Part shown: positions 1 to 64,000 of the stretch, piece after piece
How the letters are laid out: every line of letters starts with the position of its first letter
Numbering within the stretch: position 1 is the first letter of the stretch
Origin: Pseudodesulfovibrio sp.
GTDB lineage: Bacteria; Desulfobacterota; Desulfovibrionia; Desulfovibrionales; Desulfovibrionaceae
Length of the DNA stretch: 64,000 nt
Direction: 5' to 3'
Assembly (NCBI RefSeq): GCF_028692895.1
Contig: NZ_JAQUWN010000011.1
Span: 1 to 64,000, forward strand
Program-made: the position numbers and the translations under genes
The notes under the pieces: generated by a model
The model's database searches: none
Seen by the model: the letters and a program-made list of their open reading frames with translations, nothing else
What the model was told of the DNA's origin: nothing

Positions 1-109
1 CCCGGCCGAAGGTCCGGCGAATCCGGCGCAAAGCGCTCGACGAACCGCGCCCGGCCGTGCTACTGATGCCGCAAAAAAAGAAAGGGGCTTTACGGTTTCT
101 TTCCTTTTC

Positions 110-164
110 CCGCCCGGAACCCTGACTGCGTTGGTCAAGGCCATTTCCCACCGGGCGGTTTTTT
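110..164 (+). terminator. Possible intrinsic terminator
   Basis: An 8-bp perfect stem (110-117 with 151-158) with a long 33-nt loop is followed by six T. It lies before the first gene and could end an upstream gene. A frame open from base 3 to a TGA at 123-125 has GC-rich third positions and may be that gene's tail, but it is too short to identify. Nothing else is visible in bases 1-189. Confidence 0.4.
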
Positions 165-189
165 CCTTTTGACGACAGGGAGATAGCAG

Positions 190-399
190 ATGGACAAATA
201 CCAGAAGCAGGCGCTCCAGGTGGCCAAGGAAGTGGTCATCAAATTCATCGAGGTGGGGCGCATCTCGCCCGCCAACTTCGGGCAGAATTTCGACGTCATC
301 TACAAGGACATCATCCGCACCATCTCCGGCGAGACGGCCGGGGACGGCTCGCGCGAGGCCGAGCTGGCCGAGATGGACGAACCGGAGACGGAAGAGTAG
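190..399 (+). CDS. Conserved small acidic protein of unknown function
   Basis: A 69-residue protein that I do not recognise as a named family. AGGGAG at 177-182 is a good ribosome-binding site for the ATG at 190. The first 45 residues look like a compact helical domain (KYQKQALQVAKEVVIKF) and the last 20 are very acidic (ending DEPETEE). The stop codon directly abuts the start of menG, so the two genes are almost certainly co-transcribed and translationally coupled. There is no signal peptide or membrane segment, so it should be cytoplasmic. Small proteins of this kind are common next to housekeeping genes in Desulfovibrionaceae; its role is unknown. Confidence 0.75.
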   Translation: MDKYQKQALQVAKEVVIKFIEVGRISPANFGQNFDVIYKDIIRTISGETAGDGSREAELAEMDEPETEE

Positions 400-1164
400 A
401 TGGCGAAACCGCAGTGCGAGTCCGCCACCGGGGCCACCACCCATGCCGAGCACGGCAAGCGGGTGGCGGCCATGTTCGGCCGCATCGCCGGGTGGTACGA
501 CTTCCTCAACCACACCCTGAGCGGATGCCAGGACATCTACTGGCGCTACCGGCTGGCCAAGGCCGCCCGGCCCGCGCCGGGCGAGACCATCCTCGACCTG
601 GCCGCCGGCACCATGGACGTGTCCGTGGAGCTGATGCGCCAGTATCCCGCCTGCCGGGTGGCGGCCCTGGACTTCGCCCTGCCCATGCTCACCCACGGCA
701 AGGCGCGCAAGCTGAGGGACGGGCGCGAGGAAAAAATCTTTCCGGTCCAGGCGGACGGCCGCTGCCTGCCCCTGCCCGACGCCTCCATGGGCGCGGCCAC
801 CATCGCCTTCGGCATCCGCAACATCCTCCCGCGCGAGGAGGCCTACGCGGAGTTCCTGCGCGTGCTGCGGCCGGGCGCGCGGCTGTGCATCCTGGAGTTC
901 GGCACGGGCAGCCGCCGGGTCTGGAAGGGGCTTTACAACTTCTACCTGGACAGGCTGCTGCCGTTCATCGGCGACCACATTTCCGGCGATCCCGGCGCGT
1001 ACCGCTACCTGGCCGAGACCATCAAGCATTTCCCGGACGAGCGCGCCCTGGCGCGCGAACTGCTGGACGCAGGGTTCGAGCGGGTCTACGCCGTGCCCAT
1101 GATGTCGGGCATCGTCTACCTGCACGTGGCCGAGAAGCCCGCCGGGAAACCGGGCGAAAAGTAG
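400..1164 (+). CDS. menG: Demethylmenaquinone methyltransferase (UbiE/MenG)
   Basis: SAM-dependent C-methyltransferase of 254 residues that performs the last step of menaquinone synthesis. The UbiE first signature is recognisable at about residues 26-45 (FGRIAGWYDFLNHTLSG), though the usual Gly-x-His is changed to Cys-Gln-Asp. The SAM-binding motif I (LDLAAGTMDVS) is at 65-75, and the LRVLRPGARLCILEF segment is motif III. It is a cytoplasmic, membrane-associated enzyme. The nearby mqnB and polyprenyl diphosphate synthase genes make a menaquinone role much more likely than a ubiquinone role. It starts immediately after the upstream small gene, so translation is probably coupled. Confidence 0.9.
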   Translation: MAKPQCESATGATTHAEHGKRVAAMFGRIAGWYDFLNHTLSGCQDIYWRYRLAKAARPAPGETILDLAAGTMDVSVELMRQYPACRVAALDFALPMLTHGKARKLRDGREEKIFPVQADGRCLPLPDASMGAATIAFGIRNILPREEAYAEFLRVLRPGARLCILEFGTGSRRVWKGLYNFYLDRLLPFIGDHISGDPGAYRYLAETIKHFPDERALARELLDAGFERVYAVPMMSGIVYLHVAEKPAGKPGEK

Positions 1165-1182
1165 TCTGCGCGGGCCGGGCCG

Positions 1183-1389
1183 CTAGAAGGTCAGGGAACG
1201 GCCCAGCGAGATGACGAGCAGGCCCAGGATGATGGCCGCGAGGCCGATGAAGCGAAGAAATTTCGGCGGCTGCTCCGCCAGCTTGAGCAGCATGAGCGGC
1301 ATGCGCTCGGCGAACAGGAAGTAGGGCACGCCCTCGAAGACCAGGGCGAGACCCACCGCCACGATGAGAAGGGGCCAGTCGATGTTCAT
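1183..1389 (-). CDS. DUF2065-like small membrane protein
   Basis: A 68-residue integral membrane protein with two hydrophobic segments (about residues 5-22 and 48-64). The pattern (LVFEGVPYFLFAERM, then LRFIGLAAIILGLLVI) fits the DUF2065 family of two-helix inner-membrane proteins. I prefer the ATG at 1389; a start 12 codons upstream is possible but would add a charged, unconserved-looking leader. It lies tail-to-tail with menG and head-to-head with the dehydrogenase gene. Function unknown. Confidence 0.7.
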   Translation of the reverse strand: MNIDWPLLIVAVGLALVFEGVPYFLFAERMPLMLLKLAEQPPKFLRFIGLAAIILGLLVISLGRSLTF

Positions 1390-1457
1390 TGTCCGGTGAT
1401 AGCCGGGATGTCGGCCGGTGTCCACTTGAAGAAAGAATACGGAGACGGATAGAAGAT

Positions 1458-2780
<1,323 letters not shown>

Positions 2781-2790
2781 GGGCGGGCGC

Positions 2791-3489
2791 ATGTTGATCT
2801 TCGTCGCCGCCACGGACAAGGAAATGCACGCGGCCCTGGGCCATGCCGGGGCCCCGGCCCTGGAGCAGGGCCGGGAGGTCGAATTCCGGACGGCCGGGCG
2901 CGAGCTGCTGCTCTGCGTCACGGGCGTGGGCCTGGTCAACGCGGCCCTGCACGCCGGCCGGCTCCTGGAGCGGCCGGACGTGGAGGGCCTGGTCGCCGTG
3001 GGCATCGCCGGGGTCTACAGCCTGGGCGAGCTGTCGCTTACCTCCACCTGCTACGCCTGGCGCGAGATCTGGCCCGAGTACGGGCTGCTGAACGAGGACG
3101 GCGGGGTGGACGCCAGGGGCATCGGCTTCGCCCAGGAGACCATCGGCGGCAAGCCTGTCTGGGACCGGGTGGACCTGAACCCGACCAACGACGCGGCCCG
3201 CATGGGGCTGCATCTTTCCGCGGACTGGCCGCGCGCCTCGGCCGTGACCGTCTCCTCGGTGACGGGCACGGCGGAGCGGGCTGGCTGGCTGGAGACGGCG
3301 TACAGCGCCGATATCGAGAACATGGAGGGGTTCGCCCTGGCCCTGGCCGCCGCGCGCAAGGGAGCGCCCTTCCTTGAGCTTCGGACCATCTCCAACCTGG
3401 CGGGCTCCCGGTTCGCCGACGAATGGGACGTGGGGGGAGCGCTGAAATCGCTGGGAAACAGCGTCCGGCACCTCCTTTCCGGCGCGTAG
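2791..3489 (+). CDS. mqnB: Futalosine hydrolase
   Basis: A 232-residue nucleosidase of the phosphorylase/MTAN-like fold. It releases hypoxanthine from futalosine to give dehypoxanthine futalosine in the alternative menaquinone route. Diagnostic segments are the N-terminal FVAATDKEM, the GVGLVNAA stretch near residue 50, VGIAGVYSLGEL, and the active-site region ADIENMEGFALALAA near 175-190, where the Asp-Ile-Glu-Asn-Met-Glu pattern binds the nucleoside. The flanking menG and prenyl synthase genes support the assignment and imply the organism makes menaquinone by the futalosine pathway. It starts 10 nt after the dehydrogenase stop. Confidence 0.9.
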   Translation: MLIFVAATDKEMHAALGHAGAPALEQGREVEFRTAGRELLLCVTGVGLVNAALHAGRLLERPDVEGLVAVGIAGVYSLGELSLTSTCYAWREIWPEYGLLNEDGGVDARGIGFAQETIGGKPVWDRVDLNPTNDAARMGLHLSADWPRASAVTVSSVTGTAERAGWLETAYSADIENMEGFALALAAARKGAPFLELRTISNLAGSRFADEWDVGGALKSLGNSVRHLLSGA

Positions 3490-3531
3490 AAACCTTTACT
3501 TCCGACGGGCAAACGGCCATACTGGACTGAT

Positions 3532-4500
3532 ATGAACGACCTGCTGCGCTACTTCGAACGGGAACTCCCCGGCATCAACGCCTGCCTCGACGCCGAGGCC
3601 GACAAGCTCAACGGACTGGTCAGGGACGTGGCCAAACACATCATCGGCTCGGGCGGCAAGCGCATCCGGCCGGTGCTGACCCTGCTCTTCGCCCGCGCCC
3701 TGGGCTACAAGGCGGACGACTTCCACGCCATCGCCTGCGCCCTGGAGCTGCTCCACTCGGCCACCCTGCTGCACGACGACTACCTGGACGACGCCGAGCT
3801 CCGGCGCGGCCGGGTGGCGGCCCACATCCGCTTCGGCCGCACCGAGACCATCCTGGCGGGCGACGCGCTGCTCGCCCTGGCCAACGAGATGGGCGCGCGC
3901 TACGGCAACGCCCGGCTCTCCTGGCTCCTGGCCAAGGGGATCATGGAGACCGCCGTGGGCGAGATCGAGGAGATCGAATTTTCCCGCAATCCCTCCCTGG
4001 ACCGCGAGACCTACATGGCCATCATCATCGGCAAGACGGCGCGGCTCATCGAGTGCGCCTGCCGCTGCGGCGCGGCCCTGGCCGGGGCCACCCCGGAGCA
4101 GGAGGACGCGGCGGGCGACTACGGCCTGAACCTGGGCATCGCCTTCCAACTGGTGGACGACGCCCTGGACTACGCCTCGCCCACGTCCGAGACCGGCAAG
4201 CCCGAGGGGGGCGACCTGCGCGAGGGCAAGGTCACCCTGCCCCTCATCCTGCTCATGGAGGAGGACGACGGGGCCGGGCGCGACGCGCTGCTCGCGGGCC
4301 TGCGCGACCGGAGCCTGACCGAGGCCCAGTGCGAGGACGTGCTGGCCCGGGTGCGCGCCGGGAGCCATGCGGACAAGACCCGGGCCGAGGCCGCCGTCTT
4401 CGTGGAGCGGGCCAAGGCCACCCTGTCCTCCCTGGGGGAGGGCGAACCCGTGACCGTGCTGCGGCAGGCCGCGGACTTCGTGTTGACCAGAACCAAGTGA
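3532..4500 (+). CDS. Polyprenyl diphosphate synthase (menaquinone side chain)
   Basis: A 322-residue trans-isoprenyl diphosphate synthase. It condenses isopentenyl diphosphate units onto an allylic primer to make the long chain of menaquinone. Visible motifs are GGKRIRP near 41-47, the first Asp-rich motif HDDYLDDAELRRG at 81-93 (family consensus DDxxD with the following DxxLRRG), GEIEEIEF near 144, and the second Asp-rich motif QLVDDALDY near 205-213. The Tyr-Leu between the Asp residues of the first motif replaces the usual Val-Val/Ile-Val, a modest variation. There is no clear Shine-Dalgarno at ATG 3532. It belongs with menG and mqnB. Confidence 0.88.
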   Translation: MNDLLRYFERELPGINACLDAEADKLNGLVRDVAKHIIGSGGKRIRPVLTLLFARALGYKADDFHAIACALELLHSATLLHDDYLDDAELRRGRVAAHIRFGRTETILAGDALLALANEMGARYGNARLSWLLAKGIMETAVGEIEEIEFSRNPSLDRETYMAIIIGKTARLIECACRCGAALAGATPEQEDAAGDYGLNLGIAFQLVDDALDYASPTSETGKPEGGDLREGKVTLPLILLMEEDDGAGRDALLAGLRDRSLTEAQCEDVLARVRAGSHADKTRAEAAVFVERAKATLSSLGEGEPVTVLRQAADFVLTRTK

Positions 4501-4564
4501 TTCCGGGCCGGCTCCCCGGCGGGCCGGCCATTCAGCTTTCCATACGCGATCGAGGAGAAAGACC

Positions 4565-7561
4565 ATGCTGTGTCGTGTCGTCGTCGGCCTGAAGGAGAAC
4601 GTGCGGGACGTGCTGGGCGAGAAAGTCGCCCGCAAGATCCGGAGCGAACTGGGCATGAACGTGGACGGTGTGCGCATCGTCAACGTCTACACGCTGGAGG
4701 GGCTGAGCCCCGAGCAGGTGGACCTGGCCATCGAGCGGGCCGCCCTGCACGACCCCGTGCTGCACGAGGTCGCGCTCGCGCCGCTGGCCCGCGACTTCGA
4801 CTGGATCATCGAGGTCGGCTTCCGCCCCGGCGTCACCGACAACGAGGGCCGCACCGCCCGCGAGACCCTGGGCGTGGCCCTCGGGCTGGGCAAGAAGGCG
4901 CTGGAAGGGGTCAAGGTCTACACCTCCCGCCAGTACCTGGTCTCCGCCGCCATGGACGAGGGCGGGGCCCTGCGCATCGCCCGCGACCTGCTGGCCAACG
5001 AGCTGATCCAGCGCTACGAGTTCAAGTCCGCCGCCCAGTGGGCCGCCGCCCCCGGCTTCGAGGCCAAGGCCGCCCGCGTCACCGGCAAGGCCAGCGACGA
5101 GGTGGCCGTCATCCCGCTCTCCACCATGAGCGATGCCGAGATGATGGACTTCTCCCGGGCCAACACCCTGGCCCTGTCGCTGAATGAGCTGCACATCATC
5201 CGCGACTGGTACGCAGACCCGGCCGTGCGCGCCGGGCGCGAGGCCATGGGCCTCTCGGCCGACCCCACGGACGCCGAGATCGAGGTCCTGGCCCAGACCT
5301 GGTCCGAGCACTGCAAGCACAAGATATTCTCCGCGAAAATCAATTACGAAAACAAGGAGACGGGCGCGAAGGCGCGGTTCTCCAGCCTGTACAAGACCTT
5401 CATTCAGGGCTCCACCAAACAACTGCGCGAGCGCAACGCCGCCACCCGCGAGGGCGGCGACTACTGCCTGTCCGTGTTCAAGGACAACGCGGGCGTCATC
5501 AAGTTTTCCGAGACCGTCAACGTCTGCGTCAAGATGGAGACGCACAACTCCCCCTCGGCGCTCGACCCCTACGGCGGGGCCCTGACCGGCATCGTGGGCG
5601 TCAACCGCGACCCCATGGGCACGGGCATGGGCGCCAACCTGCTGTGCAACACCGACGTGTTCTGCTTCGCCTCCCCGTTCTTCGAGGGCGAGCTGCCGCC
5701 CCGGCTGCTGCACCCGCGCCGCGTCTTCGAGGGCGTGCGCGAGGGCGTGGAGCACGGCGGCAACAAGTCGGGCATCCCCACGGTCAACGGGTCCATCGTG
5801 TTCGACGAGCGCTACCTGGGCAAGCCCCTGGTCTACTGCGGCACCATCGGCACCATGCCCGTGACCGTGGCGGGCCACCCTTCCTACGAGAAGAAGGCCG
5901 AGGCCGGCGACGCCATCGTCATGTCCGGCGGCCGCATCGGCGCGGACGGCATCCACGGCGCAACCTTCTCGTCCGAGGAGCTGCACGAGGGCAGCCCGGC
6001 CACGGCCGTGCAGATCGGCGACCCCATCACCCAGCGCAAGATGTACGACTTCCTGATGCGGGCGCGCGACCGGGGGCTCTACCACGCCATCACCGACAAC
6101 GGGGCGGGCGGCCTGTCCTCCTCGGTGGGCGAGATGGCCGAGGACTCCGGCGGGTTTGAGATGGACCTGGCCAAGGCCCCGCTCAAGTACGACGGCCTGC
6201 GGCCCTGGGAAATCCTCATCTCCGAGGCCCAGGAGCGAATGACCATGGCCGTGCCCCAGGACAAGCTCAAGGAATTCATGGACCTTTCCGCCGAAATGGA
6301 CGTGGAGTCCACCGTGCTCGGCACCTTCACCGACTCCGGCCGCTACTTGGTCAGGTACGGCGAAAAGATCGTCACCTGCCTGGACATGGAGTTCCTGCAC
6401 CACGGCGTGCCCCAGATGGAGCTTGAGGCCGTGTGGGAGCGCCCGGCCGTGGCCGACGAGCCCGCGCCCGCCGTGAGCGACCAGGGCGGGCTGCTCAGGG
6501 CCATGCTCGGCAGGTTGAACATCTGCTCCAAGGAATACGTGGTGCGTCAGTACGACCACGAGGTCCAGGGCAAGAGCGCGGTCAAGCCCATGGTGGGCGT
6601 CAAGGCCGACGGCCCGTCCGACGCGGGCGTCATCCGGCCCGAGCTCTCCCGCGAGCGCGGCCTGGTGGTCGCCCACGGCATCTGCCCGCAGTTCTCGGAC
6701 CTGGACACCTACTGGATGATGGCCAACGCCATCGACGAGGGCATCCGCAACGCCGTGGCCGTGGGCGGCGACGTGGACTACATGGCCGGTGTGGACAACT
6801 TCTGCTGGTGCGACCCGGTTCAGTCCGAGTCCACGCCCGACGGGCGCTACAAGCTGGCCCAGCTTGTCCGGGCCAACCAGGCCCTGGCCCACTACTGCCT
6901 GGGCTTCGGCGTGCCGTGCATCTCGGGCAAAGACTCCATGAAGAACGACTACAAGGGCGGCGGGCGCAAGATTTCCATTCCGCCCACGGTGCTGTTCTCG
7001 GTCATCGGCGTGGTGCCGGACGTGAACAAGTGCGTGACCTCCGACTTCAAGCAGGCGGGCGACGCCATCTACCTGCTGGGCGTGACCCGGCCGGAGTTCG
7101 GCGGCAGCGAGGTGGCGGCCCAGCTCGGTTTCTCGGGCGGGCAGGTTCCCCAGGTCGACGTGGTGGCGGCCAAGGCGCGGTATCGGGCCGTGTTCAGGGC
7201 CGCCCAGGCCGGGCTGATCGCCGCCTGTCACGACTGCTCGGACGGCGGCCTGGGCGTGGCCCTGGCCGAGATGTGCATCGGCGGCCGCCTGGGCGCGGAC
7301 GTGGACCTGGACAAGGTCCCCGCTGTCGGCAGCCTGGACGCCACCGGCAAGCTCTACGCCGAGTCGGCCAGCCGCCTGCTGGCGGCCGTTCCCGCTGCAA
7401 ATCGGGAGGCCTTCGAGGCCCTGTTCGCCGGGCAGGTCCTGGCCTGCGTCGGCGAGGTGACGGAGGGGTCGGCCCTGCGCGTGAAGTCGGCCGGAGCCGT
7501 GGTCCTGGAGCAGCCGGTGGAGGCGCTGGCCGAGGCCTTCAAGGCCCCGCTCAACTGGTAG
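4565..7561 (+). CDS. purL: Phosphoribosylformylglycinamidine synthase, PurL-type large subunit
   Basis: A 998-residue purine-biosynthesis enzyme that converts FGAR to FGAM using ATP and ammonia supplied by a separate glutaminase (PurQ, not in this window). The first roughly 200 residues resemble a PurS-like dimerisation module (VGLKENVRDVLG... VYTLEG). The FGAR-binding signature WSEHCKHK is near residue 245, and the duplicated AIR-synthase-type domains follow with ITDNGAGGLSSSVGEMAE and the later HDCSDGGLGVALAEM. There is no C-terminal Cys-His-Glu glutaminase domain, so the length fits a PurS-PurL fusion rather than the 1,300-residue full enzyme. GAGGAG at 4552-4557 is a good ribosome-binding site. 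Confidence 0.9.
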   Translation: MLCRVVVGLKENVRDVLGEKVARKIRSELGMNVDGVRIVNVYTLEGLSPEQVDLAIERAALHDPVLHEVALAPLARDFDWIIEVGFRPGVTDNEGRTARETLGVALGLGKKALEGVKVYTSRQYLVSAAMDEGGALRIARDLLANELIQRYEFKSAAQWAAAPGFEAKAARVTGKASDEVAVIPLSTMSDAEMMDFSRANTLALSLNELHIIRDWYADPAVRAGREAMGLSADPTDAEIEVLAQTWSEHCKHKIFSAKINYENKETGAKARFSSLYKTFIQGSTKQLRERNAATREGGDYCLSVFKDNAGVIKFSETVNVCVKMETHNSPSALDPYGGALTGIVGVNRDPMGTGMGANLLCNTDVFCFASPFFEGELPPRLLHPRRVFEGVREGVEHGGNKSGIPTVNGSIVFDERYLGKPLVYCGTIGTMPVTVAGHPSYEKKAEAGDAIVMSGGRIGADGIHGATFSSEELHEGSPATAVQIGDPITQRKMYDFLMRARDRGLYHAITDNGAGGLSSSVGEMAEDSGGFEMDLAKAPLKYDGLRPWEILISEAQERMTMAVPQDKLKEFMDLSAEMDVESTVLGTFTDSGRYLVRYGEKIVTCLDMEFLHHGVPQMELEAVWERPAVADEPAPAVSDQGGLLRAMLGRLNICSKEYVVRQYDHEVQGKSAVKPMVGVKADGPSDAGVIRPELSRERGLVVAHGICPQFSDLDTYWMMANAIDEGIRNAVAVGGDVDYMAGVDNFCWCDPVQSESTPDGRYKLAQLVRANQALAHYCLGFGVPCISGKDSMKNDYKGGGRKISIPPTVLFSVIGVVPDVNKCVTSDFKQAGDAIYLLGVTRPEFGGSEVAAQLGFSGGQVPQVDVVAAKARYRAVFRAAQAGLIAACHDCSDGGLGVALAEMCIGGRLGADVDLDKVPAVGSLDATGKLYAESASRLLAAVPAANREAFEALFAGQVLACVGEVTEGSALRVKSAGAVVLEQPVEALAEAFKAPLNW

Positions 7562-7690
7562 CTGGGCCGAATCGGCAACCGCCTTTACCTATTTGGAAAA
7601 AGGGTTTATACGAAGCGAAACTGGAGGGGCGGATTCCGTCGGTATCTGGAATCATCTTTATCATTTGACTGCGTGTACTGGGGGTGGTGC

Positions 7691-8173
7691 ATGTTGGGAT
7701 CGTTCTGGCTGAAGGGCTGTCTGGCCCTGTCTCTGGCAACCGTGCTCGTCGGCGTGGCCATGACGGGCGTGGGCAAGACCAATTCCGGACAATACGTCGG
7801 AAGCGAGGCCTGCGCCGAATGTCATGACAAGGAGTACGGCAACTACAAGAAATTCTCCAAAAAGGCCCATTCCGGCGAATCGGTCAAGCTCATGTCGGGT
7901 GACTTGACCAAGCAGGAACTGGAAGAGTGTTATCACTGCCACATGACCGGCTTCGGCAAGCCGGGCGGTTTCGTCAGCTTCGAGGAAACCCCCGCCATGG
8001 CCGACGCCGGGTGCGAGACCTGCCACGGGCCGGGATTCGACCATGTGGAGGCGGGCGGCGACCCCGAACTTATCAAGGGCAAGTTGCAGTTGTCCGATTG
8101 CGAGGTCTGCCATAATCCCGAGCGCGTGGCCGCGTTCGACTTCAAGCCGCTGCTCTTCGGCGGCGCGCACTAG
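7691..8173 (+). CDS. Periplasmic tetraheme cytochrome c
   Basis: About 160 residues with an N-terminal hydrophobic export/anchor segment (residues 6-26) and four CXXCH haem-attachment sites: CAECH, CYHCH, CETCH and CEVCH. The spacing with the downstream HGPG element resembles cytochrome c554-like multihaem domains. It should sit in the periplasm, perhaps anchored. I prefer ATG 7691; a GTG six codons upstream (7673) is in frame. The next gene is a chemoreceptor with its own haem site that begins 9 nt after this stop codon, so the pair is an operon and the cytochrome may be the receptor's redox partner (inference). Confidence 0.85.
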   Translation: MLGSFWLKGCLALSLATVLVGVAMTGVGKTNSGQYVGSEACAECHDKEYGNYKKFSKKAHSGESVKLMSGDLTKQELEECYHCHMTGFGKPGGFVSFEETPAMADAGCETCHGPGFDHVEAGGDPELIKGKLQLSDCEVCHNPERVAAFDFKPLLFGGAH

Positions 8174-8182
8174 GAGGCTGCC

Positions 8183-10198
8183 ATGCAATTCATCCGACAG
8201 TCTCTCGGGATCAAAGTCATCCTGCTTTCGTCGCTCCTGACCATTGTCGCCTTCACCGGCCTGTTCATCTACAATTCCTATTCCACTTACGGCAACACCC
8301 TGGAATCGGTGCACCAGGCGTCCGAGGAAGTGGCGGACCTGCTCTACATGGCCATCGAGGACCCCATGAGCGTGGGCGACAACGAGGGCACCGAGCTCAA
8401 GTTCACCCAGATGACCCAGCGCTACAAGCACATCGGGGCCTATCTGACCGACTACAAGGGGGAGATCACCTACTCCACCCATCCCAAGACCGTGCGCAAG
8501 AACATCGGCAAGGTGCGCGGCGAGAACGGCCTGCCAGCCCTCATCGAGCGCAGCCAAAAGGAGATGATCTCCGAGGGGCGGCTCATGGAGATCGACGGCA
8601 AGTTGCAGTTCGCCGAGGTCAAGTCCATCGCCAACATGCCGAATTGCTACCACTGCCATGGCCGCACCCGGAAGATTCTGGGCTCCATGGTCCTGACCGT
8701 TGACGTCAGCCCGCAGTTCGACGCCCTCAAGACCAACCAGATCCGTTCCGCGGGCATCTCGGTGGTCGGCGTAGTGGCCCTGCTGGCCGCGCTGATCCTG
8801 TTCATGCGCCGCAACGTGGTCAACCGCATCACCTCCATCGCCGTCACCGCCGAGGATGTGAGCAAGGGCAACCTGGACGCCCGGTTCGCGGTCAAGGGTT
8901 CCGACGAGCTCGGCTCCCTGTCCCGCTACCTGGGCGAGATGGTGGACCAGATCAAGGACCAGCTCCAATACAACAAGAGCGTGCTCGAAGGCATCGTGGT
9001 GCCGCTTTTCGTCACCGACGCCGAGCAGCGCCTCCAGTTCGTGAACCCGCCGCTCAGGGAGATCATGGGGCTGGATCTCGATGCCGTTAAGGGCCGCACC
9101 GTCGCCGAGCTCTTCGAGTGCGACGAGGGCGACGATCAGTGCGACGCCGCCCAGGTCATCGCCAGCGGCGTGTCCATCTCGGGCAAGTTCCACTTCGCGC
9201 GGCAGGACGGCACCGTCTTCCCGCTGCACTTTGAGGCCTCGCCCCTCCACGACGCCGAGGGCCGCTCCGTGGGCGCCATCTGCGTGCTCATCGACCTGAC
9301 CCGCGAGGAGCAGGACCGCAAGAACATCGAAAAGCAGCGCCAGGACCTGCTGGTGGTGGCCAACGAGGTCACCGAAGTGGCCAGCAAGCTCAACGAGGCG
9401 TCCGACCTGCTGGCGGAGCAGATGCAGCATCTGGCAAGGGGCGTGGACACCACGGCCGACCAGACCGGCCAGGTGGCCACCGCCATGGAGGAGATGAACG
9501 CCACCGTGCTTGAGGTGGCCAAGAACGCGGCCGAGACCTCGGACGCCTCGGCCCAGGCCAACAAGGTGGCCGCCGACGGCGGCGCCGTGGTCGGCCGGAC
9601 CGTGGAAGAGATCAACTCCGTGGCCGAGATCACCGAGAACCTGGCCAAGGCCCTGGCCTCCCTGTCCTCCCGCGCGGAGAACATCGGGCAGGTCATGGCC
9701 GTCATCAACGACATCGCGGACCAGACCAACCTGCTGGCGCTCAACGCGGCCATCGAGGCCGCCCGCGCGGGCGAGGCCGGGCGCGGGTTCGCCGTGGTCG
9801 CCGACGAGGTGCGCAAGCTGGCCGAGAAGACCATGACCGCCACCAAGGAGGTCGAGGAGGCCATCCGGCTCATCCAGCAGTCCACCACCGACGTGGTGCG
9901 CGAGATGGACACGGCCAAGGAGCGCGTTCTCAACACCTCGGGCATGGCCCGCGAGGCGGGCGGGGTCCTGGACGAGATCGTGGGCCACTCCAACGCCATC
10001 GCCGACATGGTGCGCGGCATCGCCACCGCGGCCGAGCAGCAGTCGTCCACCTCGGACGAGATCAACACCTCGGTCACGCACATCAACGAGCTCTCACAGG
10101 AAGTGCTGAGCGGCATCCGCGAGTCCAACGAGAGCATCCAGGAAGTGTCCCGCCTGGCCCAGGACCTGACCACCCTGGTGGCCAAGTTCCGCAGCTAG
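8183..10198 (+). CDS. Methyl-accepting chemotaxis protein with c-type haem sensor domain (DcrA-like)
   Basis: A 671-residue receptor. It has TM1 at about 11-30, a periplasmic sensor at 31-190 with one CXXCH haem site (CYHCHG, 155-160), TM2 at about 191-208, HAMP at 209-262, a PAS domain at about 268-385, and a long signalling domain with the hairpin-tip sequence EAGRGFAVVADEVRKLAEKT. Covalent haem in a chemoreceptor is the hallmark of Desulfovibrio DcrA, which was described as a redox/oxygen sensor. Fusing a PAS domain adds a second possible input. AGGAGG at 8172-8177 drives translation. The tetraheme cytochrome encoded immediately upstream suggests the haem is reduced by it. Confidence 0.92.
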   Translation: MQFIRQSLGIKVILLSSLLTIVAFTGLFIYNSYSTYGNTLESVHQASEEVADLLYMAIEDPMSVGDNEGTELKFTQMTQRYKHIGAYLTDYKGEITYSTHPKTVRKNIGKVRGENGLPALIERSQKEMISEGRLMEIDGKLQFAEVKSIANMPNCYHCHGRTRKILGSMVLTVDVSPQFDALKTNQIRSAGISVVGVVALLAALILFMRRNVVNRITSIAVTAEDVSKGNLDARFAVKGSDELGSLSRYLGEMVDQIKDQLQYNKSVLEGIVVPLFVTDAEQRLQFVNPPLREIMGLDLDAVKGRTVAELFECDEGDDQCDAAQVIASGVSISGKFHFARQDGTVFPLHFEASPLHDAEGRSVGAICVLIDLTREEQDRKNIEKQRQDLLVVANEVTEVASKLNEASDLLAEQMQHLARGVDTTADQTGQVATAMEEMNATVLEVAKNAAETSDASAQANKVAADGGAVVGRTVEEINSVAEITENLAKALASLSSRAENIGQVMAVINDIADQTNLLALNAAIEAARAGEAGRGFAVVADEVRKLAEKTMTATKEVEEAIRLIQQSTTDVVREMDTAKERVLNTSGMAREAGGVLDEIVGHSNAIADMVRGIATAAEQQSSTSDEINTSVTHINELSQEVLSGIRESNESIQEVSRLAQDLTTLVAKFRS

Positions 10199-10220
10199 GG
10201 GACGAAAACGACGCAAGCAG

Positions 10221-10255
10221 GGCGGCCCGGCAACCATGCCGGGCCGCCTCTTTTT
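10221..10255 (+). terminator. Intrinsic terminator after the chemoreceptor gene
   Basis: A 10-bp GC stem (10221-10230 with 10239-10248) with an 8-nt loop, followed by a T-rich run. Confidence 0.85.
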
Positions 10256-10337
10256 ATGCCAAAGACAGGTTTTCCCCAATGAAACCGCCTGGCAAACTTA
10301 CCGTTTGCGGTGAGTGGGAAACTGCGGTAGGACAAGG

Positions 10338-10361
10338 CATTTCCCGGGGAGGGAATGCCTC
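10338..10361. other. Hairpin in the chemoreceptor-perR gap
   Basis: The 246-bp gap before perR holds an inverted repeat (GGCATTTCCC / GGGAATGCC) around 10338-10361. A second small inverted repeat (CCGCTTGA..TGAGCGG) ends near 10396. Neither has a U-run. They could shape the perR leader or simply be chance; I see no gene here. Confidence 0.35.
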
Positions 10362-10406
10362 GCACGTCGGGCTTCGAATCCGCTTGACTTTGAGCGGCAA
10401 AGCGAA

Positions 10407-10432
10407 TAATAATGGTTATCATTTTTTGATAA
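10407..10432. promoter_or_regulatory. Fur/PerR-type operator upstream of perR
   Basis: TAATAATGGTTATCA (10407-10421) fits the 7-1-7 Fur-family operator pattern. It overlaps a second inverted repeat, TTATC-N7-GATAA (10416-10432). The operator ends two bases before the GGAGG ribosome-binding site of the Fur-family gene, so autoregulation is likely. Confidence 0.6.
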
Positions 10433-10445
10433 TGGAGGTTGACCT

Positions 10446-10844
10446 ATGACTTCCGACATGGGATTCCGGCTGTCCAAGCAGCGCAAGGTCATTTTGGAAG
10501 AACTGAGGAAAGTGAAGACGCATCCCACGGCGGATGAGGTCTACGACATGGTGCGCAAGATCATTCCCCGCATCAGCCTGGGGACGGTCTATCGCAACCT
10601 GGAGTTTCTGTGCAGCAAGGGGCTCGTCCTCAAGCTGGGCGCGCCCGGCGCGCAGAAACGGTTTGACGGCACGCCCGAGCCGCACCCGCACATCCGTTGC
10701 GCCGTGTGCACGGCCGTGGCCGACGTGGAGTGCGAGATCGAGGTGCCCGAGATCCCGGCCGAGTGCGCGGCAGGGTACACCATCCACGCCACCAACATCG
10801 AATTCGTGGGCATCTGCCCGCAGTGCCAGAAGATCCGGCAGTAG
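10446..10844 (+). CDS. perR: Fur-family transcriptional regulator (PerR-like)
   Basis: A 132-residue metal-dependent repressor. The winged helix covers about residues 5-75, with recognition helix SLGTVYRNLEFL. Structural zinc cysteines are C85xxC88 and C124xxC127, and the regulatory-metal His pair is PHPH at 79-82. The length and the position just upstream of the oxygen-defence genes favour PerR (peroxide-sensing) over Fur, but sequence alone does not settle this. GGAGG at 10434-10438 sits 7 nt before the ATG, right after the operator-like repeat. In D. vulgaris a perR homologue lies next to rbr; here the HAO-like operon is inserted between them. Confidence 0.85.
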   Translation: MTSDMGFRLSKQRKVILEELRKVKTHPTADEVYDMVRKIIPRISLGTVYRNLEFLCSKGLVLKLGAPGAQKRFDGTPEPHPHIRCAVCTAVADVECEIEVPEIPAECAAGYTIHATNIEFVGICPQCQKIRQ

Positions 10845-10870
10845 CCGGTTCGTCGGTCCGGAAAGCAGGA

Positions 10871-10905
10871 GGCCGGGCGTCCCGTCGGGACGCCCGGCCT
10901 TGTTT
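10871..10905. terminator. Terminator between perR and the HAO-like gene
   Basis: A perfect GC-rich inverted repeat (GGCCGGGCGTCCC / GGGACGCCCGGCC) followed by TTGTTTTG ends perR. Being symmetrical, it can also serve the convergent gene on the other strand. Confidence 0.85.
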
Positions 10906-10931
10906 TGTGTCCTTTCCCGGACGCTCGCCGG

Positions 10932-12317
10932 TTACTGCTTGGGGAAGAACTCGGGCGGGCGTGTGGTGTCGCCGGTGGCCCCGGGGAAGTCGGGGTAGCG
11001 GTACGCCTTCTGCCCGGTCTCGATGAGGTGGCGGGCCTCCTCCATGAACCGATTGTAGCGGTGCTTGCATTCATAGAAGCCGTGCCACCAGGCGTAGTCC
11101 GGGGCCATCATCATGGCGCCCATGCGCGCCCGGCGTCCCTCGTGGTGCCACAGCTCGTAGAACTCCACCTCCAGCGCCTCGTCGAAGTACCTGGTCTTGT
11201 CGAGCGCTCCCTTGTCATAGAGCTGGTCGAGCATGGCCTTGGCGGGCTTGTAGTAGACCTCGTTGTACTCCTCCACCGCCTTGTCGAAGTCTGTGTAGAA
11301 CCCTTCGACCCAGGCCTTGCCGTGGCACTGGTAGCAGATCTGCTGCATCTTGGCGCGCTCGGACTGCCAGTCGGTCTTGGCGGGCAGGGGCTTGAAGTCC
11401 TGCGGCCGCACGGTCAGCGGGGCCTGGGTTTCCCAGGAAAGGCGCTCGGTCACATCGTGGGTGGTGGCCACCTTGCCCGCGCCGGACATGTGGCAGGCGG
11501 CGCAGGTGGGCGAGCGGTAATCCACCCCGGCGGTCCAGGTGCCGGGCGCGGCGTCCCAGTTGTACTGGTTGCCGAAGGCCTTGTAGATGTCGCCGTGCTT
11601 GGACTCGGAATAGATTTCGATCTGCGGGTGGTCCGGGCCGAGGTGGCACTGGCCGCAGGTCTCGGGCTTGCGCGCCTCCATGACCGAGAAGCGGTGGCGG
11701 GTGTGGCAACTGGTGCAACTGCCCAGGCTGCCGTCCAGATTGCGGCGGCCTACGCCCACGTTGGGCCAGGTGGCCGGGTCGAGCTTGCCGTCCTTGATCT
11801 TCAGGATGGTGCCGTGACAGTAGTAACACCCGGTCTGGCGCTCCACGGCCGAGTTCATGCCCTTGTTCAGCCAGGGGTCGAGCTTCCACATGATCTCGAT
11901 GGTGTTGGCGTGCTTGCTCACGGAATACTGCCTGGCCTCGTCGGGGTGGCAGCGCGAGCAGTCCTTGGGCGTCACGGCCGAGGCCACGGGGATGAAGTAC
12001 TGTTTTTCGCCCATGGGCAGGTCCCCGCGCGAGTAGTACTGCTCGTGCCCGGTGGCGATGTCCTGGTCCGTGGGCAGGGCCTGGTGGCAGTCCAGGCAGG
12101 TGATGTTGGCCGCGGCGTGGCGGCTCATGGCCCAGTCGGCGAAGATGCCGGGGGTGGCCTGCTGGTGGCAGACCACGCAGGCCTTGGCCTGCTCCGGCAT
12201 GCCGCGCTCGATGCGGAACTCCCGCTGTTTGGGGAAATTGTCCGCCGCCGGGGCGGGGATGGAGGCCAGCGCGACCAGCGCCGCGGCCACGACCGTCACA
12301 AAGATTCTCGTCCTCAT
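10932..12317 (-). CDS. Octaheme cytochrome c, hydroxylamine oxidoreductase (HAO)-like
   Basis: A 461-residue secreted protein. The signal peptide is about 1-25 (ending PAPAADN). It has eight CXXCH haem sites, at C47, C74, C120, C164, C201, C221, C272 and C328, and a C-terminal helical region ending YAWWHGFYEC. Eight haems plus this helical tail fit the HAO / epsilon-HAO octaheme family. In epsilonproteobacteria and sulfur-cycle bacteria such proteins are paired with a NapC/NrfH-like quinol dehydrogenase and are thought to reduce nitrite or hydroxylamine. The same pairing is seen here. Whether the active-site haem carries the HAO tyrosine cross-link cannot be decided by eye. GGGAGGTGC precedes ATG 12317, which excludes the longer upstream frame. 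Confidence 0.8.
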   Translation of the reverse strand: MRTRIFVTVVAAALVALASIPAPAADNFPKQREFRIERGMPEQAKACVVCHQQATPGIFADWAMSRHAAANITCLDCHQALPTDQDIATGHEQYYSRGDLPMGEKQYFIPVASAVTPKDCSRCHPDEARQYSVSKHANTIEIMWKLDPWLNKGMNSAVERQTGCYYCHGTILKIKDGKLDPATWPNVGVGRRNLDGSLGSCTSCHTRHRFSVMEARKPETCGQCHLGPDHPQIEIYSESKHGDIYKAFGNQYNWDAAPGTWTAGVDYRSPTCAACHMSGAGKVATTHDVTERLSWETQAPLTVRPQDFKPLPAKTDWQSERAKMQQICYQCHGKAWVEGFYTDFDKAVEEYNEVYYKPAKAMLDQLYDKGALDKTRYFDEALEVEFYELWHHEGRRARMGAMMMAPDYAWWHGFYECKHRYNRFMEEARHLIETGQKAYRYPDFPGATGDTTRPPEFFPKQ

Positions 12318-12343
12318 GCAGCACCTCCCGTGGGATCGGATGA

Positions 12344-12901
12344 TTACAGGCCCGGCGCCCGGTAGGGCGCGGACAGTTGCTTGTACTTGTAGAAGGTCAC
12401 GTCGACGTGGACCAGGTTGGAGTGGCAGTCCGTGCAGCGGTAGGCGTGCCCCGGCCGGGGGTATAGGACCTGGCGGTGGGCGAGCATGGCCCCCCGGCGC
12501 TGCGGCAGGTAGAGGATGTTGCGGTGGCACTTCATGCACTGGCTGTTGTCCAGCTCGGCATAGACCCGGCCGCGCATGGCCGCGCGGTCATACCGCTCGT
12601 CCCCGCCGGTGAAGTGGGAGACCACGTCCTTTATCCCGTGCAGGGTCTTGGCGTAGAAGAAGTCGAAGGTGTCCTGTGGCGCGGGCAGGTGGCAGTCCAT
12701 GCAGTCGGCCACGATGCCCTGGGCGTTGTTGGCGTGGGTGGAGGTCCGCCAGGCGCCGAAGGCTGGGCGGATCTCGTGGCAGGAGGAGCAGAATTCCGGG
12801 GTCGAGGTCCTGACCATGGTGTAATAGGTCATGCTGAAGATGGGAAAGGCCAGCAGGATGCCGATGCCAACGAGCAGCATGGATTTGACGCCGCGTTTCA
12901 T
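12344..12901 (-). CDS. NapC/NirT/NrfH-family tetraheme quinol dehydrogenase
   Basis: A 185-residue membrane-anchored cytochrome. It has a single N-terminal TM (about 8-28) followed by four CXXCH sites (C38, C67, C122, C156), the size and layout of NrfH/NapC proteins. It would oxidise menaquinol at the membrane and pass electrons to the octaheme protein encoded 26 nt downstream in the same operon. GGAGGAAGC right before ATG 12901 sets the start. The haem-1 CSSCH with following HEIRPAF is typical of the quinol-site region. Partner identity follows from the operon; substrate is inferred. Confidence 0.88.
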   Translation of the reverse strand: MKRGVKSMLLVGIGILLAFPIFSMTYYTMVRTSTPEFCSSCHEIRPAFGAWRTSTHANNAQGIVADCMDCHLPAPQDTFDFFYAKTLHGIKDVVSHFTGGDERYDRAAMRGRVYAELDNSQCMKCHRNILYLPQRRGAMLAHRQVLYPRPGHAYRCTDCHSNLVHVDVTFYKYKQLSAPYRAPGL

Positions 12902-13314
12902 GCTTCCTCCCTCTGTTTTCCCCCGGCCCGCGCCCCCCGGCGGAGTCCGGTGTTTGGCATTAACCATAACTTGGCGGCAGTTTTCCTGTAAACCGGATTC
13001 GGGAAAAAATAACATGGACGTTTCGGCCGCAAGCTCGGCATGGGCCCGCCGCCGGGTGCGGTCGGCCCCGCTCCGCGCCGGCGATTGCCTTTTCCGTATC
13101 CGGTCTTATTTTCTTCCTTGACAGTCCGGCCTGCTATAAGTAGGAATGATTCTCACATTGCGCGTAACTCGCAAAATTCGTTGATTTGACTTTTGGCCGG
13201 TGGTTAATAATATAAATGACACGGCCGCCCGATGTACTTTCCGCCGGTATCTGGTATGGAAGGGATGGGGCGACAACCCACGGCCGACAACCGACACACA
13301 CCAGGAGGAAATCC
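12902..13314. other. Divergent intergenic region before rubrerythrin
   Basis: About 410 bp between divergent operons, becoming AT-rich from 13100. It holds the candidate rbr promoter and two AT-rich patches (AATGATTCTCACATT at 13145-13159 and TTAATAATATAAATGA near 13203) that could be PerR sites but match poorly. No gene is visible. Confidence 0.45.
13118..13146 (+). promoter_or_regulatory. Candidate sigma-70 promoter for the rbr operon
   Basis: TTGACA at 13118-13123, a 17-bp spacer, then TAGGAA at 13141-13146. The -35 box is perfect and the -10 box is weak. It lies about 170 bp before the rbr start codon. A shorter-spaced TATAAG overlaps the spacer. Confidence 0.45.
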
Positions 13315-13887
13315 ATGTCTTTGAAAGGATCGCAGACCGAGAAGAACCTTTTGTACGCCTTCATCGGCGAGTCTCAGGCCCGCAACAAGTACACCTACTG
13401 GGCCAGCGTGGCCAAGAATGAGGGCTACGTGCAGATTTCCAAGATTTTCGAGGAGACCGCCGGCCACGAGAAGGAGCACGCCAAACGACTCTTCAAGTTC
13501 ATGCCCGGCGGGACCGCCGAGGTCGTCGGCACCTTCCCGGTCGGCGTGATCGGCACCACCCTTGAGAACCTCAAGGCCGCGGCCGCGGGCGAACATGAGG
13601 AGTACACCGAGATGTACCCCGATTTCGCCAAGGTCGCCCGCTCCGAGGGTTTCAACGAGATCGCGGCGGTCATGGAGAACATCGCCGTGGCCGAGCGCTA
13701 CCACGAGGAGCGCTACAAATCCCTCATCGCCAACATCGAGAACGACCGCGTCTTCAAGAAGGACGAGGAGATCGTCTGGCGCTGCCAGAACTGCGGATAC
13801 AACCACAAGGGGACCACGGCCCCGGTCAAGTGCCCGGCCTGCGATCATCCCCAGGCGCATTTCGAGATCAAGGACACCAACTGGTAA
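13315..13887 (+). CDS. rbr: Rubrerythrin
   Basis: A 190-residue cytoplasmic peroxide reductase. The N-terminal four-helix bundle carries the diiron ligands (EETAGHEKEHAKRLF near 45 and the ENIAVAERYHEERY segment near 120). The C-terminal rubredoxin-type iron site is CQNCGY...CPACDH. It takes electrons from rubredoxin and reduces hydrogen peroxide to water. CCAGGAGG at 13301-13308 fixes the ATG at 13315. It is the first gene of an oxygen-defence row (rbr, dfx, rdl/rub, roo), 24 nt before dfx. Confidence 0.95.
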   Translation: MSLKGSQTEKNLLYAFIGESQARNKYTYWASVAKNEGYVQISKIFEETAGHEKEHAKRLFKFMPGGTAEVVGTFPVGVIGTTLENLKAAAAGEHEEYTEMYPDFAKVARSEGFNEIAAVMENIAVAERYHEERYKSLIANIENDRVFKKDEEIVWRCQNCGYNHKGTTAPVKCPACDHPQAHFEIKDTNW

Positions 13888-13911
13888 ACACCATCCCGAA
13901 GGAGAGAACAG

Positions 13912-14301
13912 ATGGCTATCAAATTGGGTGAAGTTTACAAATGTGAAGTCTGCGGCAACATCGTCATGACCATCCATGAGGGCGGGGGAACGCTCGTCTG
14001 CTGCGGCCAGGACATGAAGCTCATGTCCGAGAACACCGTTGACGCCGCCAAGGAAAAGCACGTCCCGGTCATCGAGAAGGACGGCGACAAGGTCACCGTC
14101 AAGGTCGGCTCCGTGCCCCATCCCATGGAGGAGAAGCACTACATCGAGTGGATCGAGCTCCAGGTGGGCGACGTGGTCTTGACCAAGATGCTCCAGCCGG
14201 GCGAAAAACCCGAGGCCACCTTCTGCGTCTGCGGCCTGAACGGCCCCATGGTGGCGCGCGAGTACTGCAACCTGCACGGGCTCTGGAAGGCTTCGGCCTA
14301 G
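13912..14301 (+). CDS. dfx: Desulfoferrodoxin (superoxide reductase)
   Basis: A 129-residue, two-iron superoxide reductase (class I, 2Fe-SOR). The N-terminal desulforedoxin-type site is C11, C14, C30 and C31. The catalytic Fe(His4)(Cys) site is formed by H50, H70, H76, C119 and H122, with E48 beside the open coordination position. It reduces superoxide to peroxide using rubredoxin electrons; the peroxide is then handled by rubrerythrin encoded just upstream. AAGGAGAG precedes the ATG. A full terminator follows the gene, so downstream rubredoxin and roo are probably transcribed by read-through or from their own promoters. Confidence 0.95.
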
Positions 14302-14329
14302 GCCCCGCACCGAGCAAAACCATCCATGA

Positions 14330-14357
14330 GGGGCGGGCTGGTGCCCGCCCCTTTTTT
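14330..14357 (+). terminator. Terminator between dfx and rdl/rub
   Basis: A GC-rich 9-bp stem (GGGGCGGGC / GCCCGCCCC) with a 4-nt loop, followed by six T. It lies only 20 nt before the next start codon, so it can act as a partial stop that lowers downstream expression. Confidence 0.8.
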
Positions 14358-14377
14358 CCGATCCCCGGAGGAACACC

Positions 14378-14824
14378 ATGGCGAGACCCGAAGACATGTG
14401 GCAATGCCAGACCGTGAACTGCGGCTACATTTACAACCCGGACAAGGGCGACCGGAAGGGCAAGATTCCCAAGGGCGTCAAGTTCGAGGACCTTCCGGAC
14501 GACTGGCGCTGCCCCATCTGCGGCGGGACCAAGAAATGCTTCCGCCCCCTGGCCGGGCCGGGCTCGACCAAGGCGGACTGTGAACTTCCGGTGGAGACCG
14601 ACTCCGCCAAGTTGACAGCGGGGGCAGAGACTGCGAAACTGGAACGAAAGGAGACGAACCCCATGAAAAAATATGTCTGTGATGTTTGTGGCTATGTGTA
14701 CGACCCCGCCGTGGGCGATCCCGACAACGACGTGGCTCCCGGCACCGCCTGGGAAGACGTCCCCGCCGATTGGACCTGCCCCGTTTGCGGCGCGGACAAG
14801 GACAGCTTCTCGCCCGAGGAATAA
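14378..14824 (+). CDS. Rubredoxin-like protein (Rdl) fused in frame to rubredoxin
   Basis: A 148-residue open frame with two iron-sulfur domains. Domain 1 (1-60) is Rdl-type: its first cysteine pair is unusually spaced (C10-x4-C15), its second is C45PICG. A linker rich in Thr/Ala/Lys (61-95) follows. Domain 2 (96-148) is a canonical 53-residue rubredoxin with C101/C104 and C134/C137. No stop codon separates them, so a fused protein is possible. A strong ribosome-binding site inside the linker also allows separate synthesis of the second domain. GGAGG before ATG 14378 starts the long form. In D. vulgaris, rdl and rub are separate genes beside rbr and rbo-roo. Confidence 0.85.
14663..14824 (+). 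CDS. rub: Rubredoxin, internal start of the rdl/rub frame
   Basis: 53 residues beginning [15 protein letters not shown]. This is a complete, standard rubredoxin with cysteines at positions 6, 9, 39 and 42 of this form. AAAGGAG at 14648-14654 is 8 nt before ATG 14663, in the same frame as the longer Rdl fusion. The site quality suggests rubredoxin is made as a free protein. It carries electrons to desulfoferrodoxin, rubrerythrin and Roo. Confidence 0.85.
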
Positions 14825-14845
14825 CTGAAACCGGCCGGCCCGGAC

Positions 14846-14878
14846 GAGGCGCGAACCCATCGCGCCTCCTTTTTTTTC
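14846..14878 (+). terminator. Terminator between rub and roo
   Basis: An 8-bp stem (GAGGCGCG / CGCGCCTC), 7-nt loop, then a long T-run (14870-14878). Confidence 0.85.
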
Positions 14879-14911
14879 CAAACCCGCCGACCCCCCAAAG
14901 CGGAGACCCCG

Positions 14912-16117
14912 ATGAAACCCTGCGAAATCAAAGACGGCATCTACTGGACCGGTGCGGTGGACTGGAACCGCCGCAGCTTCCACGGCTATTCCCTGTCGCA
15001 CAAGGGAACCACCTACAACAACTACCTGATCAAGGACGAGAAGATCGCCCTGGTCGACACCGTGGCCGAGGAGTTCTGGGGCACCCTCCAGTGCAACGTG
15101 GCCCAGGTGCTCAAGCCCGGCGAGAAGATCGACTATTTCGTCATCAACCACCTGGAGCCGGATCACGCCGGTTCCCTGGCCCTGGCCGTGGCCAAGTACC
15201 AGCCCGAGAAAATCTACGTCTCGCCCATGGGCCAGAAGGCCATGGACGCCCATTTCCACTACAAGGACTGGCCCGTGGAGGTCGTCCCCACCGGCACGGA
15301 AATCTCCCTGGGCAAGCGCACCCTCAAGTTCATCGAGGCGCGCATGCTCCACTGGCCGGATTCCATGCTGACCTATTGCCCGGAGGACAAGATCGTCTTC
15401 ACCAACGACGCCTTCGGCCAGAACTGGGCCACCAGCGAGCGCTTCGCCGACCAGGTGGACCGCTCCACCCTGGAGCGGCTCATGGGCGAGTACTACGCCA
15501 ACATCGTGCTGCCGTATTCCCCGGTGGTCCTCAAGCTGCTCGGCACCATCGAGGAGCTGAAGCTCGACATCGACATGGTCTGCCCGGACCACGGCCTCAT
15601 CTTCCGGGGCGCCGAGGACTGCAAGTGGGCCATGGAGAAATACCGCGAGTTCGCCGAGCAGAAGCCGAAGAACAAGGCGGTCATCGTCTACGACACCATG
15701 TGGCACTCCACCGAGAAAATGGCCCTGGCCGTGGCCTCGGGCCTGGCCGAGGAGGGCGTTTCCGTGCGCGTCATGTGCATGAAGAACAATCACCACTCCG
15801 ACGTCATGAGTGAAATCCGCGACGCCGCCGCCGTCATCGTGGGCTCGCCCACGCACAACAACGGCATCCTCCCGCTCATGGCCGACATGCTGACCTACAT
15901 GAAGGGGTTGCGGCCTCAGAACAAGATCGGCTCGGCCGTCGGCTCCTTCGGCTGGTCCGGCGAGTGCGTCAAGATTCTCAACCAGTGGCTTGAGGATTGC
16001 GGCATGGAGGTCCTGGAGGGCGTGAAGGTCAAGCACGTGCCGGATCACGAGATCCTCGGCAAGTGCTTCGACCAGGGCAAGGCCATCGCCGCCGCCATCA
16101 AGGCGAAGCTCGCCTAG
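14912..16117 (+). CDS. roo: Rubredoxin:oxygen oxidoreductase (flavodiiron protein)
   Basis: A 401-residue cytoplasmic enzyme, the same length class as D. gigas Roo. It has a metallo-beta-lactamase-like diiron domain (1 to about 250) with the HLEPDH ligand motif near residue 79, HWPDS and CPDHGLIF. A flavodoxin-like FMN domain follows (about 255-401), with YDTMWHSTEKMA and SPTHNNG loops. It reduces oxygen (or NO) to water with electrons from rubredoxin, encoded directly upstream. The codon for ATG 14912 follows an AAGCGGAG ribosome-binding site. The context fits protection of an anaerobe against transient air. Confidence 0.95.
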   Translation: MKPCEIKDGIYWTGAVDWNRRSFHGYSLSHKGTTYNNYLIKDEKIALVDTVAEEFWGTLQCNVAQVLKPGEKIDYFVINHLEPDHAGSLALAVAKYQPEKIYVSPMGQKAMDAHFHYKDWPVEVVPTGTEISLGKRTLKFIEARMLHWPDSMLTYCPEDKIVFTNDAFGQNWATSERFADQVDRSTLERLMGEYYANIVLPYSPVVLKLLGTIEELKLDIDMVCPDHGLIFRGAEDCKWAMEKYREFAEQKPKNKAVIVYDTMWHSTEKMALAVASGLAEEGVSVRVMCMKNNHHSDVMSEIRDAAAVIVGSPTHNNGILPLMADMLTYMKGLRPQNKIGSAVGSFGWSGECVKILNQWLEDCGMEVLEGVKVKHVPDHEILGKCFDQGKAIAAAIKAKLA

Positions 16118-16141
16118 TCGGGCTCCCGCGCGTCATTGCCG

Positions 16142-16177
16142 CGGCCCGGTTCCCATGGGGGCCGGGCCGTTTTTTTG
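16142..16177 (+). terminator. Terminator after roo
   Basis: An 8-bp stem (CGGCCCGG / CCGGGCCG) followed by eight T. Confidence 0.9.
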
Positions 16178-16278
16178 CGGCAGGCGCGGCAGGAGGGATG
16201 ACGCCGCCTGGCCGGTCATGTATGAATGTCTGGACAGAAGATAGTTTTTTCCCGAAACGGCGGAAGGGAGGAACGGGA

Positions 16279-17109
16279 ATGCGCGTGATGACGAGATCGC
16301 CGCGGCGTCGCGAGGGCGGAATGGCCGCCGCGGTCCTGCTCGCACTCATCCTTGTATCGGCGGCCGCGTCGTCGGCGGAGCCGCGATCGTCCGGGCCGGA
16401 CGATCCGGACGGGATGCCTATCCTGGTCTTTTCCACCTTCGAATCGCGGGGAATGAGCCGGTTGTTCGGGCGGATTCTGAAGGAAGCCTATGCCCGGCTG
16501 GGCTATGAGGCCGCCTTTTTGGAGGTCCCGGCCGAGCGTGCTCTGGTCATGGCCAACCAGGGCCGGGTGGACGGCGAGGCGGGCCGGGTCCCGGTCATCG
16601 AGCCGCGATGCCCCAATCTCATTCGGGTCCCGACCTCGCTCTACACCAACCGCGTGGTGGCCTTCGTCCGGAAGGACGGCGTTCCGTACGTCGCTTCCTG
16701 GGGCGCACTGGCCCAATACCGGATCGGCGCGGTGCTCGGGTACAAGTTTGTGGACAAGATGACCATGAACATGAACCGGACCCTGGTCTCGGATTACGCC
16801 AAGCTCTTCAACATGCTGACCAACTGCCGGATCGACGTGGCGGTGGTGGAGTATCTCGACGTTCTGCCCTCCCTGCGCTCCCTGGACCTGAAGGCGATCC
16901 GGCTGCTCCAGCCGCCCCTGGCCTTCAATCCCATGTACCACTACCTGCACAAGCGGCACGCCGACCTTGTTCCCCGCCTCGACCGCGTCCTGCGCGACAT
17001 GCAGCGCGAAGGGAGGATGGTCCAGATTCAGCGGGAGATGGAGAACGAGTTGGGCGGGATGGCCTGCCCGATGACCTGCCCGGTGCACATGAACGGGGCC
17101 GACGGCTAG
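16279..17109 (+). CDS. Periplasmic solute-binding (SBP family 3-like) protein
   Basis: 276 residues with a signal segment (about 18-35, AAAVLLALILVSAAASSAE). The mature domain resembles family-3 extracellular solute-binding proteins (IGAVLGYKFVDKM, then NMLTNCRIDVAVVEYLDVL). There are no permease or ATPase genes beside it, so it may serve signalling or a remote transporter. Its C-terminus has an unusual Cys pair (GMACPMTCPVHMN). GGGAGG at 16266-16271 favours ATG 16279 over the long upstream frame. Ligand unknown. Confidence 0.7.
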   Translation: MRVMTRSPRRREGGMAAAVLLALILVSAAASSAEPRSSGPDDPDGMPILVFSTFESRGMSRLFGRILKEAYARLGYEAAFLEVPAERALVMANQGRVDGEAGRVPVIEPRCPNLIRVPTSLYTNRVVAFVRKDGVPYVASWGALAQYRIGAVLGYKFVDKMTMNMNRTLVSDYAKLFNMLTNCRIDVAVVEYLDVLPSLRSLDLKAIRLLQPPLAFNPMYHYLHKRHADLVPRLDRVLRDMQREGRMVQIQREMENELGGMACPMTCPVHMNGADG

Positions 17110-17296
17110 CCGGTCCGCCGGGGCGCGCCTTTCCCTTTCCTCCCCCACCGAAAAGCCCTTCGAACCGAACCAGTCGGCCGCAGTGCGCGCCCCGCAGGCG
17201 TTGCGGGCTTTGCCTGCCGGCCGGGGCGGCTGGCCCTGCCGACAAAAAAAGCGGGCCGTAGTCCGCTTTCATCGTTGTCCGAGTTGGTTCGGCGGG

Positions 17297-17791
17297 CTAT
17301 TCCCAGCTATTGCCCTTGAGCTTGAAGATGCGGATGCGCCGGTTGACCAGGGAGGGGAGGAACTCGGCGGCGCGGCAGGCCTGCGGCGAGGCCGCGATGC
17401 TCTTGTAGATGATTTCCTTGTAGCGGAGGATGGCGGTATAGATGCCGGACGTGCTTTTCTTGACCGTGCAGACCATGTCGTTCTCGTCGCTTCGGTGGTA
17501 GATGGCGCTGTAGGTGCCGTCCGCCTCCTGCCGAATCTGCATGCGATTCCTGGACAGGACGTGGTGCTGGTTGCTGGTGCGGATCCAGGCCTTGGCGAAG
17601 CGGGAAAAGTCCGCGTATTTGCTGGCCAGGTCCTCGTCCAGGTAGGCCGGGATGGTGGCCGAATTGACCGGCGCGGGGGCCCGGCCAGGTTCGATGGCGG
17701 CGAGGTCCACCGAGGCGGCGGGATCGGCGGCCAGGGCGGGCAGGGCGGCAAGGGCCAGCGCGGCCACGACGGCGATGAGCAGGTGTTTCAT
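17297..17791 (-). CDS. Secreted protein of unknown function
   Basis: A 164-residue protein with a clear signal peptide (residues 1-21, ending ALAADP). The mature part is about 140 residues with two cysteines, near positions 107 and 139, that might form a disulfide. There are repeated Tyr/Ile-rich beta-like segments (YTAILRYKEIIYKS), and it ends RIRIFKLKGNSWE. I do not recognise a family. GGAGGACGCCACCC precedes ATG 17791. It lies about 125 bp downstream of the VWA-OmpA gene on the same strand, with a strong hairpin between them, so it could be a read-through cell-envelope partner. Confidence 0.7.
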   Translation of the reverse strand: MKHLLIAVVAALALAALPALAADPAASVDLAAIEPGRAPAPVNSATIPAYLDEDLASKYADFSRFAKAWIRTSNQHHVLSRNRMQIRQEADGTYSAIYHRSDENDMVCTVKKSTSGIYTAILRYKEIIYKSIAASPQACRAAEFLPSLVNRRIRIFKLKGNSWE

Positions 17792-17875
17792 GGGTGGCGT
17801 CCTCCGGCCGGATTGTCCGGCATCGGCGGCACATGGCCGCCTGGGATCGGCCGCGAAATATCGGCAGCCGAATGG

Positions 17876-17902
17876 GCCGGGCGGCGGAGCGCCGCCCGGC
17901 CG
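17876..17902 (-). terminator. Strong hairpin after the VWA-OmpA gene
   Basis: A perfect 12-bp GC inverted repeat with a 3-nt GAG loop, 15 nt past the stop codon. There is no U-run, so it may stabilise the 3' end or terminate weakly. Confidence 0.6.
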
Positions 17903-17917
17903 GTATCGACTGTAGCC

Positions 17918-18967
17918 TTACTTGTTCAGGATATCAACCCTGCGGTTGAGCTTGCGGCCTTCGCGGGTCGCGTTGTCGTACTTGGGCGCGAGCTCGCCGT
18001 AACCCTTGGATTCGAGGCGCTTGGCGTCGATGCCGTGGGCCGCGAGCCAGTCGTGCACGGAAGCGGCGCGGCGTTCGGACAGGCCCTGGTTGTAGGCCTC
18101 GGCGCCGGTGGAGTCGGTGTGGCCGGCCACTTCGAAGGAGGCGTTCGGGTACTCGTCCAGGATGGCCTTGGCCTCTTCCAGGACCGGGATCATCTCATCG
18201 GTGAGCTGGTACTTGTCGAAGCCGAAGTGCAGGTTGAAGGAGATGCTCGGCACGGCGACCGGGGCCGGGGCGGGAGCCGGGGCCGGGGCGTCGGCGACTT
18301 CCTCGTAGAAGACGTCCTTGGCGTACTTGTCCATGGCGCCGGCTGCGGCCAGGGAGGCGTAGTCGGCCACGACGGTGCAGGAGGACAGGGCGCGGATCTG
18401 GTCGATGATCATCTGGCCGCGGGCCACGTCGGCATAGCTGACGATGTGGATGCACAGCTTGTCGCCGTACTTGGCGTAGAGAGCCTTGGCCTGGGCCACG
18501 GGGTCGGCGCCGATGTTGGAGTTGCCGTCGGTGAAGATGATCAGAGCGGTCTTGCCGGACAGGCCGGAGAGGACCGGGTCGAGGTCCATGAGGCCGTTGC
18601 CCATGGGCGTCTTGCGGTTGAAGATGTCGAAGTCGGTGGCCACGCCGTCAATGACCTTGGCCATGGCGGCCTTGTTGTACGCGCCGGGCTGGGCCTTGGC
18701 CTCGAAGGGGGCGAACAGGAACATGCCCGCGGTGTAGTCGAGGGCCGGGATGGCCTGGTTCATGGCTTTCATGGTGGACAGGGCCATGTCGATCTTGCGG
18801 TCGCCATTGCCGTTGTACTTCATGGCCATGGAACCGGACTGGTCGAGGAAGAAAATGAAATTGTCTGCCTTTTTGACCATCTTGGCGCTGGCCGGGGCCG
18901 CAAGGGCGAAAGAAAGCGTCAGCATCGCCGCCAGGGTCAGCAAGAGGGTTTTACTGGTCAGCTTCAT
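17918..18967 (-). CDS. Outer-membrane protein with von Willebrand A and OmpA domains
   Basis: A 349-residue secreted protein. It has a signal peptide at 1-28, then a VWA-type domain at about 33-215 whose metal-site motif is D42QSGSM with a later TDGNSN loop. An Ala/Pro linker (about 232-245) and a C-terminal OmpA/MotB peptidoglycan-binding domain (about 250-349, with GHTDSTGAEAYNQGLSERRA) follow. It should link peptidoglycan to an exposed or periplasmic adhesive domain rather than form the usual eight-strand barrel. AAGGAGTG gives ATG 18967. A good promoter is seen about 70 bp upstream, fitting an abundant envelope protein. Confidence 0.85.
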   Translation of the reverse strand: MKLTSKTLLLTLAAMLTLSFALAAPASAKMVKKADNFIFFLDQSGSMAMKYNGNGDRKIDMALSTMKAMNQAIPALDYTAGMFLFAPFEAKAQPGAYNKAAMAKVIDGVATDFDIFNRKTPMGNGLMDLDPVLSGLSGKTALIIFTDGNSNIGADPVAQAKALYAKYGDKLCIHIVSYADVARGQMIIDQIRALSSCTVVADYASLAAAGAMDKYAKDVFYEEVADAPAPAPAPAPVAVPSISFNLHFGFDKYQLTDEMIPVLEEAKAILDEYPNASFEVAGHTDSTGAEAYNQGLSERRAASVHDWLAAHGIDAKRLESKGYGELAPKYDNATREGRKLNRRVDILNK

Positions 18968-19032
18968 GGGTACACTCCTTAATTATGGGTTGACCGGTTG
19001 GGGGAGAAGCCAGATTGACCTTACAGTGAATC

Positions 19033-19061
19033 AATATACGCGACCCCGAAGGAGGGCGCAA
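19033..19061 (-). promoter_or_regulatory. Candidate promoter of the VWA-OmpA gene
   Basis: On the minus strand: TTGCGC (19061-19056), a 17-bp spacer, and TATATT (19038-19033), about 65 bp before the start codon. The -10 box is near consensus and the -35 box is weak. Confidence 0.45.
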
Positions 19062-19210
19062 GCCTCTTCGAGTTAGAATGTGAATAGGATTTCGCATGTC
19101 CGGCGGGGAGTTACCGGAAGGCGCGGGTTGCGTCCTCCGCCCGAACAAAGTATAAAGAGGCGTTTACCGTCCGGACGCCCGGTCGGAAACCCCAGAGCGA
19201 GGAGACCCTT

Positions 19211-20191
19211 ATGTATATCGTCACCGGCGGCGCGGGCTTCATCGGAAGCGCCATGATTTGGAAGCTCAACGCCATGGGCATTGAGGACATCCTGGTGGTT
19301 GACAACCTCTCGACAAGCGAGAAGTGGAATAATCTCGTTGGGTTGAAGTATGAAGACTACCTGCATCGCGACCAGTTCCTCAAGTTCATCCTCGAAGACG
19401 AGGACCGGTTCGAGACCGAGGCGGTGATCCACATGGGCGCCTGCTCCTCCACCACGGAGCACAACGCCGACTTCCTCATGGAGAACAACTACCGCTACAC
19501 CCAGTACGTCTGCCGCCACTGCATGGCCCACGGCGCGCGCTTCATCAACGCCTCCTCGGCCGCCACCTACGGCAACGGCGAGTTCGGGTTCGACGACGAC
19601 CACGCCGGCATCGACCGGTTGCGTCCCCTGAACATGTACGGCTACTCCAAGCAGCTTTTCGACCTCTGGGCCAAGTCCGCCGGGCTCCTGGACCAGATCG
19701 TCTGCCTCAAGTTCTTCAACGTCTACGGGCCCAACGAATACCACAAGGACGACATGAAGAGCGTCATCTGCAAGGCCCACGCCCAGATCCTGGAGACGGG
19801 CAAGCTCAAGCTCTTCAAGTCCTACCGCTCGGAATACCCCCACGGCGGCCAGCAGCGCGACTTCGTCTACGTCAAGGACTGCGTGGACATCATGGCCTGG
19901 TTCCTGGAGCACCCCGAGGCCAACGGCATCTTCAACATCGGCACGGGAACTGCAAGGTCGTGGAATGACTTGGCAAACGCCGTGTTCGCCGCCATGGGCC
20001 GCGAGCCGGCCATCGAGTACATCGAGATGCCGGAGGTGATTCGCGATAAATACCAGTACTTTACCCAAGCGAATATGGCCAAGCTCGCCGCCGCCGGGTG
20101 CGACGTGAAAATGACGTCGCTGGAAGACGGCGCGGCCGATTACGTGCAAAACTACCTGGACAGGGACAACTCCTACCTCCGGTCCCGGTAG
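19211..20191 (+). CDS. hldD: ADP-L-glycero-D-manno-heptose 6-epimerase
   Basis: A 326-residue extended short-chain dehydrogenase (NAD-dependent epimerase). It makes the heptose donor for the lipopolysaccharide inner core. Motifs: GGAGFIGS at 6-13, HMGACSSTTE near 74-83, the NASSAATYG strand, catalytic MYGYSKQLFD near 140-150, and FNVYGPNEYHK. It acts in the cytoplasm. It is followed 33 nt later by lptD, so the two form an outer-membrane LPS unit. GCGAGGAG before ATG 19211 supports the start. Confidence 0.93.
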   Translation: MYIVTGGAGFIGSAMIWKLNAMGIEDILVVDNLSTSEKWNNLVGLKYEDYLHRDQFLKFILEDEDRFETEAVIHMGACSSTTEHNADFLMENNYRYTQYVCRHCMAHGARFINASSAATYGNGEFGFDDDHAGIDRLRPLNMYGYSKQLFDLWAKSAGLLDQIVCLKFFNVYGPNEYHKDDMKSVICKAHAQILETGKLKLFKSYRSEYPHGGQQRDFVYVKDCVDIMAWFLEHPEANGIFNIGTGTARSWNDLANAVFAAMGREPAIEYIEMPEVIRDKYQYFTQANMAKLAAAGCDVKMTSLEDGAADYVQNYLDRDNSYLRSR

Positions 20192-20224
20192 GTCGAGGCG
20201 CGGCGAAACAAGCGGTACGTCGAG

Positions 20225-22621
20225 GTGTTGTTGAAACGGATTTTGCCGAAGATAGGACTGACGGGGGCCCTGCTGGCCGCCCTTGTCCTGTGCCTGCCGT
20301 TGACCATGCTGGGCAACAGCCCGCTGCTCAACAAGGTCAGGCGGTACGTTTCCGACGCCCCGGTGGCCGAGCCCGAGAAGGACCAGTGGACCTTTTCGGC
20401 CGACCGCGTGGTCGGCTCCCACACCAGCGAGTACGTCGAGGCCTTCGGCAACTGCACCCTCTCCCTGGGCGAAAACGAGCTCCGGGCCGACTTTGCTCGC
20501 TACTACCAGTCCACGGGCTGGGTCTTCGTCAAGGGGAACATCCGGGCCCGCTGGGGCGGCGACTTCCTCCAGGCGGAGGAGGGCGAGTTCGACCTGAACA
20601 CCCTGACCGGCTGGCTCAAGCGCGGCCGCCTGTTCATGGCCAAGCCCCACATCTACGTCGAGGCCGAGCAGGTGGAGCGGACCAACGGCGACACCTACAA
20701 GTTCAAGAACGCCAAGGTCACGGCCTGCGACGGCGAAAAACCCTCCTGGTCCGTGACCACCGAGGAGGGCGACGTGGAGCTGGACGGCCGCGTGCATCTG
20801 TACCGCTCCGCCTTCCGGATCAAGGACGTGCCGGTCTTCTACTGGCCCTACATGGTCCTGCCGGGACGCAAGCCGCGCCAGAGCGGCTTTCTCATGCCCT
20901 ACATGTCGAGCAGCAAGAAGCTCGGCTTCCAGATGAACCTGCCGTACTACTGGGCCATCAACGACGAAGCGGACATGACCTTCTACCAGAACTACATGTC
21001 GCGCCGGGGCTACATGCAGGGGCTGGAGTTCCGCCACGCCAACGACGCGGCCACCCGGGGCGTCTGGAAGGTGGACATGCTCAAGGACAACATCCGCGCG
21101 GTCACCGAGGCCGACGAATGGAAGGACTACCGGGGCGACGGACTGGCCCGGCCCAACCGCAGCCGGTGGTGGGTGCGCAGCAAGTACAACGGCTGGCTCG
21201 GCAGCCCTTCCCTCCAGGTCAAGCTCGACCTGGACCTGGTCTCGGACCAGGACTACCTGCGCGACTTCCAGGACGGCCCCACGGGGTTCGAGCACGACCG
21301 CGAGGAGTTCCTGGACGCCTTCGGCCGCGACATCGAGAACAAGGACAGCCTGACCCGGACCTCCACCGCCTTCCTGAACCGGAGCTGGGACCGGTTCGGC
21401 CTGGCCGCCACGGCCAGGTACGTGGAGGACCTGCGCTACATGAACGGCAACGGCAAGTCGGGCGACAACACCACGCCCCAGACTCTGCCGGAGCTGGAGG
21501 CCTTCGCCTTCCAGCAGAGCCTTGCCGGAACGCCGCTCGAGGTCTCGGCCGAGGCCAAATACGACTTTTTCCTGCGCAACAAGGGCCACTCGGGCCAGCG
21601 GGTTCGGGCCACGCCCGAGCTCAAGATTCCCCTCTCGTCCCGCTTCGGCACCATCATCCCGTCCGCGGGCATCGACTACACGGGCTACAGCCTGACCCGC
21701 CACGAGGGTTACGGCAACCAGACCATAGTGGACGACGGCGGCCGCACCGACGAGCTGGACTCCAACGCCACCAGGAGCGGATTCCAGAGCCGCACCACCT
21801 GGAACGCGGGCTTCACCGCCTTCAGCGAGATGACCCGCGTCTTCGCCCTGGGCGACGAGGTCCGGGCCGATCCCGGGCTGGTGGGCACCTCGCGCTGGAC
21901 CCGGCTCCGCCATTCCGTCACGCCGCGGGTGGAGTACAGCTATACCCCGACCATCACCGGCCAGGACAAGCTGCCCTATTTCGACCAGTTCGACCGCATC
22001 ACCGGCGAGAACCTGGTGACCTACTCCCTGACCAACGTCCTGGACCGCCGCCGCGAGAGCGTGGTCCTGTCGCCGGGCCACGGGGGCGACCCCCAGGCCT
22101 CGGTGGCCACGGACTACCTGGACTTCCTGCTCTTCCGCCTGGAGCAGTCCTACGACCGCAACGAGGCCACCCGCAACCATGATCTGGCCCAGTACGAGCG
22201 GCGGCCCTTCTCGGACGTCATGGCCGAGCTGCGCATCCGGCCCGAGACCTTCATCGACCTCATCAGCCGGGCCTGGTTCTCGCCCTACAAGACGCGCCTG
22301 ACCGAGAACGAGAACACGGTCCGCCTGTACCGGGACGACCTGGGCGAGATCACCCTCGGCTACGACTACCTGGTCAAGATCGACGAGTACAAGCGCTATC
22401 GCGACCGGACCATGTCCATCCTCGACCTGGGGGCCAAGTGGTTCGTCAACGACACCTTCACCCTGGCCGCCAAGTACCGCCACGACTTCAACGAGCAGAA
22501 GGATCTGGAGCGCACCCTGCGTCTGAGCTGGGCGGCCGACTGCTATACCCTGCACTTCCAGTTCACCCAGAAGCCCAACGACAACCGGTTCGAAGTCGGC
22601 TTCGACCTTTACAATTTCTAG
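20225..22621 (+). CDS. lptD: LPS-assembly protein LptD
   Basis: A 798-residue outer-membrane translocon that inserts lipopolysaccharide into the outer leaflet together with LptE. It has a signal-anchor at about 8-27, then the periplasmic LptA/OstA-like jellyroll (about 50-190, with FSADRVVG... VEAFGNCTL). The C-terminal barrel contains the family's FYWPYMVLPGRKPRQSGFLMP region and ends in a typical aromatic terminus (FDLYNF). The start is uncertain: GTG 20225 is used here, but TTG 20231 has GAGG at a better distance. It lies downstream of hldD, which supplies core heptose. Confidence 0.9.
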   Translation: MLLKRILPKIGLTGALLAALVLCLPLTMLGNSPLLNKVRRYVSDAPVAEPEKDQWTFSADRVVGSHTSEYVEAFGNCTLSLGENELRADFARYYQSTGWVFVKGNIRARWGGDFLQAEEGEFDLNTLTGWLKRGRLFMAKPHIYVEAEQVERTNGDTYKFKNAKVTACDGEKPSWSVTTEEGDVELDGRVHLYRSAFRIKDVPVFYWPYMVLPGRKPRQSGFLMPYMSSSKKLGFQMNLPYYWAINDEADMTFYQNYMSRRGYMQGLEFRHANDAATRGVWKVDMLKDNIRAVTEADEWKDYRGDGLARPNRSRWWVRSKYNGWLGSPSLQVKLDLDLVSDQDYLRDFQDGPTGFEHDREEFLDAFGRDIENKDSLTRTSTAFLNRSWDRFGLAATARYVEDLRYMNGNGKSGDNTTPQTLPELEAFAFQQSLAGTPLEVSAEAKYDFFLRNKGHSGQRVRATPELKIPLSSRFGTIIPSAGIDYTGYSLTRHEGYGNQTIVDDGGRTDELDSNATRSGFQSRTTWNAGFTAFSEMTRVFALGDEVRADPGLVGTSRWTRLRHSVTPRVEYSYTPTITGQDKLPYFDQFDRITGENLVTYSLTNVLDRRRESVVLSPGHGGDPQASVATDYLDFLLFRLEQSYDRNEATRNHDLAQYERRPFSDVMAELRIRPETFIDLISRAWFSPYKTRLTENENTVRLYRDDLGEITLGYDYLVKIDEYKRYRDRTMSILDLGAKWFVNDTFTLAAKYRHDFNEQKDLERTLRLSWAADCYTLHFQFTQKPNDNRFEVGFDLYNF

Positions 22622-22756
22622 CAGTCTGCCCCGGGATTGCGATCCGCCCGGCTTGGACGCTATGATTTCCAGCCCCGCCCGGCCGATTGCTTCCCGGTCC
22701 CAAACATGGCACATGACCCGGAAGGAGATCGAAGCGCCCGCGCGGCGCAGCCTGTC

Positions 22757-24640
22757 ATGAAAACACGCAAGACCATACGCATCCTGCCGCCGGGGTTGAA
22801 GAACCAGATCGCCGCCGGCGAGGTCGTGGAACGCCCCGCCAGCGTGGTCAAGGAACTGGTGGAGAACAGCCTGGACGCCGGGGCCACCCGGGTGGACGTC
22901 ACCGTGGAGGGGGGCGGCCGCGCCCTGATCCTGGTCCAGGACAACGGCCAGGGCATCCCGGCCGACGAGCTCAACCTGGCGGTCACCCGCCACGCCACCA
23001 GCAAGATAGCCTCCCTGGAGGACCTCTCGGCCATCGGCTCCTTCGGGTTCCGGGGCGAGGCCCTGCCGTCCATCGGTTCGGTCTCGCGCCTGACCGTGAC
23101 GTCGCGCGCCGAGGGCGCGGAGGAGGGGGCCTTCATCGAGGTCCGCGCGGGCGAGGTGGCGGCCGAGGGCCCCGCCGCTCCGGCCGCCGGGACCCGCGTG
23201 GAGGTGCGCGAGCTTTTCGCCGCCACCCCGGCCCGGCTCAAGTTCCTCAAGGCCGAATCCACCGAGAACAAGCGCTGCCAGGACACGCTCATGCGCGTCT
23301 CCCTGGCCCACCTGGCCGCCGGGTTCTCCCTGACCATGGGCGGCCGCGAGAGCTTCCGCCTGCCCCAGGGCCAGGCCCTGGCCGCCCGGCTCCAGACCTT
23401 CTGGCCCCCGGCCGTGTGCCGGGACCTCCTGCCCTTCGACGCGGAGCGCGACGGCTACCGCGCCCACGGCCTGGCCGGTTCGCCCGCAACGGCCCAGGGC
23501 CGGGGCGACCGCATCCTGCTCTACGTCAACGGCCGCCCGGTCCAGGACAAGATGATGCTCTCGGCCGTGCGCCAGGCCTACAAGGGCCGCCTCATCTCCC
23601 GCGAATACCCGCAGGTGGCGCTCTTTCTGGAGGTCCCGCCCGCCGAGGTGGACGTGAACGTGCACCCGGCCAAGCTGGAGGTGCGCTTCCTGGAGGAGAA
23701 CCGCGTCTTTTCCGTGATCCGCAGCGGCATCCTCCAGGCCCTGGCCACCCTGGAGCAGCCGGGCGCGGCCCTGGCCGACGATTTTCCCGCCCCCGGCCAC
23801 GCACCGTTTTCGCCCAGGCCAGGCGTTTCGCCGACCTGGCTTCCGTCCGCTGCCGAGCCTGGCGCGGAACCGGCTCCGGCCGCGCCCGCCAAGGCCATGC
23901 GCCGGCCGTCCGGCGCGTCCGGTTTCGGGGACGGTCCCAAATTTCCGAGCTATCGCGAATACCAGGCCGAGTACCGGCCGCCCAGGGACCTGCCCCTGCC
24001 CGTGGCCCCGCCGCCCGGCGGGGGGGATGCGCCCGCCATGGCCCCGTTCCGCCCCGTCGGCCTGGGGGAAGCGTCGGTGTCGGCCCGGCTGGCGGGCACG
24101 GATTTTACCTACCTGGGCCAGGTGGCGGACACCTATCTGGTCCTGCGGCGCGGGCGCGACCTTGTCCTGGTGGACCAGCACGCGGCCCATGAGCGGGTCC
24201 TGCTGGCGGCCATGCGCGAGGCGCGCACCCGGGGCGACTGCCAGCCCCTGGCCCTGCCCCTGGAGCTGACCCTGCACCCGAGCGAGGCCGAGGCGGTCCA
24301 GGAGGCGTGGGAAGCGTTGCGCGCCCAGGGTTTCCGCCTGGAGATGGACGGCCCGGCGCGGCTCCTGGTCCGGGCCGTGCCCCCGACGCTGGACGCCGGG
24401 GAGGCAAGGGAGTACCTTGCCGACGTTCTGGCGGAAAAGGCGCGCACCCTGGACGACTTGTGGACCATGCTTTCCTGCAAGTCCGCCATCAAGGCGGGAC
24501 AGCCCCTGGCCGTTGACGAGGCCCTGTCCCTGCTCGAAACCTGGCTCGCCACCCCGGAAAAGGACTATTGCCCCCACGGCCGCCCCGTCGCGGTGACGTG
24601 GAGCCCGGCCGACCTCGAAAGACTGTTCAAGAGAAAATAG
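22757..24640 (+). CDS. mutL: DNA mismatch repair protein MutL
   Basis: A 627-residue mismatch-repair ATPase. The N-terminal GHKL domain has LVENSLDAGAT (motif I), DNGQGI (II) and GFRGEALPSIGS (III). A Pro/Ala-rich linker covers about 375-465, and a dimerisation/endonuclease domain follows. The C-terminal domain keeps the SCKSAIKAG and YCPHGRPVAV zinc-site motifs. The core motif reads DQHAAHERVLLA, so the last glutamate of the DQHAx2Ex4E endonuclease signature is Ala. Nicking activity may be reduced or use another residue. I choose ATG 22757 from the conserved IRILPPGLKNQIAAGEVVERP start; no good Shine-Dalgarno is visible there. Confidence 0.92.
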   Translation: MKTRKTIRILPPGLKNQIAAGEVVERPASVVKELVENSLDAGATRVDVTVEGGGRALILVQDNGQGIPADELNLAVTRHATSKIASLEDLSAIGSFGFRGEALPSIGSVSRLTVTSRAEGAEEGAFIEVRAGEVAAEGPAAPAAGTRVEVRELFAATPARLKFLKAESTENKRCQDTLMRVSLAHLAAGFSLTMGGRESFRLPQGQALAARLQTFWPPAVCRDLLPFDAERDGYRAHGLAGSPATAQGRGDRILLYVNGRPVQDKMMLSAVRQAYKGRLISREYPQVALFLEVPPAEVDVNVHPAKLEVRFLEENRVFSVIRSGILQALATLEQPGAALADDFPAPGHAPFSPRPGVSPTWLPSAAEPGAEPAPAAPAKAMRRPSGASGFGDGPKFPSYREYQAEYRPPRDLPLPVAPPPGGGDAPAMAPFRPVGLGEASVSARLAGTDFTYLGQVADTYLVLRRGRDLVLVDQHAAHERVLLAAMREARTRGDCQPLALPLELTLHPSEAEAVQEAWEALRAQGFRLEMDGPARLLVRAVPPTLDAGEAREYLADVLAEKARTLDDLWTMLSCKSAIKAGQPLAVDEALSLLETWLATPEKDYCPHGRPVAVTWSPADLERLFKRK

Positions 24641-24646
24641 ACCGCC

Positions 24647-25774
24647 ATGATCGACTACAACAAGATTCGGGTCCGCGTGACCCTGGACAACCTGCGCCAT
24701 AACTACCGCGTCTTCACGGCGGTGCATCCCCACGTCATCCCGGTCATCAAGTCCGACGCCTACGGCCACGGCCTGGCCGAGGTCGCCCGGGTCCTGGAGG
24801 CCGAGGGGGCCGACACCTTCGGCGTCGGCTTCGTCAGCGAGGCCGCGGACCTGCGACGCTCGGGCTGCAAGGCGCGCATCCTGGCCCTGCTCGGGCCGGT
24901 GGACGACGCAGACTACGCCTCCCTGTGGTCCCACGACGTCCTGGCCTTCATCGGCCGGTTCGACCAGTTGGAGCGGCTGGCCGAGGAAGCCCAGGGCCGG
25001 GGACCGCTGGACATCGCCCTCAAGTTCGACACCGGTATGCGCCGCCTGGGCTTTTCCCCGGACCAGGTGGACGGGGTCGTGAAATTTCTCAAGGCCCATC
25101 CGGCCGTGCGGCCGGTCATGGCCAGCTCCCATCTGGCCCGGGCCGACGAGCCGGGCCGCGAGGCCGACGTGGCCCTTCAGGGACGCCGCTTCGAGCAGGC
25201 CGTGGACGGCCTGAAAGCGGCCGGGTTCGACGTGGAGGCCTGCCTGGCCAACACGGCCGGGGCCCTGGCCCACGAGGCCGTGCGCCACGACTCCATGCGC
25301 CTGGGCATCGGGCTCTACGGCTGCAACCCGCTCCACGGCACGCCCCTGGAGCGCCTGGGCGCTGGCCTCAGGCCCGCCATGGAGGTCTCGGCCCCCATCC
25401 TCCAGGTGCGCGAGCTCAAGGCCGGGGAGGGCATCAGCTACGGCTGGACCCACGTGGCCGAGCACGACTCGGTGGTGGCCATCGTGGGCGCGGGCTATGC
25501 CGACGCCTACAGCCGGACCCTTTCCAACAAGGGATTCATGAACGTGAAGGGGCGCCTCTCGCCCATCGTGGGGCGGGTGTGCATGCAGATGACCGCCATT
25601 GACGTCACCGACGCCCTGGGGCAGGGAGCGGTGGTCCGGCCGGGCGACGAGGCCTGGCTGCTGGGCGGCCCCGCCCCGGGGACCATCAGCCCCGAGGACC
25701 TGGCCGGATGGTGGGGAAGCATCACCTACGAGCCTTTTTGCCTGCTGGGGATGAACCCGCGGGAATACGTCTAA
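24647..25774 (+). CDS. alr: Alanine racemase
   Basis: A 375-residue PLP enzyme that makes D-alanine for peptidoglycan. The PLP lysine is K35 in IKSDAYGHGLAEVARVL (usual form VKANAYGHG). The substrate-stabilising region FDTGMRRLGF is near residue 127. The second catalytic tyrosine lies in the GAGYADAYSR segment of the C-terminal barrel. The protein starts 6 nt after mutL's stop, so translation is coupled; the 73-residue gene follows 24 nt later. Cytoplasmic. Confidence 0.92.
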   Translation: MIDYNKIRVRVTLDNLRHNYRVFTAVHPHVIPVIKSDAYGHGLAEVARVLEAEGADTFGVGFVSEAADLRRSGCKARILALLGPVDDADYASLWSHDVLAFIGRFDQLERLAEEAQGRGPLDIALKFDTGMRRLGFSPDQVDGVVKFLKAHPAVRPVMASSHLARADEPGREADVALQGRRFEQAVDGLKAAGFDVEACLANTAGALAHEAVRHDSMRLGIGLYGCNPLHGTPLERLGAGLRPAMEVSAPILQVRELKAGEGISYGWTHVAEHDSVVAIVGAGYADAYSRTLSNKGFMNVKGRLSPIVGRVCMQMTAIDVTDALGQGAVVRPGDEAWLLGGPAPGTISPEDLAGWWGSITYEPFCLLGMNPREYV

Positions 25775-25798
25775 ATTCAAGGATACAAGGAGCGAACC

Positions 25799-26020
25799 AT
25801 GCCTGCCGTGCGTGACGATGAATGGACCGTGGCCGAGAGCCATACCCTGGCCGAAATGGAGGAACAGGGCGTTTCCGCCAAGTGGCTGGAAAAGAAGTGG
25901 CTGGACGTGGCCGACGACATGGCCCTGATCCCGGAGAACAACGTACGCATCGTCGAGGAAAACGGCTCGGTGCGCATCGAGGTCTCCATGTACCTCATGG
26001 AGTGCATGCGCGGCTTCTAG
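25799..26020 (+). CDS. Conserved small protein of unknown function
   Basis: A 73-residue soluble acidic protein not recognised as a named family. It has an N-terminal helix (ESHTLAEMEEQGVSAKWLEKKWLDVADDM) and a C-terminal beta-like part (NNVRIVEENGSVRIEVSMYL). ACAAGGAG before ATG 25799 is a strong ribosome-binding site. It is the last gene of the mutL-alr group and is followed by a terminator. Small acidic proteins of this kind accompany housekeeping genes in Desulfovibrionaceae, but no function can be read from the sequence. Confidence 0.75.
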   Translation: MPAVRDDEWTVAESHTLAEMEEQGVSAKWLEKKWLDVADDMALIPENNVRIVEENGSVRIEVSMYLMECMRGF

Positions 26021-26043
26021 GCCCGCCCGCTGTCTTGCGCAGG

Positions 26044-26074
26044 GGGAGGCGCTTCGACGCGTCTCCCTTTTTTT
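26044..26074 (+). terminator. Terminator after the 73-residue gene
   Basis: A 9-bp stem (26044-26052 with 26059-26067, one GU pair), 6-nt loop, then seven T. Confidence 0.88.
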
Positions 26075-26221
26075 GCGCCCGGCGGCCCGGCCCGGGGACG
26101 CCCCCTGATCGGCGCATTCCCGGCGCGGCTGCGCGATTCGGCAAGACCGCCGTATCCCCGCATATTCCGCACGATCGCCACGATTCCGTTACAGCCTTAC
26201 GGTATTCTTGCCAAATCGCTT

Positions 26222-26238
26222 TGTAACAGAACCGTAAC
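26222..26238 (+). promoter_or_regulatory. Pho-box-like direct repeat upstream of phoR (plus orientation)
   Basis: TTGTAAC-4 nt-CCGTAAC: two 7-bp units repeated with an 11-bp period, the layout of PhoB operators. Confidence 0.6.
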
Positions 26239-26248
26239 AATGAAAATC

Positions 26249-26277
26249 GTTACAATCCCGTGACGATTGTGTTACAG
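26249..26277 (-). promoter_or_regulatory. Pho-box-like triple direct repeat upstream of phoR (minus orientation)
   Basis: Read on the minus strand: CTGTAAC, TCGTCAC and TTGTAAC, three 7-bp units at exact 11-bp steps. The units match the E. coli PhoB half-site CTGTCAT at most positions. This and the plus-oriented box lie 70-125 bp before the kinase gene. Confidence 0.65.
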
Positions 26278-26349
26278 ACCCCTCGCGCCTTGTGTCCTTT
26301 GCTCCGGGCTGGAGCGGGAAGGCGGGTGCGGGATCGAAGGAAAATGGGA

Positions 26350-28137
26350 ATGAATCTCCGATCGTTTCAGATGCGCATCCTGTTGTGGACGTGGGCGCTT
26401 CTGCTCACGGCCCTGGCCGTGATATTCTACTATTCCACCAGCGTGGTCGGCAGCGAACTGGTCAGCGAGACCCGGCACCGCACCGAGAGCGAGCTGGGAA
26501 CCATCAAGTGGCTGATCCAGGAGCACGCCCCGTTCAAGGACGAGCAGGCCTTCGCCGCGTGGGTGGAGAACATGGGCTTCAAGCTGGGCCGCCGCATCAC
26601 CTACATCGTGGACGGCCGGGTGGTGGCCGACTCCAACGTGCCCTATGCCGACCTCGGCAGCCTGGACGACCACAGCCGCCGGCCCGAGGTCCTGGCCGCC
26701 CGCGAGGCCGGGAAGGGGAGCAACATCCGCCATTCCGACACCCTGGGCACGGACATGATGTACGTGGCCGTGACCATGGACCACCCCCTGAACGTGGCCG
26801 ACGGCGTGCTCCGCCTGGCCGTTCCCTTCTCCCGGGTCAGCGCGCGCATCAGTTCGCTCAAGACCAACTTCATCTGGATATTCCTCTCCACCCTGGCCTG
26901 CGCCCTGCTGGTCAGCGTGCTGGTCTCGCGCAACATGAGCCGGTCCATCACCGCCTTTTCCGAGGCGGCCCGGTCCATCGGCGAGGGCAACTACGCGCTT
27001 CGGCTGCGCGCCCTGCCCGGCGGCGAGTTCAAGCCCCTGGCCGAATCGGTCAACGCCATGGCCCGGTCCATCGAGCGCAACGTGCGCATCATCGACGACC
27101 AGCGCGGCGAGCTCAAGGCCATCCTCGACGGCATGCGCGAGGGCGTCATGACCCTGAACGCGCGGGGGCGCATCGAGTCCTTCAACGGCGCTCTCGACGA
27201 GATGTTCAACCTGGCCGAGTCCACCCTCGGCCGCACCCCCATCGAGGTCACCCGGCGCTTCGAGATTCAGGACATGGTGGACGAGCTCCTGGCCGAGCCG
27301 GACAAGGGCGACCGCTTCATCCAGATCGACCTCATGGACACCCGCACCGTGGAGGTCTCCGGGGTGCCGTTCTTCGACCACAACGATGTCAGCAAGCTCA
27401 TCCTCGTCTTTCACGACATCACCGAGATGAAGCGCAGCGAGAAGGGCCTCAAGGAATTTGTGGCCAACGCCTCGCACCAGCTTCGGACGCCGCTCACCTC
27501 CATCAAGGGCTACACCGAGACGCTTATCGACAACCCTCCGGCAAAGCCCGAGGACGGCCGCGCCTTTCTGGAGATCGTGCTCAAGAACGCCAACCACATG
27601 GACAAGGTCATTTCCTCCATGCTCGCCCTGGCCAAGTCCGAGCAGATGGGCAAGGCCCTCAGCCTTTCGTCGGTGTCCGGCCGGGAGTTCATGGCGCGGG
27701 CCGTGGGCGACGTCACCCCCTGGGCCGGCGAGCGGTCCATCACCTTCAATCTGCGGGTGCCGGATGACGGGATGTTCGTCATGGCCGAGCCGGACGGGCT
27801 GCTGCACGTCTTCCACAACCTGCTGAACAACGCGGTCAAGTACAGCCCGGACGGCGGGGTCATCTCGCTCAGCGCCGAGGACGACGGCGAGTCCATCGTC
27901 TTCTGCGTGGAGGACCAGGGGCCGGGCATTTCGAGAGAACACAGCACCAAGGTTTTCGAGCGGTTCTACCGGGTGGACGAAAACACCATCGACGACTCGG
28001 GCAGCTCCGGTCTCGGCCTGGCCATCTGCCGCCGGATCGTGAGGAACCTCGGTGGAGAGATATGGCACGACGGGTACGGCGAAGGCACGCGGGGAGCGCG
28101 CTTCTGCTTCCGGCTGAACAAGCCGGCCCGGTCCTGA
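26350..28137 (+). CDS. phoR: PhoR-like sensor histidine kinase
   Basis: A 595-residue membrane kinase. It has TM1 at about 8-28, a periplasmic loop to about 175, TM2 at about 178-198, HAMP, a PAS domain (about 255-365) and HisKA with phospho-accepting His in ASHQLRTPL (usually ASHELRTPL). The HATPase follows with NLLNNAVKYSP, DQGPGI and SGLGLAICRRI. The architecture is that of PhoR. The downstream phosphate transporter, PhoU-like protein and upstream Pho-box repeats identify phosphate as the probable input. No response regulator is adjacent, so PhoB must be elsewhere. ATG 26350 has AAGGA 9 nt before it; ATG 26344 is the alternative. Confidence 0.85.
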   Translation: MNLRSFQMRILLWTWALLLTALAVIFYYSTSVVGSELVSETRHRTESELGTIKWLIQEHAPFKDEQAFAAWVENMGFKLGRRITYIVDGRVVADSNVPYADLGSLDDHSRRPEVLAAREAGKGSNIRHSDTLGTDMMYVAVTMDHPLNVADGVLRLAVPFSRVSARISSLKTNFIWIFLSTLACALLVSVLVSRNMSRSITAFSEAARSIGEGNYALRLRALPGGEFKPLAESVNAMARSIERNVRIIDDQRGELKAILDGMREGVMTLNARGRIESFNGALDEMFNLAESTLGRTPIEVTRRFEIQDMVDELLAEPDKGDRFIQIDLMDTRTVEVSGVPFFDHNDVSKLILVFHDITEMKRSEKGLKEFVANASHQLRTPLTSIKGYTETLIDNPPAKPEDGRAFLEIVLKNANHMDKVISSMLALAKSEQMGKALSLSSVSGREFMARAVGDVTPWAGERSITFNLRVPDDGMFVMAEPDGLLHVFHNLLNNAVKYSPDGGVISLSAEDDGESIVFCVEDQGPGISREHSTKVFERFYRVDENTIDDSGSSGLGLAICRRIVRNLGGEIWHDGYGEGTRGARFCFRLNKPARS

Positions 28138-28175
28138 CAACCCTTTGGCAAATACCCTCGCAAGAGGGGGACGCA

Positions 28176-29414
28176 ATGGATATCTACGATCTCTTCTTCT
28201 ATCTGTCCCTGGGGGCCGGGTTCCTGATGGCCTTCAACCTGGGGGCCAACGACGTGGCCAACTCCATGGCCTCGGCCGTGGGCGCGCGGGCCATCACCGT
28301 GCGACAGGCCGTATTCATCGCGGGCGTGCTCAACTTCGTGGGCGCGGTCCTGCTTGGGTCCCACGTCACCGCGACCATCAGCAAAGGCATCATCAATCCG
28401 GCGGCCATCGCGGACCCGAAGCTGATTATGATCGGCATGTTCGCGGCCCTGCTGGCGGCGGCCGCGTGGGTCCTCGTGGCCACGCTCACATCGCTGCCGG
28501 TGTCGTCAACCCACTCCATCGTGGGGGCCATAACCGGCTTCGGCATGGTCGCGGGAGGGCCGAGCGTGGTCAACTGGGCCAAGATGGGCGGCATCGTCCT
28601 GTCCTGGATCATCTCCCCGTTCTTCGCCGCCGCCATCGCCTACCTGGTCTTCACCCACATCCGCCGCTTCATCCTCTACAAGACGCATTTCGTGCTCCAG
28701 GTACGGCGCTGGGCCCCGTTTTGGGTGGCGGTGACCGTGGTGCTCATCGCCCTGTCGTTCCTGTACAAGACCCCGGCCGGCAAGTCGCTGGGCATTCCGT
28801 GGTACGCCTCCCTGGCCCTGGCCGCGGTGCTGGCCGTGCTGACCTACGCGGTTTCGCGCTACTTCGTCTCGAAGCTGATCCTCAACGAGGAGGAGGGCGC
28901 CGAGGGCGTGGAGCGGGTCTTCCGCAAGATGCAGGTGGGCACGTCCTGCTACGTGGCCCTCTCCCAGGGCGCCAACGACGTGGCCAACGCCATCGGCCCG
29001 GTGGCGGCCATCTACCTGATCGCCAAGGAGCACCAGTTGCTCGCCAAGGCGGAAGTGCCGATGTCCATGCTCATCCTGGGCGGACTCGGCATCGCCATCG
29101 GCATCGCGCTGCTCGGGCACAAGGTCATGGCCACCGTGGGCGAGAAGATCACCACCCTGACCAACACGCGCGGGTTCGCCGTGGACTTCGGCGCGGCCTC
29201 CACCGTGCTGGTGGCGTCGAATCTCGGCCTGCCGGTCTCCACCACCCACGCGGCCGTGGGCGGCGTGGTCGGCGTCGGGCTGGCCCGCGGCTTCAAGGCG
29301 GTGGATTTCCGGGTCCTGCTGCGCATCGTGGCCTACTGGGTGGCCACGGTGCCCATCGCCGCCCTGACCAGCATAGTTTTCTTTGTGCTGCTGAAATGGT
29401 TATGTTACAGCTAG
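28176..29414 (+). CDS. pit: Low-affinity inorganic phosphate transporter (PiT/PHO4 family)
   Basis: A 412-residue inner-membrane transporter with about 10 hydrophobic segments. The duplicated PiT signatures are GANDVANSMASAVGA (about residue 24) and GANDVANAIGPVAA (about 268), both with the conserved Asn-Asp pair. It imports phosphate, probably with protons or as a metal complex. The gene follows phoR by 38 nt with GAGGGGG as ribosome-binding site and precedes a PhoU-like gene, a normal pairing for PiT. Its stop codon lies inside a Pho-box-like repeat (29404-29421). Confidence 0.92.
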   Translation: MDIYDLFFYLSLGAGFLMAFNLGANDVANSMASAVGARAITVRQAVFIAGVLNFVGAVLLGSHVTATISKGIINPAAIADPKLIMIGMFAALLAAAAWVLVATLTSLPVSSTHSIVGAITGFGMVAGGPSVVNWAKMGGIVLSWIISPFFAAAIAYLVFTHIRRFILYKTHFVLQVRRWAPFWVAVTVVLIALSFLYKTPAGKSLGIPWYASLALAAVLAVLTYAVSRYFVSKLILNEEEGAEGVERVFRKMQVGTSCYVALSQGANDVANAIGPVAAIYLIAKEHQLLAKAEVPMSMLILGGLGIAIGIALLGHKVMATVGEKITTLTNTRGFAVDFGAASTVLVASNLGLPVSTTHAAVGGVVGVGLARGFKAVDFRVLLRIVAYWVATVPIAALTSIVFFVLLKWLCYS

Positions 29415-29421
29415 GTTACAA
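29404..29421 (-). promoter_or_regulatory. Pho-box-like repeat across the pit stop codon
   Basis: On the minus strand TTGTAAC-CTAG-CTGTAAC: two 7-bp units with a 4-bp spacer, the best Pho-box match in the window. The TAG stop of pit is its centre. It sits 34-51 bp before the PhoU-like start codon and could allow separate phosphate control of that gene. Confidence 0.6.
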
Positions 29422-29454
29422 AACTACAAGCATTCCATGCAACGAGGTTACCAT

Positions 29455-30129
29455 ATGACCATACGTCTTCCTTTTTTCGGGCTTCTGGCCAATCGTTCCC
29501 CCATGGACGGTTTGACGGAGCACTACGACAAGATCGCCGAGTGCATCGCCACCATCGATGAATCCCTGGAATGCTACGTCTCGGGCGGCGTCTGCCGCGA
29601 GTTCGAGGACCTGCTCCGGACCATCGACGACATCGAGAACCACGCGGACAAGATCAAGCGGAACATCCGCAACCACCTGCCGCGCGGCCTGTTCATGCCG
29701 GTGGATAAGACGACCTTCCTCAACTACACCAAGTCCCAGGACAACATCCTGGATTCCGCCCAGGACGCCCTGCACTGGCTGGGCATGCGCAAGGTGGGCA
29801 TCCCCGAGGAGGTGCAGAAGGACGTCATCTTCCTGCTCGACGCCGTGGCGCGGACCACGGTGCTCCTCGGCCCGGCGCTCAAGGCGACCATCTCCCTGGT
29901 GCACGGCGCGTCCATCGACCGCGAAGGAACCAAGGACTGCTTCCGCAAGGTGCGCGAGGAGCGCGAGAACGTCCGCAAGCTCAAGAACGAGCTGGAGCGC
30001 AAGGTCTACGCCATGGACATCGACTTCAAGGACATCTACCAGCTCCTGCACTTCATCGACTGCCTGGACAAGATGGGCCACAACACCGAGAATTGCGTGG
30101 ACCAGCTCCGGGTCATGATCGCCCGCTAG
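29455..30129 (+). CDS. PhoU-like (DUF47 family) phosphate-transport regulator
   Basis: A 224-residue all-helical cytoplasmic protein of the DUF47 / PhoU-like family that usually accompanies PiT transporters and modulates them. It begins MTIRLPFFGLLANRSPMDGL, with heptad-like helices rich in charged residues (ECIATIDESLECYVSGG, then CRKVREERENVRKLKNELERKVY near residue 165). CGAGG before ATG 29455 supports the start over an ATG 18 nt upstream. A Pho-box-like repeat lies just upstream. A terminator follows. Confidence 0.87.
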   Translation: MTIRLPFFGLLANRSPMDGLTEHYDKIAECIATIDESLECYVSGGVCREFEDLLRTIDDIENHADKIKRNIRNHLPRGLFMPVDKTTFLNYTKSQDNILDSAQDALHWLGMRKVGIPEEVQKDVIFLLDAVARTTVLLGPALKATISLVHGASIDREGTKDCFRKVREERENVRKLKNELERKVYAMDIDFKDIYQLLHFIDCLDKMGHNTENCVDQLRVMIAR

Positions 30130-30151
30130 CCCGCGCGCAACGGACTTCCCC

Positions 30152-30184
30152 GGCCGACCGCCCGCAAAGGCGGCCGGCCTTTTT
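30152..30184 (+). terminator. Terminator after the PhoU-like gene
   Basis: An 11-bp stem with one mismatch (30152-30162 with 30169-30179) followed by five T. Confidence 0.85.
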
Positions 30185-30814
30185 CGCGCCCGCGCGTGGC
30201 CGCGAAAGCCCCGGCGGGGGAGGGCGGTCCGCCGCCCCTATCCCCCGGCATCCGCCCCTTGTCGCCGTCGCCGGACGCCGCCTTCCCGCGCCCGGCCGGG
30301 CCGTCACGCATCTCGGCGAAGCCGCCCGTGATCCGCCAGAGCAGCTTCCCGCGTGGCGGAGAACGCGCTGGCGTCCCCTCAATCCGCATCCGCGCCCCGC
30401 AATTTCGCCGCCCAGCCCCCGGGGCGACTCGCCGCGCAGAAGGCTCGGTCCTTGCGCCAGCCCGGACCGGCCAACGCCGCCACATTCCCTATCCCCCCAG
30501 GGCCTAACGCACGGCTGCACATCCGAAGCCCGCAGGCCCCCATTCCAGAGCCTCCAATCCCGCCCATTTCCAGAAGCCGATGTCGACAACCAAAAAAGAA
30601 TACTTCCCTTTTTTTCAAAAAATATCTTGATAATGAAATTCAATTTCAGTAATGTCCGTTTCGTGCCGTCCGCCAGGGCGGAAAGGAGCGATTGGATGCG
30701 ATCACAGGCGAACCCGACCAGCCACGGCCCGAACCGAAGGGGCCACTCCGGGCGATGTACCGTCCGGCCGACCGATGCCGCGTCGGCCGGGCCAATCATC
30801 ACAAGGAGAAAAAA
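30185..30814. other. Intergenic region before the TPR gene
   Basis: About 630 bp with no convincing gene. The first 400 bp is very GC-rich with long open frames on both strands but no ribosome-binding sites or recognisable domains. At 30590-30655 it turns sharply AT-rich and contains the Fur-type repeat listed below, so the promoter of the TPR/HD-GYP pair is probably here. Confidence 0.5.
30628..30648. promoter_or_regulatory. Fur-box-like overlapping palindromes
   Basis: TGATAATGAAATTCA (30628-30642) has a left arm equal to the Fur consensus TGATAAT. TGAAATTCAATTTCA (30634-30648) is a perfect 7-1-7 inverted repeat. They lie in an AT-rich patch about 170 bp before the TPR gene. An iron- or PerR-type repressor site is the simplest reading. 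Confidence 0.5.
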
Positions 30815-31192
30815 ATGCATCAGCTCAAGAAAATCGGCCTGTTGAACCGCGAAGGAATGGCCGCCCTCAATGACGGACGGATGGACGACGCCCTGAACCG
30901 GCTGCTGGAGGCCGACCGCATCGCCCGCGAGCAGCAGCAGCCCCTGCACGAGGCCAAGGTGCAGAACAACCTCGGCCTGGTCCACCAGGCGGCGGGCCGC
31001 TATCCCGAGGCCGAATCCTGCTTCCGGCAGGCCGTTCGCATCGCTGTGGAGCGCGCCGGTTCCGGCAACATTCTGCACCGGACCATCGCCCGCAACCTGG
31101 CCCGGCTGGACGAGGCCCGCGACCACGGCGGTTGCTGCGGCAACCACGCCTGCGAAAATCATTGCGCCTGCGGGGGCTCCTGCCGTGCCTAA
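30815..31192 (+). CDS. TPR protein with cysteine-rich tail
   Basis: 125 residues with two tetratricopeptide repeats (about 14-47 and 52-90; LNDGRMDDALNRLLEADRIA, then NNLGLVHQAAGRYPEAESCF). A C-terminal tail carries seven cysteines and two histidines (CCGNHACENHCACGGSC), a possible metal site. There is no signal peptide. ACAAGGAGAA is an excellent ribosome-binding site for ATG 30815. The last 8 nt overlap the HD-GYP gene, so they are made together. Role unknown; the upstream Fur-like repeat hints at metal-related control. Confidence 0.75.
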   Translation: MHQLKKIGLLNREGMAALNDGRMDDALNRLLEADRIAREQQQPLHEAKVQNNLGLVHQAAGRYPEAESCFRQAVRIAVERAGSGNILHRTIARNLARLDEARDHGGCCGNHACENHCACGGSCRA

Positions 31193-31871
31193 CGACCCGT
31201 CGGCGGCTCTGGCCGCCTTCTCTCTGGGGGCGGACTCCGGCCTGGAGTCCGCCCGTTTCATCACCTCGGTCATGCACCAGTTCGCCGAGTCACTGGGCAA
31301 CGCCATCGACGCCAAGGACCCCCATACCTCGCGGCATTCCGACGAAGTGGCGGAAATCTCCCGCGTCCTGGCCCTGGCCCTGGGGCTCGGCCACCACAAG
31401 GCGGACCTCATCCACGTGGCCGGGCACCTGCACGACATCGGCAAGATCGGCGTGCCCGACGTCGTGCTCGGCAAGCAGGGGCCCCTGACCACTCGCGAAT
31501 GGGCCACCATCCGAAAACATCCTGAGGACGGCGCGGCCATCCTTCGGCCCGTGGCCGCCCTCAGCACTCTCGGCGTCGTTGACATGGTCCTGCACCACCA
31601 CGAGCGCCACGACGGCCTGGGATACCCCCACGGCCTTTCCGGGGGCGCAATCCCCATGGGCGCGCGGATCATCGCCCTGGCGGATTCGCTTTCGGCCATG
31701 CTCCAGGACCGGCCCTACCGCCGGGCCGGGTCCTTCGATTCCGCCCGGCGTGAAATACTGCATTGTTCGGGTTCGCAGTTTGATCCGCGCGTGGTGGACG
31801 CCTTCGCCCGGTCCGAAGCCGAAATCCGGGCCATCATGGAGCGGGCGCAGCACCGACCGGCAGCCGCCTGA
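31185..31871 (+). CDS. HD-GYP domain protein (probable cyclic-di-GMP phosphodiesterase)
   Basis: A 228-residue single-domain protein. The HD motif is HLHDIGKIGVPDVVL and the GYP signature is HHHERHDGLGYPHGLSG. The earlier metal ligands are in HTSRHSDEVAEIS. These are the residues used by HD-GYP enzymes to hydrolyse cyclic di-GMP. There is no receiver or membrane domain in front, so control may come from the TPR partner encoded by the overlapping upstream gene. The start is a GTG at 31185 inside the TPR gene's end. Cytoplasmic. Confidence 0.87.
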   Translation: MPNDPSAALAAFSLGADSGLESARFITSVMHQFAESLGNAIDAKDPHTSRHSDEVAEISRVLALALGLGHHKADLIHVAGHLHDIGKIGVPDVVLGKQGPLTTREWATIRKHPEDGAAILRPVAALSTLGVVDMVLHHHERHDGLGYPHGLSGGAIPMGARIIALADSLSAMLQDRPYRRAGSFDSARREILHCSGSQFDPRVVDAFARSEAEIRAIMERAQHRPAAA

Positions 31872-31890
31872 ATCCGGCCTGGCGGGCATA

Positions 31891-31901
31891 CAAATTTTTT
31901 G
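31891..31901 (+). promoter_or_regulatory. Candidate activator site A1 (distal)
   Basis: CAAATTTTTTG followed by CCCC, centred about 148 bp before the sigma-54 promoter of RNA A. An equivalent motif occurs at the same distance before RNA B. Confidence 0.55.
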
Positions 31902-31930
31902 CCCCATGCCGGGCGGACCCGGGGAAAGTC

Positions 31931-31940
31931 CAAGTTTTTG
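31931..31940 (+). promoter_or_regulatory. Candidate activator site A2 (proximal)
   Basis: CAAGTTTTTG followed by TACC, centred about 108 bp before the promoter of RNA A and 40 bp from A1. It shares the pattern AARTTYTTGnMCC with A1, B1 and B2. Confidence 0.55.
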
Positions 31941-32043
31941 TACCTCGAACCCTGCGCAAAGCAGCCATGCCTGGAAGAATATTGATAATATAACACGCCG
32001 CCATTACAGGAGATAAAAATATTTTGAGCAATGATTCTGACTT

Positions 32044-32059
32044 TGGCACGGAGGATGCT
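32044..32059 (+). promoter_or_regulatory. Sigma-54 (-24/-12) promoter of small RNA A
   Basis: TGGCACG-N4-ATGCT: the invariant GG and GC are separated by exactly 10 nt as required for RpoN. Transcription is expected to start near 32070. Confidence 0.75.
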
Positions 32060-32069
32060 AATCCTAAAA

Positions 32070-32129
32070 CATCTTCCTTCTTTTGCACCGAGAAAACAAA
32101 TGGCCTCCTCCGGGAGGCCTTTCTCGTTT
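32070..32129 (+). ncRNA. Candidate sigma-54-dependent small RNA A
   Basis: A predicted transcript of about 60 nt from the -24/-12 promoter to a hairpin terminator. The 5' part is unstructured and pyrimidine-rich (AUCUUCCUUCUUUUGCACC). The 3' part is a two-level hairpin: outer arms CGAGAAA / UUUCUCG and inner arms GGCCUCC / GGAGGCC with a UCCG loop. 27 of the first 29 bases from the conserved AACA are identical to RNA B at 60 kb, as are the terminator arms. The CUUCCUU segment is complementary to Shine-Dalgarno-like AAGGAAG. An ATG inside (32099) is not conserved in B, so this is an RNA rather than a peptide gene. It could instead be a leader of the M23 gene 100 nt downstream. Confidence 0.65.
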
Positions 32130-32228
32130 CCGGGCCACGCGCGCCGTTCTCCGTCTTGCGGCGCATTGACCGCCGCCCGGTCCGCCGGGTAGTCTCCCGA
32201 CAACCGAACCAATCCACAAGGAGCCGCC

Positions 32229-33233
32229 ATGCCGCGCCCGCGCCGCCACATATTCGCCGCCATATTGCCGTCCGTCCTCTGCCTCGTCCTCCTTTCCGCC
32301 TCGGCCGGCCAGGCCCTGGAGCTCTCCCAGCCCATCCGCTGCGACTACGGCGTCGGCTGTTTCGTCCAGAACTACGTGGACGTGGACCCGTCCCCGGACG
32401 CCGCCGACTTCACCTGCGGGGCCCTGACCTACGACGGCCACAAAGGCACAGACTTCCGCATCCCCTGGGCCGACTACCGGAAAGGGGTCGAGGTGCTGGC
32501 CGCCGCGCCCGGCGCCGTGCTGCGCGTGCGCGACTCCGTCGAGGACCGCGACGCGCGCGGCCATGAGGAGGAGGTCCGGCCCTACGGCCTGGGCAACGCC
32601 GTCATCATCGAGCACGAGGACGGCTACCAGACCGTCTATGCGCACATGAAGCAGGGTTCGGTCCGGGTCAAGGAGGGCGACAGGGTCGAACGCGGCCAGG
32701 TGCTCGGCCTGGTGGGGTTGTCCGGCCTGACCGTCTTTCCGCACCTCCATTTCGGGGTCACCCGTGACGGCCACGCCGTCTGCCCCTTCCTGGGCCGCCA
32801 GGCCGACCTGCCCGCTCTGTGCGGCACCCCGCCCGACCCGCTCTGGGGCCCCAAGGTCCGCATCGGCTACATCCCCACCGGCCTGATCCGAGCCACCTTT
32901 CTCGACGCCCGGCCCGAATTCCCGGCCGTGCTCCGCGAACCGGAAAAAACGACCCTGCGCGCCGATTCGTCCGCCATCGTTTTCGCCGTCGCCGTCTTTG
33001 GCACCCGCGCGGGCGACCGGGTCGAAATGCGCATCCTCGACCCCCTCGGCCGCGTTGTCTCCCGGGCCGACTCGCCCATCGAAAAGACCCAGGCCCAACG
33101 CCTTATCTACATCGGCAAGCGCCTGGAAGACCCGAAAAAGCCCTGGCTGGCCGGAACCTATCAGGGCGAATACCGCCTCCTGCGCGGCGGCAAGACCGTG
33201 GTCCGCGCCAGCAGCAAGGTCGAGGTGCGCTAA
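32229..33233 (+). CDS. M23 (LytM) family peptidase, secreted
   Basis: 334 residues with a signal peptide (about 1-28, ending SAGQALE). The LytM zinc endopeptidase domain (about 55-195) has ligand motifs HKGTDFR and HLHFG, with YGLGNAVIIEHEDGYQTVYAHM between. A C-terminal beta domain (about 215-334) may bind cell wall or partner. It would cleave peptidoglycan cross-bridges or act as an amidase activator in the periplasm. ACAAGGAG before ATG 32229 supports the start. The small RNA A gene lies upstream on the same strand. Confidence 0.85.
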   Translation: MPRPRRHIFAAILPSVLCLVLLSASAGQALELSQPIRCDYGVGCFVQNYVDVDPSPDAADFTCGALTYDGHKGTDFRIPWADYRKGVEVLAAAPGAVLRVRDSVEDRDARGHEEEVRPYGLGNAVIIEHEDGYQTVYAHMKQGSVRVKEGDRVERGQVLGLVGLSGLTVFPHLHFGVTRDGHAVCPFLGRQADLPALCGTPPDPLWGPKVRIGYIPTGLIRATFLDARPEFPAVLREPEKTTLRADSSAIVFAVAVFGTRAGDRVEMRILDPLGRVVSRADSPIEKTQAQRLIYIGKRLEDPKKPWLAGTYQGEYRLLRGGKTVVRASSKVEVR

Positions 33234-33903
33234 GAGCCTTCGGCGGCCCCTTCAAGGGGCGGGCGGGACCGGCTTCGAGGCCCTTGGCTTCCTTGTTGCC
33301 GGGGTTGTGGAGAGAGTGGCGTTGCAGGAGAAGGGGTTCTCATAGGTGAAACCACATGGGGCGGGATCGACAAGGGAGATCCGCCGTCCGGGGGGCGCAG
33401 CTTGATTCGGAGCCCGACGCCAAAGCACTCGCTGCCGACTGCAACCGCGAGGAAGCTTGCCCGGGGGTTGGGCAAGCGGCTGCTTCTTGCCCTGCTCTCG
33501 GTGGCGGCATCAACCGGATGCGCGGTTACGACAACAACCGGTTCAAGGGCCGGGCCGCCCTTTGTCACGGGTTCGAATGCCGCCACATGCCCAGGTGGAA
33601 TTCCCTGAAGGATTATTGGCTGGGCCGGGTGGCCGACGACTGGGACCCCGTCACGCTCAACCGGAACATGAAGCATGACGCCGGAATACGCCTCTCGGCG
33701 TGAATCAACGACTCCCTCGGCCGGGCGGATTTCGCAGCCTCTCTCGCGGCCTGGCGCATCCGGGTCATGGTCGGGTTGCCCTTCTGACGGTGCTTCCTTA
33801 AAACTTATGATTCAAAATTCCGTTCTCCCGGTGTATAGCATAAACGTACATTTTGCGTTCGCCCGTACACAGTGCTGTGTGCCGGATGAAATCGGGAGGG
33901 CCT
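33234..33903. other. 670-bp region with possible decayed lipoprotein gene
   Basis: No intact gene. In one frame, from about 33472, there is a good lipoprotein signal (KRLLLALLSVAASTGCAV) that stops at 33606-33608. In a second frame, MRGYDNNRFKGRAALCHG at 33518 continues through a Trp-rich tail (KDYWLGRVADDWDPVTL) to a stop at 33701-33703. A frameshift joining the two would give a small lipoprotein, so a pseudogene is likely. A GGTTCGAAT tRNA-like loop at 33571 has no tRNA around it. A short stem (GGCCCC / GGGGC) at 33247 may end the M23 gene. Confidence 0.4.
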
Positions 33904-34215
33904 ATGATCGAGGTTCAATCAAGAGTTCTGGATTACGTTGGCGGCGGGATGCTGGTCTTCGTGAGCCTGGTGTTTCTCTATGGGATGATCTTCGTGTGCG
34001 ACATCCCCTGCCAGATTGCGAAAAAACGCGAGCATCCCCATCAGGACGCCATTTGCGTGGCGGGTTGGGTGAGCCTGCTGTCCCTGCATGTCATCTGGCC
34101 GTTTCTGTGGATATGGGCCATGATGCACAAGCCGGATCTCCCCGGAGACGAGGACCTCGAGAAACAGGCTCCGAACGCGGTCCCGGCGGGCAAGGCGCCG
34201 GGCGGGGAGGCGTAA
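33904..34215 (+). CDS. DUF3302 inner-membrane protein (YiaW-like)
   Basis: 103 residues with two hydrophobic segments (about 12-33 and 52-75) around a CDIPCQIAKKREHPHQDAIC loop, and an acidic/Ala-rich tail. The pattern fits the DUF3302 family (E. coli YiaW). In enterobacteria this protein is encoded immediately before a YiaV-type HlyD protein, exactly as here: the downstream gene begins right after this stop codon. CGGGAGG gives ATG 33904. Function unknown beyond a probable role with the HlyD-like partner in envelope export or drug tolerance. Confidence 0.8.
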   Translation: MIEVQSRVLDYVGGGMLVFVSLVFLYGMIFVCDIPCQIAKKREHPHQDAICVAGWVSLLSLHVIWPFLWIWAMMHKPDLPGDEDLEKQAPNAVPAGKAPGGEA

Positions 34216-35169
34216 ATGGCTCTGCTTCTCGCAATGACCTACGCGGCGATAATCTTCGTGTGTTTCCGGGTTTTCAGGCTGCCGGTGAACAAGTTGTCCG
34301 TGGCGACGGCTGTGATAGGCGGCTTTTTCATTGTCGGGGGGCTGTTCCTGGGCATGGCCTATTGCCATCCGTTCACCTCCGAGGCGCGCATCTATTTCCA
34401 GACCACGCCCATCGTGCCCCAGGTCCGTGGCAAGGTTGTCGCGGTGCACGCCAAGCCCAATATGCCGCTCAAGGCCGGTGACCCCCTGTTCTCCATTGAT
34501 CCCACGCCCTACCAAGCCCAGGCCGACGATCTGGAGTCCCAGTTGGCCTTCGCCAAGCGCCGCCTGGCCGAATCCATGGAGCTGGCCAAGCACGCGGCGG
34601 GCAGCCAGTACGACGTGGAGCAATATCAGAAGGATGTGAAGGCGTTGACCGCGCAACTCGACAAGGCGAATTTCGACCTGGACAGCACGACCGTCCTGGC
34701 GCCCACGGACGGTTGGGTTACCCAGATTCGCCTGCGGCCGGGCATGATGGCCGCGCCTCTGCCCGTCGCCCCGGTCATGACCTTCGTTCACTCAGAGAAT
34801 CCGATCCTGGTGGGCGCGTTCAGGCAGAACCCGCTACAGAACATCAGGCCCGGAGAGCCCGCGGAGATCATTTTCCCGGCCCTTCCCGGCCGTTGCTTCA
34901 AGGGAAAGGTGACGGCGGTCCTGACGGCCCTGGCCGAAGGGCAGTTGCAGCCTTCGGGAAACCTCCTTTCGGTGCAGCCTAACGCTCCGGCGGGGCGCGT
35001 GCCGGTGTTCATCGAAATTGCCGACGACATGTCCCCGTGGAACCTGCCGTTGGGCAGCGCGGCGTCAGTGGCCGTGTACAGCGATTCCATGAAGTCGCTG
35101 GCTCCCATCCGCCAGATACTCCTGCGCATGGCGAGCTGGCGCAACATAGTGTGTTTCGAATCCTTGTAG
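34216..35169 (+). CDS. HlyD/EmrA-family membrane fusion protein (YiaV/YibH-like)
   Basis: A 317-residue periplasmic adaptor. It has two N-terminal hydrophobic segments (about 1-18 and 29-50), a lipoyl-like half-motif (VPQVRGKVVAVHAKPNMPLKAGDPLF), then a coiled-coil hairpin (about 100-155; YEVEQ-type KDVKALTAQLDKANFDLDST). The second lipoyl half (TVLAPTDGWVTQIRLRPG) and a beta-barrel domain follow. It is translationally coupled to the DUF3302 gene and followed 10 nt later by an outer-membrane factor. The three genes look like an export system lacking a classical MFS or ABC inner pump. Confidence 0.85.
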   Translation: MALLLAMTYAAIIFVCFRVFRLPVNKLSVATAVIGGFFIVGGLFLGMAYCHPFTSEARIYFQTTPIVPQVRGKVVAVHAKPNMPLKAGDPLFSIDPTPYQAQADDLESQLAFAKRRLAESMELAKHAAGSQYDVEQYQKDVKALTAQLDKANFDLDSTTVLAPTDGWVTQIRLRPGMMAAPLPVAPVMTFVHSENPILVGAFRQNPLQNIRPGEPAEIIFPALPGRCFKGKVTAVLTALAEGQLQPSGNLLSVQPNAPAGRVPVFIEIADDMSPWNLPLGSAASVAVYSDSMKSLAPIRQILLRMASWRNIVCFESL

Positions 35170-35179
35170 GGAGGCCTCC

Positions 35180-36559
35180 GTGTTGTCATGCCGTCACCTT
35201 CTTTCCCTTGTCGCGGCCATGTTGCTCCTTGCCGCCTGCGGCAAGGAATACAGCCACACCGAGGCCACCGTCGACATCGCTCCCGACAAGATCGTGCAAC
35301 GACAGGAGTGGGCAGCGGTGAAGGACTCCGGTCAAGTCGGGGACGGATGGCTTGCCGACTTCAACGACCCGGTCCTGGACGCGCTGGTCAATGAAGCCAT
35401 GGGCCACAATCCGGATTTGCAGGCTGCCGCGGCCCGCGTGGACCGCGCCTGGGCCCTGGCCGCGGCGGCGGGGGCGGAACTCAAGCCGTCGATCGGCCTT
35501 GGAGGCCGGCTCGCCGGGGTCACGGAACCGGCCTATCGCCCGGCGCAGGGCGTGGGGGCGGGGGTGTCCTGGGAACTCGACGTATGGGGGCGGCTGGGCC
35601 AGGGCGCCCGGGCTGCCGAGGAGTCCGCGAGGTCGGCCGAGGCGCGGTACGAATTCGCCCGCCAGTCCCTGGCCGCATCCACGGCAAAGGCGTGGTTCAT
35701 GGCCTGCGAGACCAGGATCATGCTGGACTATCTCAATTCCGTGGTCGGCATCCTCGAACGGATGACCGCCATCGTGATAAAGAAGAACCAGGTCGGGCAG
35801 GTTTCCAGGCTCGATGTCCACCAGATCAACGCCCAACTCGCGTCCGCGAGGGAGGCCGCCGTCAAGGCCGGGATCGCCATGAAAAAGGCGGTGCGCGGCC
35901 TCGAGACACTGGTGGGCCGGTATCCGTCGGCGGAGCTCGAAGCCGCAGGGCGGCTCACGGCCCTGCCCGGCCCGATCCCGGCGGGTATGCCGTCTGACAT
36001 CCTTTCCCGTCGGCCCGACCTCATTGCGGCCGAGGATACGGTGGCGGCGGCCTTCTATGCGCAAAGGGGCGCAGAGCTGTTGCATCTGCCCGCCTTCACC
36101 ATCCAGGCCGGGGCCATGACCAATCTGAACCAAGCCATCGCCGGGCTGACGGGCGGCGTGATTGCTCCGATCTACACCGGCGGCGCCATCGAGGCCCAGA
36201 TAGCCCAGGCCACCGCTGCGCAGAAGGAGGCCGTGGCCGCCTACGCCGCGACGGCCCTGAAGGCGTTCCGGGAGGTGGAGAACGCCTTGTCCAACGAAAT
36301 GTCGCTGGCCGAGCGGGAAACATATCTCGAAACGGCCGTCTCCGAGAGCGGGGAATCGTTCAGACTCTCCGAGATGCAATACAAAGTGGGGCGCACGGAC
36401 CTGTTCAAGACCCTGGACCTTCAGTCCAAATGGATCGGCTCCCGTATCACCCTGCTGGATGTGCAGCGCGAGCGGCTGGACAACCGCGTCGACCTGCATC
36501 TGGCCCTGGGCGGAAGCATGGAGGGTTCTCCCGATTCGGGGCAGGCAGCCGAGCCGTAG
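35180..36559 (+). CDS. Outer-membrane efflux lipoprotein (TolC/NodT family)
   Basis: 459 residues starting with GTG at 35180 (AGGGAGG 8 nt before). A lipobox (LLLAAC) puts the lipidated Cys at residue 20. Two OEP repeats follow with characteristic WELDVWGRLGQGARAAEESARSAEARYEFARQSLAA and, in the second half, ALKAFREVENALSNE. The ending (LFKTLDLQSKWIGSRITLLDVQRERLDNRVDLHLALGG) is typical of OprM/NodT outer-membrane factors. It would form a trimeric duct with the HlyD-like protein encoded upstream. Confidence 0.9.
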   Translation: MLSCRHLLSLVAAMLLLAACGKEYSHTEATVDIAPDKIVQRQEWAAVKDSGQVGDGWLADFNDPVLDALVNEAMGHNPDLQAAAARVDRAWALAAAAGAELKPSIGLGGRLAGVTEPAYRPAQGVGAGVSWELDVWGRLGQGARAAEESARSAEARYEFARQSLAASTAKAWFMACETRIMLDYLNSVVGILERMTAIVIKKNQVGQVSRLDVHQINAQLASAREAAVKAGIAMKKAVRGLETLVGRYPSAELEAAGRLTALPGPIPAGMPSDILSRRPDLIAAEDTVAAAFYAQRGAELLHLPAFTIQAGAMTNLNQAIAGLTGGVIAPIYTGGAIEAQIAQATAAQKEAVAAYAATALKAFREVENALSNEMSLAERETYLETAVSESGESFRLSEMQYKVGRTDLFKTLDLQSKWIGSRITLLDVQRERLDNRVDLHLALGGSMEGSPDSGQAAEP

Positions 36560-36591
36560 CCCGGGCCGGGAAGAAATCCCTTTTGCAATGG

Positions 36592-36612
36592 AGGCCGGGC
36601 AACCGGCCTTTA
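36592..36612. terminator. Bidirectional hairpin between convergent genes
   Basis: A 7-bp stem (AGGCCGG / CCGGCCT) with a GCAA tetraloop and short T-run. It separates the efflux lipoprotein gene from the octaheme cytochrome gene. Confidence 0.6.
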
Positions 36613-36640
36613 CCGCGTCAAGCGGTCGCCCTGAGCGGCA

Positions 36641-38914
36641 TCATTTGTCCAGGCGTCGCAGGAGGTTCCCGGCTGCGGTGTGGCCGGGCGTTTCCCGAAG
36701 TGTTTCCTCGGCAAGCGCCCTGGCCTTGTCCGGCAGGCCGGACTGCAGATACAGGTTCGCCAGGGCCGCGAAAAGCTGCTCGTCCTTGGGCGCAAGGGCC
36801 AATCCGTTTGCAAAGGCCTGCGCTGCCTGATCGGGGTGGCGCAGGGCCAGGAAGGCCTGCCCCTGGTTGTAATAGGCCCGGGCGTATCCCATCCCGGCGG
36901 CGGCGCGGCCGAGGTAGGCCGACGCGTCCTCGTAGTTGCCCATCTCCGCCAGCAGCAGGCCGAGGGAGTAGGCGGCCTCGTACAGGGTCGGTTCCTGTTC
37001 GGCCACTTCCCGCAGGAGGCGTTCGGCCTCGCGGTTGTTTCCCTGCCGGTTGCAGAGCATGGCCAGGTTGACCTTGGCCGGGTAGAACGCTCCGTCAATT
37101 TGGATAGCCTTGCGGTATTCGGCCTCTGCCAGGGCTTGGTCCCCCGCATTGATGGCCAGGTTGCCGAGGTTGTATCGCTGGGGCGCGAGGTCCGCGTTGT
37201 AGATCATGCTTTGCCGGTACGACTCCAGGGCGGCGCGGAACGCATCCCGGTCCTCCGGACGCAACTGTTCCCGGGGCAGGCCGCTCAGCATGGCGGCCGC
37301 CTCGCCCCGCACGGCCCTGACCGGGTCGTAGAGCTTGGGCGCGATGCGCTTCAGCCGCGTCTCGGCGTCGAAAAATTCCAGACTGCGGATGGCGGTATAG
37401 CGGATCAGCCCGTCCTCGTCCTCAAGAGCCCTGGCCAGGGCGGCGCGGCTGTCCGGGGCCGGATAGGCGCGCAACAGCTCCAGGGCGGTGGCCCGGACCA
37501 TGGCCGGGAGGAGGGCGTCGTCCGCAAGCCGGATCAGGTCCGCCCGCGCTTCCGGATTCTGCGCGCGTCCGGCGGCGAAGACCGTGCCGTAATGCGGCTT
37601 GCGCGACTCGCCGTGCCATTTGGCGATGTGCCCGACGTTCCAGTCCAGGGACTTGTCGTCATGGCAGCCCGGGGCCATGCAGGCGTTGGGCGTCTTGATG
37701 GACGAGCTCAGGTCCGGGCGCGGAACGCGCAGGCTGTGGTCCGCCCGCTTGTCGACGCCCATGTAGGTGCGCTCCGGCATGTGGCAGATGACGCAGAGAT
37801 ACCCTTTGCTCGGCTTGCCCTCAAAGGTCTTCTTGTGAAAGTGGTGGGCCGGCGTGTCGTAGGTCTCGGCGCGGTGGCACTGGGTGCAGAGATCGTTGCC
37901 GTCCTTGTGGCGCTTGAGGCTGTGCACGTCGTGGCAGTCGCCGCACCGGACCCCCCGGTCGTACATCTTGGACTGGACGAAGGAGCCGTACACGTACACC
38001 TCATCCAGGATCTGGCCGTCGGGGTAATACAGTCCCTCCTCCAGCAGCCGGGGGACCACCAGGTCAAGCAGCTCGCCCTCGCCGTGGCTGTTGTCGCCCA
38101 GTTGGAACCTGCGCGAGTGGCAGGGCGCGCAGATGCGGACCTGCGCCCCGGCGTCGAGATCGGCGGTGCGGACGGTCAGTCCGTAATCCGGCACGTCCTT
38201 CCTGGCCAGCGGCGGCAGCTTGGCCCAGTCCACATGGTCGGAGCCGGGGCCGTGACACGCCTCGCAGCCCACGTCGATCTCGGCCCATGTGGTCCGGTAG
38301 GTGTCGCTGTCCGGGTCGTACCCCTTGGTGACCTTCGTGGAATGACATTCCGCGCACATGACGTTCCAGGTCTGCCCGCCTCTTGTCCAGTGCAGCCAGT
38401 CGTCCGGTCCCTTTACGTCGCAGGGCGGGAGGCGGTACCATGCCCTCCGCTCCACGTCCCATGCGATGTTCAGGCATTGCAGCCGCCCGCCGGGGAACGG
38501 CGCCAGGTACTGCTGGAGGGGCTGGACCCCGAAGGTGTGCGTGATCTCGAACTCGCCCGGCTTGCCGTCCGGCCCTTCGGTTTCGACGAAATACTTGCCG
38601 TCCCGCCGATAGAAGCGGGAGGTGACGTGATTGTGCGGGTCGGTGAACACGGCGTTGTCGAAGTCGCCCAGGACGGACCGCTCGTTGGCCTCGTCCATGG
38701 CTAGGTCGTGGTGGGAGCCCCGCCACTTGTCGTAGGCCGTCCGGTGGCAGTCCCGGCACGCTTCGCTGCCCACGAAACCGGCGGCGGGCGCCTGTGCAAC
38801 CGTCCCCTGTGGCCGCCCGGCCAGCAGCCAGATGACCGGGGACAGCAGTATCACGGCCGCCGCGGCCAGCGCGGCCCGTTCCCAGTGCGTGACGCCGTTG
38901 GATGCCCTTGCCAT
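36641..38914 (-). CDS. Octaheme cytochrome c with HEAT and TPR domains
   Basis: 757 residues. An N-terminal membrane anchor or signal lies at about 14-33. The cytochrome domain has seven CXXCH sites (C53, C187, C217, C262, C324, C343, C374) and an eighth, atypical CMAPGCH (CX4CH, C412). HEAT-like repeats cover about 455-545 (ATALELLRAYPAPDSRAALARAL) and at least four TPRs run from about 580 to 750. It is the last gene of an operon with cytochrome b and a Rieske protein. It probably takes the place of cytochrome c1, passing electrons from menaquinol to periplasmic carriers, while the TPRs hold partner proteins (inference). Confidence 0.88.
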   Translation of the reverse strand: MARASNGVTHWERAALAAAAVILLSPVIWLLAGRPQGTVAQAPAAGFVGSEACRDCHRTAYDKWRGSHHDLAMDEANERSVLGDFDNAVFTDPHNHVTSRFYRRDGKYFVETEGPDGKPGEFEITHTFGVQPLQQYLAPFPGGRLQCLNIAWDVERRAWYRLPPCDVKGPDDWLHWTRGGQTWNVMCAECHSTKVTKGYDPDSDTYRTTWAEIDVGCEACHGPGSDHVDWAKLPPLARKDVPDYGLTVRTADLDAGAQVRICAPCHSRRFQLGDNSHGEGELLDLVVPRLLEEGLYYPDGQILDEVYVYGSFVQSKMYDRGVRCGDCHDVHSLKRHKDGNDLCTQCHRAETYDTPAHHFHKKTFEGKPSKGYLCVICHMPERTYMGVDKRADHSLRVPRPDLSSSIKTPNACMAPGCHDDKSLDWNVGHIAKWHGESRKPHYGTVFAAGRAQNPEARADLIRLADDALLPAMVRATALELLRAYPAPDSRAALARALEDEDGLIRYTAIRSLEFFDAETRLKRIAPKLYDPVRAVRGEAAAMLSGLPREQLRPEDRDAFRAALESYRQSMIYNADLAPQRYNLGNLAINAGDQALAEAEYRKAIQIDGAFYPAKVNLAMLCNRQGNNREAERLLREVAEQEPTLYEAAYSLGLLLAEMGNYEDASAYLGRAAAGMGYARAYYNQGQAFLALRHPDQAAQAFANGLALAPKDEQLFAALANLYLQSGLPDKARALAEETLRETPGHTAAGNLLRRLDK

Positions 38915-38941
38915 GCGCGCTACCCGCTTCCCGTTTTCCGT

Positions 38942-39469
38942 CTAGACCCGTGCCGTCTGTTCCGCGCTGAAGCGGTCGCGTTTTTGCGGCGACGAGACGT
39001 CCACCTTGACGATGCCGTTTTCGATGCGCACCGGGAACGTGTCAAGCGGCCTCGGGGCGGGGCCGGTCAGGACCTCTCCGGTCAGGCTGAAGGCGGAGCC
39101 GTGACAGGGGCAGACGAACCGCCTCTCCTCTTCGTTCCAGGGGACGGAACAGCCCAGGTGCGTGCAGCGCCGGGAAAGGGCGAGCAGGCTGCCGTCCTCC
39201 AGGCAGGCGAGATGGAACTGCCCCTGGGGGATGGGCGTGACCGTGGCCGGGGCGAAGTTCGCCAGCGGGCCTGCTGTGACGATGCTTTCCGTCTTCCGGG
39301 GCCTGTCCCGTCGGTTGCGCGCCTTCAGAAACGTTCCCCCCAGCCAGCCGAATTCGGCCAGGGCGGCCAGCCCGAAAAGGGACCAGATCCATTTCATGAA
39401 CCGTCGGCGGTTGGGAGCTGTCCCGCCCGTGTCGTTGTCGTGCTCGGTCATCCGTCTCGTTCCGTTCAT
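38942..39469 (-). CDS. Rieske [2Fe-2S] protein of a quinol:cytochrome complex
   Basis: 175 residues. The N-terminus carries RRRFMKW before a hydrophobic segment (about 27-48), a plausible twin-arginine anchor as in other Rieske proteins. The cluster ligands are C102-T-H104-LGC107 and C120-P-C-H123, with GSAFSLTG. It sits on the periplasmic face and shuttles an electron from quinol (Qo site of cytochrome b) to a c-type haem. GGAGG before ATG 39469 defines the start. It lies between the cytochrome b and octaheme cytochrome genes on the same strand. Confidence 0.92.
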
Positions 39470-39487
39470 TTGAAAAACACCTCCGGA

Positions 39488-40765
39488 CTACCAGGGGCAG
39501 ACGAGGCGCATCTCCGCGCCCCGGGACCAGACGCCGACCATCGTGCAGATCAGCATAGCCGCAAACAGCATGAGCAGACAGAACATGACGCCCTCGGCGC
39601 GGGAGCGGCGGAACATGCGGGTCAACAGCAGGTACATGCCTGCCGGGTACGCGGCCAGCGCCAGGGTCGGCAACAGCCCGCGCGTGGGCATGATATCACC
39701 CGCGGAGGTCGCCCCCGGCGTCTGCGCCAGTTCATCCAGCAGGATCGCCGCCATGGTCGGCAATGCTCCGGCAAGCAGGCCCAGGACGGCCAGGCGCCAG
39801 CCGTTGCGCGAGCCGAACCAGACGCCGCCCGGCAGGGCCGAGTCCTTCCAGAAGGGCACAAGGACAAGCGCTGCAACCCCCAGGAGCGGCCAGACGAGGA
39901 CCGCGTACATCGGATGCAGATGCAGGAGCAACTCCTGGAACCCCTGGAAATACCACGGGGCCTTGGTCGGGTTGGGGCTCATGCCCGGATTGGCCTGCTC
40001 CAGCAGGGGCGCATCCCAGACCATGGCCAGCAGCAGCACGAAAGCCGCGAGGCCTAGCCCGACGGCGGCTTCGCGCATGAGCAGGTCCGGCATCACGGGG
40101 ACGCGCTCCTCTCCCGCGCCTTCGGAGTCCTGCCGCGCCAGTCCGCCCGCTCGGCGGACCAGCCAGAAGTGCCAACCGAGCAGGACCAGCAGCGATCCGG
40201 GAATGACCGCCACATGGAGCACGTGGAAATTGGCCAGCGTGGCCGGGCCGATTTCGTCGCCGCCCAGGAAGAACTGGCGGAGCCCGTCGCCCGCCAGCGG
40301 GATGTAGGCGAGCATGGAGGTCGAGATGGTCACCGCCCAGTAGGCGAGCTGGTCCCACGGCAGCAGATAGCCGGTGAAGTTTGCGGCCAGCACCAGGAAC
40401 AACAGGCACAGGCCGACGATCCAGTTGAGGCGGCGGCTCGGTCCGAACGCGCCGGTCAGCGCCACCCGCAGCAGGTGCAGCATCGCCACGACGACCAGCA
40501 GGTTGGCGCTGGCGTGGTGAATGTTGCGCACCCACGGGCCGAAGGTGGTGGAGCGACTCAGGAAAAGGACCGAGTCGTAGGCCTGCCCGATCGAAGGCGC
40601 ATACACCGTGAGCAGCAGGATGCCCGTGACGAAAAGCAGGCCGACCAGCATGACGGCCATGCCGCCCAGTCCCCAGCTCAGGGTGAACCGCAGGGTCCGG
40701 GACGGTATGGTCCGGGGGTGCAGATGGAGCACGAGGTCGGTGATGGATTTTCTCGACGGCTGCAT
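39488..40765 (-). CDS. Cytochrome b of a menaquinol:cytochrome c complex
   Basis: 425 residues with about eight or nine membrane helices. It binds two b haems through paired histidines (HHASANLLVVVAMLHLLR and HVLHVAVIPGSLLVLLGWHFWL). GYLLPWDQ follows the first helices, and the Qo-site tetrapeptide is APWY in place of PEWY, as in several menaquinol-using b complexes. The C-terminal half carries the cytochrome b/subunit-IV part in the same chain. ATG 40765 has AAGGAAG as ribosome-binding site, preferred over a GTG eight codons earlier. It is the first gene of the b-Rieske-octaheme operon. Confidence 0.9.
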   Translation of the reverse strand: MQPSRKSITDLVLHLHPRTIPSRTLRFTLSWGLGGMAVMLVGLLFVTGILLLTVYAPSIGQAYDSVLFLSRSTTFGPWVRNIHHASANLLVVVAMLHLLRVALTGAFGPSRRLNWIVGLCLLFLVLAANFTGYLLPWDQLAYWAVTISTSMLAYIPLAGDGLRQFFLGGDEIGPATLANFHVLHVAVIPGSLLVLLGWHFWLVRRAGGLARQDSEGAGEERVPVMPDLLMREAAVGLGLAAFVLLLAMVWDAPLLEQANPGMSPNPTKAPWYFQGFQELLLHLHPMYAVLVWPLLGVAALVLVPFWKDSALPGGVWFGSRNGWRLAVLGLLAGALPTMAAILLDELAQTPGATSAGDIMPTRGLLPTLALAAYPAGMYLLLTRMFRRSRAEGVMFCLLMLFAAMLICTMVGVWSRGAEMRLVCPW

Positions 40766-40874
40766 TCGCTTCCTTGATCGGTGGAGCACATGAGGCGTCC
40801 TATGCCGCGGAACGCCACAAGGGAACTGTTTGCGGATAACCCATGGGGAACAAAATGGAAAGGGCAGGTCGTGC

Positions 40875-40903
40875 GGCCGTGGCTTTGTTTTCGCGCCACG
40901 GCC
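40875..40903 (-). terminator. Hairpin between HAD and cytochrome b genes
   Basis: A 9-bp stem (GGCCGTGGC / GCCACGGCC) with an 11-nt loop lies just after the HAD gene's stop on the minus strand. No U-run follows, so termination is uncertain. Confidence 0.45.
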
Positions 40904-40916
40904 CGCATGGGTTTGT

Positions 40917-41882
40917 CTATTGGGCCGGAGGATAGATGGTCTTCCAGTCGCGTTTCATGTCCACGACCGTCCATCCCGTCTTGGCCGCCTCGGCCAGTGC
41001 GTTTTCCGCGCCCTTGTCGTAGGAGAACTCCCGCTCGGCGTCGGTGTGGCGGACCAGAAGCGAGAATCGGGTGGCCCACTGGAGCATCTCCAGGTCGCCG
41101 TCGGAATTGCCGAACGCGGCGATGGGACGGCGGCCGACGTGCGAATTGATGCCCACGGGTTTGCCCGCCTTGTCGTCGATGAAGTCGATCTTGGCCAGCC
41201 GCATGAGGACCGGCTTGCCGTCCCGCATCTCGAACCGGGTCGCGACGGAACTGCCCACGACCTGCTCCGGGGGGATTCCATAAGTCTTTTCCGTCCAGGG
41301 GCGCATGAACTCGATGCCGCCGCCCGAGACGATGAAGGTCTTGAAGCCGTTGGCGCGCAGGTAGGCCAGCAGTTCCAGCATGGGCTGATACACCATGCCG
41401 GTGAACGGGAGCTTGGTCCGGGGATGCCTGGCCTTGGCTATCCATTCCGCGACCAGGTTTTCAAATTCTTCGGTGGTCATGCCCGTGTGGGTGGCCATGA
41501 CGAGTTTTATCAGCGACGTCTCCCCGTCCTTGAACGCGGCGTTCAAGTCCCCCTTGAGCACGGAGGCGTAGGGCTCTTCGGTCCGCCATTCCGGATGCTG
41601 CGGGGCAAGGGCCTTGACCCGGTCCAGGGCGAAGAACGCCTGGAAATAGATCGGTTTTTCGGCCCAGAGGGTGCCGTCATTGTCAAAGGTGGCGATGCGC
41701 TCGGGCGCCGGGACGAAGTCCGGCCCGCCCTTGGCGGTTACCTTGTTCACGAAGTCGATGATGCCGGCCTTGGCCATGCCGTCGTTCCAGGAGGGAAGCG
41801 GATCGGCCGCCGGGGCCGCCTGGCCGAAGGCGATGACGACAATCAGGACAAACAGGCATGCGATGTGTCGGCGTAGGTGCAT
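40917..41882 (-). CDS. Secreted HAD-family phosphatase (phosphoserine-phosphatase-like)
   Basis: 321 residues with a signal peptide (about 1-26). HAD motif I is FDNDGTLW (catalytic Asp near 67), motif II is IVSGGG, and motif IV is AFGNSDGDLEML. The cap region between motifs I and II is about 100 residues. This fits periplasmic HAD haloacid dehalogenase-like phosphatases seen near sulfatases. It hydrolyses a phosphate ester of unknown nature. AAGGAGAAAGC gives ATG 41882. It follows the sulfatase gene by about 96 bp, with a strong hairpin between. Confidence 0.82.
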   Translation of the reverse strand: MHLRRHIACLFVLIVVIAFGQAAPAADPLPSWNDGMAKAGIIDFVNKVTAKGGPDFVPAPERIATFDNDGTLWAEKPIYFQAFFALDRVKALAPQHPEWRTEEPYASVLKGDLNAAFKDGETSLIKLVMATHTGMTTEEFENLVAEWIAKARHPRTKLPFTGMVYQPMLELLAYLRANGFKTFIVSGGGIEFMRPWTEKTYGIPPEQVVGSSVATRFEMRDGKPVLMRLAKIDFIDDKAGKPVGINSHVGRRPIAAFGNSDGDLEMLQWATRFSLLVRHTDAEREFSYDKGAENALAEAAKTGWTVVDMKRDWKTIYPPAQ

Positions 41883-41904
41883 TTGCTTTCTCCTTGGGTG
41901 ATGG

Positions 41905-41938
41905 CCCGCCCCCGGAGGCCAGGGCCTCCGGGGGCGGG
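41905..41938 (-). terminator. Strong inverted repeat between sulfatase and HAD genes
   Basis: A perfect 16-bp GC-rich stem with a 2-nt loop. There is no U-run on either side, so it may be a processing or stability element that lowers expression of the HAD gene relative to the sulfatase. Confidence 0.6.
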
Positions 41939-41978
41939 TGTCGATGTCGTCCTGCTTGATGTGCCGTTCAAGCCCGTC

Positions 41979-43616
41979 CTAGTTGCCGGTGGGCAGGGGC
42001 AGGCTGATGCCGTCGTTGACAAGGGAATCGCGAATGTACTTGAAGTGCTGATACTTGGTCAGCGTGATGGGGCCGGTGTAGACCTCGCTTTGCAGCTTGC
42101 GCGGAGGGTACTGCACATATGTCTTCATCAGATCCTGGATCGCCGCGTTGATGGTCACGAGGGTCCAGGTCCGTTCGGTGTAGTTGTTCATGAAGATGTC
42201 GTAGCGTTCCTGCGGGTCTTGCCAGAGGTCGAAGACCTGCGGCACGGCGGCGGTGTACTTGCTCGGTCCCTTCCAGCCGAGGTTGGTGTCAACGGCCAGG
42301 CCGCCGGTGGGCTGCCCGTTGTCTCCACGCAGGTTGAACAGGGCCTTGTAATTGCCCACACGGGCCGCGCCGGGGGTCAGTTCGTCCTCGGTGAAGTAGA
42401 ACCAGGAGGTCCGCTCGCACTTGCCCTTGCCGAAGAGCACGGGGGACATGTCGTAGCTGTCGAAGATGATCGGCTGGCCCTCGCGATCCTTGGCCGGGAG
42501 CTTCACCTCGGCGATCCTGGCGAAGGTGGCCATGAGATCCAGGCCGCCGACGAGATCGTGGCTCTTGGAGCCGGCCTTGATCTTGCCGGGCATCCAGGCG
42601 ATGGCGGGAACGCGGTTGCCGCCTTCGCGCACCGTTCCCTTGGTGCCGCGGAACGGGGTGTAGCCGGCGTCAGGGTATACGTCCTGCCATGCGCCATTGT
42701 CCGTGGTCCAGAAGACCAGGGTGTTGCTGTCCAGCTTCAACTCGCGGATCTTGTCCATGATGCGGCCGACCCGGGTGTCGAGTTCGACCACGGAATCGGC
42801 GTACTTGGATTTGGACAGGGACTTGTGCTCGAACTCCGGGGCCGGCATGTTGGGCTGGTGGACCTTCATGAAGTTCACGTTGAGAAAGAAGGGCTGGCTG
42901 GATCGGGCCCCCGCTTCGAGGTATTCCAGAGCCGCCTTTTCGACGTACTTGTCAAAGAACGGGATGCCGACCACGCCCTTCTCGGGGGTATCGACATACT
43001 GCCCGTTGATCTTGAAGTCTTCCTTGGCCTTCTCCCCGTCCTTGCCCGAGAGCGAGCCCTTGGTCACCTTCTTGAACATTGCCCTCAACTGGGGGTCCAT
43101 GTCCGGGAACCAGGTCGGGTCCGCGTAGGTGTAGGCGTTGAGGTGGTACAATCCAACGTACTTCATCTCGTCGTAGCCCTGGGCGTTGGGCAGCGCGTAG
43201 TCTGCTTCGCCGAGGTGCCACTTGCCGGTGAAGTAGGTCTTGTACCCGCCCTGCCTGAGGACCGACGCCAGCGTCCATTCGGCTGCGGGCAGGCCGCCGC
43301 CCTGGCCCTGGAAGGCCACGGTGGTCATGCCGCTGCGGTTGGGAATGCGGCCGGTCTGCATGGCGGCGCGGCCGGGGGTGCAGCTCGGCTGGGCGTAGAA
43401 CGAGAACATGGTCATGCCCTCGTCAGCCATCCGGTCGAAGTTCGGCGTAGGCATGCCGCGCCCTGCGCCGCCGCCGTAGGCGCCCAGATCGCCATAGCCC
43501 GTGTCGTCCGACACGATGAGCACGATGTTCGGCTTCTTGGCGGCCTGCGACGTCCCTGCCAAGCAGAGCGTCGTCAGACAGGCGACAATTCCCATGAGAC
43601 ATATAATGCGTTTCAT
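41979..43616 (-). CDS. Secreted sulfatase (arylsulfatase family)
   Basis: 545 residues with a signal peptide (about 1-25). The formylglycine motif is C-T-P-G-R (SCTPGRAAMQTGR), a Cys-type sulfatase. The metal ligands SDDTGYGDLG near the start and TDNGAW later, and GKWHLG, are also present. It cleaves sulfate esters in the periplasm. The maturase (FGE or anSME) is not in this window. The wide substrate range of the family prevents naming the ester. GAGGAGGCAG before ATG 43616 excludes the longer upstream frame. Sulfate released here could feed respiration in a sulfate reducer (inference). Confidence 0.88.
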   Translation of the reverse strand: MKRIICLMGIVACLTTLCLAGTSQAAKKPNIVLIVSDDTGYGDLGAYGGGAGRGMPTPNFDRMADEGMTMFSFYAQPSCTPGRAAMQTGRIPNRSGMTTVAFQGQGGGLPAAEWTLASVLRQGGYKTYFTGKWHLGEADYALPNAQGYDEMKYVGLYHLNAYTYADPTWFPDMDPQLRAMFKKVTKGSLSGKDGEKAKEDFKINGQYVDTPEKGVVGIPFFDKYVEKAALEYLEAGARSSQPFFLNVNFMKVHQPNMPAPEFEHKSLSKSKYADSVVELDTRVGRIMDKIRELKLDSNTLVFWTTDNGAWQDVYPDAGYTPFRGTKGTVREGGNRVPAIAWMPGKIKAGSKSHDLVGGLDLMATFARIAEVKLPAKDREGQPIIFDSYDMSPVLFGKGKCERTSWFYFTEDELTPGAARVGNYKALFNLRGDNGQPTGGLAVDTNLGWKGPSKYTAAVPQVFDLWQDPQERYDIFMNNYTERTWTLVTINAAIQDLMKTYVQYPPRKLQSEVYTGPITLTKYQHFKYIRDSLVNDGISLPLPTGN

Positions 43617-44088
43617 CTCACTGCCTCCTCGCGCCTCGCTCCACCGCCGAAGAGTCCGGCTGTTCGTTTGACGGCTAATATTGTTATGATTAGCCTGGTT
43701 TGGAAGACAATTCCCATTCCTTCTCTCAAAAGTGTTTCGGCGAATTTGTCGCTTCACTCAACCATCCGTTATTGGGCGCATGACGTCTATGCATCGCCCA
43801 GATGGGATTATCTACTTATTCCACGCATAATCGAGTCGTGAAATATTTAAAAGCAATTTTTTTTAATCACGATTGACATTTTTTATCAATTTTCCGGGCA
43901 GGGCGTTGCCTGAATGGCGGAAAAGCAGGTATCGAACAGGCGAAATGCAGGCTGCAACGTACAGGCGCAAGCCGCGATACGCTCTAGAGGCGCATCGGCG
44001 GCGCGGATGGGCAAAAGCCCGGGCGGCCGGTGAACGGAGATGTCCTGCACAAGGTGAAACAGGGGGTGTCGTGATTCTCGTGGGCCAC
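43617..44088. other. AT-richer divergent region between sulfatase and barrel genes
   Basis: About 470 bp; the part from 43680 to 43890 is markedly AT-rich compared with its surroundings, with TTGACA at 43874-43879. It should contain both divergent promoters, but I cannot place a convincing -10 box. No gene is seen. Confidence 0.4.
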
Positions 44089-45234
44089 ATGCGCATTCCG
44101 TCCTTGCTCTGCGTCTTTCTGGCGGTCTGCGTCGCGTCGATCTCGCCCTGCTTGGCCGACGGCGACGCCGGATGGTTCGACGCCATGCACCGGTCCGGGA
44201 AGGCCGCGGAGAGGAAGGCGCAGCCGATATCCGACCGGATTGTCGTCGCACCGGTTCCGATGGTGAACCCAACCCTGGGCGCGGGGTTGATCGGCGTGGG
44301 CATGTACATGCACCCGAAGGACTCGTTCTGGAATGACGAGGCCTCGGAGGACAACGCGACCCGGCAGTCCATCTCCGGCATCGCGGCCCTGGCTTCAACC
44401 AACGGGAGTTGGGGGGTCGGCGCGTTCCACAAGGGCTTCTACGACAACGACACCTTTCGCGGCGTCGCCTTTCTCGCATACGGCGATTTCCAGTTGAAGT
44501 ATTTCGGTTCGGGAGACGATGCGTATCTTCGCGACAACCCCGTCGGCTACGCGGCAAAGATCACCGCGTTCCAACCCGAACTCATGGCGCGGGTGGAGGG
44601 CGACTGGTTCGTCGGCGCCAAGTATTCCCTCTTCTCATGGGATTTCGGCGCGGACCTGTCGAAGCTGTCCCCGACCCTGCCGTATCTGAACCACACGATC
44701 ACGACGGCCGGGCTGGGGCTGGTCGGCGAACGGGATACCACCGACGACAGCGTCTATCCGACCAGGGGCGGGCTTTTTCAGTTCGAGGCGACGGATTACG
44801 GGGGGGCCTGGGGAGGGGACTTTGAATATGCCAAGGCCTCGGCGAGCTATGCGCACTATTTCCCGTTGACGGACAAGCTTGTCCTGGCCGGCCAGGGGGA
44901 GCTGAACCTCTCCACGGGGAGTACGCCTTTTTTCGACATGCCTTTCCTCCACCTGCGGGGATTTCCCTACGCCAAGTACATCGACAAGCAGTCGTCTTCC
45001 ATTCAGGGCGAAGCCCGCTACAAATTGAGCGAAAAATGGGCCGCAAACATTTTCGCGGGCCTGGGCTGGACCAGCGGAGAGCCCGGGGGCCTCTACAAGG
45101 GGCCGACCATCCCGACCGGCGGCTTCGGGATTCGTTACCTCATCGCCGAAGAACAGAAGATGTACCTGGGGATGGACCTGGCCTTTGGCCCCGGGTCGAC
45201 GGCCTTGTATTTCCGCTTGGGCGAGTGGTTCTAG
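44089..45234 (+). CDS. Outer-membrane beta-barrel protein (Omp85/D15-like)
   Basis: 381 residues with a signal peptide (about 1-24) and no visible POTRA repeats. It is composed of alternating amphipathic strands ending in a C-terminal aromatic residue (YFRLGEWF), as in Omp85-type barrels. DTTDDSVYPTRGGLFQFEATDYGG and the later LRGFPYAKYIDKQSSSIQGEARYKL segment match the surface-antigen (D15) barrel signature. It may be a short BamA-like lipase/porin protein. The start is uncertain: GTG 44080 or 44071 has a closer GGGGGTG ribosome-binding site. It is encoded head-to-head with the sulfatase. Confidence 0.75.
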   Translation: MRIPSLLCVFLAVCVASISPCLADGDAGWFDAMHRSGKAAERKAQPISDRIVVAPVPMVNPTLGAGLIGVGMYMHPKDSFWNDEASEDNATRQSISGIAALASTNGSWGVGAFHKGFYDNDTFRGVAFLAYGDFQLKYFGSGDDAYLRDNPVGYAAKITAFQPELMARVEGDWFVGAKYSLFSWDFGADLSKLSPTLPYLNHTITTAGLGLVGERDTTDDSVYPTRGGLFQFEATDYGGAWGGDFEYAKASASYAHYFPLTDKLVLAGQGELNLSTGSTPFFDMPFLHLRGFPYAKYIDKQSSSIQGEARYKLSEKWAANIFAGLGWTSGEPGGLYKGPTIPTGGFGIRYLIAEEQKMYLGMDLAFGPGSTALYFRLGEWF

Positions 45235-45454
45235 GCGAAGGGCCGCCACCGGGTAAGCGGAGGTGGCGGCGTTGCGCTCAGCCGCTGCTCCAGATGTTGA
45301 CGCCCTGTTTGAAAGGAACTGTATCCTGCGCCCTTGCAGCGCAACAAGTAGCTCCCTGCCATGTCGCGGAGATATGGCAGGGAGTTGATCCTCGGGAACG
45401 TGGCGGCTGCATCTTGCAATCCCGTCTCCCCCGGTCGCCGCAGACGAAACAAAA

Positions 45455-45486
45455 CCGCCCGCTCCGGCTTGAGCCGGGGCGGGCGG
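45455..45486 (-). terminator. Terminator of ilvD
   Basis: A 14-bp stem (one GU) with a TTGA loop. On the minus strand it is followed by TTTTG, and it lies just past the ilvD stop codon. The rest of 45235-45514 shows only short repeats and no gene. Confidence 0.8.
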
Positions 45487-45514
45487 TTATTGTATCGCGT
45501 GTGCGCGTGCGGGC

Positions 45515-47176
45515 CTAGCGTTTGTACACGGCGCCTTGGGCGGCGGAGGTGACGAGTTTGGCGTAGCGGCGCAGGAAGGGCGAGTCGATCTGTTTCTCGA
45601 CGGGCTTGAAGGCCTTTTGGCGTGCTTCGAGCTCGGCGTCGTCCACGAGCAGGTCGATGGTGCGGGCGGGGATGTCGATCTGGATCTTGTCGCCGTCCTT
45701 GATGAGTCCGCAGGGGCCGCCGGAGGCGGCTTCGGGCGAGATGTGTCCGATGGCCGCGCCGCGCGTGCCGCCGGAGAAACGGCCGTCGGTGATGAGGGCG
45801 ACGGATTCGCCCAGTCCCATGCCGGAGATGGCGGATGTGGGGGTGAGCATTTCGCGCATTCCGGGTCCGCCCTTGGGTCCTTCGTAGAGGATGACGACCA
45901 CGTCGCCGGGCTTGATTTCCTTGCCCAGGATGGCGGAGACGGCGTCTTCCTCGGAGTTGAAGACGCGGGCGACGCCGGTGTTTTGCATCATCTCCGGGGC
46001 CACGGCGGACTGTTTGACGCAGCAGCCGTCGGGCGCGATGTTGCCGTAGAGGATGGCGATGCCGCCTTCCGGGGAGTACGGGTTGTCGATGGGCCGGACG
46101 ATCTCGTGGTTGGTGACGCGGGCGTTCAGGTCCTTCAGGTTCTCGCCCAGGGTCTTGCCGGTGACGGTCATGACGTCCAGGTGGAGCAGGTCCCGCTTGG
46201 CCAGTTCGCTCATGACGCCGGGGATGCCGCCCGCTTCCTCCAGCTCCTCCATGTAGTGGGGGCCGGCCGGGGCGAGCTTGCACAGATTGGGCGTCTTTTT
46301 GCTGATCTCGTTGAACATGGCCAGGTTCAGGTCCAGCCCGGCCTCGGCGAAGAGGGCGGGCAGGTGAAGCGTGGTGTTGGTGGAGCAGCCGAGCGCCATG
46401 TCCATGGTCACGGCGTTGTGCACGGACTTTTCGGTGACGATGTCGCGCGGGCGGATGTTCTTTTCGAGCATTTCCATGACCTGCATGCCCGCCTTCTTGG
46501 CCAGACGGACGCGGGCGGACATGACGGCCGGGATGGTGCCGTTGCCGGGCAGGGCCAGGCCGATGGATTCGGAGAGGCAGTTCATGGAGTTGGCGGTGAA
46601 CATGCCGGAGCAGGAGCCGCAGGAGGGGCAGGCGGTCTCTTCGAGTTCGGTGAGCTCCTCCATGGTCATGGAGCCGGTCTTGACGCGGCCCACGCCCTCG
46701 AACACGGTGATGAGGTCGGCGGAGCGGCGGCGTCCGGCGAGCATGGGGCCGCCGGAGACGATGACGGCCGGGATGTTCAGGCGCAGGATGGCCATGAGCA
46801 TGCCGGGCACGATCTTGTCGCAGTTGGGGATGCAGACCAGGGCGTCGAACGGGTGGGCGGTGGCCATGATCTCCACGGAGTCGGCGATGATTTCGCGGCT
46901 GGGGAGGGACATCTTCATGCCCTCGTGGTTCATGGAGAGGCCGTCGCACACGCCGATGGCCGGGAATTCCATGGGGGTGCCGCCCGCCATGCGGATGCCC
47001 GCCTTGACCGCCTCGGCGATGGTGTCGAGGTGGATGTGGCCGGGAATGATTTCGTTGGCGGCGCAGCATACGCCGATGATCGGCCGTTCCATTTCCTCTT
47101 TGGTCAGTCCGTCCGCATAGAGCAGGGAGCGGTGGGGGGCTTTTTCCAGCCCGGCGGTCATTTTCTTGCTACGCAT
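45515..47176 (-). CDS. ilvD: Dihydroxy-acid dehydratase
   Basis: A 553-residue iron-sulfur dehydratase that makes 2-keto-isovalerate and 2-keto-3-methylvalerate for valine, isoleucine, leucine and coenzyme A synthesis. Signatures: [19 protein letters not shown] near 105, cluster-binding [12 protein letters not shown] near 120-131, and [19 protein letters not shown] near 190. GGAGGAACC before ATG 47176 fixes the start. It is cytoplasmic and oxygen-sensitive. The neighbouring PocR-domain gene is on the same strand upstream (start 47742), so a small operon is possible. Confidence 0.95.
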
Positions 47177-47250
47177 GGTTCCTCCTCGGAGCGCATTTTC
47201 GGTGCGTCAGTTGACGCACAACGGGAGCGGCTGTCAACCGCGCCGGGGGG

Positions 47251-47742
47251 TTAGCCTGTTATTTCGGCCACCCGTTTCGAAATATGGTCTTGGATCTCTC
47301 TGATCCTGGCCTCGTCCGCCGTGCGGACCGTGGAGGCCAGGCCGGGGATGGCGGCCTCGTCGAGCCCGCTCATCATGCCGACGGTGAACGCGTCCACCTC
47401 CTCGTCCTCGGCGGGCAGGAGGCCGCAGCCGCCCACCGCGCCGATGACCTCGCCGTCCCTCTTGACCGGCACGGAGACGCGCAGCAGGCCCGCGTCGCAC
47501 ATCTCGGCGAAGGGCTCGCCTTCCTTGAGCAGCCGGGTGAACATCTGGCCCGCCATGACGCAGATGGAGGAAAAGCCCTTGTCGTCGTTGCGAATGGCCC
47601 GGCAGAGGTCGTTGCCCCAGGTGTTGCCGAAGAGCCGGTGGCCGTCTGCGTCCATGATGTCGGCATTGAGGCCGAAGCGGTCGTGCAGGTCCTGTTGCAG
47701 TTCGCGCCACTTGGCTTCGGGCGCAAGGTCGGTCAGCTTCAT
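47251..47742 (-). CDS. PocR-type ligand-binding domain protein
   Basis: A 163-residue free-standing PocR sensory domain (PocR_dom), normally found attached to regulators or kinases. Visible features are the N-terminal WRELQQDLHDRFGLNADIMDADG, then CRAIRNDDKGFSSICVMAGQMF and the Gly-rich GEVIGAVGGCGLLPAEDEEVD loop. No output domain is present, so it may work with another protein. GAGGC precedes ATG 47742. The ligand in PocR itself is propanediol; here it is unknown. Confidence 0.75.
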   Translation of the reverse strand: MKLTDLAPEAKWRELQQDLHDRFGLNADIMDADGHRLFGNTWGNDLCRAIRNDDKGFSSICVMAGQMFTRLLKEGEPFAEMCDAGLLRVSVPVKRDGEVIGAVGGCGLLPAEDEEVDAFTVGMMSGLDEAAIPGLASTVRTADEARIREIQDHISKRVAEITG

Positions 47743-47891
47743 GTTGTAGCCTCTTGTGATGGTCTTGGTTGGGTGAACGGGTTTGGTAACCCTATTCACT
47801 GCGGCGCGCAAGGGTTGCGGGAGCGTGGCCGCTCGAGAATAGTGGTTTTCAGCTTCGGCAAAAGCGGCTAGAAGGAGGCGGTGGAGAGACC

Positions 47892-48770
47892 ATGACGACG
47901 CAAGACTGGAAGAACCGTTTCCGGGCCATGACCTTCGGGGTGCCGTGGAACATGATGCTCCTGACCTTCGGGGCGTTCCTCATCGCCTATGCGGTCAAGG
48001 CCGTGGCCGTGCCGCACGGGCTGCTCACGGGCGGCATGTCGGGCATCGCGCTGCTCTGCTACTACGCTTTCGGCGGCCTGAGCACCGGCCAGTGGTACCT
48101 GCTGCTCAACCTGCCGGTCTTCGTGCTCGGCTGGGTCTACGTCAGCCGCAAGTTCCTTTTCCTGAGCCTCTACGGCATGCTCGCCACATCGCTGTTCATC
48201 GACATCATTCCCTGGTCCCTGCCCATGGAGGACGTCTGGCTCGCGGTCATCACCGGCGGCGGCATCCTGGGCGCGGGCGTGGGCGTGGCCCTGCGCTCGC
48301 TCGGGTCCACGGGCGGGTCGGACATCCTGGCGGTCATCTGCAAGGAACGGTTCAATATCTCCATGGGCTCATTCGAGTTCTGGTTCAACATGCTCGGGTT
48401 CCTGGGCGGCTTCGCCTTCCTGGACCCGCACATCGTGCTCTATTCCATCGCCATGACCTTCGTCACGGCCGTGGCCATCGAGTACGTGGTGCACCTGTTC
48501 AGCGAGCGGAAGATGGTCATCATCGTCTCGGACAACGCGGACGCGGTGCGGCGGACCATCCTCGACGACCTGGACCGGGGCGTGACCCTGCTCGACGGCA
48601 CGGGAGGCTGGTCCGGCGACCCCAAGAAGGTCATCCTGACCATGATCTCGTCCCTGCAACTCAAGCGGCTGGAGGAATTGGTATACGCCGTGGACCCGGA
48701 TGCCTTTTTCATTGTAGGGTCGGGCTTCCACGTACTGGGCCAGGGTTTTTCAGCAAGGAAGATCTACTGA
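47892..48770 (+). CDS. YitT-family membrane protein (DUF161/DUF2179)
   Basis: 292 residues with five or six membrane helices in the first 190 residues. These include GLLTGGMSGIALLCYYAFG and the conserved SLGSTGGSDILAVICKE loop. A cytoplasmic DUF2179 domain follows (about 205-290, ending AFFIVGSGFHVLGQGF). Function of the family is not settled. The ATG of the next gene overlaps the TGA stop (48768-48772), so translation is coupled to the SAM hydrolase. Confidence 0.87.
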   Translation: MTTQDWKNRFRAMTFGVPWNMMLLTFGAFLIAYAVKAVAVPHGLLTGGMSGIALLCYYAFGGLSTGQWYLLLNLPVFVLGWVYVSRKFLFLSLYGMLATSLFIDIIPWSLPMEDVWLAVITGGGILGAGVGVALRSLGSTGGSDILAVICKERFNISMGSFEFWFNMLGFLGGFAFLDPHIVLYSIAMTFVTAVAIEYVVHLFSERKMVIIVSDNADAVRRTILDDLDRGVTLLDGTGGWSGDPKKVILTMISSLQLKRLEELVYAVDPDAFFIVGSGFHVLGQGFSARKIY

Positions 48771-49588
48771 TGTTCGCGAAGAAGAAGGAATCGCCGCCCC
48801 GGACCATCGGGCTGCTCACGGATTTCGGCGTCACCGACCCCTACGTCGGCCAGGTCAAGGCCGTGCTGGCGCGCAAGGCCCCGGCCTGCCCGGTGGTGGA
48901 CATCTCCCACCGCGTGGAGCCCTACAACGTGGCCCAGGCCGCGTTCTTCCTGGCCTCGTCGTACATGCATTTCCCCAAGGACGCGGTCATCATGGCCGTG
49001 GTGGACCCCGGCGTGGGCACTTCCAGACGCATCGCCGGCGTGCGCATCGGCGAACGGTTCCTGCTCGCCCCGGACAACGGGTTGCTCTCCCTGGCCATGC
49101 GCAACGCCTGGACCGAGGAGATCGCCGCCTATGACCTGACCGTGGCCGTGCAGGCGCGCAGCAAGGTAGCCCAGACTTTTCACGGCCGGGACGTCTTCGC
49201 TCCGCTGACGGCCTGGATCGCCCTGGGCGGCGACCCCGGCTCGCTGGGCACGGAAATGGACCCCGCCGAACTGGTGTCCCCGCTCTGGGCCAGCCCCACG
49301 GTGGAGCCGGGCCGCGCCGCGGGCCACGTCCTGCACATCGACCGCTTCGGCAACTGCGTGCTCAACCTGCCCACCGGCACCCTGCCTGCGGCCGGGCGCA
49401 TCGAGCTGGTCTCCCCGGCCCATGGCGAACTCGGCTTTTCCTCGGCCTACGCCGACCTGCCCGACGGCCGTCCCGGCCTGCTGGAGGGCAGCCAGGGCTT
49501 CCTGGAGATCGCCGTCAACCAGCGCTCGGCGGCCCGGCAGCTCGGCCTGTCCATGGGCGACCGGGTGGAACTGACCTGGGAGGAATAA
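48770..49588 (+). CDS. S-adenosylmethionine hydroxide adenosyltransferase (DUF62)
   Basis: A 272-residue SAM hydrolase of the DUF62 / SAM_adeno_trans family, which splits SAM into adenosine and methionine with a water-derived hydroxide. The N-terminal TIGLLTDFGVTDPYVGQVK carries the binding Asp, followed by DISHRVEPYNVAQAAF, VVDPGVGTSRR and the Asp/Asn-rich APDNGLLS. The C-terminal beta domain has HIDRFGNCVLNL. It is the middle gene of a tight group (YitT, SAM hydrolase, cobS). Its Shine-Dalgarno (AAGGAAGAT at 48756-48764) is perfectly complementary to nine bases of small RNA A. Confidence 0.88.
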   Translation: MFAKKKESPPRTIGLLTDFGVTDPYVGQVKAVLARKAPACPVVDISHRVEPYNVAQAAFFLASSYMHFPKDAVIMAVVDPGVGTSRRIAGVRIGERFLLAPDNGLLSLAMRNAWTEEIAAYDLTVAVQARSKVAQTFHGRDVFAPLTAWIALGGDPGSLGTEMDPAELVSPLWASPTVEPGRAAGHVLHIDRFGNCVLNLPTGTLPAAGRIELVSPAHGELGFSSAYADLPDGRPGLLEGSQGFLEIAVNQRSAARQLGLSMGDRVELTWEE

Positions 49589-49590
49589 GG

Positions 49591-50316
49591 ATGCGTTTTC
49601 TCGACACCCTCGGTTTTCTGACCCGGCTGGCTCCGGCCCGCGTCATCCCGGAGGCGGAGATGAGCCGCTGCATCGGCTGGATGCCCGCCGTGGGCCTCGT
49701 GCTGGGCGCGGCCGTGGCCCTGGCGCCCTGGCTCGGGCTGTTCGCCAAGGCCCCGTGGGTCCAGGCCTGGGGAATGGTCGCCCTGGGCGTCTACCTGACG
49801 CGCGGCTTCCATCACGACGGCCTGTCCGACATCAGCGACGCGGTGACCACCCACGGCGACCCCGACCGGTTCTGGCAGGTGGTCAAGGACAGCCGCTCCG
49901 GCGCGTTCGGGATCATGGGCCTGGTCCTGGCCCTGGGCGGCCAGGCGGTCCTGTTCCGGGAGATGGCCGTGCGCGACGCCTTCGGGGCCGTGGTCTGGAC
50001 CTTCGTCCTGGGCCGGGCCGCCAGCGTGGCCCTGGCCTACGGCGTGCACCACCTGGCCCGGCCGGGCCTGGGCAGGCTCTACATGACCGGCGCGACCCTG
50101 CGCGTGGCCCTCGCGGCCGGGGCCTTCGCCCTTGTCAGCGGATTTTTCCTGGCCGGTCCCCTGGCCACCCTGGCGGGCATGGCCCTGGCCGGGCTGGCCC
50201 TGGTCCCGCTCTACCGGCTGGCCGAGCATGTGCGCGGGGCCAACGGCGATTTCCTGGGCTGCGCCGTGATCCTGGGCGAGCTGGCCGCCGGGCTGGGCTT
50301 CGTCCTGGCCTTGTAG
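49591..50316 (+). CDS. cobS: Adenosylcobinamide-GDP ribazoletransferase
   Basis: A 241-residue integral membrane enzyme that joins adenosylcobinamide-GDP to alpha-ribazole, the last step of cobalamin assembly. The signature is RGFHHDGLSDISDAVTTHGDPDRFW (shown as HHDGLSDISDA, near 70-80), followed by KDSRSGAFGIMGLV. About six hydrophobic segments follow. It starts 2 nt after the SAM hydrolase stop. The rest of the cobalamin pathway is represented here only by the cobD-cobQ fusion at 60-63 kb. Confidence 0.92.
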   Translation: MRFLDTLGFLTRLAPARVIPEAEMSRCIGWMPAVGLVLGAAVALAPWLGLFAKAPWVQAWGMVALGVYLTRGFHHDGLSDISDAVTTHGDPDRFWQVVKDSRSGAFGIMGLVLALGGQAVLFREMAVRDAFGAVVWTFVLGRAASVALAYGVHHLARPGLGRLYMTGATLRVALAAGAFALVSGFFLAGPLATLAGMALAGLALVPLYRLAEHVRGANGDFLGCAVILGELAAGLGFVLAL

Positions 50317-50444
50317 GGCGGGCTTCCCCCGTCCTGCCGCCCGGCGCGGACCTGCGCGCCGCACCGTCTTTTCCGCGCCGGGGGCTCGCGCTTTTTCGTC
50401 CGGCCTGTTACGCTCGGCCCATCCGCAACCCGCATGGAGGCATC

Positions 50445-51422
50445 ATGAAATTCCGTTTCATCCCGGCCCTGGCCCTGCTCCTGTTCCTGCTGCCCGGCTG
50501 CGCGCCCAAGATCAAACTCTTCGCCGCCCCGTCCACCGAGCCGCTCAAGGAGTTCGTCATCGAGGGCCAGGGCGGGGGCAAGCTGGCCCTGGTGCACTTG
50601 AACGGGTTCCTGATGGACCAGCCGCGCCAGGGCGTGCTGCGCGCCGCGCCGAGCCCGGTGCAGGAGCTGGTCAGCGCGCTGCAACTGGCCGAGGCCGACG
50701 ACGAGGTCAAGGCGGTGGTCCTGGCCATCAATTCCCCCGGCGGCACCACCACGGCGTCGGACATCCTCTACCACGAGATTTCGGCCTTCAAGGAGCGCAC
50801 CGGCAAGAAGGTGGTGGTCTGCATGTTCGACGTGGCCGCGTCGGGCGGCTACTACGCGGCCCTGCCCGCCGACTGGATCGTGGCCCATCCGACAACCATC
50901 ACCGGGTCGGTGGGCGTCATCTTCATGCGGCCCAAGCTGGTCGGCCTGTTCGACAAGATCGGCGTGGACGTGGAGGTGACCAAGTCCGGCGCGGACAAGG
51001 ACATGGGCTCGCCGTTCCGGCCCACCACGCCCGGGGAGGCGGCCCTGTTCCAGGGCATCATCGACGATTACGCCGAACGGTTCCAGGCCCTGGTGATGCG
51101 GCATCGCAAGCTGACGCCCGAGGCCATGGCCGAGGTGCGGACGGCCCGCGTGTTCACGGCGAACCGGGCCAAGGCCGTGGGGCTTGTCGATCAGATCGGC
51201 TACGTCCAGGACGCCTTCGCCAAGGCGCGCGAGCTGGCCGGGCTGCCCGCCGACGGCAAGGTCGTGACGTATAGGCGCGACACCTATCCCAACGACAATC
51301 CCTACAACACCCTGACGGCGGCCGAGCCGGGCAGGCTCGACCTGCTCGGCGTGGACGCGGGGTACATCCTGCCGCCCAAGGCGGGGTTCTACTATGTCTG
51401 GCCCCAGGGGGTGACCCGGTAG
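50445..51422 (+). CDS. sppA: Signal peptide peptidase SppA, S49 family (lipoprotein)
   Basis: 325 residues with a lipoprotein signal (LLLFLLPGC; lipidated Cys at 19). The S49 domain includes AVVLAINSPGGTTTASD (oxyanion/substrate strand) and the catalytic serine in DVAASGGYYAAL. Also present are TITGSVGVIF and the later RVFTANRAKAVGLVDQIG. It degrades cleaved signal peptides in the membrane/periplasm. A lipobox on SppA is less usual than the membrane-helix form. ATGGAGG precedes ATG 50445. Confidence 0.9.
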   Translation: MKFRFIPALALLLFLLPGCAPKIKLFAAPSTEPLKEFVIEGQGGGKLALVHLNGFLMDQPRQGVLRAAPSPVQELVSALQLAEADDEVKAVVLAINSPGGTTTASDILYHEISAFKERTGKKVVVCMFDVAASGGYYAALPADWIVAHPTTITGSVGVIFMRPKLVGLFDKIGVDVEVTKSGADKDMGSPFRPTTPGEAALFQGIIDDYAERFQALVMRHRKLTPEAMAEVRTARVFTANRAKAVGLVDQIGYVQDAFAKARELAGLPADGKVVTYRRDTYPNDNPYNTLTAAEPGRLDLLGVDAGYILPPKAGFYYVWPQGVTR

Positions 51423-52092
51423 GGGGGCTGCTTGGTTGCTTTTCCCCTTTGGGGGGGAAGGCAAGCAGTAGCTTGGTAGTCCGGCCAGAGCCGGGGGAGG
51501 CGTCCGCTTCCCCCTCCACGATTTTGTAATGCCCTGCGCGGGCGGCGCTTCTTTTTTGCTGGGCCAAAAAAAAGTAAAAAAGGCACTTGCGGGTAGCTTG
51601 GCCGCCTGTGTGTCGCGTCGCCAAGCATCCGATCCAAGCGGGACGGCTCCATCTCTCGGAAAAGCTACAAGCCGTTCCTCCACGCATATTCGTAGACTGC
51701 ACAAAACCGTCCTGGTGGCCACATGGAGCCGCCTTACCCGCTTGGTCGGCTGCCAATCGCCGGAACACAGGGCTGGGCTCGGCGAATTGATGGAGAGAAA
51801 CTGCGGCCCCGGACGATTGTCTTGGGCTTTTGCTTTTGCGGATGATCGGGCTGTTGCTTGCCGCTGCGGCGTTCCTGCAAGTTTCGACAATGCAGCCCTG
51901 CGGCCAGGCGGCTTAGAAGCTGTCCAAACGGCCGGAGCGGCTTGCTTGCTTTTGGGCGTCCGGTCCAAAAGCAAGTCGCGCCTTCTGGGCGCGAAACCTC
52001 CCGATAAAGTCCCGCCGGAGACGGCTCCTTGTCTGCCTTTCCGCTTTGCTTTTTTACAGGAACGATGTGGAGGGCTGCCGCCCCCCGCCCGG
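51423..52092. other. 670-bp gene-free region with several inverted repeats
   Basis: No convincing gene despite long open frames. Notable elements are an imperfect palindrome around 51549-51585 (TTTTTTGCTGGGCCAAAAAA core) and a perfect 10-bp inverted repeat, TTGCTTTTGG / CCAAAAGCAA (51946-51955 with 51965-51974). A GCGCC / GGCGC hairpin follows at 51978-51992. The stem-loops do not follow genes as terminators would. The stretch could be a decayed mobile element or a repeat region. Confidence 0.4.
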
Positions 52093-52761
52093 CTAGAGCT
52101 TCAGCTCGCCGGTGGAGAAGCGGCGCTCCAGGTAGTTGGAGAGGTGGATGAGCGGGAAACAGACCGCGAAGTAGAGCAGGCCGACCAGGGCGAAGACCAT
52201 CAGGCCTTCGGGCACGCGCTGCACGGTCAGCCACCCGGCTCGGGTGATGTCCGTAAGCCCGATGACCGAGACGATGGACGAGTCCTTGATGAGCAGGACA
52301 TATTGGCCAACCAGGGCGGGCAGCGCCATGCGCAGCGCCTGGGGCAGGATGACCAGGAGCATGGCCTGGGTGTGGGTGTGGCCCAGGGATCGGCACGCCT
52401 CCTCCTGGCCGGACGGCACGGCCTCGATGGCTGCGCAGACTATCTCGCAGATGTAGGACCCGGCGTAGATGGTCAGGCTGATGACCGCTGCGGCGAAGGC
52501 CTCCATTTGCAACCCGAACTCCGGCAGGATGAAGAAGATGATGAACAACTGGACCAGGAACGGCGTGCCGCGCATGAAATCGACGTACAGCGAGAGCAGG
52601 TGGGAAATGATGGAGCGCCGCCGGGCGCGCAGGACGCCGGTGACGACCCCGATGATGGTGCCGCCGACCAGGCTCAGGGCCGAGACCCCGGCGGTCATGG
52701 CCAGCCCTTTCCAGAACATGGGCAGGCTGTGCAGGAGCTGCTCGAAATAATATCCCCACAT
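52093..52761 (-). CDS. Polar amino acid ABC transporter permease 2
   Basis: A 222-residue HisM/GlnP-type permease with five hydrophobic helices. The EAA loop reads EAVPSGQEEACRSLGHTHTQAMLLVILPQALRMALPALVGQ; key residues EAxxSLG-x9-ILPQA are conserved. Its start codon lies 3 nt past the stop of the other permease gene, so they are co-transcribed (order: binding protein, permease 1, permease 2). No ATP-binding protein follows before 51.4 kb, so the ATPase must be encoded elsewhere. Confidence 0.88.
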   Translation of the reverse strand: MWGYYFEQLLHSLPMFWKGLAMTAGVSALSLVGGTIIGVVTGVLRARRRSIISHLLSLYVDFMRGTPFLVQLFIIFFILPEFGLQMEAFAAAVISLTIYAGSYICEIVCAAIEAVPSGQEEACRSLGHTHTQAMLLVILPQALRMALPALVGQYVLLIKDSSIVSVIGLTDITRAGWLTVQRVPEGLMVFALVGLLYFAVCFPLIHLSNYLERRFSTGELKL

Positions 52762-52764
52762 GGC

Positions 52765-53433
52765 TCAGGCGCTCCTGAAGCGCATCATGCGCAGTTGATA
52801 GAACTTGGTCACGCCCTTGAGCGCGTAGTAGATGACGAGGTACAGGGCGGCCACGGTCAGGAAGGCCTCGGAGGGCATGAACCGTTCGGAGTTGAGAACC
52901 TGGCCCGCGCGGGTCAGCTCCATGACCGAGATCAGGGAGAGCACGGCCGAGTCCTTGACCAGGACGATGGCCTGGCCGAGCAGCGGCGGCAGGGTGTTGG
53001 CCAGCGCCTGGGGCAGGAGGATGAACAGAAAGCGCTGGTAGACGTTGAACCCCTGGCCCATGGCGGCCTCCACCTGCCCGAAGGGGATGCCCTTGAAGCC
53101 CGCGCGGAGAATTTCCGCCACGTAGGCGCCCGAGTTGAGGGAGAGGGCCACGATGCCCGTGGTCAGCTCGCTCACGTCGATGCCCAGGGAGGGCAGGCCG
53201 AAGTAGAGGAAGTAGAGCTGGGCCAGGAGCGGGGTGGAGCGGATGGCTTCGATGTAGACCACGGCCGGGGCGACGAGCCATTTGACGCGGCTGATGCGGC
53301 AGGCGCAGGCGATCATGCCCACGACCAGCGCGCCGATGATCCCGAGCAGGGAAATCCAGCAGGTATGGTACAAGCCCTCCATGAAGAGGGGCATATACTC
53401 CCAGATGATGCGAAAGTTGAAATATTCGAGCAT
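52765..53433 (-). CDS. Polar amino acid ABC transporter permease 1
   Basis: A 222-residue permease of the same family, with the loop GIPFGQVEAAMGQGFNVYQRFLFILLPQALANTLPPLLGQ (conserved EAAMGQG and LLPQA). About five membrane helices. Together with the downstream permease it forms a heterodimeric channel for the binding protein encoded upstream (53494-54285). A 14-bp hairpin (53453-53483) separates it from that gene. Confidence 0.88.
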   Translation of the reverse strand: MLEYFNFRIIWEYMPLFMEGLYHTCWISLLGIIGALVVGMIACACRISRVKWLVAPAVVYIEAIRSTPLLAQLYFLYFGLPSLGIDVSELTTGIVALSLNSGAYVAEILRAGFKGIPFGQVEAAMGQGFNVYQRFLFILLPQALANTLPPLLGQAIVLVKDSAVLSLISVMELTRAGQVLNSERFMPSEAFLTVAALYLVIYYALKGVTKFYQLRMMRFRSA

Positions 53434-53452
53434 GTGCAGGACCCGTAAAGGG

Positions 53453-53483
53453 GTGCGCCATGCCCCGGCGGGGCATGGCGCAC
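53453..53483 (-). other. Hairpin between binding-protein and permease genes
   Basis: A perfect 14-bp stem with a GGC loop and no U-run. Such elements commonly stabilise the abundant binding-protein message relative to the permease part. Confidence 0.7.
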
Positions 53484-53493
53484 GGCTTACGGT

Positions 53494-54285
53494 CTAGTGA
53501 TCCTTTTCCCAGTCCTTGGACTCGACCCAGTACTTGATGTTGGCGTCGTAGCGCCCATCGGAACGGATCCAGTTGAAGAACAGGTTCATCCACTGGCGCA
53601 GGTTCTCGTCCTCGTGACGAACCGCGAAGGACAGCGGCTGCTTGGACATGATGTCGCCCACGAACTTGGTGGAGTTCGGCGGGAAGGCGGCCAGGGAGCC
53701 CATGATGGAGGTCTTGTCGTTGACCGCGACATCGGCCTTGCCGGCCATGAGGGCGTTGATGACCATGGGCCCGCCGCCCTTGTAGGACTTGATCTCCGCG
53801 TTGGGGAAGAGGCGCTTGGCGTCAGCCTCGCCGGTGCCGCCGAGAAGAACGGCGACCTTGATGCCCTTCTGGTTGATCTGGTCCCAGGAGGTCAGCGGGG
53901 AGTCGGCCTTGGTCATGGCCACGGAGCCGGTGTAGTAGAACGGGTCGGTGAAGGAGACCTTCAGGGCGCGCTGCAGGTTGGCGGTCATGTCGGCGGCCAG
54001 CATGTCGGCCTTGCCGGAGAGCAGGGCCGGAATCAGGCCGTCCCAGTCATAGTCCAGAAATTTGATCTGCACGCCCATTTCCTTGGCCATCAGCTTGCAG
54101 AACTCGACGGACGAGCCGGTGCGCTCGCCGTTCTTGTCCACGAAGCTGAAGGGGGGGCACTGGGTCTGGCAGGCGACGCGCAACTCGCCGCGCTTGACGA
54201 TTTCGGCCAGGGCGTCGGCAGACGCCGTGGTGGCCGCGGCCATCAGCATGCAGAGCATGACGGCCAGGCAGATGAGACGTTTCAT
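53494..54285 (-). CDS. Polar amino acid ABC transporter substrate-binding protein
   Basis: A 263-residue periplasmic binding protein of solute-binding family 3. It has a signal peptide at about 1-24 (ASADA), then GELRVACQTQCPPFSFVDKNGERTGSSVEFCKLMAKEMG, the FTDPFYYTGSVAM segment and a C-terminal WIRSDGRYDANIKYWVES. Three cysteines fall in the first 70 residues of the mature part, unusual for this family. Specificity (Gln/His/Cys-type) cannot be read. GAGGAGGAAC precedes ATG 54285. A promoter-like TTGCAA (minus strand) and a perfect palindrome lie upstream. Confidence 0.88.
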   Translation of the reverse strand: MKRLICLAVMLCMLMAAATTASADALAEIVKRGELRVACQTQCPPFSFVDKNGERTGSSVEFCKLMAKEMGVQIKFLDYDWDGLIPALLSGKADMLAADMTANLQRALKVSFTDPFYYTGSVAMTKADSPLTSWDQINQKGIKVAVLLGGTGEADAKRLFPNAEIKSYKGGGPMVINALMAGKADVAVNDKTSIMGSLAAFPPNSTKFVGDIMSKQPLSFAVRHEDENLRQWMNLFFNWIRSDGRYDANIKYWVESKDWEKDH

Positions 54286-54360
54286 TGTTCCTCCTCGGTG
54301 TGCATGAAAGGGCTGATCCGAACGATTCGTGGTCAGCGTCCCGGAAAAAAGCGGACCGAA

Positions 54361-54375
54361 TAGCGTGAAACGCTA
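54361..54375. promoter_or_regulatory. Perfect palindrome upstream of the ABC transporter operon
   Basis: TAGCGTGAAACGCTA, a perfect 6-3-6 inverted repeat 76-90 bp before the binding-protein start codon. On the minus strand it overlaps the expected -10 region (TTGCAA at 54401-54396, then TAGCGT 17 bp on), so it may be a repressor operator. Confidence 0.5.
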
Positions 54376-54443
54376 ATGGAAGTGTGACGATTTTGCAAGC
54401 GCGCCGCCCGGTCCCGCAGCAAAAGAATCAAGGAAATTTGAGG

Positions 54444-55085
54444 TCATCCGCACATGCCGCCGACGCCGGATGGACCGGGGGCGGTCGGCGGCCGCGTTTT
54501 CCCCGCCTCGCCGAGCAGGCGGCATTCCCCGTGGCGGAAGCAGTCGGCCAGGTGGTCGTTGACCATGCCCACGGCCTGCATGAAGGCGTAGACGATGGTC
54601 GGACCGACAAAGCCGAAGCCGTACGACTTGAGAGCCTTGCTCATGGCCTGGGACTGCGCGGTCCGGGCCGGGGCCTCGGCCGGAGTGCGCCAGTGATTGA
54701 CCACCTGGCGGCCGTCCACGAACCGCCACAGGAAGTCGCTGAACGAGCCCTCGCGCTCCATGATCTCCAGGTAGCCGCGCGCGTTGGCCACGGCCGCCCG
54801 GACCTTGAGCCGGTTGCGGATGACGCCGGGGTTCGCCAGCAGTTCCTCGATCTTGGCCTCGTCATAGCGGGCCATCCGTTCGGGGTCGAGCCCGTCGAAG
54901 GCCGCATAATACGACTCGCGGCGGCGCAGGATGGTGATCCAGCTCAGCCCGGCCTGGGCGCCGTCGAGGATGAGCTTGGCGAAGAGCTGGCGGTCGTCGT
55001 ATTCCGGCACGCCCCACTCGCGGTCGTGGTAGTCCACGTAGAGCGGATCGTCGCCGCACCAGGGGCAGCGGATGATGTCGGCCAT
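54444..55085 (-). CDS. tag: DNA-3-methyladenine glycosylase I
   Basis: A 213-residue base-excision repair enzyme that removes 3-methyladenine. The N-terminal RCPWCGDDPLYVDYHDREWGVPEYDD is diagnostic (zinc Cys at 7 and His). LILDGAQAGLSWITILRRR and the later LKSYGFGFVGPTIVYAFMQAVGMVNDH are also family signatures, ending in a second Cys/His near 185. Cytoplasmic. There is a Pro/Gly-rich tail of about 20 residues. It is divergently oriented from the sigma-54 activator gene with a gap of about 120 bp. Confidence 0.93.
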   Translation of the reverse strand: MADIIRCPWCGDDPLYVDYHDREWGVPEYDDRQLFAKLILDGAQAGLSWITILRRRESYYAAFDGLDPERMARYDEAKIEELLANPGVIRNRLKVRAAVANARGYLEIMEREGSFSDFLWRFVDGRQVVNHWRTPAEAPARTAQSQAMSKALKSYGFGFVGPTIVYAFMQAVGMVNDHLADCFRHGECRLLGEAGKTRPPTAPGPSGVGGMCG

Positions 55086-55203
55086 GCGGCTTCCCTCCCT
55101 CGGCGCACCCTAGCAGCGCGGCCCCGGCCTGACCATGCGTTTTTTGCCCGGTTCGTCCCCGTCGCCCATTGGCATATTCGGCCGCGCCGGGTACAGTGGT
55201 CCC

Positions 55204-56526
55204 ATGCCGTTTCCCAGGAACCTGCCCCTCGAAGACGTCTTCGCCTCCATCGCGGACGGGCTTTTCACCGTGGATGCCGACTGGAACATCACGTACTTCA
55301 ACGAGTCGGCCCAGCGCATCACCGGCGTGAGCTACGCCGAGGCCGTGGGCCGCAAGTGCTGGGACGTGTTCCGCTCCAGCCTGTGCGACGGCAACTGCGC
55401 CGTGGACCATTGCCTGCGCCGGGGCGTGAGCATCACCAACAAGTCCATCTTCATCATCAAGAACGACGGCAGCCGGCTGCCCGTGTCCATCTCCGCCTCG
55501 GCGCTGACCAACAGCGACGGCGAGGTGGTGGGCGGGGTCGAGACCTTTCGCGACCTGACCGAAATCCAGGCCATGCGCCGCAAGGTCAAGGACCTCTACC
55601 GGTTCGAGGACATCGTGGGCCACAGCCCGTCGCTCGACCGGATATTCCGCATCCTGCCCCAGGTCAGCTCCAGCCAGGCCACGACCCTGCTGCTCGGCGA
55701 GTCCGGCACGGGCAAGGAGCTCTTCGCCCGGGCCATCCACTCCCTGAGCCCGCGCCGGGACAAGCCCTTCGTGCCCGTCAACTGCGGGGCGCTGCCCGAA
55801 AACCTGTTGGAGAGCGAGCTCTTCGGCTACAAGGCCGGGGCCTTCACCGACGCCCGGCACGACAAGCCGGGGCGGCTGGAGATGGCCGAGGGCGGCACGG
55901 TCTTCCTGGACGAGATCGGCGACCTGCCCGGCCCGCTCCAGGTCAAGCTGCTCCGGTTTCTCCAGGAGAAGACCTTCGAGCCCCTGGGCGGGGTCGCGCC
56001 GGTGCGGGCGGACGTGCGCGTGGTGGCCGCCACCAATCGCGACCTGGAAAAGCGCGTGGCCGACGGCCGGTTCCGCCAGGATCTCTTCTACCGGCTCAAC
56101 GTGGTCACCTTCCACCTGCCGCCCCTGCGCGAGCGGCGCGAGGACATTCCCCTGCTGGTGGAGCACTTCGTGGAGCAGTTCAACGCCATCCAGGGCAAGC
56201 AGGTCCAGGGCGTGAGCGAGGACGTGCTCCTGCTGCTCCTGCGCCACGACTTTCCCGGCAACGTCCGCGAGCTGGAGAACATCCTTGAATACGCCTTCAT
56301 CCTCTGCTCCTCCGGGTTCATCCAGCAGGAACACCTGCCCGACTCCCTCCAGGCCGGGGCTGAACCCGCCGCCTCGGCCGGCGGCCTGCACGGCACTCTG
56401 GAGGAAATCAAGCGCCGCGCCGCACGCCACGCCGTGGAGCGCAACCAGGGCCGCCGCATGGCCGCCTGCCGCGAGCTGGGCATAACCAAGGACACCCTGC
56501 GCCGCCTTCTGGATTCCAAAGAGTAG
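55204..56526 (+). CDS. Sigma-54-dependent activator with PAS sensor domain
   Basis: 440 residues. The PAS domain (about 10-120) has a cysteine cluster (SSLCDGNCAVDHCLRRG) that may bind metal or sense redox. The AAA+ domain (about 139-365) has Walker A GESGTGKE and Walker B VFLDEIGD. The sigma-54-contact loop reads GAFTDA instead of GAFTGA. A Fis-type helix-turn-helix is C-terminal (ACRELGITKDTLRRLL). It activates RpoN promoters from enhancer sites. A perfect -24/-12 promoter lies 100 bp downstream, in front of the NifX/ORP-like gene. ATG 55204 is chosen by domain extent; the Shine-Dalgarno is weak. Confidence 0.88.
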   Translation: MPFPRNLPLEDVFASIADGLFTVDADWNITYFNESAQRITGVSYAEAVGRKCWDVFRSSLCDGNCAVDHCLRRGVSITNKSIFIIKNDGSRLPVSISASALTNSDGEVVGGVETFRDLTEIQAMRRKVKDLYRFEDIVGHSPSLDRIFRILPQVSSSQATTLLLGESGTGKELFARAIHSLSPRRDKPFVPVNCGALPENLLESELFGYKAGAFTDARHDKPGRLEMAEGGTVFLDEIGDLPGPLQVKLLRFLQEKTFEPLGGVAPVRADVRVVAATNRDLEKRVADGRFRQDLFYRLNVVTFHLPPLRERREDIPLLVEHFVEQFNAIQGKQVQGVSEDVLLLLLRHDFPGNVRELENILEYAFILCSSGFIQQEHLPDSLQAGAEPAASAGGLHGTLEEIKRRAARHAVERNQGRRMAACRELGITKDTLRRLLDSKE

Positions 56527-56537
56527 GGCGTATTTTT

Positions 56538-56569
56538 CGCCCGCCCCCCGATTGCATGGGCGTTTTTTT
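56538..56569 (+). terminator. Terminator after the sigma-54 activator gene
   Basis: A short stem (CGCCC / GGGCG, 15-nt loop) followed by seven T. Confidence 0.6.
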
Positions 56570-56626
56570 AGCCGCAGTCTGGGTAAGGGGCTAAGGCAAC
56601 ATCCTTGATTTACAGGCTTTTTAGCG

Positions 56627-56642
56627 TGGCACGATCCATGCT
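56627..56642 (+). promoter_or_regulatory. Sigma-54 (-24/-12) promoter before the NifX/ORP-like gene
   Basis: TGGCACGATCCATGCT: GG and GC with a 10-nt gap, identical in core to the two small-RNA promoters (TGGCACG-N4-TGCT). Expected start near 56653. The adjacent activator gene upstream is the obvious candidate regulator. Confidence 0.8.
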
Positions 56643-56689
56643 CTCCTTTGTTCAGTCCGGCATGGGTCCCCGGGGAAGCACGGGTGCAC

Positions 56690-57055
56690 ATGACTCCTGA
56701 ATCCCCCACGCGCATCTGCCTCGCGTGCTACAAGGACCGGCTGGCCTCCGTCTGCGAAAATGCGGACCGGTACAAGCTGTTTGACATACGTGACAACGAT
56801 ATTTACCCCGCAGGCCTCCTATCCCTTCCCTCAAAGGACCCTATGGACAGGACATCCGCCATACTGGCCTGCGGGGTATCTTATTTGTTGTGCGGGGCCA
56901 TCGGGGCCGACACCCGCGCCCGGCTGGAACGCGCCGGGGTGGGCGTGCGTCCCTGGCTGACGGGCTCCGTGGCCCAGGCCGTTTCCGCCTTCCGCCGGGG
57001 CAACCTCGCCGATCTGGCCATGCCGGGTTGCAGACCGCGCCGGGAGGATATTTGA
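56690..57055 (+). CDS. NifX/NifB-like molybdenum-iron cluster-binding protein (ORP-like)
   Basis: A 121-residue protein with the dinitrogenase Fe-Mo cofactor-binding fold: short N-terminal CLACY motif, then ILACGVSYLLCGAIGADTRARLERAGVGVRPWLTG, which matches the NifX/NafY core (Gly-Ala-Ile near residue 83). In D. vulgaris the orange protein (ORP) and a Mrp ATPase are encoded in a cluster with a sigma-54 regulator. The same set (activator, RpoN promoter, this protein, mrp) is present here, so an ORP-type role is likely but not proven. ATG 56690 is used; GTG 56684 has a better-spaced GGGGAAG site. Confidence 0.7.
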   Translation: MTPESPTRICLACYKDRLASVCENADRYKLFDIRDNDIYPAGLLSLPSKDPMDRTSAILACGVSYLLCGAIGADTRARLERAGVGVRPWLTGSVAQAVSAFRRGNLADLAMPGCRPRREDI

Positions 57056-57160
57056 CTTTTCCCGCGCGATGACTATTCCAGTCACGTTACCGGCCGCGCG
57101 GCCGGTCCAGCGAACCACCAAGCCGAGGGCGGGGCGACCCGCCGTCTCCAGGAGAACACA

Positions 57161-58039
57161 ATGAGCGATTGCAGCGGATGCTCCTCTGCCGGGCCCGACG
57201 GCGGCTGCGCCAGCGCCACGGGATGCGACCAGAACCCTGACGCGAAACTGAAAAAGACCCTGGGCCGGATCAAGCACAAGATCGTGGTCATGTCCGGCAA
57301 GGGCGGCGTGGGCAAGTCCACCGTGGCCGCCAACCTCGCCGTGGCTCTCTCCCTGGCGGGCAAGAAGGTCGGCCTGCTGGACGTGGACGTCCACGGCCCG
57401 AGCATCCCCCGCCTGCTCGCCCTCAAGGGCCAGCAGCCGCACATGGGCGTGGACGTCATGGAGCCCGTCTCCTGGTCCAAGAACCTTTCCGTCATGTCCC
57501 TTGGCTTCCTGCTCCAGGACGACCGCCAGGCCGTGATCTGGCGCGGGCCGGTCAAGATCGGGCTGATAAAGCAGTTCGTGGAGGACGTCATGTGGGGCGA
57601 CCTCGACTACCTGATCGTCGACTGCCCCCCCGGAACCGGCGACGAGCCGCTCTCCACCCTCCAGACCCTCGGCCCCACGGCCATGGCCGTCATCGTCACC
57701 ACCCCCCAGGGCGTGGCCATCGACGACGTCCGCCGTTCCGTCTCCTTCGTGGGCGAAGTGGGCAACCGCGTGCTCGGCATCATCGAGAACATGTCCGGCT
57801 TCGCCTGCCCCAACTGCGGCGCGGTGCACAACATCTTCAACTCCGGCGGCGGCGAGGACCTGGCCAAGGAATCGGGCGTCCGTTTCCTGGGCCGCATCCC
57901 CCTGGACCCGGAAGTGGCGCGCTCCGGCGACGAGGGCTACCCCTTCATGAAGGTCCACCGCGACACGGCCACCGGCAAGGCCCTGGGCGAAATCATCGCC
58001 CCCATCCTCGCCTTGCCCGATCCGCCCGCGGCGGCCTAA
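57161..58039 (+). CDS. mrp: Mrp/NBP35-family ATP-binding iron-sulfur carrier
   Basis: A 292-residue deviant-Walker ATPase. P-loop GKGGVGKST near 46-54, the later VDVHGPSIPRLL, and DYLIVDCPPGTGDE are typical of Mrp/NBP35. A Cys-rich N-terminus (CSGC...C...C, residues 4-22) and CPNCGAVHNIF near 220 provide cluster-binding cysteines. It loads or transfers Fe-S (or Mo-Fe) clusters. AGGAGAACACA precedes the ATG. The ORP-like gene lies about 105 bp upstream in the same direction. In Desulfovibrio ORP complexes, MrpORP often carries an extra C-terminal ORP domain, absent here. Confidence 0.9.
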   Translation: MSDCSGCSSAGPDGGCASATGCDQNPDAKLKKTLGRIKHKIVVMSGKGGVGKSTVAANLAVALSLAGKKVGLLDVDVHGPSIPRLLALKGQQPHMGVDVMEPVSWSKNLSVMSLGFLLQDDRQAVIWRGPVKIGLIKQFVEDVMWGDLDYLIVDCPPGTGDEPLSTLQTLGPTAMAVIVTTPQGVAIDDVRRSVSFVGEVGNRVLGIIENMSGFACPNCGAVHNIFNSGGGEDLAKESGVRFLGRIPLDPEVARSGDEGYPFMKVHRDTATGKALGEIIAPILALPDPPAAA

Positions 58040-58084
58040 GGCCTGCCCGCAAAGCGGCTTTCCCGAAATTCGACCCGTTTCCTC

Positions 58085-58122
58085 TTCGCCCTGTCCGGCC
58101 ATGCCGGGCAGGGCGAATTTTT
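58085..58122 (+). terminator. Terminator after mrp
   Basis: A 15-bp stem (58085-58099 with 58103-58117, one GU) with a 3-nt loop, followed by five T. Confidence 0.9.
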
Positions 58123-58175
58123 CGCCCAACCCTCTCTCCCTCCATTTGCGCACATCGCTTTTCCCCGGCGCGGAA

Positions 58176-59237
58176 ATGTCGTATGTCATTTCCATGCCGC
58201 GCTACCTCAAACATCTGCTGACCGTGGTCACCCTGATCGTCCTGGCCGCCTTTCTGGCCTTCCTGCATGACTGCGTCGCCGGGCTGGCCGGTTTCGCGGG
58301 TCGCCTGAACCCGGCCTTCGAGCCGTGGGTCTTCTGGACCTTGGCCGGGCTGGTGGGCGGGCTGATCCTGTGGGGCGTGGGCCAGGTGCTCCTGCGGCCC
58401 CGGCCGCTCCTGCTCCACGCCGCGCCCACCGAGGCGGAAATGGCCGAGTTCCGCCGCGCCCTGGCCAAACGGCTGCGGGCCAACCCCGTGGTCCGCGAGG
58501 CCGGGATCGACGTGCGCGACGCGGCGGACCTGGAGCCCGCCCTGGCCCTGCTGGGCGAGCGGGCCGACGAGGAGATACGGGCCACGGGCAAGCGGGTCTT
58601 CATCGGCACGGCCCTGTCCCAGAACGGGCGGCTGGACGCCATGGTCGTCCTCTTCCTGGTCATGCGTCTGGTCTGGCGGCTGGCCCGGCTCTTCAACCAG
58701 CGGCCCCACCCGCGCGAGCTGATGAACCTCTACGCCAACATCGCGGCCACCACCTTCCTGGCGGGCTCGGTGGAGGACATCGGCATCGAGGAATACGTGC
58801 GCGAGCTCATGGCCCCGCTGGTGGGCGGCTCGGCCGTGGGGGCCCTGCCCGGCGCCCAGGCCATCGCCGGGGTCATCACCTCGTCGGTGCTGACCGGCTC
58901 CACCAACTGTCTGCTGACCCTGCGCTGCGGCATCATCGCCCGCAACTACCTCTCCCTCTCCCTGGACGGCCGGGGGGCCATGCGCCGCAACGCGACCATC
59001 GAAGCGGCCCGCATGTTCATGGGCCTGAGCACCGGCACCGTGGCCTACGTGACCAAGGTCCTGGTCAAGGGCTCCACCGGCGCGCTCAGGAGCGGCACGT
59101 CCAAGGTCGTCCACGGCGTGGGCGACGCCATCACCGGCACGGCCGGGAAGGTGGGCGGCACGGCGGGCAGCGTGATCCGCTCCGGCCGGGACACGGTCCG
59201 GCGCGTCACCGACGCGTTCAAGCGGCCGCCCAAGTAG
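58176..59237 (+). CDS. DUF697-family inner-membrane protein
   Basis: About 353 residues. It has two hydrophobic helices near the N-terminus (about 10-35 and 50-72), a cytoplasmic stretch (80-160), and a second pair of hydrophobic segments within 170-270. These include VGALPGAQAIAGVITSSVLTGSTNCLLTLR, the DUF697-like glycine-rich part. It ends in a Gly/Thr/Ser-rich, positively charged tail with amphipathic repeats (TSKVVHGVGDAITGTAGKVGG). The start is uncertain (58176 or 58194). No pathway can be inferred from the neighbours. Confidence 0.7.
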   Translation: MSYVISMPRYLKHLLTVVTLIVLAAFLAFLHDCVAGLAGFAGRLNPAFEPWVFWTLAGLVGGLILWGVGQVLLRPRPLLLHAAPTEAEMAEFRRALAKRLRANPVVREAGIDVRDAADLEPALALLGERADEEIRATGKRVFIGTALSQNGRLDAMVVLFLVMRLVWRLARLFNQRPHPRELMNLYANIAATTFLAGSVEDIGIEEYVRELMAPLVGGSAVGALPGAQAIAGVITSSVLTGSTNCLLTLRCGIIARNYLSLSLDGRGAMRRNATIEAARMFMGLSTGTVAYVTKVLVKGSTGALRSGTSKVVHGVGDAITGTAGKVGGTAGSVIRSGRDTVRRVTDAFKRPPK

Positions 59238-59289
59238 ATCCTGGCAAAAAAGGCTGGACAACTCGTCGAATCCGGGCTGTATTGCGATC

Positions 59290-60093
59290 ATGAATGGCTA
59301 CCATTGGGGAACCGCTGGAAACGACAGGGCATCGGCGTTGCGATTCCTTCTCCTCGTCCTGGGCTTTCTCCTGCTGTTTCCCGCGCCGGGCTCCTGCGCC
59401 TCGCTCCGCGTGGTCACGGAGGAATGGCCGCCCTACAACTACGCCGAAAACGGGGCCGCCGCCGGGCTGGTCACCGCAGTGGTCCGCGCCGCGCTGGACC
59501 GGGCCGGGCTCGACTACACCATCAAGGTCCTGCCCTGGGCCAGAGCCTATTCCCTGGCCCTGCACGACCCGAACGTCCTGCTCTACAGCACGCTCAAGCT
59601 TCCGGAGCGGGAGCCGCACTTCCACTGGGTGCGCCTGGACGGGCTCGGGGTCGAGATGCACCTCTTCCGCCCCCGGCACCGGAGAGACATCCGCATAGGG
59701 ACCCTTGACGACGCCAAGGCCTACCGCGTGGGCCTCACCCGCGACTCCGCCCCGCACCACTTCCTGCTCCGGCAAGGCTTCCAGGAGGGGGTCAATCTCT
59801 TCCCGGTCAGCGACGAGCTGCTCAACGTCCGCAAATCCGAGCCCGGCAACAACCGCATCGACCTGACCACCGGCGACCCCCTCTCCCAGGGCTACCGGCT
59901 GCGCCAGGCGGGCCTGCCCGCCGACTACTGGGTCCGGGTCCTCCCGCTCTTCAGCACGGACATCTACATGGCCTTCAGCCTCGCCACCCCGCCCGAGACG
60001 GTCGAGCGGGTCCGCGCGGCGCTCCGCCAGCTCCGCGACGAGGGGTTCATCGACGCGACCCGCGACGGCTACCTCCGGCGGCTCGCGCCGTAG
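59290..60093 (+). CDS. Periplasmic solute-binding (SBP family 3) protein
   Basis: 267 residues with a signal segment (about 14-36, ending CAS). LRVVTEEWPPYNYAENGAAAGLVTAVVRAAL is the usual start of family-3 binding domains. YRVGLTRDSAPHHFLL and a C-terminal helix pair complete the fold. It is a stand-alone gene without permease or ATPase, like the one at 16.3 kb. The ligand is unknown. A terminator at 60177-60216 (plus strand) probably ends it. Confidence 0.78.
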   Translation: MNGYHWGTAGNDRASALRFLLLVLGFLLLFPAPGSCASLRVVTEEWPPYNYAENGAAAGLVTAVVRAALDRAGLDYTIKVLPWARAYSLALHDPNVLLYSTLKLPEREPHFHWVRLDGLGVEMHLFRPRHRRDIRIGTLDDAKAYRVGLTRDSAPHHFLLRQGFQEGVNLFPVSDELLNVRKSEPGNNRIDLTTGDPLSQGYRLRQAGLPADYWVRVLPLFSTDIYMAFSLATPPETVERVRAALRQLRDEGFIDATRDGYLRRLAP

Positions 60094-60102
60094 GACCCCC
60101 CG

Positions 60103-60162
60103 AAAACGAGAAAGGCCTCCTTGCGGAGGCCTGGATTTTCTCGGTGCAAAAAAAGGAAGGTG
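60103..60162 (-). ncRNA. Candidate sigma-54-dependent small RNA B
   Basis: A predicted transcript of about 60 nt on the minus strand, from a -24/-12 promoter (60188-60173) to a hairpin terminator. It carries the pyrimidine-rich 5' part (ACCUUCCUUUUUUUGCACC) and outer arms CGAGAAA / UUUCUCG. The inner arms are GGCCUCC / GGAGGCC with a GCAA loop in place of UCCG. The first 29 bases from AACA differ from RNA A at two positions only, and the arms are identical. No gene lies downstream on this strand (the next gene is convergent), so B must be a stand-alone RNA. It has no ATG in the hairpin region. Its upstream DNA contains two activator-like motifs at the same distances as in A. Confidence 0.68.
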
Positions 60163-60172
60163 TTCTCCCTAT

Positions 60173-60188
60173 AGCACGCGGCGTGCCA
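60173..60188 (-). promoter_or_regulatory. Sigma-54 (-24/-12) promoter of small RNA B
   Basis: On the minus strand TGGCACG-N4-GTGCT, with GG and GC separated by 10 nt. The promoter overlaps an 11-bp inverted repeat (60177-60187 with 60195-60205) that also works as the plus-strand terminator of the binding-protein gene. Confidence 0.7.
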
Positions 60189-60216
60189 AAGCCCGGCACG
60201 CCGCGAATGTTTTTTA
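60177..60216 (+). terminator. Terminator of the SBP gene, overlapping RNA B promoter
   Basis: A perfect 11-bp stem (CGCGGCGTGCC / GGCACGCCGCG), 7-nt loop, then AATGTTTTTT. Confidence 0.75.
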
Positions 60217-60290
60217 TTTATCCTTGTATTCCTGGATGTTGGCGCGCAACAAAAAACGACCGGTCCACTGCGGTGCGGGCCGGTCGGGTT

Positions 60291-60300
60291 CAAGAATTTC
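60291..60300 (-). promoter_or_regulatory. Candidate activator site B2 (proximal)
   Basis: Minus strand GAAATTCTTG followed by AACC, centred about 108 bp before RNA B's promoter; counterpart of A2. Confidence 0.5.
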
Positions 60301-60330
60301 TACTTTGCGGGAATGCGGCAGCCAGGGGGA

Positions 60331-60340
60331 CAAAAATTTC
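60331..60340 (-). promoter_or_regulatory. Candidate activator site B1 (distal)
   Basis: Minus strand GAAATTTTTG followed by TCCC, centred about 148 bp before RNA B's promoter and 40 bp from B2; counterpart of A1. Confidence 0.52.
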
Positions 60341-60369
60341 AACCCGTCCGCCCGCGGTCTCGTGCGGGG

Positions 60370-63051
60370 TTATCCGCCGATCTTGAAGAACAGGCTGGCC
60401 TGGGTGCAGCAGCCGGAGAAGCCGAGGGCCTTGTATACCTTTTCCATGCACACGGCCTCGCGCACCACGCCCGCCAGGTGGTCCAGGGCGTCCTCCAGGT
60501 CGAAGCGGACCTGGACGCGCTCCAGGGGCGCGAGCCCCTTGTCCATGCGCAACTGGTCGATGAACCAGCGCCGGAACTCGTCGGCGTCGAACAGGCCGTG
60601 CAGGTAGGTGCCCCAGACCCGGCCGTCCGCGCGGGTGAAGCCCAGGGGCTGGCCCTCCATGTCGCGGATGGCCACGCGCAGCCGGTCCGAGAGCGGGCGG
60701 GTCTGGCCATGGTGGATCTCGTAGCCGTTGACCCGGTGGCCGGACTTGGCGTGCACGCCCCAGGTCCGGGTCAGGGTCTTCTCCGGGGCCAGGGTGGTCT
60801 GGACCGGCAGCAGGCCGAACCCGTCCACGCGAGTGGACTCGGACTCCAGCCCGTAGGGGTCGTCCACCTGCTCGCCCAGCATCTGGAACCCGCCGCAGAT
60901 GCCCACCACCCGCGTTTTGTGCCCGTCGTTCGCCAGCTCGCGGATGGCGGCGGCCACGCCCGCGCCGCGCAGGGCCTTCATGTCCGGCACCGTGGACTTG
61001 GAGCCGGGGATGATCACCGCGTCCGGCGTGCCGATGTCGCGCGCGTTCTCGACCACGCGCACCCGCACGTCCGGCTCGGCGAAGAGCGGGTCGATGTCGT
61101 TGAAATTCGAGATGCGCGGCAGGTCGATGACCACCACGTCCACGCACTGATCCTCGGGCAGCTTGTCCGCCTCGGGCCGGAACCCCTCCTTGAAGGAGAC
61201 CGAGTCCTCCTCGGGCAACCCCAGGGAATGAATGTAGGGCACCGTGCCCAGGACCGGCCGTCCGGTGTGCTCGAACATCTGGCCGAAGGCCGGTTCCAGC
61301 AGCGACGGGTCGCCCCGGAACCGGTTGATGACGAATCCCTCCACCAGGTCGCGTTCGGCCGGGGTGAGCAGGTTCATGGTCCCGACCATGGAGGCGAAGA
61401 CGCCGCCCCGGTCGATGTCGCCCGCCAGGAGCACGCGGGCGTCCGCGTACCGGGCCATGGCCATGTTCACGATGTCGTGGTGCTTGAGGTTGACCTCGGC
61501 CGGGCTGCCCGCGCCCTCCAGGACCATGATGTCGTGCTCGTTGGCCAGGGAGTCGTAGGCCGCCTTGACCGCTTCCCAGGCGCGCGGCTTGTAGCGCACG
61601 TACTCGGTGACGCTCATGTTGCCCACGGGCCGGCCCATGACGATGACCTGGGAGCCCACGTCCGACCCCGGCTTGAGCAGGACCGGGTTCATGCGCACGT
61701 CCGGCTTCATGCGGCAGGCCATGGCCTGGGTCACCTGGGCCCGGCCCATTTCGCCGCCCTGGTCGGTGACGTAGGAGTTGAGCGACATGTTCTGGGCCTT
61801 GAACGGGGCCACGTTGTACCCGTCCTGGAGAAAGATGCGGCAGAACGCCGCCGCCAGCACCGACTTGCCCGCGTTGGAGCTGGTGCCCTGGAGCATCAGG
61901 GCCGGGGTGCGCCGGGTCCGCCGGACCACCGGGGCGCGGCCCACGCCGCTGATCGTCTCCAGCGCCTTGATGAGCCGCTCGTTGGCGTCCGCGTCGCGCA
62001 CGGCCACCCGGAACCAGGCGTTGTCCAGGCCCGCGTAGTTGCCGCACAGCCGGATGGCGATGCGGTGCTCGACGAGCAGCCGCTCGTAGAGCGGCACGGC
62101 GTCCATGCCCACGCGCTCCACCCGGCAGAGCAGGTAGTTGGCCGCGCCCGGCATGACCTTGAGCCCCGGCACCTGGCGCAGTCCGGCGGCCAGGTTTTCA
62201 CGCAGGAGCGCGGTCTGCTCGCGGGTGCGGGCCGCATAGCGCCCGTCGCGCAGGCAGCGCGCCCCCACCCGCTGGGCCAGGGTGTTCACCGACCAGGCGG
62301 GCAGCGCCTGCTTGAGCCGCAGCATCACGTCCGGGTCGCCGAAGGCCAGGCCAAGGCGCAGCCCCGGAATGGCGTAGAATTTGGTCAGGGAGAGGACGGT
62401 GACCACGTTGGACGGCCGGTTGCGGATCAGCCGGTCCGCGTCCTCGGGCAGGAACTCGGCGAAGGACTCGTCCACCACGAACCGGCAGCGCGGGAACATG
62501 GACGCCACCTCGCGCAGGTCCGCCGCCGAAAAGGTCGCGCCCGTGGGGTTGTTCGGGCTGCACAGGAAGACCAGGGAGGGCGTGGTCAGCAGCGGGCCCA
62601 TGGCCGGAAAGTCGATCTTGAGGTCGTCGGTGAGCGGCGGCTCCACCACGGGCAGCCGGTGGGCCTTGCAGGCCCGGGCGTAGTCCACGTAGGTGGGCGA
62701 GGGAATGACCGCCTGGCGGTACCCGCCCAGCCCGGCCAGGGCGAAGAGCAGCTCGGACGCGCCGTTGCCCGCCACCACCTGGGTGGGCCAGACCTTGTAC
62801 CGCTCGGACGCGGCCATGACCAGGTCGTAGCTGTCCGGGTCCGGGTAGGCGTCCACGTCGCGCAGCGCCTGGCCCACCACCTGGCCCAGCCAGGGCGGCG
62901 GGCCCAGGGGATTCACGTTCACCGAAAAATCGAGCAGCTCCTCGGGCAGGCAGCCCGCCTGCTCGGCCATGCGCCGCACGTTGCCGCCGTGGGCGAACCG
63001 CTGCTCGTCGAGTATGTCGGGAAGGCCCGCGAAAAGGGATTGCTTCTCCAT
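60370..63051 (-). CDS. cobQ: CobD-CobQ fusion: threonine-phosphate decarboxylase and cobyric acid synthase
   Basis: An 893-residue bifunctional protein. Residues 1 to about 365 form a class-I aminotransferase-fold CobD with FAHGGN near the start, [10 protein letters not shown] and PLP lysine in [15 protein letters not shown]; it would make aminopropanol phosphate. Residues from about 385 to 893 form CobQ, with ATP-binding [17 protein letters not shown] and substrate-binding [12 protein letters not shown]. The class-I glutaminase part has nucleophile Cys in [10 protein letters not shown] and His in EIHHGQT, amidating adenosylcobyrinic acid. The two activities lie on successive branches of cobalamin assembly. 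ATG 63051 matches the start of the CobD domain; the Shine-Dalgarno is weak. Confidence 0.92.
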
Positions 63052-63148
63052 GGCTCCGCCATCACCGCCGCGCCCGGCCGTTCCCGCTCGCCCGGTGCGG
63101 TCGCTGAAGTCTAGATTTTTTTGAGACTCTTTCCCTCCTACCCGGAAA

Positions 63149-63257
63149 GCCACCCGGGCACAAGGGGAAACGGTGCGGAACCCGGGAGAAGCCAAAGGGG
63201 CGTTGCGGGCGAACGGGGTTTGGCATACGGTGGCTGATCGATCAAGCCACCAAGGAG
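63149..63257 (+). promoter_or_regulatory. Candidate structured leader of the aminotransferase gene
   Basis: GCCACC (63149-63154) can pair with GGTGGC (63229-63234). The same GGTGGC can instead pair with GCCACC (63246-63251) directly before the ribosome-binding site. Such mutually exclusive stems are typical of riboswitch or attenuator leaders. No known riboswitch consensus is complete; a GGGGAA..CGGTG stretch recalls a cobalamin riboswitch core but lacks the rest. Confidence 0.4.
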
Positions 63258-63265
63258 ATTTTTGC

Positions 63266-64000
63266 ATGCAACTCATATCCAAACAGATGACCGGCTACAT
63301 GTCCAACTCGTCCTGGATCAGGAAGATGTTCGAGGAAGGCATCCGCATGAAGGCCCAGTTCGGCGAGGAGAACGTCTACGACTTCAGCCTCGGCAACCCG
63401 GACCTGCCGCCGCCTGCCGCCGTGAAGCAGGCCCTGTGCGAGATCGCCGACCAGGCCGACCAGCCCTTTTTCATGGGCTACATGCCCAACTTCGGCTACC
63501 CCCACGTGCGCGAGAAGCTGGCCGTGGAGGTCTCCAAGGAGCAGGGCGTGGACGTGCCCGCCGACTGCCTGGTCATCACCTGCGGCGCGGCCGGCGCGCT
63601 GAACTCGACCTTCCGCGCCGTGCTGGAGCCCGGCGACGAGGTCGTCACCCCGGCCCCCTATTTTGTGGAGTACGGTTTTTACGCCGAAAACTTCGGGGCC
63701 CGCCTGGTCCCGGTCAAGTCCAAGCCGCTGACCTTCGAGCTGGACCTGGAGGGCATCGACGCGGCCATCAACGACAAGACCCGCGTCATCATCATCAACT
63801 CGCCCAACAACCCCACGGGCGCGATCTATTCCCGCGCCGAGCTGGAGGCCCTGGCCGCCATCCTGCAAAAGCACAACGCCAAGCGCGGCCGGCCCATCTA
63901 CATCCTGGCCGACGAGCCCTACCGCTTCCTGGCCTTTGACGGCGCCGAGGTCCCGAGCCTGCTCTCCATCTACCCCTACACCATCGTCTGCTCGTCGTTC
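63266..64000 (+). CDS. Class I/II PLP-dependent aminotransferase (partial)
   Basis: The first 245 residues of an aminotransferase that runs off the window's right end. Visible: [13 protein letters not shown] (substrate/start loop), [33 protein letters not shown] (cofactor-binding strand), the [14 protein letters not shown] motif and [11 protein letters not shown] with the PLP-contacting Asp. The catalytic lysine region lies beyond the end. AAGGAG before ATG 63266 is strong. The amino acid specificity is not identifiable. Divergent from the cobD-cobQ gene with a 214-bp gap. Confidence 0.85.

Follow-up and report, generated by a model that had tools for sequence, protein, structure and literature searches.

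The window (the whole 64,000-nucleotide stretch of Pseudodesulfovibrio sp. DNA analysed here) contains two short sibling units, sRNA A and sRNA B, each preceded by a -24/-12 promoter of the sigma-54 type and each ending in a terminator hairpin (Table 1). A preliminary description had placed two such units at ~32 kb and ~60.1 kb, and both are confirmed, together with the particulars claimed for them: i) the distance from promoter to AACA is equal, the interval from the -12 GC being the same in A and B; ii) the two copies differ at two positions when ACATCTTCCTTCTTTTGCACCGAGAAA is set against ACACCTTCCTTTTTTTGCACCGAGAAA; and iii) the terminator arms are identical, both units ending in a CGAGAAA../GGCCTCC..GGAGGCC/TTTCTCG hairpin. 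The element TTGGCACN6TGCT, with correctly spaced -24 GG and -12 GC, is found in both units and in the genus copies described below. Transcription of the units, like their start and end points, is inferred, as we have no RNA data.

Table 1. Positions in the window of the two sRNA units and their associated elements
Feature	Coordinates	Strand	Remarks
sRNA A (class I)	32070..32128	+	~59 nt; start placed 12 nt after -12 GC; start and end inferred
sRNA A -24/-12 promoter (sigma-54), TTGGCACGGAGGATGCT	32043..32059	+	from sequence; same place in genus copies
sRNA A pairing core, unpaired, CUUCCUUCUUUUGC	32073..32086	+	complement of porin Shine-Dalgarno, one mismatch
sRNA A terminator hairpin, CGAGAAA..GGCCUCC/GGAGGCC..UUUCUCG	32089..32126	+	fold; compensatory changes
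sRNA A proximal palindrome, GGTACAAAAACTTGGACT	31927..31944	-	117 bp before TGGCAC
sRNA A distal palindrome, GGGCAAAAAATTTGTATG	31887..31904	-	157 bp before TGGCAC
sRNA B (class I)	60104..60162	-	~59 nt; start estimated
sRNA B -24/-12 promoter (sigma-54), TTGGCACGCCGCGTGCT	60173..60189	-	from sequence
sRNA B pairing core, CUUCCUUUUUUUGC	60146..60159	-	perfect 14-bp complement of porin 5'UTR GCAAAAAAAGGAAG
sRNA B terminator hairpin	60107..60143	-	fold
sRNA B proximal palindrome, AGTAGAAATTCTTGAACC	60287..60304	-	116 bp before TGGCAC
sRNA B distal palindrome, GGGACAAAAATTTCAACC	60327..60344	+	156 bp before TGGCAC

Both RNAs are predicted to fold into a ~20-nt unpaired 5' arm followed by the terminator hairpin, in which the A-tract and U-tract are also paired (fold z-scores of -4.4 for sRNA A and -4.6 for sRNA B); the 5' arm and the tail are U-rich. 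When up to 3 mismatches are allowed, TTTTGCACCGAGAAAA matches only units A and B in the window (0.15 matches expected), and the pattern CTTCCTT-N(0-10)-TTTGCACCGAG, which joins the core to GCACCGAG, has exactly two matches in the 3.69-Mb genome, where the reversed-pattern control is not found at all. A third, longer sibling lies outside the window (G000:C8:792-891, with the RNA at C8:822-891 behind TGGCACGGAGGTTGCT). No Rfam family, Qrr included, reaches its gathering score in a scan of the window, and the MicA model gives the sRNA only 19.7 bits against a cut-off of 41 (E = 1). A role as a protein sponge of the CsrA type was rejected because the single-stranded part contains no GGA.

Sequence comparison shows that the units and their promoters belong to a widespread gene family. 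Among 36 genomes of the same genus, 21 contain the exact core, in each case preceded by a TGGCA[CT]-N6-TGC promoter at a near-constant distance. More distant copies were sought with two covariance models, R1 for the RNA alone and R2 including the promoter; sRNA A scores 78.3 bits alone and 85.9 bits with the promoter, and sRNA B 82.7 and 78.7 bits. Promoter and sRNA together (R2) are matched in all 36 genus genomes; across the order, the matches extend to 233 of 348 genomes, representing 45 of 59 genera, with the reservation that the weaker, uninspected matches in the order-wide counts may include false ones. All 26 copies of one inspected set have promoter, core, and terminator, as do nearly all copies of a second. 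Carriers include Nitratidesulfovibrio liaohensis, N. oxamicus, Desulfovibrio sp. A2, and Salidesulfovibrio brasiliensis. The R1 search also exposed a second, longer class (class II, ~71 nt), of which the C8 copy is an example, and tandem copies in other genera, the members of an array lying a few hundred bp apart. Some R1 matches (L077, L079, L080, L081, and a minus-strand match in L071) proved to be plain terminators without a promoter, and, in a scan of named genomes, the inspected matches outside the Desulfovibrionales (L295, L298, and L302) were taken as chance, having no palindrome of the kind described below. Neighboring genes vary from copy to copy: often, an aminotransferase gene and ilvD lie on either side of class I, and a Sua5/YrdC gene and a NUDIX gene on either side of class II. 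Near one sRNA copy, in a g12 genome, is a match to the ZMP/ZTP riboswitch (62 bits; L284:130-214); and in L293 (5041-5472), sRNA copies of the Nitratidesulfovibrio type lie near a small gene whose product resembles a Nitro_FeMo-Co protein, as does sRNA B.

In the inner stem of the class I terminator, three base pairs have changed on both sides, and 98.8% of cells are paired. The preliminary description had read A and B as sigma-54-driven sibling sRNAs and had proposed a search of relatives for core and promoter; that search is now done, and the reading is supported (although transcription itself has not been shown) because all 36 genus genomes retain promoter, sRNA, and terminator as a unit, with compensatory changes in the terminator stem.

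An element overlooked in the preliminary description is a phased pair of palindromes upstream of the unit. Each is an 18-bp imperfect palindrome (RGTNNAAAAWNTTGNACY), and sequence comparison shows that most genus copies have two of them, 40 or 52 bp apart (approximately four and five helical turns) and at a fixed distance from the promoter. The two best sites lie 117/157, 116/156, or 115/155 bp before TGGCAC in most class I copies of the genus, and mostly 115/167 bp before it in class II. A matrix trained on the sRNA promoters only gives no score of 15 in 590 control upstream regions of 300 bp, the best being 12.7. The arrangement is not universal: the palindrome could not be found at one of the sRNA copies of g12, g4 has only the proximal site at the usual position, and some other copies have a single site or none. 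We infer, from sequence alone and without binding data, that the palindromes are enhancer sites of one sigma-54 activator (EBP) whose identity is not established. In other genera, additional palindromes occur some hundred bp from sRNA copies (L405:5256, L406:5964, L408:6464, L409:5364, L410:7215, and L412:5668); these might mark undetected siblings or other targets.

A search of the same genome for the palindrome returned the three sRNA loci and one further place, an adjacent pair of sites between uvrC and a divergent porin gene; the other one-mismatch matches inspected (including those on C30 and C77) lie inside coding sequence. The porin belongs to DESULF_POR1 (NCBIfam NF033939, outer membrane homotrimeric porin), scoring 508.9 bits against a cut-off of 250. 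DVU0799 of D. vulgaris, a highly abundant and probably essential homotrimeric major porin (PMC5686591), is in all likelihood a member of the same Desulfovibrio-type family as the proposed target, an inference drawn from the name and description of the model (NF033939) rather than from direct comparison. The palindrome common to sRNA and porin genes is shown by sequence comparison: the matrix trained on the sRNAs scores at least 18.7 upstream of all 35 porin copies of the genus, versus none of the 590 controls at 15, with palindromes in the typical case at -107, -124, and -287 relative to GCAAA, the closest of them lying just upstream of a promoter-like TTGCAA-N17-GRTAAA element. Among protein genes, only the porin was found to have the sRNA palindrome in all genus genomes examined. 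The distal porin palindrome falls inside the start of the uvrC coding sequence (G000:C23, L135:7261) and recurs across most of the genus. One genome (G019; L219:671-4269) has two tandem porin genes, with the complementary leader and palindromes at both.

No target had been named in the preliminary description; comparative evidence now indicates the major porin mRNA. The unpaired arm CUUCCUU..UUUUGC of the sRNA complements the porin Shine-Dalgarno region exactly or nearly so, and 14 nt of the porin leader GCAAAAAAAGGAAGAATTACTATG are perfectly complementary to sRNA B across the Shine-Dalgarno. The leader matches the sRNA arm in the 35 genus porin copies, and the pattern GCAAA-N-AAGGAA-N-ATGA is present in 36 of 36 genus genomes, mostly at the DESULF_POR1 porin. 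Calculated energies of the duplex between arm and porin are -25.4 kcal/mol for sRNA B, -22.9 for sRNA A, and -20.4 for the C8 copy; the terminator remains unbroken when sRNA B or the C8 copy is cofolded with the porin, and no strong inhibitory hairpin is predicted over the Shine-Dalgarno of the porin leader. Some pairing with any strong Shine-Dalgarno is to be expected, because the core overlaps the general Shine-Dalgarno complement; pairing equal to that of the porin is reached by ~0-3% of random start regions. At trpC and an rnr-like gene (G000:C112:18284 and C79:4396), complementary stretches of lesser length lie across the ribosome-binding sites. Both genes might be minor targets, but their candidacy as further targets was set aside, the matches being shorter and the genus-wide pattern search showing no recurrence.

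Sequence comparison further shows that sRNA arm and porin leader change together between lineages, although relatedness has not been corrected for. Specifically, i) five genus members (G003, G010, G011, G028, and G035), from lineages with GCAAAAGAAGG, have the porin leader GCAAAAGAAGGAAGG, and their sRNA arms contain CUUCUUUUGC, mostly as CCUUCUUUUGC; ii) in genus g4, porin GCAAAAGAAAGGA pairs with sRNA UCCUUUCUUUUGC, a match that was forecast from the sRNA before the porin sequence was obtained; iii) in g2, sRNA and porin match over 17 nt; and iv) over 39 genomes, perfect sRNA:porin matches of 9-17 nt average 12.7 nt versus 10.3 nt in permuted pairs, with mean duplex energies of -23.3 versus -20.2 kcal/mol, and none of 20,000 permutations (again uncorrected for relatedness) equals the own pairs in either energy or match length. 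In g37 and g29, the own pairs do not clearly stand out as the best.

We were unable to identify the activator. No conserved EBP gene was found beside the sRNA copies among the neighbors inspected; around the 25 clear EBP genes of the same genome, the only strong palindrome is that of sRNA B itself (the best other site scores 14.4); and no convincing candidate emerged from a palindrome search around 30 EBP loci in four further genomes. A PAS-type EBP located 4-6 kb from many class I copies and an orp-type EBP in the window are both unsupported, neither having a palindrome of its own. The window contains, at 55135-60093, a PAS-type sigma-54 activator gene followed by a sigma-54 promoter (TGGCACGATCCATGCT, at 56627) and the downstream genes Nitro_FeMo-Co, Mrp/ParA-type, DUF697, and SBP_bac_3, an orp-like cluster (compare the DVU2106 regulon) that ends beside sRNA B. 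The response regulator DVU1419 of D. vulgaris, which has an 18-bp motif and is linked to envelope stress, controls an ncRNA that lies upstream of DVU3282 and away from the DVU1419 gene (PMC4641369, PMC3333781). It may point toward the activator, but we regard this as a lead only.

We consider it likely that these observations reflect an order-wide family of sigma-54 sRNAs which are activated by an EBP, pair with the porin Shine-Dalgarno, and lower porin synthesis. On this model, the phased palindromes, located 115-117 and 155-167 bp before the -24 box, would be bound by the EBP, which through sigma-54 RNA polymerase would turn on the sibling sRNA genes, numbering two to several; the single-stranded 5' arm (..CAUCUUCCUU..UUUUGC..) would then pair over ~12-17 nt with the porin Shine-Dalgarno region (GCAAAAAAAGGAAG-N7-AUG), masking the ribosome-binding site and reducing porin synthesis as a trans-acting antisense RNA. 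The regulator probably also acts directly on porin transcription, because a palindrome adjoins the -35 box of the porin's sigma-70-type promoter. The sequence complementarity is shown, and we wish to stress that repression as the sign of regulation, the EBP and its signal, and any need for an RNA chaperone are all inferred in the absence of RNA data. A bolder reading, toward which the balance tips only slightly, is that the major porin of the Desulfovibrionales is under double control by a single sigma-54 activator, exerted directly at the porin promoter and indirectly through multicopy sibling sRNAs.

The alternative that survives best, and remains possible, is that the sRNAs are real and sigma-54-driven but target mRNAs broadly through CUUCCUU as a generic anti-Shine-Dalgarno core, the porin being one strong target among others. 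The core does complement the common Shine-Dalgarno, shorter complementary sites do precede trpC and rnr in the same genome, and the 0-3% of random start regions that pair as well as the porin also speak for it; against it, the conserved stretch runs past the Shine-Dalgarno (UUUUGC) and covaries with the porin UTR across lineages, and no other protein gene was found to share the sRNA palindrome throughout the genus genomes examined. That the sRNA instead activates the porin, for example by stabilizing the mRNA or by competing with another inhibitor, seems unlikely: the sign cannot be read from sequence, and the palindrome that the porin promoter has upstream of its -35 could serve for activation, but the pairing covers the Shine-Dalgarno itself, which would normally block ribosome binding, and the leader has no strong predicted hairpin hiding the Shine-Dalgarno. 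Still less probable is that each unit serves as the leader or attenuator of the gene downstream and yields no free RNA; sRNA A does lie 101 bp before an M23 peptidase gene at 32229 on the same strand, but what lies downstream varies and is often in convergent orientation (SBP_bac_3 in the case of sRNA B, ilvD in many genomes), a strong terminator ends the unit, and the tandem arrays have members a few hundred bp apart. A chance promoter beside a repeated terminator, with no functional gene, is all but ruled out: terminators with stems extended by A- and U-tracts are common, and R1 returned a few without promoters (L077, L079-L081), but enhancer pair, promoter, spacing, core, and terminator are jointly conserved in 36 of 36 genus genomes.

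The preliminary description knew of no sigma-54-driven sRNAs in the Desulfovibrionaceae, and in this it was mistaken. For D. vulgaris Hildenborough, the literature lists four ncRNAs under EBP control (PMC3333781, PMC4641369), located downstream of DVU0653, downstream of DVU0679 (Dv_sRNA2), upstream of DVU3282 (under DVU1419), and upstream of DVU2357 (under DVU2359). Like the present sRNAs, they are short, have sigma-54 promoters and EBP sites, and come from the same bacterial family; unlike them, they are given no target, sequence family, sibling copies, or porin link in the relevant texts (PMC3333781, PMC4641369), and three of the four lie beside their own EBP gene (the Dv_sRNA2/DVU0679 type), whereas the present sRNAs have no conserved adjacent EBP. 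The ncRNA upstream of DVU3282, which is not beside its EBP, could be an ortholog of the present family, since Nitratidesulfovibrio species carry the unit.

The enterobacterial MicF, MicC, MicA, and RybB are likewise short antisense RNAs whose single-stranded 5' part covers the start region of an abundant outer membrane protein, but their sequences are unrelated, and the present sRNA matches no Rfam family at gathering score. MicF, MicC, MicA, and RybB are driven by OmpR or sigma-E, not by sigma-54 and an EBP. The Qrr RNAs of Vibrio (sigma-54 and LuxO) resemble the present family in having several near-identical siblings, each with a sigma-54 promoter and upstream enhancer sites; compared with Qrr, the present sRNAs are shorter, consist of a single hairpin, and differ in sequence and apparent target. 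No regulation of DVU0799 is described in PMC5686591, and the gene is absent from the published sigma-54 regulome table. Thus, sigma-54-dependent ncRNAs in this bacterial family (of unstated function) and porin-repressing antisense RNAs in enterobacteria were already known; in the literature searched, no paper joins sigma-54 ncRNAs with porin repression or describes this RNA.

Sigma-54-controlled ncRNAs of sulfate reducers have been known since 2011 without a stated function, and the present family now gains a concrete, testable target. The covariance model and the 18-bp enhancer motif together offer a means of finding the missing activator and its signal. Conservation of the porin target extends over the genus and to several other genera, and the proposed circuit predicts control of membrane permeability at two levels; if our interpretation is correct, it would fill the role of OmpR/MicF or sigma-E/MicA-RybB using entirely different components.
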